Shown here: one piece after another, positions 1 through 44,963 of the stretch
Layout of the letters: each line of letters begins with the position of its first letter
How positions within the stretch are numbered: the first letter of the stretch is position 1
Assembly: GCA_946539175.1 (NCBI GenBank)
Contig: CAMNHH010000002.1
Span: 1 to 44,963 of the forward strand
DNA from: an uncultured Clostridia bacterium
Lineage (GTDB): Bacteria > Bacillota > Clostridia > Oscillospirales > Oscillospiraceae
DNA: 44,963 nucleotides
Reading direction: 5' to 3'
Program-made: the position numbers and the translations under genes
Notes under the pieces: model-generated
Told to the model about the DNA's origin: nothing
The model's database searches: none
Seen by the model: the letters and a program-made list of their open reading frames with translations, nothing else

Positions 1-25
1 TGCAGCGGGCGGGTGATGGCCGCCG

Positions 26-1279
26 CTACGGGCGGATCTCGTATTGGGCGAGGCGGCCGCAGAGCGCCGGGTCGCACTCGGCTTCGATTTCGATTCCGGC
101 GGCGGTGTAGTCCACCCGGAAGACCCTGGCCTTGTCATGCAGGGTCTCCACCATGCCGCCCATGCTGTAGGGCAGCAGGAAGACCGCCCGGCGCAGCTGT
201 CTGCAGAGCTCCCGCTCCATGACGGCAAACAGCTGTTCCAGTCCCTGTCCGGTTTTGGCGGAGACGGCCACGTTGTCAGGCCCTACGGGCAGGGCCTCCG
301 GCTCCACCAGGTCCGCCTTGTTGTAGCAGCGGATCACCGGGGTCTCCGGATCCGCCAGCTGGCCGATGAGCCGGTCCACCACCTGAATGTGGGCCTCCCG
401 TTCCGGGTCCGCCGCGTCGATGACGTGGATCAGCAGATCCGCGTAGGCCAGCTCCTCCAGGGTGGCCCGGAAGGCGTCCACCAGATGGTGGGGCAGCTTG
501 GCGATGAAGCCCACGGTATCCGACAGCAGCAGCGTCAGCCGGTCGGAGACCGTCAGCTGGCGGGTGGTGGTGTCCAGGGTGTCGAAAAGCCGGTCGTTGG
601 CGGGGATCTCCGCCCCGGTAAGACGGTTCAGCAGGGTGGATTTGCCGGTGTTGGTGTAGCCCACCAGGGCCGCCACCGGGATCTCGTTCTTCTGACGGCG
701 GCGGCGCTCCACCGCCCGCAGCTTCCGCACCTGCTCCAGCTCCTCCTCCAGCCGGTCGATCCGGGCCCGGATGTGGCGCCGGTCCGTCTCCAGCTTGGTC
801 TCGCCGGGGCCCCGGGTGCCGATGCCGCCGCCCAGCCGGGACATGGACTTGCCCATGCCGGAGAGCTTGGGCAGCAGATACCTGTACTGGGCCAGCTCCA
901 CCTGCAGACGCCCCTCGGCCGTGCGGGCCCGCTGGGCGAAGATATCCAGGATCAGGGCGGAGCGGTCCAGCACCGTGGCTTCGGTGATCTCCTCCAGGGC
1001 CCGGATCTGGCTGGGAGAGAGATCGTTGTCAAAGACCACCATATCCGCCCCGTGGGTCCGGCAGAGCTCCTTCAGCTCCTGGGCCTTGCCCTCCCCCAGA
1101 AAGCTGTGGGGGTCCGGGGCGCGGCGGGTCTGCAGCAGCTTGGCGACGCAGACGCCCCCGGCAGTCTCCAGCAGGGCCTCCAGCTCGTCCAGGCTCTGCT
1201 CGGTGGCCTGGTCCTCTTTTTTGAAGCAGTCGGCGGCAAGACCCGCCAGGACCGCGCGTTCGATTTTATGTTCCTCCAT
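26..1279 (-). CDS. hflX: GTPase HflX
   Basis: Translation has the HflX signature (SRLGGGIGTRGPGETKLETDRRHIRARI) and G-domain motifs (GYTNTGKSTLLN, DTVGFI, NKAD). Start set at MEEHKIERAV after an AAGGAGGAACCC RBS rather than the longer ORF start. Confidence 0.95.
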   Translation of the reverse strand: MEEHKIERAVLAGLAADCFKKEDQATEQSLDELEALLETAGGVCVAKLLQTRRAPDPHSFLGEGKAQELKELCRTHGADMVVFDNDLSPSQIRALEEITEATVLDRSALILDIFAQRARTAEGRLQVELAQYRYLLPKLSGMGKSMSRLGGGIGTRGPGETKLETDRRHIRARIDRLEEELEQVRKLRAVERRRRQKNEIPVAALVGYTNTGKSTLLNRLTGAEIPANDRLFDTLDTTTRQLTVSDRLTLLLSDTVGFIAKLPHHLVDAFRATLEELAYADLLIHVIDAADPEREAHIQVVDRLIGQLADPETPVIRCYNKADLVEPEALPVGPDNVAVSAKTGQGLEQLFAVMERELCRQLRRAVFLLPYSMGGMVETLHDKARVFRVDYTAAGIEIEAECDPALCGRLAQYEIRP

Positions 1280-1294
1280 GGGTTCCTCCTTCTT

Positions 1295-1464
1295 CGGGGG
1301 ATGCGCTGTGCGATACGCCGCCTCATCCGCCCCAGTGCCAGCGCGATCAGCGCCGAGAGCCCGGTGGGCTCTCGCGGGCAGTCGCGGACGGCTAAGCCGG
1401 GAGCGACAAGCCATGCCTTTTGGCGGCTTCGCACCGGGGCACCTTCCCCGCAAGGGGAAGGCAA
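1295..1464 (-). repeat. Composite palindromic interspersed-repeat-like element between rpmE and hflX
   Basis: Contains CCTTCCCC-GCAA-GGGGAAGG and GAGAGCCC-GGT-GGGCTCTC hairpins. Its outer ends resemble short interspersed repeats I recall from Oscillospiraceae. Non-coding, directly upstream of the hflX RBS. Confidence 0.6.
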
Positions 1465-1501
1465 AGAAAAAAGCCCGCACCGAATCCAGGTGCGGGCTTT
1501 G
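1465..1501 (-). terminator. Rho-independent terminator of rpmE
   Basis: Minus strand AAAGCCCGCACC-TGGATTC-GGTGCGGGCTTTTTTC: long GC stem followed by T tract, just after the rpmE stop. Confidence 0.85.
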
Positions 1502-1506
1502 ATTTC

Positions 1507-1707
1507 TTATTTCAGGCCGTACTTCTTGTTGAAACGATCAACACGTCCACCGGTGTCAACCAGCTTCTGCTTGCCGGTGTAGAAAGGGTGGCACTTGGAG
1601 CAGATTTCAACCTTGATGTCTCTCTTGGTAGAGCCGGTCTCGATGATCTCGCCGCATGCGCATCTGATGGTCGTCTGTTCGTACTTGGGATGGATACCTT
1701 CCTTCAT
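1507..1707 (-). CDS. rpmE: 50S ribosomal protein L31 (zinc-binding type)
   Basis: [66 protein letters not shown]; CxC...CxxCHPFYTG. Confidence 0.97.
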
Positions 1708-1772
1708 TTCAGTTCACCTCTTTCTGTTATGGTAAAGGGCATTTCGCCCCGTGATTTTTAATCAGCCCGCAT

Positions 1773-1801
1773 ATAATAGCACAGTCAATCGGAAAAAGCA
1801 A
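1773..1801 (-). promoter_or_regulatory. SigA-type promoter for rpmE
   Basis: Minus strand TTGCTT - 17 nt - TATTAT, upstream of rpmE. Confidence 0.6.
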
Positions 1802-1841
1802 GTGTTTTTTTGAAAAATTTCAAACATTTTTTGGAAAAACA

Positions 1842-3134
1842 CTATATGTTGGGGCACCGGCCCGGCCAAACCCACACCCGAAGGCGTTCCTCCTCCCCGG
1901 CCGGGCGGGGGCCCGCGGCGGAAAAGAGGCTGTAGAGATCCGAGGCCCGGGTCTCCAGGGCATAGTATCCGGCGTCGGCGGGCCGCTCCCCGGCGTTCAC
2001 CAGGGGGAAGCGGGCCTTCATCTCCCGCAGCAGGGCCCGGCCCCGGCGGTTGAAGCCCAGGATGCGGGCATAGGGGGCCGGACGGGCCAGATCCTCCGCC
2101 CGCAGGCCCAGGACCGCGCAGAGCAGCATTCTCTGAATCCGGGTACGGGTGTAGCGCTTGGATATGGTGCTTTGGAGAATCTCCTCCGTGGAGCCGCGGC
2201 TGCGGCAGTTCTTCATCAGCTTGGACCAGAGGCCCTCGGCGCCGAAGGGAAGCTGCCGGAAGGCCTCCTCCGGCAGGGTTCGGAGGATGGCCAGGACCGC
2301 CCGTTCCCCCGTCCGCCAGCTATGGACGGGGGCGTTTTCGTACAGAGCGTGAAGGCAGGATGGGACGGCGGCGTGCCAGGACGGCGTTTCTTGAAGGGAA
2401 CGTGGGGACAAGCATTGCTTGTCCCCCTGCCGGGCCTCCAGGCCGTGCTTTGCCTCCGGCAAATGGCATTCGTTCCGAATGCCGGACGGGCAACGCAGGT
2501 CCCTGCCGGCGGAGATCAGGGCTGCTCGCAGGGCGGTGGCGGAGGGGGCCTCGGGGTCCAGGGCTTCGGAATGGTAGTCCCCGGGGCGGTGGATGGGCAT
2601 GGGGCGCATGGGGCTGCTCTGGCGGAGCAGGGCCTTCAGGTATTCCACGGCCAGAATGTCGTTGGGGGAGGACAGGCCCTCCCCTGCCCCCAGGGCCGTC
2701 AGAGCCCGCTGCCGGGCGGCGGCGTAGGAACAGCCGCCCTCCAGCTCCCGGCGCAGCAGACCGTCGAAGGCCGGGTCCAGGTTGGCCTCGGCGCTGCGGC
2801 GGAGCAGCTCAAGCTTCTCCGTCTCCGTGCCGAAGCAGAGCCAGTCGCAGCCGAGGGCGGTGAGGACCCGGACGCCTCCCGCGGCAAAGCCCTCCGCGGA
2901 GGACAGGGCGGCGGTCAGAGGCAGCTCCAGCACCAGATCCGCCCCGCAGCGCAGGGCGGCCTCGGCCCGCAGGCGCTTGGGAAAGACGGCGGGCTCACCC
3001 CGCTGGACGTAGTTTCCGCTCATCAGGCAGACGATGGCGCAGTCCTCCCCCCCTTGCTCCCGGGCCAGCCGGAGCTGCCGCAGGTGGCCCCTGTGGAAGG
3101 GGTTATATTCGCATATGATTCCAGTCGTTCCCAT
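1842..3134 (-). CDS. tmcAL: tRNA(Met) cytidine acetate ligase (TmcAL/YlbM family) carrying a repeat-derived insertion
   Basis: GTTGIICEYNPFHRGHLRQLRLARE nucleotidyltransferase-like motif, VQRGEPAVFPKRLRAEAAL, SSPNDILAVEYLKAL, SATALRAAL. Start at MGTTGIICEYNPFH. Confidence 0.9.
   Translation of the reverse strand: MGTTGIICEYNPFHRGHLRQLRLAREQGGEDCAIVCLMSGNYVQRGEPAVFPKRLRAEAALRCGADLVLELPLTAALSSAEGFAAGGVRVLTALGCDWLCFGTETEKLELLRRSAEANLDPAFDGLLRRELEGGCSYAAARQRALTALGAGEGLSSPNDILAVEYLKALLRQSSPMRPMPIHRPGDYHSEALDPEAPSATALRAALISAGRDLRCPSGIRNECHLPEAKHGLEARQGDKQCLSPRSLQETPSWHAAVPSCLHALYENAPVHSWRTGERAVLAILRTLPEEAFRQLPFGAEGLWSKLMKNCRSRGSTEEILQSTISKRYTRTRIQRMLLCAVLGLRAEDLARPAPYARILGFNRRGRALLREMKARFPLVNAGERPADAGYYALETRASDLYSLFSAAGPRPAGEEERLRVWVWPGRCPNI
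2382..2498 (-). repeat. In-frame palindromic repeat segment inside tmcAL (39 codons)
   Basis: Four consecutive inverted repeats at 2404-2483, including GGGGACAAGCA-T-TGCTTGTCCCC (2404-2426), TTTGCC-TCC-GGCAAA (2449-2463) and GGCATTCG-TTC-CGAATGCC (2465-2483). Encodes LRCPSGIRNECHLPEAKHGLEARQGDKQCLSPRSLQETP. Confidence 0.7.
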
Positions 3135-3259
3135 GTTTTTTCCTTCTTGCCGCAAATTCTGCTTGCCTTTGGCTGAATTATAGTATAAAATAGAAACGTT
3201 GAGATCATTGTACCACACAATGCCAAAAATTCATAGAACAAATTTAGGAGAGGAAAACA

Positions 3260-4447
3260 ATGAAAATTCTGGTCATCAACGCAGGCAGCTCTTCCCTGAA
3301 GTATCAGCTCATGGACCCGGATACCGGCGACGTCTTCGCCAAGGGTCTGTGCGAGCGCATCGGCATTGACGGTCGTCTGAACCACAAGGCGCCCGCCAAG
3401 GACATCAAGGTGGTCCGGGAGATCCCCATGCCCACCCATGCCGAAGCCATCACCGCCGTTCTGGACATCCTGGTGGACCCCGTCAACGGCGTGGTCGCCT
3501 CTGTGGATGAGATCGACGCCGTGGGTCACCGGGTGGTGCACGGCGGCATGAAGTTCGCCTCCTCCTGCCTCATCGACGAGGCCTGCCTGGAAGCCGTCCG
3601 GGAATGCATCCCCCTGGGCCCCCTCCACAACCCCGCCAACCTGCTGGGCATCGAGGCCTGCCAGAAGATCCTGCCCAACAAGCCCCAGGTCGCCGTCTTC
3701 GACACTGCCTACCACATGACCATGCCCCCCAAGGCCTACCGCTACGCCATTCCCGACGAGTACTATGAGAAGGACAGCCTGCGCCGCTACGGCTTCCACG
3801 GCACCTCCCACCGCTACATCGCCAAGCGGGTGGAGGCCCTCATGGGCAAGGGCCTGAAGGTCATCAACTGCCACCTGGGCAACGGCTCCTCCCTGGCCGC
3901 CATTCTGGACGGCAAGTGCCAGGACACCTCCATGGGTCTGAGCCCCCTCTGCGGCGTGCCTATGGGCACCCGCGCCGGCGACCTCGACAACACCGTGCTG
4001 CAGTACATCTGCAAGAACTATGGCAAGACCGTGGACGAGGTCATGACCATCCTCAACAAGAAGTCCGGCGTGCTGGCTCTGTCCGGCGGCGTCAGCTCCG
4101 ACTTCCGTGATCTGGAGGCCGGCGCTGCCGAGGGCAACGAAAAGTGTAAGCTGGCGCTGGAGAAGTTCGCCTACGAGGTCAAGAAGTACATCGGCGCCTA
4201 TGCCGCGGCGCTGGGCGGCGTGGACGTTCTGGTCTTCACCGCGGGCGTGGGCGAGAATGGCGTTCTGATGCGCTCCATGATCTGCGAGGGTCTGGAATTC
4301 CTGGGCGTCAAGCTGGACGCCGAGAAGAACAAGCTCCGGGGCGACGAGCGGATCATCTCCGCCGACGATTCCAAGGTCAAGGTCTGGGTCATCCCCACCA
4401 ACGAAGAGCTGATGATCGCCCAGGACACCGCCGAGCTGGCCAAGTAA
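3260..4447 (+). CDS. ackA: Acetate kinase
   Basis: MKILVINAGSSSLKYQLMD, VVHGG, FDTAYHMTMP, RRYGFHGTSHRYI, CHLGNGSSLAAI, TRAGDLDNTVLQYI; RBS TTAGGAGAGG. Confidence 0.98.
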   Translation: MKILVINAGSSSLKYQLMDPDTGDVFAKGLCERIGIDGRLNHKAPAKDIKVVREIPMPTHAEAITAVLDILVDPVNGVVASVDEIDAVGHRVVHGGMKFASSCLIDEACLEAVRECIPLGPLHNPANLLGIEACQKILPNKPQVAVFDTAYHMTMPPKAYRYAIPDEYYEKDSLRRYGFHGTSHRYIAKRVEALMGKGLKVINCHLGNGSSLAAILDGKCQDTSMGLSPLCGVPMGTRAGDLDNTVLQYICKNYGKTVDEVMTILNKKSGVLALSGGVSSDFRDLEAGAAEGNEKCKLALEKFAYEVKKYIGAYAAALGGVDVLVFTAGVGENGVLMRSMICEGLEFLGVKLDAEKNKLRGDERIISADDSKVKVWVIPTNEELMIAQDTAELAK

Positions 4448-4460
4448 GCGGCCGAGCCGC

Positions 4461-4497
4461 AAAGGAACCTCCCGTTTCGGGAGGTTCCTTTCGTTTG
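4461..4497 (+). terminator. Rho-independent terminator after ackA (convergent with the DUF4129 gene)
   Basis: AAAGGAACCTCCC-GTTTC-GGGAGGTTCCTTTCGTTT hairpin. Confidence 0.8.
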
Positions 4498-4505
4498 CGT
4501 CCGGA

Positions 4506-5702
4506 TTATTTCCGCTCCAGGCTTTTCACCGCCTCCCTGAAGGCGGCGTACTGCTCCTTTGTGGGGGACGCGGGACTGTAGCGAGTACGGCGGTAGATCT
4601 CGTGGACGGTCTCGGCGGCGGGTCCGCGGAGGCCGGCGGCGGCCTCCAGCTCCGTTGGGGTCAGGGCCTCCAGGGCCCGGGCGGGCTCGGTTCTGCGGAG
4701 GATCAGCTTTTCGTAGCGGCGGCGGATCTTCTTTTCGTAGCCGGAGAGCCGCTCCCTCTCCCGCTTGCCCGCAGCTTCCTCCTCCAGGTACTCAATGGTC
4801 AGACCGTCCTCCTGCCGCCCGGGCAGCTTCTTTTGGTCCCGCCTCAGCAGCTCCAGCAAAGCCTTCACGAGATAAAAGAGCAGGATCCCCAGGCCCAGGG
4901 CGCCCAGCAGCAGAAGAAGGCCGATGAAGCCGTCCCGCAGCCATTCCAGATTCAGCGGCTCCGCGTGTCCGGTGCCGGCGTATTCCTTTTCGGGCAGGGT
5001 CTCATTGTGGGGCTCGGTGGATTCCGCCTGGTACTCCGGAATGGGCCGCACAGTCCCGGGCTCCGGCTGCCGCTGCAGCAGGAAGGGCACGGCGGCCAGA
5101 ATCAGCGTCCCCAGCAGGGCGAAGGCCAGCAGGACCCGGCGGTTTTGCCGCACCAGGTTCTCCACGGAGACCTGGGTATTTCTGGACATGCGGATGTCCC
5201 GCAGCAGGCGGCTCAGATTCGTATGCACCAGGAAGGTGAGGGTCAGAAGGGCTGTCAGCGCCACCCCGAGGCCCGCCAGCATGGGAATGCCCAGGGCCTT
5301 GCCCAGGGCAAAGGCCGGCACGCCCAGCACCAGGGTAAAGAAGCGAGGCACCGTCAGAATCAGCTTGTCCTGGGGCCGGGGCAGCAGCAGACCGCTGAGC
5401 AGCATGGGGACGCAGCAGCAGAGATAGTAGACCCAGTGGTGATCCCGGCGGGTCATCAGCAGGCTCAGGCCGAACACGGCAAGGCTCAGCAGCGTCCGCA
5501 GGGGCTTGCCTCGGATCCTTTCGCAGATCACCCGGATCAGCTGCACCGGGATCAGGGTTCCCAGGGCCCAGCAAAGGCGGCGGATGGGATCGTCCTCGGT
5601 GAAGAGCAGGGCGATGGGCAGGGCCAGGCACAGGGTCAGAAGGCCCAGGTGGACGCACTCCATCCAGTGGATGCTTCGCTCCAGCTTTCGCAGGTTCTTC
5701 AC
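4506..5702 (-). CDS. Multi-TM protein with DUF4129-like C-terminal region
   Basis: Several TM segments, C-terminal RTEPARALEALTPTELEAAAG...VHEIYRRTRYSP; third gene of a MoxR-DUF58 operon. Confidence 0.65.
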   Translation of the reverse strand: MKNLRKLERSIHWMECVHLGLLTLCLALPIALLFTEDDPIRRLCWALGTLIPVQLIRVICERIRGKPLRTLLSLAVFGLSLLMTRRDHHWVYYLCCCVPMLLSGLLLPRPQDKLILTVPRFFTLVLGVPAFALGKALGIPMLAGLGVALTALLTLTFLVHTNLSRLLRDIRMSRNTQVSVENLVRQNRRVLLAFALLGTLILAAVPFLLQRQPEPGTVRPIPEYQAESTEPHNETLPEKEYAGTGHAEPLNLEWLRDGFIGLLLLLGALGLGILLFYLVKALLELLRRDQKKLPGRQEDGLTIEYLEEEAAGKRERERLSGYEKKIRRRYEKLILRRTEPARALEALTPTELEAAAGLRGPAAETVHEIYRRTRYSPASPTKEQYAAFREAVKSLERK

Positions 5703-6802
5703 AGCGTCACCTCCCCTTCCGAGGCGTTCCAGTTCAGCAGCGTGACGCCGCCCTCGGTCCGCGGGCCGCCCCGTCCGTTGACGGAGAGGAAATAGCCGCC
5801 CCGAACGCCGGGGGTCCGCTGAAAGGCCCCGAAGGCCGCGCCCGTCGGATCGGCTGAGAGCCCAAGGGGCAGAGCGCCCCGCAGGGCATCCCGGCCCACC
5901 CCCGCCAAAAATTCCCCGTAGGGCTGCGTTGCGGGGGCCGACAGATTGATCCGGGCCAGGGCCTCGTCCACCGCAATCTGGTGGCTCGGGTCCCCGCCGG
6001 CTCCCACCCGTATGGGCAAACCGCTGCTGCAGCTGCGGCCGTTGGCCAGCAGGGCCACGCTGACCCCGCGGCGAAGAAAAAGCTGACTCAGGGAGGAGGC
6101 CAGGCGGATCAGCTCCTCCCGGTCCGCCTCCGAGCCGCTGCCCAGGTCCAGCAGAAAGAGCAGCGCCTCGTCGGTGCTGTGATCATACTGATTGACCTTC
6201 AGCTCCCCGGTTCTGGCGCTGGCCTTCCAGTTGATGAGCCGGGGGCTGTCGTAGATCTCATAGGGACGGATGGCCTTCAGGGCAAAGGGGTCCTCCTGGG
6301 CCACCCGGCGGGTGCTGACGGAGCCCAGCAGCAGCCGGACGGGCAGCGCCAGCCTCTGCGCCGGGATCTTGGCGGGGTAGACGGTGAGACCGGAGCCCGC
6401 GGCCATGGGCTGCTCCAGCTGCAGGGTGTGGAACAGGTCCGAGGCGTAAACCGTCAGCTCCGAGATGGAGTAGACGCCCCGGGTCAGGCCCTCCAGACGG
6501 GCCCGGTTGACGACGGCCCGTCTGCCGGGCAGGGCCAGCTTCCGCTTCAGGGTCATGCTCCCGTCGCCGTCAGCCCCGGTGATGAAGTTCCGCTTTACCA
6601 CGTAGCGATAGCCGAAGCTGGGCAGGGGCAGCCATTTGCGGTTCTCGCTGCGCTCCAGCAGGACCGCGGACGCTCCCTCCGTGACCGCATTCTCGGTAAA
6701 CCGAAAGTCCAGCCGGAGCTTCCGATCCCAACGGGCCTCATAAATCGAACGCTGAATGAAATACAGCAGGGCGGAGCCCAGCAGGATCCAAAGGATCAGC
6801 AC
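5699..6802 (-). CDS. DUF58 domain-containing protein
   Basis: Two N-terminal TM segments, VYSISELTVYASDLFHTL, IRPYEIYDSPRLINWKASARTGELKVNQYD typical of DUF58; ATGA-type overlap with the next gene. Confidence 0.85.
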   Translation of the reverse strand: MLILWILLGSALLYFIQRSIYEARWDRKLRLDFRFTENAVTEGASAVLLERSENRKWLPLPSFGYRYVVKRNFITGADGDGSMTLKRKLALPGRRAVVNRARLEGLTRGVYSISELTVYASDLFHTLQLEQPMAAGSGLTVYPAKIPAQRLALPVRLLLGSVSTRRVAQEDPFALKAIRPYEIYDSPRLINWKASARTGELKVNQYDHSTDEALLFLLDLGSGSEADREELIRLASSLSQLFLRRGVSVALLANGRSCSSGLPIRVGAGGDPSHQIAVDEALARINLSAPATQPYGEFLAGVGRDALRGALPLGLSADPTGAAFGAFQRTPGVRGGYFLSVNGRGGPRTEGGVTLLNWNASEGEVTL

Positions 6803-6833
6803 CGGAGTACCTCCTTTCGCGTCTTGCGGCGGC

Positions 6834-7787
6834 TCAGCGCTCGAAGCGTTCTGTGGGAACGGGCAGCCGCTCCAGGATCTCCCGGAGCAGATTCTGTCCG
6901 CTGCGGCGGTCCAGGCTGCCCTGCTCCAGGGTGATCCGGTGGGAGAGCACCGGCAGCGCCAGCTTCTTCACGTCCTCCGGGGTCACGTAGCTCCGGCCCC
7001 GGAGCAGGGCGGAGGCCCGGACCGCGTTCAGCAGGGCCAGGGAGCCTCTGGGGCTGACGCCGGTGACGGAGTCCTGCCGGGTTCTGGTGGCCTGGATCAG
7101 GTCCGTCAGATAGCCCAGCACAGCCGGGTGGACGTAGACGCTTTTCCGCAGCTCCTGCAGCTCCAGCAGCTCCTTCCCGGAGCAGACGGGCTGCAGCTCC
7201 TCCAGGGGATCCTGCCGCATGAAGCGCTCCAGAATGGCGAGCTCCTCCGCCCGGCTGGGCAAACCCATGGACAGCATCATGAAGAAGCGGTCCAGCTGGG
7301 CCTCCGGCAGCGGGAAGGTGCCCACGGTCTCAATGGGGTTCTGGGTGGCCACCACCAGGAAGGGGACGGGCAGCGGCCGGGTGACCCCGTCCATGGTCAC
7401 CTGCCGCTCCTCCATGCACTCCAGCAGGGCGGACTGGGTCCTGGGGGTCGCCCGGTTGATCTCGTCCGCCAGCAGCACGTTGGTGAAGACGGGGCCGGGC
7501 CGGAAGACGAACTCCCCCTGCTTTTGATTGTAGTAATTGAGGCCTGTCACGTCGGAGGGCAGCAGGTCCGGGGTGAACTGGACGCGGCGGAATTCCCCGT
7601 CCAGGGACCGTGCCAGGGATTTGGCCAGCTTGGTCTTGCCGGTGCCCGGCAGATCCTCCAACAGGACGTGGCCGCCGCAGCACAGGGCCGTCAGCAGCAG
7701 CTCCACGGTGTCCTCCCGGCCCACGATGACCTTGCCGATATTCTGCTTCAGCCCCTCCAGCAGGGCGGCGGCTTGCTTCAGTTCCAT
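6834..7787 (-). CDS. MoxR family AAA ATPase
   Basis: VIVGREDTVELLLTALCCGGHVLLEDLPGTGKTKLAKSLA, FTPDLLPSDVTGLNYY, LLADEINRATPRTQSALLECMEERQVT. Confidence 0.95.
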   Translation of the reverse strand: MELKQAAALLEGLKQNIGKVIVGREDTVELLLTALCCGGHVLLEDLPGTGKTKLAKSLARSLDGEFRRVQFTPDLLPSDVTGLNYYNQKQGEFVFRPGPVFTNVLLADEINRATPRTQSALLECMEERQVTMDGVTRPLPVPFLVVATQNPIETVGTFPLPEAQLDRFFMMLSMGLPSRAEELAILERFMRQDPLEELQPVCSGKELLELQELRKSVYVHPAVLGYLTDLIQATRTRQDSVTGVSPRGSLALLNAVRASALLRGRSYVTPEDVKKLALPVLSHRITLEQGSLDRRSGQNLLREILERLPVPTERFER

Positions 7788-7800
7788 GGCGTTTCCTCCC

Positions 7801-8247
7801 TCAGATGCTGTTTTCCAGGATGGCGGCGAAGGCCTCCAGACCCGCCCGGTCCGCCTGGGTGAAGCGGTCCAGGCTGGGGCTGTCCAGGTCCAGGACGCCG
7901 ACCACCGCGCCGTTCTTCCGCAGCGGGACCACGATCTCGGATCTGGAAGCGCTGTCGCAGGCGACGTGACCCCGGAAGGCGTGGACGTCCGCCACCAGCT
8001 GGGTTTCGTTCTTTTGGGCCGCCGTGCCGCAGACGCCCCGGCCCAGGGGGATCTCGATGCAGGCGGTCTTGCCCTGGAAGGGCCCCAGCACCAGCCTGTC
8101 CCCCTCCAACAGATAGAAGCCCGCCCAGTTCAGATCCGGCAGGCTGTGCCAGAGCAGGGCGGCGGCGTTGGCCAGATTGGAGATGGGATGGGGGATTCCC
8201 TCCACCAGGGCAGCCAGTCGGACGTTGAGCTCGTGATAATCGCACAT
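7801..8247 (-). CDS. msrC: Free methionine-(R)-sulfoxide reductase, GAF domain (fRMsr)
   Basis: NWAGFYLLEGDRLVLGPFQGKTACIEIPLGRGVCGTAA...VADVHAFRGHVACDSASRSEIVVPL, with both family cysteines. Start at MCDYHEL after AAGGAGG. Confidence 0.9.
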   Translation of the reverse strand: MCDYHELNVRLAALVEGIPHPISNLANAAALLWHSLPDLNWAGFYLLEGDRLVLGPFQGKTACIEIPLGRGVCGTAAQKNETQLVADVHAFRGHVACDSASRSEIVVPLRKNGAVVGVLDLDSPSLDRFTQADRAGLEAFAAILENSI

Positions 8248-8284
8248 ATCGCGCGGCCTCCTTTCGGACTGTTTTACACCTCCT

Positions 8285-8313
8285 ATTTTATCACAGGGAA
8301 AGAGGAATTGCAA
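8285..8313 (-). promoter_or_regulatory. SigA-type promoter for the msrC-moxR operon
   Basis: Minus strand TTGCAA (8308-8313) - 17 nt - TAAAAT (8285-8290). Confidence 0.65.
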
Positions 8314-8342
8314 TTGCATTTTCTCCAGCGATATGCTATAAT
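8314..8342 (+). promoter_or_regulatory. SigA-type promoter for the tsaE operon
   Basis: TTGCAT (8314-8319) - 17 nt - TATAAT (8337-8342); its -35 directly abuts the divergent -35. Confidence 0.75.
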
Positions 8343-8369
8343 GTTCGGAGAATCGAAAGGAAGACTGCT

Positions 8370-8813
8370 ATGACTTATACCACCCACTCCGCCGCTGAGA
8401 CGGAGCTTCTGGGGGCAAGACTGGCTGAGACCCTGCGGCCCGGCAGCGTGCTGGCCTTCCGGGGCGACCTGGGGGCGGGCAAGACCGCCTTCGTCCGGGG
8501 CGTGGCCCGGGGCCTGGGGATACGGGAGCCCGTCACCTCCCCCACCTATACCATCGTAAACGAATACCCCCAGGGACGGATGCCCCTGTTCCACTTTGAC
8601 ATGTACCGGCTCCGGGACCCGGAGGAGCTCTTTGACCTGGGCTGGGAGGACTATCTGGCCCGGGACGGCGTCTGCGCCGTGGAATGGAGCGAGAACGTGG
8701 CGGAGGCCCTGGAGGACCCCATCACCGTCACCATCCGCAAGGACCCGGCGGACGAGAATCTACGGTACGTCACCATCACAGGAGGAGGCCCGGATGCGGA
8801 TCATTGCCTTTGA
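8370..8813 (+). CDS. tsaE: tRNA threonylcarbamoyladenosine biosynthesis ATPase TsaE
   Basis: LAFRGDLGAGKTAFVRGVARGLGI, VTSPTYTIVNEYPQGRMPLFHFDMYRL. Confidence 0.95.
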   Translation: MTYTTHSAAETELLGARLAETLRPGSVLAFRGDLGAGKTAFVRGVARGLGIREPVTSPTYTIVNEYPQGRMPLFHFDMYRLRDPEELFDLGWEDYLARDGVCAVEWSENVAEALEDPITVTIRKDPADENLRYVTITGGGPDADHCL

Positions 8814-9504
8814 GACCTCCGCCAAGGCCGTCTCGGTCGCCCTGCTGACCGACGGCGCCCTGACGGCGGAATATTTTCAGAACAGCGGCCAGACCCACAG
8901 CCGGACTCTGATGAAGCTGGCCAAGGACATGCTGGACAACTGCGATCTCTCCCCCGCCGACCTGGACTATGCGGCCTGGGCCAACGGGCCGGGGAGCTTC
9001 ACCGGGGTTCGGATCGGCGCCGCGGCGGCCAAGGGCCTCTGCTGGGGCCTGGAGCTGCCCGCCCTGCCGGTCTCCACCCTGGAGGCCATGGCCTGGACCG
9101 CCGCGGATCGGGACGGGCCGGTCTGCTGCTGCATGGACGCCCGGCGCGGCCAGATCTACAACGCCCTCTTCCGCTGCCGCAGCGGACAGCCGGAGCGGAT
9201 CACGCCGGACCGGGCCATCGCCCTGGAGGAGCTGGCGCCGGAGCTGGCCGCCCTGGAGGGTCCGATCTATCTGGTGGGGGACGGGGCCAAGCTGGCCTAC
9301 GACGCCCTGTATCCGCAGCTTCCGGCGCTGCGGCTGAGCTCTGAGCATCTGCGGCAGCAGCGGGCTTCCGGCGTGGCGCTGGCGGCCCGGGCCGCCGTTT
9401 TGCTGGGCAGGACCGCCGACCCGGCCCTGTCCGTACCCAATTACCTGCGTCTTTCCCAGGCTGAACGGGAGAGACTGGCAAAAGAATCGAAAGAAGGAGA
9501 ATAG
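8794..9504 (+). CDS. tsaB: tRNA threonylcarbamoyladenosine biosynthesis protein TsaB
   Basis: [18 protein letters not shown]...[26 protein letters not shown]; overlaps tsaE by 20 nt; RBS GGAGGAGG. Confidence 0.95.
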
Positions 9505-9506
9505 TT

Positions 9507-10139
9507 ATGGGTTCATTACACGTTTTGGAGCATCCGCTGATTCAGCACAAGCTGGCCATTCTGCGGAACAAGGATACCGGCGTCAAGGAGTTCCGGGAGC
9601 TGGTGGGCGAGATCGCCCAGCTGATGTGCTACGAGGCCACCCGAAATCTGCCCACCAAGGAGGTGGAGATCGAGACCCCCGTGGCAAGGGCCAAGGTTCG
9701 GATGCTGGCAGGCAAGAAGCTGGCCATCGTGCCGATCCTGCGGGCCGGCCTGGGTATGGTGGATCCCATCATCGACCTGATCCCCTCTGCCAAGGTGGGC
9801 CACATCGGCCTGTACCGGGATCCCGAGACCCATCTGCCTGTGGAATACTACTGCAAGATGCCCCCGGACATCTCCGAGCGTCAGGTCTTTGTGGTGGATC
9901 CCATGCTGGCCACCGGCGGCAGCGCCTCCGCGGCCATCAGCCTGCTGAAGGAGAAATTCGGCTGCAAAAACATCGTCCTCATGGACATCATCGCCGCCCC
10001 CGAGGGCGTGGCGGTGATCCGCAGGGATCATCCCGACGTGGAGCTCTTTGTGGCCTCCGTGGATGAAAAGCTCAACGAACACGCCTACATTGTGCCCGGC
10101 CTCGGCGACGCCGGAGATCGGATTTTCGGGACAAAATAA
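9507..10139 (+). CDS. upp: Uracil phosphoribosyltransferase
   Basis: [65 protein letters not shown]. Confidence 0.97.
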
Positions 10140-10141
10140 TT

Positions 10142-11434
10142 ATGGAAACACTACTCTCTATCGCAGTTTCTCTGCTGGCTGGCCTCATCATGTCCCGGGT
10201 GGTAAAGCCCTTGAAGCTGCCCGCTGTGACAGGCTATCTGATCGGCGGTCTGCTGATCGGTCCCTTTGCGCTGGGCGCCCTGGGCGTCAGGGGCCTGGGC
10301 TTCACCAGCTTTGACGAGGTGGGCGCCCTGAAGCCCATCTCCGACGTGGCCCTGGGCTTCATCGCCTTCGCCATCGGCAACGAGTTCCGCCTCAAGCAGC
10401 TCAAGACCATCGGCCGGCAGGCCACGATCGTCGCCGTCTTCCAGGCCCTTTCCGCGACGATTCTGGTGGACCTGGGCCTGCTGGGCCTCCACCTGCTGAT
10501 GCCCGACAAGATCAACGTGGCCGACTGCATCACCCTGGGCGCCATCGCCACGGCCACGGCCCCGGCGGCCACCCTCATGGTCGTCAACCAATACAAGGCC
10601 AAGGGTCCCCTGGTGGACATCCTGCTGCCCATCGTCGCCCTGGACGACGCCGTGGGTCTCATCGTCTTCGCCGTCAGCTTCGGTATCGCCAAGAGCCTGG
10701 TCAGCGGCGTGGGCGTCAGCCTGGTCTCCGTCCTGGTGAACCCCCTGCTGGAGGTCTTCGCCTCCCTGGCCCTGGGCACGGTCCTGGGTCTGATCTACAC
10801 CTGGTTCGAGCGCTTCTTCCACTCCCGCTCCAAGCGGCTGACGGTGGCCATCACCTTCGTGGTCTTCGCCGTCTCCTTCTCCATGCTGCGGATTCCTCTG
10901 GGCGGTGAGGTGGAGCTGGGCTTCTCCTCCCTGCTGGTCTGCATGATGATGGCCACGGTGTTCTGCAACATCTGCCCCAGCTCCGAGGAGCTCATGGCAA
11001 AGACCGACCGCTGGACCGCGCCCCTGTTCGTGCTCTTCTTCGTCATCAGCGGCGCGGAACTGGACCTGTCCGTCTTCAAGGACTGGGTGGCGGTGCTGGT
11101 GGGCGCGGCCTACATTCTCCTGCGCTCCAGCGGCAAGATCGGCGGCGCCTCGGTCTCCTCCCGCTTTACCAAGTGCAGCCCCACCATTCAGAAATGGCTG
11201 GGCATTACCCTGCTGCCCCAGGCGGGCGTGGCTTTGGGCATGTCTCTGACGGTTTCCACCCAGCTCGGACCCGACGGGGCCGTGATCCGGTCCATCGTGC
11301 TGTTCTCGGTGCTGGTCTATGAGCTGGTGGGACCCATGCTCACCAAGATTGCCCTGACCAAGGCCGGGGAGATCTCCCCCAAGGAGCTCAACCCGCCCCA
11401 CCAAGAGCCCAAGCGTCACAGGGCGAAGGTCTGA
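10142..11434 (+). CDS. Cation:proton antiporter-like membrane protein (Kef/NhaP-like)
   Basis: About 12 hydrophobic segments, GYLIGGLLIGP, LGFIAFAIGNEF, TAPAATLMVVNQYKAKGPLVDILLPIVALDDAVGLIVFA. Confidence 0.85.
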   Translation: METLLSIAVSLLAGLIMSRVVKPLKLPAVTGYLIGGLLIGPFALGALGVRGLGFTSFDEVGALKPISDVALGFIAFAIGNEFRLKQLKTIGRQATIVAVFQALSATILVDLGLLGLHLLMPDKINVADCITLGAIATATAPAATLMVVNQYKAKGPLVDILLPIVALDDAVGLIVFAVSFGIAKSLVSGVGVSLVSVLVNPLLEVFASLALGTVLGLIYTWFERFFHSRSKRLTVAITFVVFAVSFSMLRIPLGGEVELGFSSLLVCMMMATVFCNICPSSEELMAKTDRWTAPLFVLFFVISGAELDLSVFKDWVAVLVGAAYILLRSSGKIGGASVSSRFTKCSPTIQKWLGITLLPQAGVALGMSLTVSTQLGPDGAVIRSIVLFSVLVYELVGPMLTKIALTKAGEISPKELNPPHQEPKRHRAKV

Positions 11435-11529
11435 GCCCGTTTCCCCGCATTTGTCAAGAGGCATCCACACGACCTGCGGATGCCTCTTGCGCATTCCGAC
11501 TTCATCACCGTGAAAGGAGATCGATCACC

Positions 11530-14007
11530 ATGCGGAAATGCGCTCGGCTGTTGCTGCTGGTCCTCTGTCTCGGACTGACGGTCTTTGCCGTCCACGCCCA
11601 GCAGGGCCCGGAGCTGCTGGTCAATCCCTATGGCGGCGACGCCGACGCCATAGACTGCGTCCGCCTGCACGTCGGGGAGGACGGTCTGTATCTCTTCCTG
11701 CCCGCCGGGACAGAGCCCGGGCAGGCCCGGATCTATTTCTCCCCGGAGGCCACTGTGCTCCTGGATGGGCTCTCCCTGCGCTCCGGCGACAGCGGGGCGC
11801 TTCTCACCGAGGGCGCCCATCTGCTGCGCTGGGAGGGCCGGGACTATCCGCTTCGGGTCTGCATCTCCGAGCACCTGCCCGCCGTCTTCCTCTCCACCCA
11901 ATCCGGGAGCCTGGACTACCTCCACGCCGACAAGGAGAACAAGGAGGCCGGTGCCATCCGGGTCTATGAAAACGGGGAAATGACCCTGGATCAGAGTCTG
12001 AAGCAGATCAAGGGCCGGGGCAACTCCACCTGGGCCTATCCGAAAAAGCCCTACAACATCAAGTTTGACAAGAAAACCGCCCTGCTGGGCATGGCCAAGG
12101 CGAAAAAATGGACCCTGCTGGCCAATTACATCGACCCCACCCTGCTGCACAACGCCTGCGGCTGGGCCTTCGCGGAGGCCCTGGGGCAGCCCTGCACCGC
12201 CTCCTACCGCCACGTGGATCTCTACGCCAACGGCTGCTATCTGGGCAGCTACGTGGTCTGCGAAAGCGTGGAGGTGGGGGAAAACCGGGTGGACATTCCG
12301 GATCTGGATAAGGCCAACGAGGACGCGAACCCGGATCTGGATCTGGCGGGACTGCCAAGGGGCGGCACCGGTCCCAACGGCAGCGTCCAGAGCGCCGCGG
12401 TGAAGGGCTCCCGCAAGTGGCTGCAGATCCCCCAGGAGCCCGCCGACATCAGCGGCGGCTATCTGCTGGAGCTGGACTACCCGGACCGCTACGTCAAGGA
12501 GCTCTGCGGCTTCGTGACCCAAAACGGACAGCCCGTGGTGCTGAAGTCCCCGGAATGCGCCTCCCAGGCGGAGGTCAGCTACATCGCGGATCTGACGGAC
12601 GAGGCCTTTGAGGCCCTCTACAACGCTACGGGGCTGAACAGCCTGGGCAGACACTACAGCGAATACTTCGACCTGGACTCCCTGGCCGCGGCCTATCTGG
12701 TGCAGGAGCTGTCCATGAACTTTGACGCGGGCTTCTCCAGCTTTTTCTTCTATAAGCCCGCAGGCGAGGAGAAATTCTGCTTCGGCCCGGTTTGGGACAT
12801 GGACAACGCCTTCGGCAGCCCCTACGCCAATCTCAACGTGCCTCTCATCACCACAAATCTCTGGTGGGCCAACCAGATGGGCTGCAACGGCATCCCCAGC
12901 ATTCTGGCGGCGGCCAACCGGCACGGAGACTTCCGCCGTCTGGTCTCGGAAAAATGGGAGCGCTTCTGCAGCTCCGGCTCCCTGGCCCAGGTGGAGCGGC
13001 AGCTGGCGGAGCTGGCTGTGACGGTGAGGAAAAGCGCCGTTATGAACGGCCTGCGCTGGGCCGGGGAGGAGATCCCCGGCGCTGCCGCCACGGAGGCGGA
13101 CTGGATCCGGCAGGCCAGGATCTGTCTGAGCTTTGTCAGCGATCGGGCGGCGGCGCTGAGCCGGGGTCTGGGGGCCCGGGGGGCCTATCTCTATTACGAT
13201 CTGAACGGCGCCGCGGCGGATCGCTGGGCCACGGTCTCCCCCATTCTGCAGCAGGGAGACTACGCTGTGCTGCGGGAGCTGCAGGGCAACGGGCCCATCG
13301 CGGCCCCGGAGGGCATGCTGTTTTGCGGCTGGAGCCCCACGCCCGACGGCAGCGGCCCCGTCTGCCAGCCGGGTGACCGGCTTCTGCTGGACAGCGACGC
13401 CACGGTGCTTTACGCCGTCTGGCGCAGCCAGCGGGATCTGGACCGGGAGAACGGGGTAAATCCCTTCCTGGACGTGGCGGAGGGGAAATACTATTATGAC
13501 CCGGTGCTCTGGGCCTACTACCACGAGCCTCAGATCACGAGCGGCACGGACCTGAACCGCTTCTCCCCCAACGCCCTGTGTACCAGAGAGCAGATCGTCA
13601 GCTTCCTCTGGCTGGCCATGAACAGGCCGGAGCCCGCGGGAGACGAGATGCCCTTTGCCGACCTGCAGCCCGCGAACTATTATTACAAGGCGGTGCTCTG
13701 GGCTGTGGAGCAGGGCATCACCGGCGGCGTGGGCGGCGGACGCTTCGGCGTGGGCCAGCCCTGCACACGGGAGCAGGTGGTCAGCTTCCTCTGGATCGCC
13801 GCGGGCAGGCCGGAGCCCCAAGGCACCGGGCAGTCCTTCCGGGACATATCCCCGGAAAAATACTACTATAAGCCGGTACTCTGGGCCCAGGAGCAGGGCA
13901 TCACCGGCGGCGTGGGAGAGGGACTCTTCGGCGTGGGCCGCAGCTGCAGCCGGGCCGAAGCCATGACCTTCCTCTATCTGGCCCTGGGACGGCAGAATGA
14001 AGCATAA
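11530..14007 (+). CDS. Secreted CotH-family kinase with three C-terminal SLH-type repeats
   Basis: Signal peptide; CotH motifs KGRGNSTWAYPKKPYNIKFDKK and CFGPVWDMDNAFGSPY; an InlB-repeat-like segment; then three SLH-like repeats (FLDVAEGKYYYDPVLWA..., FADLQPANYYYKAVLWA..., FRDISPEKYYYKPVLWA...). Confidence 0.88.
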   Translation: MRKCARLLLLVLCLGLTVFAVHAQQGPELLVNPYGGDADAIDCVRLHVGEDGLYLFLPAGTEPGQARIYFSPEATVLLDGLSLRSGDSGALLTEGAHLLRWEGRDYPLRVCISEHLPAVFLSTQSGSLDYLHADKENKEAGAIRVYENGEMTLDQSLKQIKGRGNSTWAYPKKPYNIKFDKKTALLGMAKAKKWTLLANYIDPTLLHNACGWAFAEALGQPCTASYRHVDLYANGCYLGSYVVCESVEVGENRVDIPDLDKANEDANPDLDLAGLPRGGTGPNGSVQSAAVKGSRKWLQIPQEPADISGGYLLELDYPDRYVKELCGFVTQNGQPVVLKSPECASQAEVSYIADLTDEAFEALYNATGLNSLGRHYSEYFDLDSLAAAYLVQELSMNFDAGFSSFFFYKPAGEEKFCFGPVWDMDNAFGSPYANLNVPLITTNLWWANQMGCNGIPSILAAANRHGDFRRLVSEKWERFCSSGSLAQVERQLAELAVTVRKSAVMNGLRWAGEEIPGAAATEADWIRQARICLSFVSDRAAALSRGLGARGAYLYYDLNGAAADRWATVSPILQQGDYAVLRELQGNGPIAAPEGMLFCGWSPTPDGSGPVCQPGDRLLLDSDATVLYAVWRSQRDLDRENGVNPFLDVAEGKYYYDPVLWAYYHEPQITSGTDLNRFSPNALCTREQIVSFLWLAMNRPEPAGDEMPFADLQPANYYYKAVLWAVEQGITGGVGGGRFGVGQPCTREQVVSFLWIAAGRPEPQGTGQSFRDISPEKYYYKPVLWAQEQGITGGVGEGLFGVGRSCSRAEAMTFLYLALGRQNEA

Positions 14008-14016
14008 GAACGAAAG

Positions 14017-14055
14017 AAGGAAGAAGCAGCCGCGCTGACTGCTTCTTCCTTTTAT
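14017..14055 (+). terminator. Terminator between the convergent cotH-SLH gene and surface-polymer operon (probably bidirectional)
   Basis: AAGGAAGAAGCAG-CCGCGCTGA-CTGCTTCTTCCTTTTATTT: 13-bp stem with flanking A/T tracts. Confidence 0.8.
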
Positions 14056-14066
14056 TTCGTACAGCT

Positions 14067-14888
14067 TTATTCCGTATAGGCCCGCCAGATCTCCCGCACG
14101 TTTTCAAACAGCCAGGTGGGCGGGGTGTCGGTATGGGTGAAGTCCTCCAGCGTGGCCTCCCCCGACAGGACGCCGATGGTATCCACCCCGGCGCGAACGC
14201 CGGAGGCCACGTCGGTATAGACCCGATCCCCCACCACCACGGTTTCCGCCGGAGCGCGGCCCAGCTTCTCCATGACGATACGGACCATGGTGGGCTGGGG
14301 CTTGCCGATGAAGACGGGCTCCCGGCCCGTGGCGTTGCGGATCATGATGCTCATGGAGCCGCAGTCCGGCACGTAGCCGAAGCTGACGGGACAGACCAGG
14401 TCCGGGTTGGTGGCGTAATAGGCCACGTGCTTCTGCTCCGTCAGGATCTGGCAGGTCCGGCGGAGCTTCTCCATGCTGAGCTCCGTATCGAAGCCCGTCA
14501 GCACCAGATCCACCGGCTCCAGCTCCGTGGTGACCCGGATCCCCGCCGCCCGCAGCTCCCGGACCAGACTCTCGGTGCCCTGGCAGTAGACCCGGGCCCC
14601 GGGATAGCGCTGCTTCAGCAGCAGCACAGCCGCCTGGGCGGAGGTGAAAAAGTCCTCCTCCCCCGCGGGGATGCCCATGCCCCGGAGCTTTTTCAGATAG
14701 TCCGTCACGGACTTGGAGGAGTTGTTGGTAATGAAGACGTAGCTGCCCCCCCGCTCCCGGATGGCCCGCAGCAGATCCAGGGTCCCGTCAAAGATCCGGT
14801 CCTCCATATAGATCGTGCCGTCCATGTCCAGGAGCCAGAGCTTCTTCTCACCCAGCTCAGCCGCTTTGCCCAGATAATCCTGCGTCAT
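14067..14888 (-). CDS. HAD-IIA family phosphatase (NagD/YutF/glycerol-phosphate phosphatase-like)
   Basis: [75 protein letters not shown]. Confidence 0.9.
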
Positions 14889-15280
14889 GCCTTACGGTTC
14901 AGATCCTGCTTGATCTGCGTGGTGCTGATCTCCGGGGTACGGGGCAGATAGACCACCTCGCAGTAGGGCTTCAGGAAATCGAACTTGCCCTTCCAGTCGT
15001 CGCCCATGACGAAGGTGTCCACGTGGTACTCCTTCACGTCGGAGATCTTCTGCTCCCAGTTCTCCTCCGGGATCACCAGATCCACGTAACGGATGGCCTC
15101 CAGAAGCTGCTTGCGGACCTCGTAGGGAAAATAGCACTTCTTCCGCTTCTCGTTCCAGTTGAACTCATCGGTGGACAGCACCACGATCAGATAGTCCCCC
15201 AGGGCCTTGGCCCGGCGGAGCAGGTTGATGTGGCCGTAGTGGAGCAGATCAAAGGTACCGTAGGTAATGACACGTTTCAT
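14885..15280 (-). CDS. tagD: Glycerol-3-phosphate cytidylyltransferase
   Basis: [41 protein letters not shown]...[13 protein letters not shown]...[11 protein letters not shown]. Confidence 0.96.
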
Positions 15281-16416
15281 TTCGTTTTCTCCTTTTTTAT
15301 TTGCTGTAAAATCAGAGCGGCGCAGCGGACGGAGGCCTGCCCGTCCTCACAGAATTCCTGTTCCCGGGCGAACTCCGCCCAGGCCTGGCTGGTCCAGAGG
15401 GGCTGCAGCTCCTTTAAGATCGCCTCCAGCTCCCCATTGCTCCGGGCCAGGGGGAAGGGCAGCCGGTCCAGGGGGAGGTAGAAGTCCCGGTCCTTCCGGT
15501 ATTGCTCCACGTCCGTGGCAAACTGGACGATGGGCTTGCCCGTCAGCGCGTAGTCGAACATGGAGGAGGAATAGTCGGTAATCAGCAGTCCCGCGGCGCA
15601 GAGCAGCTCCTGCATGTCCGGATAGTCGGTGGCGTTCACCAGACGGTCCGCGTCATAGGCAAAGAGCTGCTTCGACTGCTCCGCCACGTTGGGGTGCAGG
15701 CGGATCAGCACCGTCCACTCCCCCTTGAAGTTCTCCTGACAGCAGCGGCGGACCATGTCGGCGTCCAGGCGGTAGGCCTCCATGCTGTGGTCGTCCCGGA
15801 AGGTGGGGGCGTAGAGCGCCAGCTTCCGATCCTCCGGCAGACCCAGGGACTTGCAGACCTTGGCGTGGAGGGCGGCGTGATCCCGGTAGAAGATATCGTT
15901 GCGGGGGGTGCCGGTGTTCAAAACCGGGCCCTGATACCAGAAGCTGTTCCGGTAGAGCCCGGTCATGAAGCCGCTGCCGGAGACGAAGACGTCGCACTGG
16001 GCGGAGTCCCGCCTGGCTGCAGCCACGTAGGCGGCCTCCAGGCCCTTGTCCGCGTCCGCCTCCACCTTCTTCAGGGCGAAGCCGTGCCAGGTCTGCATGT
16101 AGAGCTGACCCTTGCGCTTCATATTCTCATACTTGCGGCAGTTGTCCACCCAGACCCGGGCGGAGGCCAGCGCCCGCAGCTTCTTCAGGCCGGTGTTGGG
16201 CACCGCCCGGACCCCCTCGGGAAGGGTCCTGGCGGCAGCCTCGTCCTTACAGAGCCAGATCAGATCCAGGTCCTCGCCGCTCTGCAGCAGGACCTCGCAG
16301 ATGGCCTTGGGGCTGTCGGACCAGCCCCGTCCGTAGTAGCTGGAAAAGACCACCCGGTTTTTCCGGATGGGGGTCACGGCACAGAGGGCCTTGACGGCCA
16401 GATCATGCATCGACAT
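15277..16416 (-). CDS. CDP-glycerol glycerophosphotransferase (TagB/TagF-like)
   Basis: [79 protein letters not shown]. Start 16416 chosen over 16422 for RBS spacing. Confidence 0.93.
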
Positions 16417-17716
16417 GGGCATTCTCCTTTAGTCGGTTCCGGTGACGCCAGATGACCGCCAGCCGGTAGGCCAGAATCCAGGCCTCCGCCACAGACATGG
16501 CGGCGCCCAGGGTGATCATATTCATGTTCCCGGTGAAATAGAGGATCGCCAGATTGATGAGATGGATCACGGAGCCGAACACGGTGGAATAGTTGGCGTG
16601 CTTCGCCAGGCCCATGGAGGAGAGCATGGGGAAGCCGCAGATATAGCTGGGCAGGATGATCACTGCGGTGGGCAGCATCACCCGCAGCACGTCGCCGGCG
16701 GGGCCGAACTCCGCGCCGAAAAGCAGTTCACAGAACCGGGGGGCGAGGATGAAGATCACCGCGCAGCCCGCCAGGATGATGGGCTCCAGGATCAGCAGGA
16801 CCTTCTTCACCAGCCGGTAGTCGTGGTGCTTCACCATATAGGGGTACAGGCTGTCGGAGATGGGGGTCAGGGCCTGCTTGCCGGTGGTCATCAGCTTGTC
16901 CGCCGAGGTATAGTAGCCCCGGACCGGGTTGTCCACCATCAGACCGCCGCTGCTGATCTTGCTGGGCGAGACAATGTCCAGGATCACGGTGTTCAGGGCG
17001 GAATAGGCGGTGGTGGCAAAGCGGGAGAGGAAGAACACGGAGGACTGCTTCATCCGCAGCCACACGTCCCCGGGACTGACCCGGCAGAAGCGGATGTTCA
17101 GACGCTTTTTCGCGTCGATCAGACAGGCGAAGACCGCCGCGAAGTTGCCGATGGCGGTCATGGCGGGGATGACCCAGATGGTCTCGGGTCCCTTGAGGAA
17201 GAGGATGATGCCCAGGGTGGAAAAGGCCCGGATGCACACCGTACGGATGGTGATGGCGGACATCTTCTCCAGGCCCCGGTAGAGATAGTCCGGCAGCAGG
17301 GCGTTGAAGGCGGTGCCCAGGAAAAACAGGAAGTAGAAGCCGAACTTTCCCCTCCAGGCGGGGATCACCCGGCAGAGCACAAACAGGGCCGCCAGGGTCA
17401 GGAGCGTCAGAGCCAGCTTGCACCAGCTCACCGCCGTCAGGATCACGTTCAGCCGCTTGCCGTCCTCCCGGAAGCGGGAGACCTCGTCGGTGGCGGAGAG
17501 CAGAAAGCCGAAGTCGATGAAGAGCTGGAAATAGACCATGATGGCCATGGCCACGCCCACGGTGCCGTAGACCGACACCCCCAGCTTCCGGGTCTCAAAG
17601 GGAACCACCAGGGCGGAGAGCAGGTAATTGGAAAAGGTCAGCAGATAGAGCATCAGGGTGTTCCAGGCCAGGACGCCCTCCTTCTTCCCCATTAATCTTT
17701 TGAATTTAGAAAACAC
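16403..17716 (-). CDS. Polysaccharide/oligosaccharide flippase (Wzx/MATE-like)
   Basis: 12+ TM protein with N-terminal NTLMLYLLTFSNYLLSALVVPFETRKLGVSVYGTVGVAMAIMVYFQLFIDFGFLLSATDEVSR. Confidence 0.9.
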   Translation of the reverse strand: MFSKFKRLMGKKEGVLAWNTLMLYLLTFSNYLLSALVVPFETRKLGVSVYGTVGVAMAIMVYFQLFIDFGFLLSATDEVSRFREDGKRLNVILTAVSWCKLALTLLTLAALFVLCRVIPAWRGKFGFYFLFFLGTAFNALLPDYLYRGLEKMSAITIRTVCIRAFSTLGIILFLKGPETIWVIPAMTAIGNFAAVFACLIDAKKRLNIRFCRVSPGDVWLRMKQSSVFFLSRFATTAYSALNTVILDIVSPSKISSGGLMVDNPVRGYYTSADKLMTTGKQALTPISDSLYPYMVKHHDYRLVKKVLLILEPIILAGCAVIFILAPRFCELLFGAEFGPAGDVLRVMLPTAVIILPSYICGFPMLSSMGLAKHANYSTVFGSVIHLINLAILYFTGNMNMITLGAAMSVAEAWILAYRLAVIWRHRNRLKENAHVDA

Positions 17717-17755
17717 AGTTATGCCTCATTTATCTTGTTTGATGGGGCCGCGCCG

Positions 17756-18739
17756 CTACAGGAGCTTTGTCAGCCGAAACAGGGTCCGGGCCAGGCGGTA
17801 ACGTCTGCCCTCCAGGAGCTTGAGAAGAATCAGCTTTTTCTTCCCCAGGGAGGGAAGCAGGGCGCAGCTTCGATACTCGGGGTAACGCTTCTGCACGTAG
17901 CCCAAAAACTCCGGCAGATAGTCGGCCCCGGGGTCCTCCAGCAGGACCCGGCGGGCCGCGTCCAGCACGTTGGTCACCGCCAGCTGGGTCAGCCAGGGCA
18001 GATAGCGCTCCGTCTCCCCCGCCGCCTCAAAGGGGGCCCGGGCCATGTCCAGCGCGTTCAGAATCTCCAGGTTGCGCTTGAGATTGGAGCTCCGCATGAT
18101 GGAGCCCCGGCGGATCAGATAGCCGTAGAAGGGGTCCCGCAGCCGGACCACGCGCTTGGCCGCCAGCAGCAGACCGGGGGTGGTACACAGATCCTCATAC
18201 CAGACCCGGCCCGGGAATCGGATGCCGGTGTCGGTAAACAGGCTTCTGCGGCACAGGCGGCACCAGGCCATGGGCGGATCCAGCAGCAGCTCCGGGGTGT
18301 CCCTGAGGGCTGTGGGCCTGCCCGCCTCCGGGATGGGCCGGGACTCCGCCGGACTTTCCGTCCCGTCCTCCGCCACGTAGCGGAAGGAGAAGGTATACAT
18401 ATCGGCTCCGCTTTTGTCGATCTCCTCCGACAGCCGGGAGAGGGTGTCGGGGGCCACGGTGTCGTCGCTGTCCACAAAGAGCAGATAGTCCCCCCTTGCG
18501 GCCTCCAGCCCCGTATTCCGGGCGGCGCCCAGGCCGCCGTTGGGCTGGTGGATCACCCGGATCAGCTCCGGGTGGGCGGCCCCGTATTCGTCGCAGAGGG
18601 CGGGGCATTTGCCGTCGGTGGCCCCGTCGTCCACCAAAATCAGCTCCCAGTCCCCGCAGCGCTGGGCCAGCAGGGACTCCACGCATTTGGGCAGCCAATC
18701 CGCCACATTGTAGACCGGAACGATGACAGAAAATCGCAT
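17756..18739 (-). CDS. Glycosyltransferase family 2
   Basis: MRFSVIVPVYNVADWLPKCVESLLAQ...LILVDDGATDGKCPALCDEYGAA...NGGLGAARNTGLEAARGDYLLFVDSDD. Confidence 0.95.
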   Translation of the reverse strand: MRFSVIVPVYNVADWLPKCVESLLAQRCGDWELILVDDGATDGKCPALCDEYGAAHPELIRVIHQPNGGLGAARNTGLEAARGDYLLFVDSDDTVAPDTLSRLSEEIDKSGADMYTFSFRYVAEDGTESPAESRPIPEAGRPTALRDTPELLLDPPMAWCRLCRRSLFTDTGIRFPGRVWYEDLCTTPGLLLAAKRVVRLRDPFYGYLIRRGSIMRSSNLKRNLEILNALDMARAPFEAAGETERYLPWLTQLAVTNVLDAARRVLLEDPGADYLPEFLGYVQKRYPEYRSCALLPSLGKKKLILLKLLEGRRYRLARTLFRLTKLL

Positions 18740-18743
18740 AGCT

Positions 18744-19712
18744 TTATCCTTTCAGATTGAAGAGGGTCCGCAGCAGCCGATACTGCCGATGGCGCACCAG
18801 CCACAGGGCCAGGCGCTTCAGCCGGGGCAGCCTGGCGTTGTAGGAATTGTGCTTCCAGTCCGGGAAGGTCCTGTCGGTGTAGGCCCGGAACTCCGCCAGC
18901 AGCGGATGCTTCGGGTCCTGCCGGGCCACCCGCACCGAAGCGGCCAGCAGCACGTGCTGGACGGTGAGGGCGCAGAGCTCCTCCCGGTAGTCGTCATAGC
19001 GGCCCGTCTGCCGGAACCAGGCCAGGATGTCGTCCAGGGCCTCGAAGATCTCCCGGTTCCGGTCCAGCCTGGTGCTGCTCATGATGGAGCCGGGACGGCT
19101 CAGATAGTAGTAGAAGGGCTCCGGCAGCACCAGAATGCTCCGGGCAGCCGCCTCCAGCTTCACGGTGGTGCGGATGTCCTCGTACCAGACCCTGGAGGGG
19201 TAGCGGATCCCGTTCTCCAGAAACAGCGCTCTACGCCACATCCGCATCCAGGCGGAGGGGGGCGCCAGCAGATAGTCCTTCCGCCGCGTCAGGCTGAAGG
19301 GCGCGCCGGGGGCCGCGTAGGCCGTCTGTGGGACAGGGGGATCGGAGCCGTTGTCGGCAAAGAACTGGAAGCCCACCACGTCCAGATCGGGCGTCGCCGC
19401 TTTCTTCAGTGCCGCCAGGGTGCCGGGGTGGATCTTGTCGTCGCTGTCCACGCAGAGCAGCCACTCCCCTGCCGCAGCCTCGATGCCCGTGTTCCGGGCG
19501 GCCCCCAGGCCGCCGTTGGCCTGATGGATCACCCGGATCAGCTCCGGGTACCGGGCGGCGTAGGCGTCGCAGATCGCGCCGCTGGCGTCGGTGGCCCCGT
19601 CGTCCACCAGAATGATCTCACAGTCCGCGGTATCGTTGGCCAGGACGGAGTCCAGGCAGCCCCGCAGATAGGCTTCCACGTTATAGACCGGAATGATGAT
19701 ACTGATTTTCAT
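18744..19712 (-). CDS. Glycosyltransferase family 2
   Basis: MKISIIIPVYNVEAYLRGCLDSVLAN...IILVDDGATDASGAICDAYAARYPELIRVIHQANGGLGAARNTGIEAAAGEWLLCVDSDD. Confidence 0.95.
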   Translation of the reverse strand: MKISIIIPVYNVEAYLRGCLDSVLANDTADCEIILVDDGATDASGAICDAYAARYPELIRVIHQANGGLGAARNTGIEAAAGEWLLCVDSDDKIHPGTLAALKKAATPDLDVVGFQFFADNGSDPPVPQTAYAAPGAPFSLTRRKDYLLAPPSAWMRMWRRALFLENGIRYPSRVWYEDIRTTVKLEAAARSILVLPEPFYYYLSRPGSIMSSTRLDRNREIFEALDDILAWFRQTGRYDDYREELCALTVQHVLLAASVRVARQDPKHPLLAEFRAYTDRTFPDWKHNSYNARLPRLKRLALWLVRHRQYRLLRTLFNLKG

Positions 19713-21196
19713 GGGGACAGCTCCTTTTTTCTTCCGGGCAATCCGGGCAGCGGGCCGCGGGTCAAGTGCCACAGGCCCGCCAGAACGTAGGCAAGATACA
19801 CGGAGGCGTTGTTCCTGCGGAGCACGGAGACCGTGGTGCAGGCATAGACCAGTGCGATGGCAAAGGCGATGAGAAAGGCGGCCAGCCGTGGATGGAACAG
19901 CATTCGGGGCTGCCTGCGGAGGAAGCGAAGGACACGCAGCGGGAAGATTCCCAGAAAGCACACGCACAGAGCCAAGCCCAGGTAACCGCAGAGATAGACC
20001 ACGCCCAGGACGTCGTTCTCCGGGTCGTAGGTCTCAAACTCCCGCTTCCACTGGTCCGCCTCGAAATAATAGACCTCGGTCTCCTCCACCCGGGTCCTGC
20101 CGATCTCCAGACCGAAGAAGGGGGACAGGGGCGAGGCCTCGGTGGATTCCCGCATCAGCAGCTCGCAGTAGCGGAGCTTCCGCAGCCGGTCGTCACAGAT
20201 CCGGTTCGCGTCCAGGGTGCCCTCATAGGCCTCCGCCACGGCCTGGATGCCGAAGCGGTCCACCATGCCCTGCAGATTGTAGCGGTAGGCGATCCGCAGC
20301 GTCTCAGGATCCCCCGGCTCCAGACCGGCCACGGCAGCGTCGATGCGCTGCTGCTTGGTTACCGCGTTCCGGGCCACCTCCCGCTGGTTCCGCATCATGG
20401 GAGACACGGGCAGCAGGCAGGCAAAGACGGCGGTACACAGCAGCAGAGTCAGCGCCTGGGGCCGGAGCGATTTGTCATGCAGCAGCATGCAGGCCGCCAG
20501 GCAGAGGCCGGTGGCCATCAGAGAAGCGTAGGCCAGGCGGGTGCCAAAGAGAAACAGAACGCCGAAGCACAGCAGGCAGGCCCCCACAAGGGGCAGAAGT
20601 CTGCCGGGAAAGCGCTCCAGAGTCCAGGCCAGGACCAGGGGGCAGAGCAGGCTCAGAATGGCGCTCTGTGCGGAGCTCCAGAAAAACCAGCCCCGGACCC
20701 CGATCCCCTTGGCCTCGTAGGTATGGGGATCCGTCCCGGTGAGGACGCTCAGCAGCATTACGAGAAGAATGACGCCGAAGCTCAACAGCAGGCCCTTCAT
20801 CAGTACGGAGAAGCCGTCCTGCAGCTCCTTGGAAAAGGTGATGAAGCAAAGCGTCGCGATGGGCAGGAAGAGAAAGCGGATCTGATCCGCCAGATCCTCC
20901 AGCCAGGCGTAATCCGGGTTGACCCTCCGGCACACCAGGCAGTGGCCGCTGAGATAAGCCAGGACGATCAGCCCCAGCACCAGATAGACCCAGCGGCGGC
21001 GGCTCAGCAGGACTCCCAGGACCAGGATCATCACCAGCAGGACGATCCGTGCCGTCAGGGTAAAGGTATTGCTCAGACCCGTCCGAAGCTGCCAGTAGCC
21101 CAGTACGTCCAACAGGGGCTGGAGCACGCAGAAAACCACGATCAGCACCGGAAGGCGCCTTTTGAGCCAGGTCATCAGCTGATTGGAACTTGTCAA
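19709..21196 (-). CDS. O-antigen ligase/polymerase-like membrane protein (Wzy/WaaL superfamily), paralog 2
   Basis: Multi-TM; VLTGTDPHTYEAKGIGVRGWFFWSSAQSAILSLL...FGTRLAYASLMATG...ENDVLGVVYLCGYLGL. Probable TTG start after AAGGAG. Confidence 0.85.
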   Translation of the reverse strand: MTSSNQLMTWLKRRLPVLIVVFCVLQPLLDVLGYWQLRTGLSNTFTLTARIVLLVMILVLGVLLSRRRWVYLVLGLIVLAYLSGHCLVCRRVNPDYAWLEDLADQIRFLFLPIATLCFITFSKELQDGFSVLMKGLLLSFGVILLVMLLSVLTGTDPHTYEAKGIGVRGWFFWSSAQSAILSLLCPLVLAWTLERFPGRLLPLVGACLLCFGVLFLFGTRLAYASLMATGLCLAACMLLHDKSLRPQALTLLLCTAVFACLLPVSPMMRNQREVARNAVTKQQRIDAAVAGLEPGDPETLRIAYRYNLQGMVDRFGIQAVAEAYEGTLDANRICDDRLRKLRYCELLMRESTEASPLSPFFGLEIGRTRVEETEVYYFEADQWKREFETYDPENDVLGVVYLCGYLGLALCVCFLGIFPLRVLRFLRRQPRMLFHPRLAAFLIAFAIALVYACTTVSVLRRNNASVYLAYVLAGLWHLTRGPLPGLPGRKKELSP

Positions 21197-21267
21197 GTAC
21201 GCGTGCTCCTTTCTGTCAAACTCGTCCCTTCAGCGGGACGGCATTGCGGATACCGATTGCCGGGCGA

Positions 21268-22845
21268 TTACTTTTGAAGCGCCGGCTTCCGCTCGGTTTC
21301 CTCTTTCTTTTGGCTCAGATACCAGAGTCCCACCAGCACCAGTGCCATGTAAACGGAGGCGTTGTTTCGGCGCAGGACGGAAACGGTGAAGTAGGCGTGG
21401 GCCAGGCCGAACAGGTAGGCGCCGGCAAAGGCGATCATATCCACGGTGAAATAGCTTCTGAAATCCCGCAGGACACAGACCAGCGCCTTGACGCCGAACC
21501 AAAGCAGGAAGAGCACCATCAGCACCAGGCCCACGATGCCCAGCAGGAAGTAGATGCCGTGGAAGTCGTTCTCCACGTCGTAGTTGATGTACCCGTCCTC
21601 CCACTCGCCGGTCTTTTCGTTCTTCACGCCGTAGTGGACGAACTCCCGCATATCCAGCAGATTGATGCCGAACAGGTGCTGGAGCAGGTTGGCGTCCTCC
21701 ATCAGCAGCTCGCAGAAGCTGAGCTTTTCGATACGCCAATTGCCGAGAACGGCAGCGTCCATGGTGTATTTGTATTTGTCCATGACCCGGGCGTAGCCGA
21801 AGTGCTGGACCATGCCGGCCAGGTAGCCGCGGTAGATCTTCTCCAGCTTTTTCCAGTCGCTTCTGGACATATTGGGGGCGTCGGGAGAATCCGGCACAGG
21901 CACCTCAGTCTCACCCGGGGCCAAGGGCTCGGTTTCCTCCGTCGGAGGCGTTACGTCATCGGGCAGAATGGTGATATGCTGATCGTCGATGACTTTATCG
22001 TTTCGCTCGGTGATCTCATCCACCGCATGCATCCGCTGAGCCATGGGAGACAGCGGAAAGGCGCCGGTGAAGATCGCCGTAATCAGGAAAACCACCAGAG
22101 CCTGCTTCCAGCGCTTGTGGTCCATCAAAAACAGGCAGACGCTGACGCCGAGGCCGCAGGCCACCATGGCGCCAAAGGTCAGGCGGGTGCCAAAGAAATA
22201 GAGCGTGACCTCCGCCGCCACCGTACACAGAGCCACAGGCAGCAGCTTGTCCCGCCAGCGGCTGAGCGACCAGCAGATAACGATGGGGGCCATCATAGCC
22301 AGGATGGCGCTCTGGCTGTTGGCCCAGAAAAACCAGCCCAGCACGCCGATGTGCTCGTGCCGGTAGGTCTCCCGGTCGGTGCCGGTCAGTACGCTGACGA
22401 TCTCCACAGCCACGATGATCAGGATATTGATGAGCATGCCGGTTTTCATGGCCTGGAAGGCCTTCTCCCCGCCGCAGCGCAGGAAGGTGATGAAGCACAG
22501 CACCGTCATGGGCATCAGATAGATCCGAATCAGATTGATCAGATCTGTCACAGGCTCCGTATAGCCGCCGGGCAGGTTTGCCGCCACGTGCAGCGCGGTC
22601 AGAACCAGAAGCACGGCCGCGAACAGAAAGTAGTACCGCTTGCGGTCAGAAAGCAAAAATCCCAGCAGCACGGATCCGCAGAGCAACAGCATACGAACGG
22701 CCATGGTCAGCGTGTTGCCGATCTCCAGCATCATCTGCCAATAGCCCACCACGTCCAGGATGGGCTGCAGGATGCAATAGATCATAATCAATATCGGAAG
22801 GCGCCGGATCAGTGCGGCCTTCAGGGAGTCTCTTTGCTTCAGCAA
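21268..22845 (-). CDS. O-antigen ligase/polymerase-like membrane protein (Wzy/WaaL superfamily), paralog 1
   Basis: Multi-TM paralog of the next gene: LPILIMIYCILQPILDVVGYWQ, VSVLTGTDRETYRHEHIGVLGWFFWANSQSAILAMM, FGTRLTFGAMVACG, ENDFHGIYFLLGIVGL. Start inferred as TTG at 22845. Confidence 0.83.
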   Translation of the reverse strand: MLKQRDSLKAALIRRLPILIMIYCILQPILDVVGYWQMMLEIGNTLTMAVRMLLLCGSVLLGFLLSDRKRYYFLFAAVLLVLTALHVAANLPGGYTEPVTDLINLIRIYLMPMTVLCFITFLRCGGEKAFQAMKTGMLINILIIVAVEIVSVLTGTDRETYRHEHIGVLGWFFWANSQSAILAMMAPIVICWSLSRWRDKLLPVALCTVAAEVTLYFFGTRLTFGAMVACGLGVSVCLFLMDHKRWKQALVVFLITAIFTGAFPLSPMAQRMHAVDEITERNDKVIDDQHITILPDDVTPPTEETEPLAPGETEVPVPDSPDAPNMSRSDWKKLEKIYRGYLAGMVQHFGYARVMDKYKYTMDAAVLGNWRIEKLSFCELLMEDANLLQHLFGINLLDMREFVHYGVKNEKTGEWEDGYINYDVENDFHGIYFLLGIVGLVLMVLFLLWFGVKALVCVLRDFRSYFTVDMIAFAGAYLFGLAHAYFTVSVLRRNNASVYMALVLVGLWYLSQKKEETERKPALQK

Positions 22846-22879
22846 GGTCCCACTTCCCTTCTTATCTTTATGTTGATAT

Positions 22880-22908
22880 AGTATACCATACGGAACAGCT
22901 TTTGTCCA
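22880..22908 (-). promoter_or_regulatory. SigA-type promoter for the surface-polymer operon
   Basis: Minus strand TGGACA (22903-22908) - 17 nt - TATACT (22880-22885). Confidence 0.7.
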
Positions 22909-22910
22909 GA

Positions 22911-22946
22911 TAAAAAAGAGAAGCGGCATCCGTTTCCGGATGCCGC
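22911..22946 (-). terminator. Rho-independent terminator after the zinc-ribbon gene
   Basis: Minus strand GCGGCATCC...GGATGCCGC stem followed by TTCTCTTTTTT. Confidence 0.8.
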
Positions 22947-22958
22947 GAAGCTGAAAAA

Positions 22959-23237
22959 TCAGCCGTTCTCTCTCATCTTTGCAAAGCACTCGCTGCAGTA
23001 GACGGGACGGTCGGTCTTGGGCTCGAAGGGAACGCGAGCTTCCCGGCCGCAGGCCGCGCAGGTGGCGGTGAAGAACTCTCTGGGGCCGCGGGCAGCGTTC
23101 TTGCGAGCGTCACGGCAGGCCTTGCAGCGCTGGGGCTCGTTCTGGAAGCCGCGCTCTGCATAGAATTCCTGCTCACCGGCGGTGAAAACGAACTCTTTGC
23201 CGCACTCTTTGCAAACTAAGGTCTTGTCTTCGAACAT
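22959..23237 (-). CDS. Small double zinc-ribbon protein
   Basis: MFEDKTLVCKECGKEFVFTAGEQEFYAERGFQNEPQRCKACRDARK...ATCAACGREARVPFEPKTDRPVYCSECF; four CxxC knuckles. Confidence 0.9.
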   Translation of the reverse strand: MFEDKTLVCKECGKEFVFTAGEQEFYAERGFQNEPQRCKACRDARKNAARGPREFFTATCAACGREARVPFEPKTDRPVYCSECFAKMRENG

Positions 23238-23301
23238 GGATTTTACCTCTCTTTTGGTTGCCTGTCCTGATGGTTGCGAACATTGGCAGATTTAGAATAT
23301 G

Positions 23302-23880
23302 CTAAACGGTTGAACCGTCTTCGCCAAGGATATGGGCGGCCTTGCGGCGAATCCGCTGCACGGCGTTGTCCACGGATTTCTGTGCCTTGCCCAGACGCCG
23401 GGAGATCTCGCGGTAGGAATAGCCCTCCAGATACAGGGCCAGAACCCGCCGCTCCGTGGGACTGAGCTGCTGCTCCAGGGCTTTCATGAAGTCCCGGAAC
23501 TGCTCCCGGCTGATCAGCTCCGACTCCGGATCGCTCAGCAGGACTCCGCTTCCTTCCAGGGGAACGGAGTCGTTCAGAGGCGCATGCTTCCGGGCGGCGG
23601 CGGCGCGGACTGCCGAGATCAAATGCCGTCGGATACAGAGGGCCGCGAAGGCCTCAAAGGGGGTCCCGCTGTCGGGACGGTAGCCGCGAATGGCGTCCAG
23701 CAGGCCGATCATGCCCTCCTGGACCAGATCCTCATGATCGCCTCCCGCCAGAAACAGGGGACGGGCGCAGGCCCGCACCAGACGGGTGTGCCGCTGGATC
23801 AGCTCCCGCATGGCGCCGTGGGAGGCAGCGGCAAGGGCCAGCAGCTCCCGGTCGCTATAGTGTGTGAAATCTTCTGTCAT
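23302..23880 (-). CDS. sigH: RNA polymerase sporulation sigma factor SigH-like
   Basis: HEDLVQEGMIGLLDAIRGYRPDSGTPFEAFAALCIRRHLISAVRAAAARKHAPLN...LSPTERRVLALYLEGYSYREISRRLGKAQKSVDNAVQRIRRK. Confidence 0.88.
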   Translation of the reverse strand: MTEDFTHYSDRELLALAAASHGAMRELIQRHTRLVRACARPLFLAGGDHEDLVQEGMIGLLDAIRGYRPDSGTPFEAFAALCIRRHLISAVRAAAARKHAPLNDSVPLEGSGVLLSDPESELISREQFRDFMKALEQQLSPTERRVLALYLEGYSYREISRRLGKAQKSVDNAVQRIRRKAAHILGEDGSTV

Positions 23881-23904
23881 ATATTCTGAAATGTGTTCCC
23901 GATA

Positions 23905-23932
23905 ATTATACCACTTCTCGCCTGTCTGTCAA
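23905..23932 (-). promoter_or_regulatory. SigA-type promoter for sigH
   Basis: Minus strand TTGACA - 16 nt - TATAAT in an AT-rich intergenic region. Confidence 0.75.
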
Positions 23933-23999
23933 CTGGTTTTTTGCAAAAATCCGAAGTTTTTATCATTTCTTAAGAATAAAAGCAGGAATTAATGTATAT

Positions 24000-25067
24000 T
24001 CATGCTTGAATATCCGCAGGATTTACGGCAAAGAGCTTCATCTGCTGCTGTCCGGCATAAGCGATACCAAGATGCTCATAAGCCAGTTTTGTCACGCATC
24101 GTCCTCTGGGGGTCCTGGAAAGGAAGCCGATCTGCATCAGATAGGGCTCGTACACGTCCTCCAGGGTCACCGCCTCCTCCCCGATGGTGGCCGCCAGGGT
24201 TTCCAGACCCACGGGGCCGCCGCCGTAGTTCTCGATGATGGCCCGCAGCATCCGGTGGTCGATCCGGTCCAGGCCCAGCTGGTCGATCTCCAGCCTCTCC
24301 AGGGCATGGGCCGCCGCCTGGGCGGTGATGACTCCGTCGTAGTAGATCTGGGCAAAATCCCGGACCCGGCGCAGGATGCGGTTGGCGATCCGGGGCGTGC
24401 CCCGGCTGCGGGAGGCAATCTCCCGGGCGCCGGCGGGGTCGATCTGCATCCCGAAGAGGGTCGCGGATCGGGTGACGATCCGGGCCAGCTCCTCCGGCTG
24501 ATAGAGCTCCAGCCGCAGGGAGACGCCGAAGCGGTCCCGCAGGGGGGACGACAGCTGCCCGGCCCGGGTGGTGGCGCCGATCAGCGTGAATTTGGGCAGA
24601 TCCAGCCGGATGGAGTTGGCGCTGGGGCCCTTGCCCACGATGATGTCGATGGCGAAGTCCTCCATGGCGGGGTACAGGATCTCCTCCACCACCCGGTTCA
24701 GCCGGTGGATCTCGTCGATGAAGAGGATATCGCCGGGGTTCAGATTGGTCAGCAGGGCCGCCAGGTCGCCGGGCTTCTCAATGGCGGGGCCGGAGGTGAC
24801 CCGGATATTGACCCCCATCTCATTGGCGATGACCCCGGCCAGGGTGGTCTTGCCCAGGCCCGGAGGGCCGTAGAGCAGCACATGGTCCAGGGGCTCGTTC
24901 CGGCGGCGGGCCGCCTCGATGTAGACCGCCAGATTCTCCTTGGCCTTTTCCTGGCCGGTATAATCCCGGAGGGTCTTGGGCCGGAGGGTGAATTCTCCCT
25001 CGTCCATGGGGGTCATGGAGGCGGTCACCACGGGGGCGTCGTAATTCTGGGAAAAGTCGATGCTCAT
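24000..25067 (-). CDS. ruvB: Holliday junction branch migration ATPase RuvB
   Basis: [58 protein letters not shown]. Confidence 0.98.
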
Positions 25068-25079
25068 ACCCGGCCCTCC

Positions 25080-25688
25080 TTATTTCATGACCATGGCCCG
25101 CAGGCCGTAACGCACCAGCTCCTCGACGCTCATCTGCTCAGCGTCGGCGCCCTTCAGCGCGGCGGCGGCCTCGGACTGGGAATAGCCCAGCTCCGCCAGA
25201 GCGGCGGCGGCCAGGGCCACCCGGCTCCCGTCCTGATAAGCCGCGGCGGGCACGCCCCCCGCGGCCTGTCCGCCGGAGAAGTCCAGCTCCCCGCCGATCT
25301 TGTCCTTCAGCTCCAGGATGATGCGCTTGGCGCTCTTGGCGCCCACGCCCTTGGCCCGGGTGATGGATTTCTCGTCCCCCGTCATGATGGCCAGCGTCAG
25401 CTGGTCCGGGGAGAGCACGGACAGAATCGCCAGGGCCGAAGCGGGGCCGACGCCGGTGACGCCTGTGAGCTGCTCAAACAGCCGCAGCTCCTCCCGCCCG
25501 GAAAAGCCGAAGATATCGAAGGCGTCCTCCTTCACGTTCACGTGGGTATAGAGCTTATGGGGCTCCCCCACCCGAAGCTGGGATTGGGTGTAGGTGCTGC
25601 AGTGGCAGGCGTAGCCCACCCCGGCGCAGTCCACCACGGCAAGCCCCGCCTCCAGGACGGTGATGGTTCCGTTCAAGTAGTAAAACAT
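25080..25688 (-). CDS. ruvA: Holliday junction branch migration protein RuvA
   Basis: MFYYLNGTITVLEAGLAVVDCAGVGYACHCSTYT...LFEQLTGVTGVGPASALAILS...GVGAKSAKRIILELKDKI. Confidence 0.97.
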   Translation of the reverse strand: MFYYLNGTITVLEAGLAVVDCAGVGYACHCSTYTQSQLRVGEPHKLYTHVNVKEDAFDIFGFSGREELRLFEQLTGVTGVGPASALAILSVLSPDQLTLAIMTGDEKSITRAKGVGAKSAKRIILELKDKIGGELDFSGGQAAGGVPAAAYQDGSRVALAAAALAELGYSQSEAAAALKGADAEQMSVEELVRYGLRAMVMK

Positions 25689-25714
25689 AACGATTCGTTC
25701 CTTTATCGTGGGTG

Positions 25715-25735
25715 TGGCGCATGGCGCGCCGCTAC
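25715..25735 (-). repeat. Short palindromic repeat fragment at the ruvC stop codon
   Basis: Minus strand GTAGCGGCGCGCCATGCGCC; the TAG is the ruvC stop. Confidence 0.5.
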
Positions 25736-26235
25736 GGGCTGCCTTGCAGCTTTGCCAGCATGGAGCTCTGGGAGCGGGCGTGGCAGAGGGCGATGGCGAT
25801 GGCGTCGGCGGCGTCGTCGGGCCGGGCCACCTGCTCCATATGCAGCAGCCTGCGGGTCATATCCATGACCTGGCGCTTTTCCGCCTTGCCGTAGCCCACC
25901 ACCGCCTGCTTCACCTGCATGGGCGTGTATTCAAAGACGGGGACCCCGGCCTTGGTCAGGGCCAGAAGGATCACGCCCCGTCCGTGGGAAACGCCGATGC
26001 CCGTGGTGATGTTGTGGCCCCAGAACAGCTCCTCCACGGCGGAGGCGTCCGGCTTTGTAAGCTCCACCAGCCGCAGCAGATCGTCGTAGAGCATCTCCAG
26101 CCGCCGGGGAAAGGGCAGCTCCTTGGGGGTGGTGATCACCCCGTACTGCAAAAGGCGGATGCCCGCGCCGCCCTCGGTCTGCAAAAGGCCGAAGCCGGTG
26201 GTGGCGTAGCCGGGGTCAATGCCTAAAATTCGCAT
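25732..26235 (-). CDS. ruvC: Crossover junction endodeoxyribonuclease RuvC
   Basis: MRILGIDPGYATTGFGLLQ...DASAVEELFWGHNITTGIGVSHGRGVILLALTKAGVPVFEYTPMQVKQAVVGYGKAEKRQV. Confidence 0.98.
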   Translation of the reverse strand: MRILGIDPGYATTGFGLLQTEGGAGIRLLQYGVITTPKELPFPRRLEMLYDDLLRLVELTKPDASAVEELFWGHNITTGIGVSHGRGVILLALTKAGVPVFEYTPMQVKQAVVGYGKAEKRQVMDMTRRLLHMEQVARPDDAADAIAIALCHARSQSSMLAKLQGSP

Positions 26236-26238
26236 GGC

Positions 26239-26430
26239 TCAATGGAGGATGCCGGCGATCCAGCCGAGATACAGCAGCACGCCCACCGTCACAAGCCCCG
26301 CCAGGATCCAGGCCAGGATCCGCTGGCTTCTGGGCCGCTCCACGTAGGGGGCAGGCTCCTGCTCCGCGCTGCCTTGCTGGGCCAGAGCCTCGTGCTCCAG
26401 CTCCTCGTGATTCATCTGATTCTCTGTCAT
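26239..26430 (-). CDS. Small C-terminal-TM hypothetical protein, first gene of the ruvCAB operon
   Basis: MTENQMNHEELEHEALAQQGSAEQEPAPYVERPRSQRILAWILAGLVTVGVLLYLGWIAGILH; GGAGGTGG RBS; own promoter; 3 nt upstream of ruvC. Confidence 0.75.
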   Translation of the reverse strand: MTENQMNHEELEHEALAQQGSAEQEPAPYVERPRSQRILAWILAGLVTVGVLLYLGWIAGILH

Positions 26431-26448
26431 GCGTACCACCTCCGATCT

Positions 26449-26477
26449 ATGATAGCATATCTATTCAGAAATTGCAA
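26449..26477 (-). promoter_or_regulatory. SigA-type promoter for the small TM gene-ruvCAB
   Basis: Minus strand TTGCAA - 17 nt - TATCAT. Confidence 0.65.
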
Positions 26478-26519
26478 GAAAAGACATACCCGCGAAGAAA
26501 GAATTTCTCCGCGGGTATG
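26476..26519 (-). terminator. Rho-independent terminator of the aminotransferase gene
   Basis: Minus strand CATACCCGCG...CGCGGGTATG followed by TCTTTTCTT. Confidence 0.75.
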
Positions 26520-26535
26520 GGAAACGCATACAGAA

Positions 26536-27822
26536 TTACTTTTCCAGAGCTGCCAGCTTCAGGCAGAGGCAGAAGATCTCCATGGCCTGCTCCAGCTCCT
26601 CCAGGGCGGGGTAGCTGGGAGCGATGCGGATGTTGCTGTCGGCGGGGTCCTTGCCGTAGGGGTAGGTGGCGCCGGCGGCGGTCATGGTGACGCCGGCCCC
26701 GGCGCAGAGCTCCAGAGTCCGCTTGGCCAGGCCGGGCAGGGTGTTGACGGAGACGAAGTAGCCGCCCTTGGGGTTCTCCCAGGTGGCCAGGCCCAGGGGC
26801 CCGATCTCCCGCTTCAGGGTCTCGGTGACGCAGCTGAACTTGGGGGCCAGAACCTTGGCATGCATCTGCATGACCTCGATGGTGTGGGCCTTATCCCGCA
26901 GGAAGCGGACGTGGCGCAGCTGGTTGACCTTGTCGTAGGAGATGATCTGGAATTTCAGCAGGCCCTGCAGATAGGCCTGGTTCTCCTCGGAGCAGGCCAT
27001 CACGGAGATGCCCGCGCCGGGGAAGGTGATCTTGGAGGTGGAGGCGAACTCGTAGACCATATCCGGATTCCCGGCCTGGGCGCAGAGGCGGATAATGTCC
27101 GGGAAGGGCAGATATGCACCGTAGACCTCGTGGACGCAGTAGGCGTTGTCCCACATCAGGGCGAAGTCCGGGGCGGCGGGCCGCAGGGCGGCGATCCGGG
27201 CGATGGTCCTTTCGGAATAGACGATGCCCTGGGGGTTGGAATACTTGGGAACGCACCACATGCCCTTGACGGCGGGGTCCTTTACCAGCTCCTCCACCAG
27301 ATCCATATCCGGGCCCTCGGCGGTCATGGGTACGGTGATCAGCTCCATGCCGAAGCTCCTGGAGACGCCGAAATGCCGGTCATAGCCGGGGGCCGGGCAG
27401 AGCCACTTGACCTGGGGCTCCCGGGACCAGGGCCGGGGACTGTGCCGCAGGCCGTGGGTATAGGCCTTGGCGATCAGATCGTACATGAGCTGCAGGCTGG
27501 CGCTGCCGCCGATGAAGCACTGCTCCGGCTTGCAGTCCAGAATCTCCGCGAAGAGCCGCTTGGCGGAGGGCAGACCGGAGAGATTGCCGTAGTTGCGGAC
27601 GTCCAGGTCCTCATCCACGCAGTCGGCGGGCTCGGACAGCACCGTGAGGATGCCGGAGACCAGATCCAGCTGCTCCTTGCCGGGCTTGCCCCGGGCCATG
27701 TTGAGTTTCAGTTTCTTTTCGCAGACGCGGGCGTACTGCTCCCGGAGGGTCTTGCGAAGGGCTTCCTTTTCGGGAAGCGTCAGATTTGCGAAGGGTTCCA
27801 CGATCGATTCATCCTTTCCCAT
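26536..27822 (-). CDS. Class I/II aminotransferase (type Ic aspartate aminotransferase-like)
   Basis: LNMARGKPGKEQLDLVSGIL, RNYGNLSGLPSAKRLFAEIL, GGSASLQLMYDLI, WLCPAPGYDRHFGV, GMWCVPKYSNPQGIVYS, FASTSKITFPGAGISVMACS. Confidence 0.88.
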   Translation of the reverse strand: MGKDESIVEPFANLTLPEKEALRKTLREQYARVCEKKLKLNMARGKPGKEQLDLVSGILTVLSEPADCVDEDLDVRNYGNLSGLPSAKRLFAEILDCKPEQCFIGGSASLQLMYDLIAKAYTHGLRHSPRPWSREPQVKWLCPAPGYDRHFGVSRSFGMELITVPMTAEGPDMDLVEELVKDPAVKGMWCVPKYSNPQGIVYSERTIARIAALRPAAPDFALMWDNAYCVHEVYGAYLPFPDIIRLCAQAGNPDMVYEFASTSKITFPGAGISVMACSEENQAYLQGLLKFQIISYDKVNQLRHVRFLRDKAHTIEVMQMHAKVLAPKFSCVTETLKREIGPLGLATWENPKGGYFVSVNTLPGLAKRTLELCAGAGVTMTAAGATYPYGKDPADSNIRIAPSYPALEELEQAMEIFCLCLKLAALEK

Positions 27823-27865
27823 TCCTTGCGCGATTCTTACTGGTTTTCGCCTTTTCGGCAGTTCT

Positions 27866-27894
27866 ATTGTACTGCAAGCGGAATGGGAATGCAA
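27866..27894 (-). promoter_or_regulatory. SigA-type promoter for the aminotransferase gene
   Basis: Minus strand TTGCAT - 17 nt - TACAAT. Confidence 0.65.
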
Positions 27895-27924
27895 GCCCGT
27901 TTTCTTTCGTTTTGTAGAAGGAAC

Positions 27925-27984
27925 GCTTATAGCTCGGCGGCCGATGGCCGCCGACCCGTCTCGGGCCATGCCCGGGGGCCGCTA
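27925..27984 (-). repeat. Two-hairpin palindromic repeat at the spoIVA stop codon
   Basis: TCGGCGGCC-GAT-GGCCGCCGA (27933-27953) and CGGGC-CAT-GCCCG (27961-27973); the minus-strand unit begins TGTAGCGGCC with TAG as the spoIVA stop. Confidence 0.65.
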
Positions 27985-29451
27985 CAGCACCAGACAGATC
28001 AGGCCGTTGGCGCCCTCGTTGACGATGCGCTCCAGGGCCCGGCGGAGCTTCATGCGGACGTCCTCCGGCAGCTCCGTCAGCTTGGCGTTCAGGCGCTCGC
28101 TGACCAGATCGTAGAGGGTCTTGCCGAAGAGATTGCTCTCCCAGACCGCGTCGCTGTCGGTCTCGCAGGCGGCGGCCAGGCTCTGGACCAGCTCCCGGGC
28201 CTGCTGCTCTCCACCCACGGTGGGCGTCAGCTCCGCCGCCAGATCCGCCCGGAGCATATGGATGGAGGGGGCGCCGGCCCGGAGCCGGACCCCGTAGGCG
28301 CCGTTTTTCCGCAGCAGCTCCGGGGTCTGCAGCCGAAGCTCCTCCCGGGTGGGCATCACCACCCCGTAGCCCGTGGTCCGCACCTGCTCCAGGGCGGCCT
28401 GCAGACGCTCGTACTCCCCCCGGATCTCCGCGTAGCGGCTCAGCGTCCGCAGCAGGTCTCCCTCGTTCTCCATCTCCACCCCGGAGCGCTGGGAGAGGAT
28501 CCCGAAATAGAGCCGCTCCGGCAGCCGCACCGTATATCGGACCGCGCCGCGGCCCAGGTCGATCTCCGTCACGTCGCAGCCGGAAACCTGCTCCAGCTCC
28601 TCCAGCGCCGCCGACAGCCGCCCGGCGTGGGCCATACGGTCCACCCGGGGCCCCGCCTCCCGCAGGGCCCGGAAAACGGCCCGCTTGATGGGCTGCTCCC
28701 CCTCCAGGGCGTCGAACCAGGCGGGGAAGCTGAGCTCCAGCACCTGCGGCGCGAACTGGCCCAGCAGCTCCCCAAGGATGGCGCCGAGACCGGCGCGGTC
28801 CAGCCGCAGCAGATCCGCCGGGATCACCCTGGCTCCGGTGCTCTGCTCCAGAGAAGCCGCCAGCGCCTTGGTCTCCGCCGCCTCCGGGTTCGCGCTGTTG
28901 AGCAGCACCAGATAGGGCTTGCCGGAGGCCTGCATATCCCGGATGGCCCGCTGCTCCGCCTGGACGTAATCCGCCCGGGGGATCTCTGTGACGCTGCCGT
29001 CGGTGGTGATCACCAGGCCCACGGTACAGTGGTCCGCCATCACCTTCCGGGTCCCCAGCTCAGCTGCCTCTGTCATGGGGATCTCATGGTCGAACCAGGG
29101 CGTGGTGACCATGCGGGGACTGCCGTCCTCCGTGGCCCCCAGGGCGCCGGGGATCACGTAGCCCACGCTGTCGATGAGCCGCACCGACAGCTTCGTCTGG
29201 CCGTCCGGGGAGATCTCCACCGCCTCCTCCGGGACGAACTTGGGCTCGGCGGTCATGATGGTCCTGCCGGAGCCGCTTTGGGGCAGCTCATCTCTGGCCC
29301 GCTCCAGGAGGTATTCGTCCCGGATATTGGGCAGCACCAGCTCCTCCATCATCCGCTTGACAAAGGTGGACTTCCCCACCCGCACCGGCCCGGTGACGCC
29401 AACGTAGACGTTGCCGCCGGTCCGCTGCCTGATCTGCTCATAGAGTTTCAT
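27982..29451 (-). CDS. spoIVA: Stage IV sporulation protein A
   Basis: GNVYVGVTGPVRVGKSTFVKRMMEELVLPNI...SGSGRTIMTAEPKFVPEEAVEI...VRLIDSVGYVIPGALG...TTDGSVTEIPRADYVQAEQRAI; C-terminus NEGANGLICLVL. Confidence 0.97.
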   Translation of the reverse strand: MKLYEQIRQRTGGNVYVGVTGPVRVGKSTFVKRMMEELVLPNIRDEYLLERARDELPQSGSGRTIMTAEPKFVPEEAVEISPDGQTKLSVRLIDSVGYVIPGALGATEDGSPRMVTTPWFDHEIPMTEAAELGTRKVMADHCTVGLVITTDGSVTEIPRADYVQAEQRAIRDMQASGKPYLVLLNSANPEAAETKALAASLEQSTGARVIPADLLRLDRAGLGAILGELLGQFAPQVLELSFPAWFDALEGEQPIKRAVFRALREAGPRVDRMAHAGRLSAALEELEQVSGCDVTEIDLGRGAVRYTVRLPERLYFGILSQRSGVEMENEGDLLRTLSRYAEIRGEYERLQAALEQVRTTGYGVVMPTREELRLQTPELLRKNGAYGVRLRAGAPSIHMLRADLAAELTPTVGGEQQARELVQSLAAACETDSDAVWESNLFGKTLYDLVSERLNAKLTELPEDVRMKLRRALERIVNEGANGLICLVL

Positions 29452-30959
29452 GCCCGCTCCTCCTCCAAGGTGTTGACGCCCCTGCCTGTGGGGATCAGAA
29501 GCAAACGCCTGCCCTGCAGACAGAGCTCCTCCAGCTCATTGGCGCTCTGGATGGCCCGGACCGTGCTGCCGTTCGCCCGGGCGATCTGCCAGAGCTCTCC
29601 CTCCTCCGAGCGCAGCAGCAGCGATGGGCCGTCCTCCCGGGGCCTGGGCTCCAGGACGCAGCCGCAGAGGTTGCGCTGGGCCTCCGATTGGCAGAAGCGC
29701 TGCCAGAGTCTCAGGGGAACCGACATCTGTCTGCCCCGGGGTCCGATCTCACTGCCCGGCAGCAGCCGGATCTGCCAATCCGCCGCAGCGGGCGTCTGCC
29801 TTGGGATCTGGAGCTCCCGCCGCAGCAGCTTACCCTGCAGGCGATGGGCCTCGTCGTAATACAGAAGCTGCAGGCCGATCCCTGCCCGGGCGTCCGCCCC
29901 CGGCGCGGCGGCGACCCGGTCCGGGAACAGGGTCCAGTCCAGCACCGAAGCCGCGTCGGCGGGCAGCTCCAGGCTTTGGCTCAGCTCCGTCTCCGTCTCG
30001 TCCAGGCAGGAGGCCAGCTGGCAGCTCTGCCACTGGGGGCTCATCTCTCCCTCCAGGTAATAGGCGTCCTCCGTCAGGCTGACCGGGACCTCCCCCCAGA
30101 GCACCAGCTGGGCGGTGAAGCTGACGTTCACCAGCAGCCTTCTGGAGTCTGGCTGGCCGTCGGTGTCGATCTCCGCGTGGTTCAGGATGGGCTGGATGCT
30201 GATTTGTACGTTTTCCTCCATGGGCCGGTCCAGCTCCGCGTATTGGGAGAAGGGCAGGGTTCCGGTCCAGGTGAAGGGCTCCCCTGCCTCCGTCACGGCC
30301 AGGATCCGCAGCCGCAGCTCCCCCTGGAAGATGGCCCGCTCCCCCAGGACCCGGCGCTCGGCCAGCTCCACGCCGCACTGGCACTTCAACAGCCGGTCGG
30401 CGCCCTTGCCCTCCTCCGGCATCAGCAGCTCGTCTGCGATCTGTACCTCCTTCTCCGCCGCGCAGAGGGGCAGCCGCATGGGATAGGTCTGGGTCCGGCA
30501 CACCAAGCCCCTGGGGCAGCTCTCCATCCGGGCCAGCTCCAGCTCCGCCGGACTCAGAAGCGTCAGCTCGCTGGCCAGGTCCGCCCGGACCAGCAGCTTG
30601 CGGCGGTTCACAAAGCGGGCCTCCAGGGCGCGGAGCCAACCCCAATAGTGGAGTCGGGTGTCGGGCTGGGTCTGGATCTTTTTCGTCACGGTAAAGGGCA
30701 GCCAGAGCTCCAGCCGCTCCAGCCCCTCCTCCCCCTCCGGCACGTAGAGCACTCCGGTCTGGATGCCGCCGCTGACGGTTACGCTGCCGCTGTCCACGCT
30801 GCGGCTCTGGACCAGAACGGTGCCGAAGCAGTCCACCACCCGCCCCAGCTCCGGCAGGCTCTCCGGCACCGGGATCTCCCCGGTCTGCTCTTGGTGCAGA
30901 TCGTCGCAGCGTTTCTCCGCCAGATACGTGATTTTCTGCGTTTGAAACAGGATTTCCAT
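29448..30959 (-). CDS. sipL: DUF3794 protein with C-terminal LysM-like domain (SipL-like)
   Basis: DUF3794-like repeats; C-terminal SEEGELWQIARANGSTVRAIQSANELEELCLQGRRLLLIP matches LysM. Start at MEILFQTQKITYLA after GGAGG; overlaps spoIVA by 4 nt. Confidence 0.8.
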   Translation of the reverse strand: MEILFQTQKITYLAEKRCDDLHQEQTGEIPVPESLPELGRVVDCFGTVLVQSRSVDSGSVTVSGGIQTGVLYVPEGEEGLERLELWLPFTVTKKIQTQPDTRLHYWGWLRALEARFVNRRKLLVRADLASELTLLSPAELELARMESCPRGLVCRTQTYPMRLPLCAAEKEVQIADELLMPEEGKGADRLLKCQCGVELAERRVLGERAIFQGELRLRILAVTEAGEPFTWTGTLPFSQYAELDRPMEENVQISIQPILNHAEIDTDGQPDSRRLLVNVSFTAQLVLWGEVPVSLTEDAYYLEGEMSPQWQSCQLASCLDETETELSQSLELPADAASVLDWTLFPDRVAAAPGADARAGIGLQLLYYDEAHRLQGKLLRRELQIPRQTPAAADWQIRLLPGSEIGPRGRQMSVPLRLWQRFCQSEAQRNLCGCVLEPRPREDGPSLLLRSEEGELWQIARANGSTVRAIQSANELEELCLQGRRLLLIPTGRGVNTLEEERA

Positions 30960-31069
30960 TGCTGTTTCCTCCTTGTAGGATCTGGAACAACTATATGCGC
31001 GCAGCGGCGGAAACATGTTTTGCGGCGGCAGCTTTTGCATAGAATGATGTGAAAGGTGGTGTTCCGCGG

Positions 31070-31207
31070 ATGTTCTGTAACCGGATTCTTTGCAGGCCCA
31101 TGACCTGGGCCGGGGCCGCGTTTCTGGTCTCGGCGCTGATCGGCTCCTTCTGGATCAGCTTTCTCCTGGGCGGTCTGCTCCTGTGCGTGGGGATTTTGGC
31201 AAGATAA
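31070..31207 (+). CDS. Small membrane protein, 45 aa (not in the ORF track)
   Basis: ATG after AAAGGTGG: MFCNRILCRPMTWAGAAFLVSALIGSFWISFLLGGLLLCVGILAR*, then TAATAG and a strong hairpin. Confidence 0.5.
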   Translation: MFCNRILCRPMTWAGAAFLVSALIGSFWISFLLGGLLLCVGILAR

Positions 31208-31208
31208 T

Positions 31209-31250
31209 AGCAGCGGCCTGGTTGCCTCCCGGCAATCAGGTCGCTGCTTC
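31209..31250. terminator. Strong hairpin between the small ORF and rsgA (possible bidirectional terminator)
   Basis: AGCAGCGGCCTGGTTGCC-TCCC-GGCAATCAGGTCGCTGCT near-perfect stem; short T-rich flanks. Confidence 0.5.
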
Positions 31251-31264
31251 TTGCGCTTTCCTTG

Positions 31265-32152
31265 TTATTTGGAGCTCTCCCAGGGCTTGAGCTTCTCCGC
31301 GGCCTCGTAGAGCCGCAGGTAGCTCTGGTGGCGGCTGGCGGGGATCTCCCCCGCCTCCACCGCCGCCAAGACCCTGCAGCCCGGCTCCTGCCGGTGGGCG
31401 CAGTCCTGGAAGCGGCAGCCCCCCAGATGGGACCGGAATTCCGGGAACAGCTCCGCCAGGTCCTCCTTGGGAATTGGCTCCATCAGCTCCAGATCAAAGG
31501 AGGCGAAGCCCGGCGTATCCGCCGCGTAGGTCTCGTCCCCGATGGGGAACAGCTCCACGTGGCGGGTGGTGTGGCGGCCCCGGCCCAGCTTCCGGGAGAC
31601 CTCCCCGGTCTCCACCCGAAGCTCCGGGCACAGGCGGCGGAGAATGGCGCTCTTGCCCACGCCCGAGTTGCCGGTGAAGGCAACGGTTTTCCCCCGGATC
31701 AGCGCCCGCAGCGTCTCGATCCCGGCTCCGGTCTCTGCGCTGGTGCAGACCACGGGAAAGCCCGCGGCCCGGTAGAGCCCGGCCAGCCGCTCCGGCTCAG
31801 CCAGATCGGTCTTGTTCACGCAGATGATGGGCTCCACCCCCTGCCGCAGGGCCAGGACGGTCATACGGTCAATGAGGAAGGGCTCCGTGATCGGGATGGC
31901 CCGGGAGGCCAGGATCACAAGGGCGTCCACATTGGCCACCGCGGGCCGCAGGAAGGCGTTCTTCCTGGGCAGGATGGTCTGGACGGTGCCCTTGCCGTTC
32001 TCGATGAGGACCGTCACCCGGTCTCCCACCAGAGGCGACTCGCCCGTCTTGCGGAATTTGCCCCGGGCGCGGCATTCAATCAGCTCCCCGCCCAGCGCCA
32101 CGTAGTAGAAGCCGGACAGGGCCTTGATGATGAGTCCTTCGGTCTGGGTCAT
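31265..32152 (-). CDS. rsgA: Ribosome small subunit-dependent GTPase A
   Basis: VGDRVTV, NVDALVILAS, VNKTDL, GKTVAFTGNSGVGKSAILRRL, RGRHTTRHVELF, DTPGFASF, Zn motif GGCRFQDCAHRQEPGC. Confidence 0.97.
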   Translation of the reverse strand: MTQTEGLIIKALSGFYYVALGGELIECRARGKFRKTGESPLVGDRVTVLIENGKGTVQTILPRKNAFLRPAVANVDALVILASRAIPITEPFLIDRMTVLALRQGVEPIICVNKTDLAEPERLAGLYRAAGFPVVCTSAETGAGIETLRALIRGKTVAFTGNSGVGKSAILRRLCPELRVETGEVSRKLGRGRHTTRHVELFPIGDETYAADTPGFASFDLELMEPIPKEDLAELFPEFRSHLGGCRFQDCAHRQEPGCRVLAAVEAGEIPASRHQSYLRLYEAAEKLKPWESSK

Positions 32153-32164
32153 ATCCCCCTGCCG

Positions 32165-34216
32165 TTACGGCTGGACCGCTTCCGCGGACTCCGACTCGCT
32201 GGGCCCGGGCTCGCTGCCGGACTCGCTGGGCGCCTCACTGGAGGAGGGCTCCGGCTCCTCGCTGGTGCTGGGAACCGGGACCGGACCCAGGGACAGGGTG
32301 ATGGTCACGGTGCTGCCGGGCAGCACCTCGGTTCCGGCCTCGGGAGACTGGGAGATGACCTGCCCCGCGGGAACGGTGCTGCTGTAGTCGGATCTCGTCT
32401 GGGCCACCAAGCCAAGGCCGCTGAGGGCGGTGGCGGCGGAATTCTCCGTCTGGCCCGCCAGGCTGGGGAGCTTGACGGTCTGCTTGCCCTTGGAGATCAC
32501 CACCGTTACCGTCTCTCCCTCCTCCAGCTCCGTGCCGGCCTCGGGAGACTGGGAGATCACGTAGCCCACCGGAACGGTGCTGCTGTAATCCTCCCGGCTC
32601 TGGATCTCCAGGCCGCGGCTCTTGACGGAGGCGGTGGCGTTGGACAGGGAGGCCCCCTCCACGTTGGGCACCTTGGTGGTTTTGACCTCCTTGCCCAGGC
32701 TGATGAACACCGTTACCACCTGGCCGTTTTTCAGCTCCGTGCCGGCCTCGGGATCCGTGCGGGTGACGTGGTCCACGGGGACCGTATCGCTGTACTCCCG
32801 GTCTGTCAGCACCGTGAGCTCGATCTCCAGGGCCTTCAGCAGGGTGTTGGCATTTTCGGCGGAATAGCCCTCCAGGGGCGGCATGGTGTCGGTCTGCTCG
32901 CCCATGGAGATATAGACGAAGATCTCGGTGCCCGGCGGGACCCTCTCGCCGTTGGCGGGCCGCTGATCGCAGATCACGCCCGCAGGATATTTGTCGTTGT
33001 AGACGTAGGAGCTCTCGTTCTCCACCAGCTTCAGATTGGGGTAGTTCTTCTTCAGCTCGTCGTCCCAGAGGGAGCCGATGAGCTGGGGCACAAACTGCTC
33101 CCCGACGGTGGTGGCGGGGGCCGTGCTTTCGGCGGGAGCCGTGGTTCCCGTCTGCCCGCCGCTCTGGCCCAGCAGCAGGATCAGCAGTCCCACCAGCGCA
33201 ATGGCGGCCAGACAGATGGCCACGATCATCCACACCCGGCGGCGCTTTTCCTCCCGGTCCTGCCGCTCATACTCCCGCTCCAGCTCCTTCTGCCGGACAG
33301 CCTGGTTCTGGGGCTTGGAGGTCTGGGCCCGGGGGGCGCCGGAGAGCGGTCCCGCCGCGGCGGTCTTGGGCAGGAAGGTGAAGCGGATGGCAGGGTTCTT
33401 GCGGAATTCCTCCATGTCCTTCAGCATATCCGTCACAGAGGCGTAACGGATGTTGATGTCGGAGCACATGGCGTGCATGGTGATCTGCTCCAGGCCGGTG
33501 GGGATGTCCCCGTTCAGCAGGGAGGGCGACAGGGGCGTGCCGTTGATGTGCTGGATGGCCACGCTGACCGGGGTCTCGCCGTCGTAGGGAGGCCGGCCCG
33601 TGAGCATCTCGTACATGACGACGCCCAGGGAATAGATGTCGGAGCGGTTATCCACCCGGGCTCCTCGGGCCTGCTCAGGGGAGATGTAATGCACTGAGCC
33701 CAGAGCCTCCTTGGTCAGCGTGTTCTGGGCGGAGGCGATGCGGGCGATGCCGAAGTCGGCCACCTTGACGCTGCCGTCCTTCAGGATCATCACGTTGTGG
33801 GGCTTGATGTCCCGGTGGATGATGCCCCGGCTGTGGGCGTGCTCCAGGGCCTTGGCGATCTGCATGGAGAAGTGCAGGGTCTCCCGCCAGGAAAGTGGGG
33901 CCCGCTGGTCCATGTACTGCTTCAGGGTGATGCCGTCGATGAGCTCCATGACGATATAGTCCAGCCCGTCGTTTTTGGAGACGTCATAGACGCTGACGAT
34001 ATTGGGATGGGAAAGCATCGCGACAGCCTGGGATTCCCCGTGGAAGCGGCGGCGGAACTCCGCGTCGTTGAGATAGTCGTCCTTCAGGATCTTGACGGCC
34101 ACCAGCCGGTTCAGCCGATGGTCCATGGCCTTGTAGACCACCGCCATGCCGCCGACGCCGATGACCTCCAGGATCTCATAGCGCCCGTCCAGCAGCTTGC
34201 CGATATATTTTTCCAT
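32165..34216 (-). CDS. prkC: PASTA-domain Ser/Thr protein kinase (PrkC/Stk1)
   Basis: LDGRYEILEVIGVGGMAVVYKAMDHRLNRLVAVKILK, IIHRDIKPHNVMIL, VADFGIARIASAQNTLT, TM segment, four PASTA repeats, Ser/Glu/Pro-rich C-terminal tail. Confidence 0.97.
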   Translation of the reverse strand: MEKYIGKLLDGRYEILEVIGVGGMAVVYKAMDHRLNRLVAVKILKDDYLNDAEFRRRFHGESQAVAMLSHPNIVSVYDVSKNDGLDYIVMELIDGITLKQYMDQRAPLSWRETLHFSMQIAKALEHAHSRGIIHRDIKPHNVMILKDGSVKVADFGIARIASAQNTLTKEALGSVHYISPEQARGARVDNRSDIYSLGVVMYEMLTGRPPYDGETPVSVAIQHINGTPLSPSLLNGDIPTGLEQITMHAMCSDINIRYASVTDMLKDMEEFRKNPAIRFTFLPKTAAAGPLSGAPRAQTSKPQNQAVRQKELEREYERQDREEKRRRVWMIVAICLAAIALVGLLILLLGQSGGQTGTTAPAESTAPATTVGEQFVPQLIGSLWDDELKKNYPNLKLVENESSYVYNDKYPAGVICDQRPANGERVPPGTEIFVYISMGEQTDTMPPLEGYSAENANTLLKALEIELTVLTDREYSDTVPVDHVTRTDPEAGTELKNGQVVTVFISLGKEVKTTKVPNVEGASLSNATASVKSRGLEIQSREDYSSTVPVGYVISQSPEAGTELEEGETVTVVISKGKQTVKLPSLAGQTENSAATALSGLGLVAQTRSDYSSTVPAGQVISQSPEAGTEVLPGSTVTITLSLGPVPVPSTSEEPEPSSSEAPSESGSEPGPSESESAEAVQP

Positions 34217-34235
34217 GTTGATTCTCCCTTCTGCT

Positions 34236-34967
34236 TCAGCAGGCGATGAGCACGGCGGTCACGTTGTCCGGCGCGCCCCGGTCCTTGGCGATGCCCAAAA
34301 GGCGCTGGCAGCAATCCTGCTTGTTGACGCCGTGGATCACTTCAAACAGAAGCTCCTGATCCGCTAAGTGATTGGTCAGACCGTCGCTGCACAGCAGGAT
34401 GCAGTCTCCGGCCCGCAGGGAGGCGGTATAGAGGTCGCATTCCACCGCCTGCTCCGTGCCGATGGCACGGGTGATGAAGTTCTTGCCGGGATAGGTCTTG
34501 GCCTGCTCGGAGCTGAGCTCGCCCCGCTGGACCATCAGCTCCACCAGAGAGTGGTCCACGGTGACCCGCTGGATCCCCTGGCGGTTCATCAAATAGCCCC
34601 GGCTGTCGCCCACGTTGGCGAAATAGGCCCGCTTGCCCAGGATCAGCACCGCCACCAGGGTGGTGCCCATTCCCTTCATATCCTCATTGAGCTGGGCGTT
34701 CTCATAGACCGCGGTATTGGCGATGGACACGGCGGTACGCAGCAGGTAATCCGCCTGGTCCTGGCTCATGCCGGAGCGGTAGCCCCGCTTGAGCTCCTCG
34801 GCAAAAACCTCCGCGGCCAGACGGCTGGCCACGTTGCCGGAGCGGGCGCCGCCCATGCCGTCGCATACCACAGCCGCCAGGTCGTGAGCGCCCAGCTTCT
34901 GCAACAGATAATAGTCCTGATTCTGGGTCCTCACAAGACCCGGATCGGTCAGGCCCCAAACTTCCAT
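34236..34967 (-). CDS. prpC: PP2C-type protein phosphatase (PrpC/Stp1)
   Basis: GLTDPGLVRTQNQDYYLLQKLGAHDLAAVVCDGMGGARSGNVASRLA...VGDSRGYLMNRQ...CSDGLTNHL...DRGAPDNVTAVLI. Start at MEVWG after AAAGGAG. Confidence 0.95.
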   Translation of the reverse strand: MEVWGLTDPGLVRTQNQDYYLLQKLGAHDLAAVVCDGMGGARSGNVASRLAAEVFAEELKRGYRSGMSQDQADYLLRTAVSIANTAVYENAQLNEDMKGMGTTLVAVLILGKRAYFANVGDSRGYLMNRQGIQRVTVDHSLVELMVQRGELSSEQAKTYPGKNFITRAIGTEQAVECDLYTASLRAGDCILLCSDGLTNHLADQELLFEVIHGVNKQDCCQRLLGIAKDRGAPDNVTAVLIAC

Positions 34968-35029
34968 TCGCTGTGGCTCCTTTCTCTGGTGATCTGACAA
35001 ACAGAAATCCCCGGACAGCAGAGCTGTCC

Positions 35030-36052
35030 TTATTGGGCGTTCCGGTATTTTCTTCGTAATTGGCCGCAGGAGGCGTCGATGTCGCTGCCCAGGGTGCGGC
35101 GGACCGTACAGGCCACCCCCGCCTCCTCCAGAAGCTTCTGGAAGCGCAGCACGGCGGCCCGGTCGCTGGGCTTCAGGGGGCTCTCCTCCACGTTATTCAG
35201 AGGGATCAGATTGACGTGGGCCGGAAGGCCCTTCAGCCGCTTCAGCAGCAGCCGGGCCGTCTCGGGACTGTCGTTCACGTCCCGAATCATGGCGTACTCA
35301 AAGGAGATCCGGCGGCCGGTTTTCTCGTAGTAGCTGCGGCAGGCCGCCAGCAGCTCCTCCACGGGCCAGCGGCGGTTCACCGGCATGATCTTGCTGCGGG
35401 TCTCGTCGTCCGGCGCGTGGAGGCTCACGGAGAGGGTCAGCTGCAGCCTGCTCTCCGCCAGCTCCAGGATCCTGGGGACGATGCCGCAGGTGGACAGGCT
35501 GATGTGGCGCATGCCGATGTTCATGCCTTCCTCGCTGTTCACCAGCTCCAGGAAGCGGCAGACGTTGTCGAAATTGTCCAGGGGCTCTCCGATGCCCATC
35601 AGGACGATGTTGGAGACGCTCTGGCCGGAGTCCAGCTCCGTGAAAAGCACCTCGTCCAGCATTTCCCCGGCCGAGAGCTTCCGCACCAGGCCGCCGATGG
35701 TGGAGGCGCAGAAGGCGCAGCCCATGGGACAGCCCACCTCGGAGGAGATGCACACCGTATTGCCGTGGTGGTACTTCATCAGCACCGTCTCCACGCAGTT
35801 GCCGTCGTGGAGCTGCCAGAGGTACTTCACGGTGCCGTCCAGCCTCGATTCCTGGCGGCGCACCGGTACGGGGGCCGTCAGGAGCCATTGCTCCGCCAGT
35901 CGCTCCCGCAGAGCCTTGGGCAGATCCGTCATTTCTTCAAAGGAGCGGACCCCCCGGTGCAGCCAGGTATAGACCTGTTTCGCCCGGAAGGCAGGCTGGT
36001 CACCCAGGGCGGTCTTCAGTTCGGAAAGGGTCAGATTTTTGATCTCATTCAT
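35030..36052 (-). CDS. rlmN: 23S rRNA/tRNA adenine C2-methyltransferase RlmN
   Basis: Radical-SAM CAFCAST region (SSEVGCPMGCAFCASTIGG), HISLSTCGIVPRI, LSVSLHAPDDETRSKIMPVNRRWPV. Confidence 0.97.
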   Translation of the reverse strand: MNEIKNLTLSELKTALGDQPAFRAKQVYTWLHRGVRSFEEMTDLPKALRERLAEQWLLTAPVPVRRQESRLDGTVKYLWQLHDGNCVETVLMKYHHGNTVCISSEVGCPMGCAFCASTIGGLVRKLSAGEMLDEVLFTELDSGQSVSNIVLMGIGEPLDNFDNVCRFLELVNSEEGMNIGMRHISLSTCGIVPRILELAESRLQLTLSVSLHAPDDETRSKIMPVNRRWPVEELLAACRSYYEKTGRRISFEYAMIRDVNDSPETARLLLKRLKGLPAHVNLIPLNNVEESPLKPSDRAAVLRFQKLLEEAGVACTVRRTLGSDIDASCGQLRRKYRNAQ

Positions 36053-37350
36053 CTTTTTCTCAGTTTCGCGATGAAGAACCCGTCGGTCCCCTCTGTGCAG
36101 GGCAGCAGGGTCTTCATACCGCTTTCGATCCGGCCCAGGCCGGGAAGCTCCAGGGGCTCCGGGCCGAATTCCGGGTGCTCCGCCAGAAAGGCGGAGACCA
36201 CTTCCTCGTTTTCCCGGCGCAGCAGGGTGCAGGTGCTGTAGACCAGCAGACCGCCGGGGCGCAGATGGCTGGCCTGGGCCTCCAGGATCCGGCGCTGCAC
36301 CGCCGGCAGGCCCTCCAGAGGCGCCAGCTCCTTGTAACGGATATCCGGCTTCTTCCGGATGACCCCCAGGCCGGAGCAGGGCACGTCGGCAATGATCCGG
36401 TCAAAGGCTCCGGCCCAATCGGGGTTGGGCACAGAGGCGTCCTGCAGCCGGACCTGAATGGCGTCCAGCCCCAGGCGCTCCGATCCGGCCCGGATCAGAT
36501 CCAGCTTATGCGGATGGATGTCGCAGCAGACCAGGGTCCCCTCGTTCTTCATATCGATGGCGGCGCTCACGCTCTTGCCGCCGGGCGCGGCGCAGCAGTC
36601 CAGCACCCTGTCTCCCGGCGCGGGGGCCAGGGCCAGGACCGCCAGCCGGGCAGCCGGGTCCTGGACGTAAAAACGGCCGTCCCGGAAGGCTTCGGTCTGC
36701 TCCGGACCGCCGCCGCTCACCGTGACGCAGTCCGGCAGCCAGGGATGGGGCTCCGCGGCAAGTCCCTCCTGCCGGATCAGATCCGAGATCAGGGCCTGGC
36801 AGGAGGTACGCAGGGTATTGGTCTGCAGGAAGACGCCGGGGGCCTCGTTGTGGCAGCGGAGCAGGGGCTCCAGCAGCGTCTCCCCCACGTTCGCCCGCAG
36901 CAGCTCCACCAGCTGCCCGGGATGGCTGTAGCGCAGGGAAAGCTCCCGGGGCAGCTCCAGCCGGGAGGGGTCCCGGAGCATGGCCCGCAGCACCCCGTTC
37001 ACCAGGCCGGCGGCCCTGGGATTTGCCAGGCGCTTGGCCTGCTCCACCGCCTCGTTCACCACGGCGGAGGGGGGCAGCTTGTCGAAAAAGCGGAGCTGGC
37101 ACAGGGCCAGCCGCAGAATATCCAGCACCGCGGGCTGGAGCCGGCTCGGTTTATCCTTGAGATAGCGGGAGATCCACTCGTCCAGCAGCAGGCGATTTTG
37201 CGTCACAGCAGCGCACAGGCGGGTAGCCAGCGCGGCGTCCCGTCGGTCCAGCCGATCCCGGGCCAGCTGCTGCTTCAGAGCCGCGTCCAGCCAGGCGTTG
37301 TTCTTGCGGCATGCGATGAGAACGGATAAGGCGGTGTCTCTTGCTGACAT
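36049..37350 (-). CDS. rsmB: 16S rRNA (cytosine967-C5)-methyltransferase RsmB
   Basis: NusB-like N-terminus, VLDCCAAPGGKSVSAA, ADVPCSGLGVIRKKPDIRY, LVYSTCTLLRRENEEVV. Confidence 0.95.
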   Translation of the reverse strand: MSARDTALSVLIACRKNNAWLDAALKQQLARDRLDRRDAALATRLCAAVTQNRLLLDEWISRYLKDKPSRLQPAVLDILRLALCQLRFFDKLPPSAVVNEAVEQAKRLANPRAAGLVNGVLRAMLRDPSRLELPRELSLRYSHPGQLVELLRANVGETLLEPLLRCHNEAPGVFLQTNTLRTSCQALISDLIRQEGLAAEPHPWLPDCVTVSGGGPEQTEAFRDGRFYVQDPAARLAVLALAPAPGDRVLDCCAAPGGKSVSAAIDMKNEGTLVCCDIHPHKLDLIRAGSERLGLDAIQVRLQDASVPNPDWAGAFDRIIADVPCSGLGVIRKKPDIRYKELAPLEGLPAVQRRILEAQASHLRPGGLLVYSTCTLLRRENEEVVSAFLAEHPEFGPEPLELPGLGRIESGMKTLLPCTEGTDGFFIAKLRKR

Positions 37351-37385
37351 AGGCGCTCCTTGATCGGCGCAGGGGCCGATGGGAA

Positions 37386-38318
37386 TCAGTCCCTGGGGGA
37401 TGTTGAAAGTTCAATGGGATGGCCCCGGAAGTAGTCGGCGGCGGGCATGGCCTTGCCGCCGGGGGCCTGGAGGCGGGTGATCAGCACGGCGCCGTCACCG
37501 CAGGCCACCGCCAGGCCCTGCCTGGTGAGGGCCAGCAGGGTGCCGGGGGCAGCCGGCTCCTCCACGGCGCAGGGACGGGCCTCCCAGAGCTTGAACGCCG
37601 TGCCGCCCAGATTTGCCGTGGCGGCGGGCCAGGGATTCAGACCCCGGATCTGGGCCAGGATGGCCCGGGCGGGCCGGGTCCAGTCCACAGGGGACAGCTC
37701 CTTGGTGAGCATGGGGGCGTAGCTGGCCAGGGCGGGATCCTGGGGTCTGCGGGTGACGGTCCCGGCGTCGATGGCGGCCAGAGTGTCCCGCAGCAGGGCC
37801 GCGCCGATGGGCGCCAGGCGCTCCATCAGCTCCCCTGCGGTCTCATACGCGCCGATGGGGGTCCGGCGGACGTCGATGATGTCCCCCTCGTCCATGCCGG
37901 CGTTCATATACATGGCGGTGACGCCGGTCTCGGGCAGATCCCGCAGGACCGCCCACTGGACCGGGGCGGAGCCCCGCAGGGCGGGCAGGATACTGCCGTG
38001 GATGTTGACGCAGCCCTTGGGGGGAATGTCCAGCACCCGCTGGGGCAGGAGCTTGCCGTAGGCCACGGCGATGATCAGATCCGGGGCCAGGGCCTTCAGC
38101 TCCTCATAGACCCCGTCGTCCTTGAACGTGGCGGGCTGGTACACCGGCAGGCCGTGGGCCAGGGCCAGGGTCTTTACCTCGGAGGGGATCAGCTTCATGC
38201 CCCGGTTCTTGGGAGTGTCGGGCTTGGTATAGACGGCGACCACCTGATGCTCTGTCTCCAGCACGGCCGCCAGGCAGGCGGCGGCGAAAGCGGGGGTGCC
38301 CATGAACACAACGTTCAT
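37386..38318 (-). CDS. fmt: Methionyl-tRNA formyltransferase
   Basis: MNVVFMGTPAFAAACLAAVLE...DLIIAVAYGKLLPQRVLDIPPKGCVNIHGSILPALRGSAPVQWAVLRD. Confidence 0.97.
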   Translation of the reverse strand: MNVVFMGTPAFAAACLAAVLETEHQVVAVYTKPDTPKNRGMKLIPSEVKTLALAHGLPVYQPATFKDDGVYEELKALAPDLIIAVAYGKLLPQRVLDIPPKGCVNIHGSILPALRGSAPVQWAVLRDLPETGVTAMYMNAGMDEGDIIDVRRTPIGAYETAGELMERLAPIGAALLRDTLAAIDAGTVTRRPQDPALASYAPMLTKELSPVDWTRPARAILAQIRGLNPWPAATANLGGTAFKLWEARPCAVEEPAAPGTLLALTRQGLAVACGDGAVLITRLQAPGGKAMPAADYFRGHPIELSTSPRD

Positions 38319-38812
38319 TCGCCGTCCTCCGCGTTCTGGTTCATCAGCTCCTCGTACTCCTCCTCGGTCAGCATCCGGTAGGCCTTCTCGGTATACAGGT
38401 GCCCGTCCAGGTGCTCCAGCTCGTGGCAGAAGCAGCGCGCGATCAGATCCTCGCCCTCATATTCGTACCAGTCCCCGTGGCGATCCTGGGCCTCCACCCG
38501 GACCTTCCGGGGACGCTTCACCAGGCCGTAGCGCTCGGGAACGCTGAGACAGCCCTCCAGACCGTCCTGCTCCCCCTCCTGCTCCAGGATGCGGGGATTG
38601 ATCAGCTCAATGATCTCTTCTCCCAGGTCCACCACCACGACCCGGCGCAGGACCCCCACCTGGGGGGCCGCCAGACCCACGCCGTTGGCATGGACCACGG
38701 TATCCTTCATATCGTCGATCAGCGTGGCAAGGCGCTCGTCAAAGGCCGTTACGGGACGGCAGACCTTGTTCAGAGTGGAATTTCCCTCGGTGAGGATGTT
38801 TCTCAGTGCCAT
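38315..38812 (-). CDS. def: Peptide deformylase
   Basis: VHANGVGLAAPQVGV, GLEGCLSVPERYG, CHELEHLDGHLYTEK. Confidence 0.97.
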   Translation of the reverse strand: MALRNILTEGNSTLNKVCRPVTAFDERLATLIDDMKDTVVHANGVGLAAPQVGVLRRVVVVDLGEEIIELINPRILEQEGEQDGLEGCLSVPERYGLVKRPRKVRVEAQDRHGDWYEYEGEDLIARCFCHELEHLDGHLYTEKAYRMLTEEEYEELMNQNAEDGE

Positions 38813-38821
38813 AGTGTTCTC

Positions 38822-41275
38822 CTATTCGTAGCCGTTCACGTCCACGTAGACCGTAACGCCCCTGGTCTCCTTTTCCCTGGAGAATTGCTTCACCAGGACC
38901 GCCAGCTCCAGCCGCAGGGGCTTGGAGTTGGCGCAGAGCAGGGTCAGACGGAAACGGAATTTGTTGTTGATTTTTGCGACGTATGCGGGAGCCGGGCCCA
39001 ACAGGTCCGTCAGCTGCCCCTTGAGCCCCGCCTGCTCCAGCTGCTGCCAGAGGCGCCGGGCAAAGCGGGCGGCGCAGTCCTCCACATGCCGCTCCGGAAA
39101 GCCCACAAAGCCGATCAGGAGCTGGTCACAGAAGGGCGGGCAGTTCCGCAGGCGGCGCAGGGGCAGCTCCGCCTCGTAGAAGCTGTCATAGTCCTGGGCT
39201 GCGGCCTGCCGCAGCACCGCGTTGCGGGGGGTCAGCGTCTGGATGATGGCGGCGCCGGGCTTCTCCCCCCGGCCGGAGCGGCCCACCACCTGGGTGATCA
39301 GCGCGAAGGTGGTCTCGGCGGAGCGGTAATTGTCCACGTAGAGGGAGGCGTCCGCGTCCACCACGCCCACCAGGGTCACGTCGGGGAAGTTCAGCCCCTT
39401 GGCCACCATCTGGGTGCCGATCAGGACGGAAACGTCCTCGTTGGCAAAGCGGCTCAGCACCGCCTCGTGGGGATTGGTGGGGGTGATGGTATCCGCGTCC
39501 ATCCGCAGCAGCTTTGCCTCCGGCAGCAGCTTCTGCAGATCATATTCCAGCTGCTGGGTCCCGACGCCAACCCGCTTGAGATGGCCGCCGCATTCGGGGC
39601 AGCGCTCATAGGCCGGCTGGGAGTGGCCGCAGTAGTGGCACATGAGCCGCTGGTTCACCATATGATAGGTGAGATTTACGCTGCAGCGGGGGCAAGCGGG
39701 CACGAAGCCGCAGTCCACGCAGAGGATCAGGCGGTTGCTGCCCCGGCGGTTCAGCAGCAGGATGGATTTCTCCCGGCGGGCCATCCGCTCCCGGATGGCC
39801 TCCAGAAGTCTGCCGCTGACGGCGGTGGCGTTGCCCTCCAGCAGCTCCTGCTTCATATCCACCAGCTCCACCTCGGGCAGAGCCCGGCCGTTGTAGCGGG
39901 CGGGCAGCCTGTAGAGGCTGTAGTCCCCCCGCCGGGCATGGTACATGGTCTCCACGCTGGGGGTGGCGGAGCCCAGCAGCACCAGGGCTCCCTCCCGGCT
40001 GCCCCGGTACAGGGCGATCTCCCTGGCATGGTAGCGGGGACTGTTTTCCGATTTATAGGTGTGCTCCTGCTCCTCGTCCACCACGATGAGCCCCAGCTTG
40101 TCCAGGGGGGCGAAGACGGAGGAACGGGTGCCCACCACCACCCGGGCGTCGCCCCGGGCAATGCGCTTGTATTCGTCGTAGCGCTCCCCCACCCGCAGAC
40201 CGCTGTGGAGCACCGCAATCTCCGAGCCGAAGCAGGCGGAGAACAGGCTCAGCAGCTGGGGGGTCAGGGCGATCTCCGGCACCATCAGCAGGGCGCTTCT
40301 GCCCAGGGACAGGCAGCGGCGGATCAGATTGATATACACCGCCGTCTTGCCGGAGCCGGTGACGCCGTAGAGCAGAGCCGCGCCGGGGGCTTTCTGCTCC
40401 AGACGGGCGCTGAGCTCCCGGAAGACCCGCTCCTGGTCCCGGGTCAGGGCGAATTCCGTGTCCCCCTCATAGGGGGCGATCCGGGTCCGGCGCAGCACTT
40501 CCCGGGCCGTGATTTGCACAAGGCCCGCCCGCTCCAGGGCGCGGAGGGTGGGCATGGAGGCCCCGGTGAAATACTGCAGCTCCTTTTGGGAGATGACGCC
40601 CACGGTGCTCATCAGCTCCAGAACGGAGCGCTGCATGGGGGCGCTTTTGCCCCTGGCCCGCAGGTGCTCCCGGATTTGCGCGGGATCCGCGCACAGCTCC
40701 AGGATCAGCTCTGTTTTATCGCTGCTGCGCCGCTGCAGCTCGGTATCGGCCCGGAGCCAGCCCCGGTCCCGGAGCCGACGCAGGGCCTCCGTGATCACGG
40801 GACCGCTGCCGCACTGCCGGTAGAGGGCGTCGTCCCGCAGACGGCCGCCGCTGTCCCAAATCAGACGGACCAGCTTCTCCTGCACCGGCTCCGCCGCAAG
40901 TCTGGCCTCCCAATCCTCCGGCAGCCCGGCCAGGGAGAAGACCTCCCGGCTCTGCAGCCAGAGGCCTGCCGGGAGCATGGCCCGAACGGCTTCATAGAGG
41001 GTGCAGAAATAGCGTTCCCGGACGAAGGCGGCCAGCCGCAGCATCTGCCCGGAAAGCACAGGGGCAGGGTCCAGCAGCTCCCGCACGGATTTCAGCTCCG
41101 GCCCCTCCCCCGGCTCCAGGGCCAGGATAACGCCCTCCCTGAGCCGGTCACCCGGGCCGAAGGGCACGCTGACCCGGCAGCCGGGGCGTGCCGCCGACAG
41201 GGCGGCGGGCAGCAGGTAGCTGTAGGGCTTGTCGATGGCGTAGATCAGCCCGTCCAGGGCGATTTTGGCAATCAT
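38822..41275 (-). CDS. priA: Primosomal protein N' (helicase PriA)
   Basis: LLYGVTGSGKTAVYINLI, LMVPEIALTPQLL, VVGTRSSVFAPL, VDEEQEHTYKSENSPRYHARE, zinc cysteine clusters, IGTQMVAKGLNFPDVTLVGVVDAD. Confidence 0.97.
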   Translation of the reverse strand: MIAKIALDGLIYAIDKPYSYLLPAALSAARPGCRVSVPFGPGDRLREGVILALEPGEGPELKSVRELLDPAPVLSGQMLRLAAFVRERYFCTLYEAVRAMLPAGLWLQSREVFSLAGLPEDWEARLAAEPVQEKLVRLIWDSGGRLRDDALYRQCGSGPVITEALRRLRDRGWLRADTELQRRSSDKTELILELCADPAQIREHLRARGKSAPMQRSVLELMSTVGVISQKELQYFTGASMPTLRALERAGLVQITAREVLRRTRIAPYEGDTEFALTRDQERVFRELSARLEQKAPGAALLYGVTGSGKTAVYINLIRRCLSLGRSALLMVPEIALTPQLLSLFSACFGSEIAVLHSGLRVGERYDEYKRIARGDARVVVGTRSSVFAPLDKLGLIVVDEEQEHTYKSENSPRYHAREIALYRGSREGALVLLGSATPSVETMYHARRGDYSLYRLPARYNGRALPEVELVDMKQELLEGNATAVSGRLLEAIRERMARREKSILLLNRRGSNRLILCVDCGFVPACPRCSVNLTYHMVNQRLMCHYCGHSQPAYERCPECGGHLKRVGVGTQQLEYDLQKLLPEAKLLRMDADTITPTNPHEAVLSRFANEDVSVLIGTQMVAKGLNFPDVTLVGVVDADASLYVDNYRSAETTFALITQVVGRSGRGEKPGAAIIQTLTPRNAVLRQAAAQDYDSFYEAELPLRRLRNCPPFCDQLLIGFVGFPERHVEDCAARFARRLWQQLEQAGLKGQLTDLLGPAPAYVAKINNKFRFRLTLLCANSKPLRLELAVLVKQFSREKETRGVTVYVDVNGYE

Positions 41276-41301
41276 GGAACGAAAGCCGCGCCGGCAAACG
41301 C

Positions 41302-41508
41302 TCAGCGCAGGTATTCCTTTTTGACCTCGGCGGCCAGCTTGCCGTCGGCCACCTCACGGATGGCCAGAGTCACGGGCTTTTCCGCCAGAGGCTCACCGAA
41401 CTCTCTGGACTCGATGGCGATCTGCCGGGCCCGGCGGGCCACCACGTTCACCAGAAGATAGCGGCTGTCAATGTGTTTCAAAAGCTCGCTCATAGGGGGA
41501 TAAAGCAT
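41302..41508 (-). CDS. rpoZ: DNA-directed RNA polymerase subunit omega
   Basis: DSRYLLVNVVARRARQIAIES...KPVTLAIREVADGKL; between gmk and priA as expected. Confidence 0.93.
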   Translation of the reverse strand: MLYPPMSELLKHIDSRYLLVNVVARRARQIAIESREFGEPLAEKPVTLAIREVADGKLAAEVKKEYLR

Positions 41509-41509
41509 A

Positions 41510-42109
41510 TTAAAGTGCCTCCTTCAAAAGATGCTGTTGATGTTGGGTTTTTAAGGCCTCCGCCCGGAGGATGGCCTGCACGTCGGAAACGGCGTCCTCC
41601 AGCCGGTCGTTGACCACGATGTACTGATATTGGGGGGCCACCAGGTATTCCATCCTGGCCTGCTGCAGCCGCATGAGGACCTTCTCTTCATCCGTGTCGC
41701 CCCGGCCCCGGAGACGACCCGCCAGCACCTCAAAGGAGGGAGCGGCAATGAACAGCGAAATGGCCTCGGGCCGCCGCTGCATCACCTGCAGGCCGCCCTG
41801 GACCTCGATCTCCAGGATCACGTCGAAGCCCTGCTCCAGCATGGCGTCCACCGGCTCCTCGGGGGTGCCGTAGCGGTTGCCCACGTATTGGGCGTGCTCC
41901 AGGAAGCAATCCCGGTCGATCATTTCCTCGAACGCTTCCCGGCTGATAAAGTAATAGTGAACGCCGTCGATCTCTCCTGGGCGCATTTCCCGGGTGGTGG
42001 CGGAGACGGAGAGCTTCACCCGGGGGTCCCGCTCCATCAGGGCCTTCACCACGGTTCCCTTGCCCACGCCGGAGGGCCCGGAGATCACGATCAGTCTACC
42101 CTTCTTCAT
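41510..42109 (-). CDS. gmk: Guanylate kinase
   Basis: [78 protein letters not shown]. Confidence 0.98.
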
Positions 42110-42359
42110 CCTCTTCTTCCTCCTCTTCCCCGCCTGCGCGGGCGCGAATGGTTTTTGGCTCCAGCGCGGAGAGGATCACATGGTCCGTGTCCATCACCAG
42201 GACGGACTTGGTCTTCCGCCCGAAGCTGGCGTCGATGAGCATGCCCCGGTCCCGGGCCTCCTGCACCAGACGTTTCACGGGCGCGGAGTCCGGGCTGATG
42301 ACGGAGAGCAGACGCCTGGCCGATACCAGGTTGCCAAAGCCGATGTTGATCAGTTTCAT
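42096..42359 (-). CDS. remA: DUF370 / RemA regulator with acidic C-terminal tail
   Basis: [68 protein letters not shown]; tail [12 protein letters not shown]. Confidence 0.95.
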
Positions 42360-42369
42360 ATCTGCCGCC

Positions 42370-43248
42370 TTATTCGATGTTCTGGATCTGCTCGCGGATC
42401 TTTTCCAGCTCGGCCTTGATATCCACCACGGTACGGGCGATCTCCAGGTCGGAGCACTTGGAGCCGATGGTATTGGTCTCCCGGTTGATCTCCTGCATGA
42501 GGAAATCCAGCTTGCGGCCGATGGGCTCGGAGGACTTCAGCATGGCTTGGAGCTGATCCATGTGGCTGCGGAGCCGGACGGTCTCCTCGTCCACCGCCAC
42601 CTTGTCCGCGAAAATGGCGGCCTCCGTGAGGATCCGGGCCTCGTCTACGGTGGCGGAGGCCAGCACCTCCTGCATTTTGGCGTAGAGCTTTTCCCGATAT
42701 TCCGCCACGGACTGGGGAGAGCGCCGCTCCACGAAGGCCACCCGCTCCAGGATCCCATCCGCCTTGGCCATCAGGTCCCTGGCCAGGGCCTCGCCCTCGG
42801 CGCGGCGCATGGCGTCATAGCCCGCCAGGGCCTCCGCCACCACCTCCAGAAGCTGGGCCTTGAGCCGGTCCTCGTCCTGCTCGGTCTTTTCCACGGTAAA
42901 CACGTCGGGCAGCCGGGAGAGGCTGCTGACGCTGACGTCGTCCGCAATGGCATAATCCGCGGCGATGCTCCGCATAGCGGCCAGATAGCCCTCCAGCACG
43001 GGGCGGTTCAGGCCGACGGACACGTCGCCGCTCTGGGTCAGGTTGACGGTGACGAACACGTCCACCTTGCCCCGGGTGACAGACTGCTTTACCGCCTGCT
43101 TCACGGCGTCCTCGCAGAAGGCGCAGAGCCGGGGCAGCTTCACAGAGCAGTCCAGATAACGGTTATTGACGGAGCGGAGCTCCACGGTGATCTGCTTGTC
43201 CTCAAAGACAGCGACAGCCCGTCCGTAACCTGTCATACTTTTGATCAC
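42370..43248 (-). CDS. yicC: YicC family endoribonuclease
   Basis: [11 protein letters not shown]...[22 protein letters not shown]...[31 protein letters not shown]. Confidence 0.96.
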
Positions 43249-43281
43249 GTTGATTTTCTCCTTTGGTTCAGTGTTCAGCGC

Positions 43282-43935
43282 TCAGCAGCCGCTGCAGACG
43301 CTATCGCAAATCACGTCGCAGAGCGCCTCGCAGGCGCATTCCCCCGCGCAGGCGCCGCAGGCGCCGCAGACCCACTTGGCGCGGGTCTTTTTGGATTCCT
43401 TCAGCTTGTTCAGGCTGGGCGGGGCAAAGAGGACCTTATCCAGGGCCGCCTTGTATTCTGCGTTGTTCGGCTCCAGCTTGGCGGCCTGCTTCACAGACCT
43501 GGCGGCCTCGTCCAGCCAACCCCGCTTCCAGGCGGTCATGCCCCGGAGATAGATCAGCTCCGGATTGGTGTCCAAATCCGGCTGGGCCTTCAAAAGGGCT
43601 TCGGCCCCATCCGGATCGTTGGCGTTCAGCAGCTTGCGGACCCGCACAGAGACAGACTGTTCGGGAAGGCTGCCTTGCTTCACAGGGGCATCTTTGGAGG
43701 CCGCTTTCTGCTCCGGCAGTTCCTCCGTCGTATCCGCAGCGGTCAGCAGATTGTAAGCGTTCCGGATCTGGGCCCGCTTTTCGGCAGCCATATCCCAAAG
43801 CGGGCTGCCCATGTAGTTTTCCTCGCTGAAACGCTCCATCAGGGAAGCGTAGGCCTCGACAATTTCCTCCCGGGAAGCGTTTTCCGGGAGGTTCAATATT
43901 TTATATGCTTCCGATTGATGTTGCATTTTTCTCAA
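43282..43935 (-). CDS. J-like-domain (no HPD) / TPR / cysteine-rich-tail protein
   Basis: SEAYKILNLPENASREEIVEAYASLMERFSEENYMGSP...KRAQIRNAYNLLTAADT; TPR-like NPELIYLRGMTAWKRGWLDEAARSVKQAAKLEPNNAEYKAAL; tail CGACGACAGECACEALCDVICDSVCSGC. TTG start after GGAGG. Confidence 0.78.
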   Translation of the reverse strand: MRKMQHQSEAYKILNLPENASREEIVEAYASLMERFSEENYMGSPLWDMAAEKRAQIRNAYNLLTAADTTEELPEQKAASKDAPVKQGSLPEQSVSVRVRKLLNANDPDGAEALLKAQPDLDTNPELIYLRGMTAWKRGWLDEAARSVKQAAKLEPNNAEYKAALDKVLFAPPSLNKLKESKKTRAKWVCGACGACAGECACEALCDVICDSVCSGC

Positions 43936-43956
43936 GTATCTGTTTCCTCCACCCTC

Positions 43957-44023
43957 GGGCTGCTCACCCTTCGGGTAAGAGCAGCCCCTACGCTGTGGTA
44001 CGACGGACAGGCAATGCCTGTCC
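43957..44023 (-). repeat. Palindromic repeat element upstream of the J-like/TPR gene
   Basis: GGGCTGCTC-ACCC-TTCG-GGT-AA-GAGCAGCCC hairpin (43957-43987), GTAGGGGC on the minus strand, and GGACAGGCA-A-TGCCTGTCC (44005-44023), the same GACARGCA-TGCYTGTC core as in the tmcAL insertion. Confidence 0.65.
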
Positions 44024-44046
44024 CTGCATTCCCTGATCCCTGATCC

Positions 44047-44574
44047 CTATTTCATCTTCGGCATCACATTGATCCGGAACCATCCGATCAAAATCGAAAA
44101 GGCCACGTCATAGACCGCGAAGGCGGCCAGCAGACCCAGGGCCAGCAGAATGGGTCCCGCGCTGCCCAGGTCAAAGGGCAGGGCCAGGGTGAAGAAGGAC
44201 CGGAAGGCCAGGTACAGCAGGCCCGCGCAGAGGGCGAAGCCCAAGAGCTTCAAAAGCCAGCCCAGGGCCGTCTGCCCGTTTCGGGTCTGCCAGGCCTCGA
44301 TGAGGGCCTTCCAGACGGGATAGTGGCCAAAGAAGCAGGCGAACCACACCGCCGGCGTCTTTACCGGCAGCAGGAGCAGTCCCAGGATGGCGGCCGCCGC
44401 GTAGGTTCCCAGGGCCCAGCCGGAGCCGCAGAGGATCACGATGGCCGCCGGAAAGAGCCCCGCCAGGGCCGCCATGGAGAGGCTCACGCTGGACAGCAGA
44501 CTCCCCAGGGCCAGGCAGCCCACGCAGAGGGCCGCCACCAGGGCGGAAAGGCTCAGCTTTTTGGTGGACTTCAT
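44047..44574 (-). CDS. Small polytopic membrane protein (ECF S-component-like by hydropathy only)
   Basis: MKSTKKLSLSALVAALCVGCLALGSLLSSVSLSMAALAGLFPAAIVILC...; about 5-6 TM segments. Start overlaps the upstream gene's stop (ATGA). Confidence 0.7.
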   Translation of the reverse strand: MKSTKKLSLSALVAALCVGCLALGSLLSSVSLSMAALAGLFPAAIVILCGSGWALGTYAAAAILGLLLLPVKTPAVWFACFFGHYPVWKALIEAWQTRNGQTALGWLLKLLGFALCAGLLYLAFRSFFTLALPFDLGSAGPILLALGLLAAFAVYDVAFSILIGWFRINVMPKMK

Positions 44575-44963
44575 CGGCAGCCTCCGCACAGGCAGTTCAG
44601 GCACAGCAGGGTATTGCAGACGTTGCAGGCCGTTTCCATGTCACTGTTCTGGTAATTGCTCTGCCGGTAGGGGGTATAGCCCCCCTGGACCGTGCGCAGG
44701 GCGTTCCGGTACTCATAGTTGGACGGCACCATGGCGCAGGCGGTCTGATAGTGCTGCCGGGCCTCGTCCAGCCAGCCCCGGCGATAGGCAATGGTGCCCT
44801 TGAGGAAGTACCACTCCCCGTCCCGGCCGGCGGCGGCGTTCAGAAGGGACTCCGCCGCGTCCAGCTGGTTGGCGTTGATATAGGAGCGGATCTGGGCGTA
44901 ATTGCCGCCGGAGCCGCTGTAACTGTTGTAGCTCTGATAAGCGCCGCTCTGGTGGCCGCCGCT
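44571..44963 (-). CDS. TPR / cysteine-tail protein, paralog of the 43282 gene (5' end outside the window)
   Basis: My minus-strand translation from the window edge: SGGHQSGAYQSYNSYSGSGGNYAQIRSYINANQLDAAESLLNAAAGRDGEWYFLKGTIAYRRGWLDEARQHYQTACAMVPSNYEYRNALRTVQGGYTPYRQSNYQNSDMETACNVCNTLLCLNCLCGGCR*. Confidence 0.75.
   Translation of the reverse strand, partial: SGGHQSGAYQSYNSYSGSGGNYAQIRSYINANQLDAAESLLNAAAGRDGEWYFLKGTIAYRRGWLDEARQHYQTACAMVPSNYEYRNALRTVQGGYTPYRQSNYQNSDMETACNVCNTLLCLNCLCGGCR

Follow-up and report, generated by a model that had tools for sequence, protein, structure and literature searches.

An in-frame REP dimer inside tmcAL, and different repeats at the same site, across a genus of Clostridia

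Introduction

REPs are named as extragenic elements; in-frame copies are known, mostly as separate cases. Intragenic GTAG REPs that preserve the reading frame, dimers included, have already been published (Di Nocera, De Gregorio and Rocco, 2013; PMC3733652). Such copies occur in genes of DNA repair and of tRNA modification (pseudouridine synthases), and in one case, recB of Xanthomonas, different REPs lie at about the same site (PMC3733652). Clostridia are absent from the main text of that paper. What moves is the REP doublet, and the RAYT gene has its own REPs on either side (Bertels and Rainey, 2011, PMC3116915; TnpA-REP survey, PMC6006769); in-frame REPs have been reported even within tnpA-REP genes (PMC6006769). 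The Rickettsia palindromic elements (RPEs; Ogata, 2000, reviewed in PMC2229807) are palindromic sequences of 105-146 bp that lie in frame within conserved proteins, and an RPE-bearing guanylate kinase was found to be translated and active (PMC2229807).

Here, we describe a palindromic insert in the tmcAL gene of an uncultured Clostridia bacterium. The stretch of DNA analysed, hereafter the window, comprises positions 1 to 44,963 of contig CAMNHH010000002.1 (assembly GCA_946539175.1), and the site was compared across the genus to which this host belongs.

Results

The tmcAL gene (tRNA-Met cytidine acetate ligase; positions 1842-3134 of the window, minus strand) is an intact ORF of 430 aa that hosts the repeat. 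Within it, a head-to-head REP dimer, or REPIN, occupies positions 2402-2506 (minus strand), where its 105 bp form 35 codons in frame and code for an extra loop. The original prediction had described an in-frame repeat of ~117 bp (39 codons) at 2382-2498; the in-frame repeat was recovered, and its limits are better drawn as given here. The three palindromes listed there, GGGGACAAGCA-T-TGCTTGTCCCC, TTTGCC-TCC-GGCAAA and GGCATTCG-TTC-CGAATGCC, are all present, and the tmcAL ORF runs unbroken through every one of them, so that the frame is preserved across the insert as had been claimed.

Read on the coding strand, the element consists of a REP, a GGCATTCG-GAA-CGAATGCC hairpin, a TTTGCC-GGA-GGCAAA hairpin, a spacer and an inverted REP, the REPs at its ends being of the GTAGGGACRAGC...GCYYGTCC type. 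The 5' REP of the coding strand (GCAGGGACCTGCGTTGCCCGTCC; 2484-2506, minus strand) is decayed, differing from GTAGGGACGAGCGTTGCTCGTCC at 4 of 23 positions; it is intact in the orthologs of three congeners (G004, G005 and G016). Both linker hairpins (2449-2483, minus strand) are present in the DNA fold. The 3' inverted REP, GGACAAGC-AAT-GCTTGTCC followed by CCAC (2402-2424, minus strand), has an intact stem and a single mismatch to the consensus. The tags of the host copy have drifted, one to GCAG and the other from CTAC to CCAC, and GTAG is kept by the ortholog copies. Compared with shuffled sequences, the 105-nt element folds strongly both as DNA (z = -5.3) and as RNA (z = -4.3), none of 200 shuffles being as good.

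A repeat scan of the whole window was swamped by codon-bias similarity. A search of the window for the core GACARGCA-N-TGCYTGTC, with up to 2 mismatches allowed, located it at 2407-2423 and, in agreement with the earlier claim, also in an intergenic repeat at 44006-44022, with 0 mismatches and 0.05 expected. By motif search, positions 43960-44028 (unstranded) hold intergenic REPs of the related subfamilies GGGCTGCTC...GAGCAGCCCCTAC and GGACAGGCAATGCCTGTCCCTGC, which appear as two adjoining inverted REPs of other subfamilies in an intergenic-looking gap. A different palindrome, CACCTTCCCCGCAAGGGGAAGGC, lies in the gap between hflX and rpmE (window positions 1400-1475), and a repeat like it, CCTTCCCC/GGGGAAGG, is found within the tmcAL genes of G006 and G007 (PSPLAEGAE / PSPLGEGAE, LPLKGKAF).

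The tmcAL product matched the nucleotidyltransferase family NF010191 of NCBIfam (E = 1.6e-87), its equivalog score of 294 being below the cut-off of 360. By phmmer, it matched B. subtilis TmcAL (5y0p; E = 6e-46) as well as T. maritima TmcAL structures, and the invariant TmcAL residues are retained. The best Foldseek matches of its AlphaFold model (mean pLDDT 91) are TmcAL structures (5y0r, 5y0t, 5y0o and 5y0n), with E = 2e-29 for T. maritima TmcAL 5y0r. By predicted fold and conserved residues, the host gene thus qualifies as TmcAL, the predicted former of ac4C34 on elongator tRNA-Met. It has its family and fold in common with the B. subtilis and T. maritima proteins (PDB 5y0n-5y0t). The B. 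subtilis enzyme is, however, shorter by ~34 residues between two blocks aligned by phmmer (chain 236-277 versus query 209-284), which bears out the earlier statement that it lacks this length.

The AlphaFold model puts the repeat-encoded insert as a disordered loop on an otherwise confident TmcAL fold: the loop is of low confidence, with pLDDT values of 57, 43, 48 and 63 for the insert blocks, and lies between helices 199-212 and 252-256. Simple pairwise dN/dS estimates (NG86) between the host and insert-bearing orthologs range from 0.22 to 0.33 for the TmcAL core and indicate that purifying selection acts on it in insert-bearing lineages.

We then compared how far PSATALR lies from the next (A/C)VP motif in the 21 genomes of the genus that carry the gene, host included. 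The distance is 8-12 residues in nine genomes and 20-114 residues in the other 12. Orthologs free of the insert had been sought as a check of the original prediction; they exist in B. subtilis and among congeners of the host. The clean indel of ~39 aa that had been anticipated holds in this respect and is otherwise approximate: the insert has 35 codons, and some close orthologs carry a diverged homologous copy of it.

All 12 long forms have open, in-frame inserts, and they are built from different REPs or from other palindromic repeats. The 105-nt element is common to the host (G000), G004, G005 and G016, where it lies at an identical codon offset and is 71-85% identical in DNA sequence, and it therefore looks inherited; the copies of G004 and G016 retain GTAGGGACGAGCATTGCTCGTCC. 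A different, intact 69-nt dimer with a perfect REP...iREP pair is present in G010. Solo REPs are found in G002 and G021 (decayed in the latter), four REP units together with three HSERSEES-type repeats in G019 (L146), and non-REP repeats in G003 and G007. In G006, a REP precedes another palindromic repeat. On a tree built from three genes, the short forms correspond to the early branches, together with G001, G012 and G014. This placement makes an early occupation followed by turnover plausible, but support is low at several nodes (0.09-0.71) and does not fix how many events took place.

A second repeat family, coding for HSERSEESASPV (TCATTCTGAGCGnAGCGAAGAATCC), lies in frame at the same sites, in tmcAL of G019 (L146), G016 (L153) and G004 (L143) and in the NspC genes L267-L270. 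No mention of the HSERSEES peptide was found in the open-access papers searched. Elsewhere in the protein, the tmcAL product of G016 (L055 / L153) shows two further in-frame insertions, around ELEESRMYAHIGPPSENHQPSV and ADDVAQDVRRYSYGF.

Besides TmcAL, in-frame palindromic inserts are found in the conserved proteins CitX-CitG, NspC and LanM. In the CitX-CitG fusion of the host (L002), the CitG match is interrupted by an intact 141-bp dimer, which is read in the same frame (CRDEPCSSGIRNEC...DKQGLSLH). This site is recurrent: six genomes have 21-23 residues there, and ten have 37-78. The carboxynorspermidine decarboxylase of the host (NspC, L005) contains a REP pair; in many congeners the corresponding variable loop contains REPs or else HSERSEES repeats, and in some it has non-repeat linkers. 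The host LanM (L114) carries one REP. Of twenty more long ORFs over REP peptides in the genus that were compared with Pfam, most had no domain. Most such ORFs are probably spurious, and insertion into real genes would therefore be uncommon. Some candidate carriers were rejected: the UvrD/PcrA sequence (L250) holds no REP, the REP of a GltX-like ORF (L241) lies upstream of the matched domain, and that of MutS (L014) lies only upstream of the likely start.

Searching the host genome (2.1 Mb in 212 contigs, 75% complete) with the pattern GTAGGGRCRRGC-N2-6-GCYYGYCC gave 32 strict copies, versus 0 for a reversed-pattern control. In 22 congeners, whose genomes, like most of those compared, are mainly draft and incomplete, the counts range from 0 to 226 (13-226 in 16 of them); the count is 0 in 14 of 16 genomes from other genera. 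The copies appear to lie mostly outside recognisable genes. Other copies in the host genome, on which the original prediction depended, were found outside genes as well as in one or more further genes, and a 44-nt part of the linker (2449-2492) has three other host copies at 93-95% identity (G000 C157, C142 and C5). Head-to-head pairing of the REPs, with GTAG outside, is common, and such pairs amount to 36 distinct strict dimers of 48-203 nt among the loci examined. At the level of sequence, the features of these repeats are those of GTAG-tagged REP dimers (PMC3733652), alias REPINs (PMC3116915). One host locus (G000:C127:5629-5655) is a double-foot REP, in which a single hairpin bears GTAG...CTAC; this form has been described for RAYT subclass 2.4 (PMC6006769).

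Candidate movers are present in four sister species, as RAYT-like ORFs that are 162-180 residues long, contain a PNHxHL motif and lie between head-to-head GTAGGGGCGAGC REPs (L192, L193, L201 and L203). The best NCBIfam family for these is NF047646, REP-associated tyrosine transposase (E = 6e-17 to 9e-20), with scores of 62-71 bits (59-71 bits across the RAYT hits) against an equivalog cut-off of 80. For the one sister-species RAYT tested, the best PDB match is E. coli TnpA-REP 4er8, the matches to this structure being weak (E = 2e-5 and 2e-3). The RAYT-like ORF of the host itself (C84, L194:1-600) adjoins gyrA, is framed by another GTAG subfamily, GTAGGGGCCGATGC, and matches NF047646 below the family cut-off. 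The 75%-complete genome of the host yielded no RAYT that is specific to the GTAGGGACRAGC subfamily, nor did the Y1_Tnp profile (PF01797) yield any RAYT above cut-off there. Since the framing is seen in sister species and the host ORF is framed by another subfamily, the link between RAYT and this REP subfamily is documented for the genus rather than for the host. Near gyrA of G018 there is likewise a RAYT-like gene, accompanied by an extended array of related repeats (L196).

Discussion

Taken together, we consider it very probable that the stretch within tmcAL is an intragenic REPIN, probably inserted in trans by a RAYT and tolerated as a translated disordered loop, at a site that later became a landing pad. 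In this view, a GTAG-tagged REP pair from a family dispersed between the genes of this genus landed in tmcAL, at a point that separates the conserved PSATALR helix from the domain after it, and a RAYT (HUH/Y1) transposase probably moved it there. We propose that two properties let the insert persist, a length divisible by three and one open reading frame; it would then be translated as a surface loop that the enzyme tolerates. In the ancestors of part of the genus, the loop may have become occupied in a single event or in a few, and REPs and other palindromic repeats would afterwards have been added, replaced and left to decay. Movement of the tmcAL element by a RAYT, its translation and its neutrality are what we infer.

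Alternatively, the insert could be a MITE that owes its movement to some unrelated transposase (e.g. DDE), or a sequence spread by recombination only. The extra hairpins in the linker would fit such an origin, as would those same-site inserts that derive from non-REP palindromic families (HSERSEES, PSPLGEGAE), but the GTAG tag, the 8-bp stems, the head-to-head dimers and the RAYT genes framed by the same REPs make it improbable. Slightly less probable still is co-option, in which RNA hairpins would tune tmcAL translation or the loop would alter tRNA binding. The element does have a strong RNA fold, and one stem is changed on both sides among orthologs with pairing kept (TTTGCC/GGCAAA versus TTTGTC/GACAAA); however, this paired change may merely mark repeat subfamilies, the length and content of the insert vary widely among congeners, nine of which have none, and the 5' REP of the host copy has decayed. 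A hairpin-rich insert within a conserved enzyme might also suggest that the segment is bypassed in translation, or removed from the mRNA or the protein, but this is very hard to credit, as the inserts in 12 genomes are all in frame and stop-free, which would be needless if they were skipped. It is just as implausible that the fragmented draft (212 contigs) produced an assembly artefact, given the homologous inserts at the same codon in independent sister-species assemblies.

Returning to a RAYT-inserted REPIN, one may further speculate that the REPINs of this genus have been selected to be codable, with one long open frame (CRDxxCSS...DKxxLSL) letting them colonise genes as well as gaps, and that the TmcAL, CitX-CitG and NspC loops are shared permissive landing pads. 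Among dimers outside these three genes, 24 of 30 are open in this frame versus 14.7 +/- 2.7 (maximum 23 in 200) for a shuffled linker; the result is only a lead, because the sample of dimers is small, the copies are related and part of them were picked for open frames. We regard this extension as rather unlikely.

The GTAG REPs previously described (PMC3733652) share with those of our genus the GTAG tag, the short stem, the small loop, the head-to-head dimers and the in-gene copies. In contrast to them, a single site varies here genus-wide, this is seen in three enzymes, and unrelated palindromic repeats land there too. As in REPIN/RAYT systems, the unit is a REP doublet and, in four sister species, RAYT-like ORFs are framed by REPs, although the tmcAL linker has two extra perfect hairpins and the host belongs to a Clostridia (Oscillospiraceae-like) genus. 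A search of open-access papers for REPINs in Ruminococcaceae-type hosts returned no match. The suggested resemblance to RPEs holds for lifestyle, that of an in-frame palindromic insert in a conserved protein, but not for family membership, the elements being REPINs with likely RAYT movers in the genus. To our knowledge, no dedicated mover of RPEs has been described.

What is added here is the extension of RAYT-framed GTAG REPs to a Clostridia genus, together with recurrent landing sites for several repeat families in three enzymes, as far as precedents in the open-access literature go. Annotators and modellers should be cautious with such loops, which are derived from repeats. Within one genus, three enzymes offer a graded series at single sites, from empty through solo REP, intact dimer and decayed dimer to stacked repeats, and it thereby becomes possible to trace and test how selfish DNA arrives in proteins, turns over and is tolerated there. 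Sister species with different repeats at the same site constitute a natural experiment on selfish DNA within proteins.
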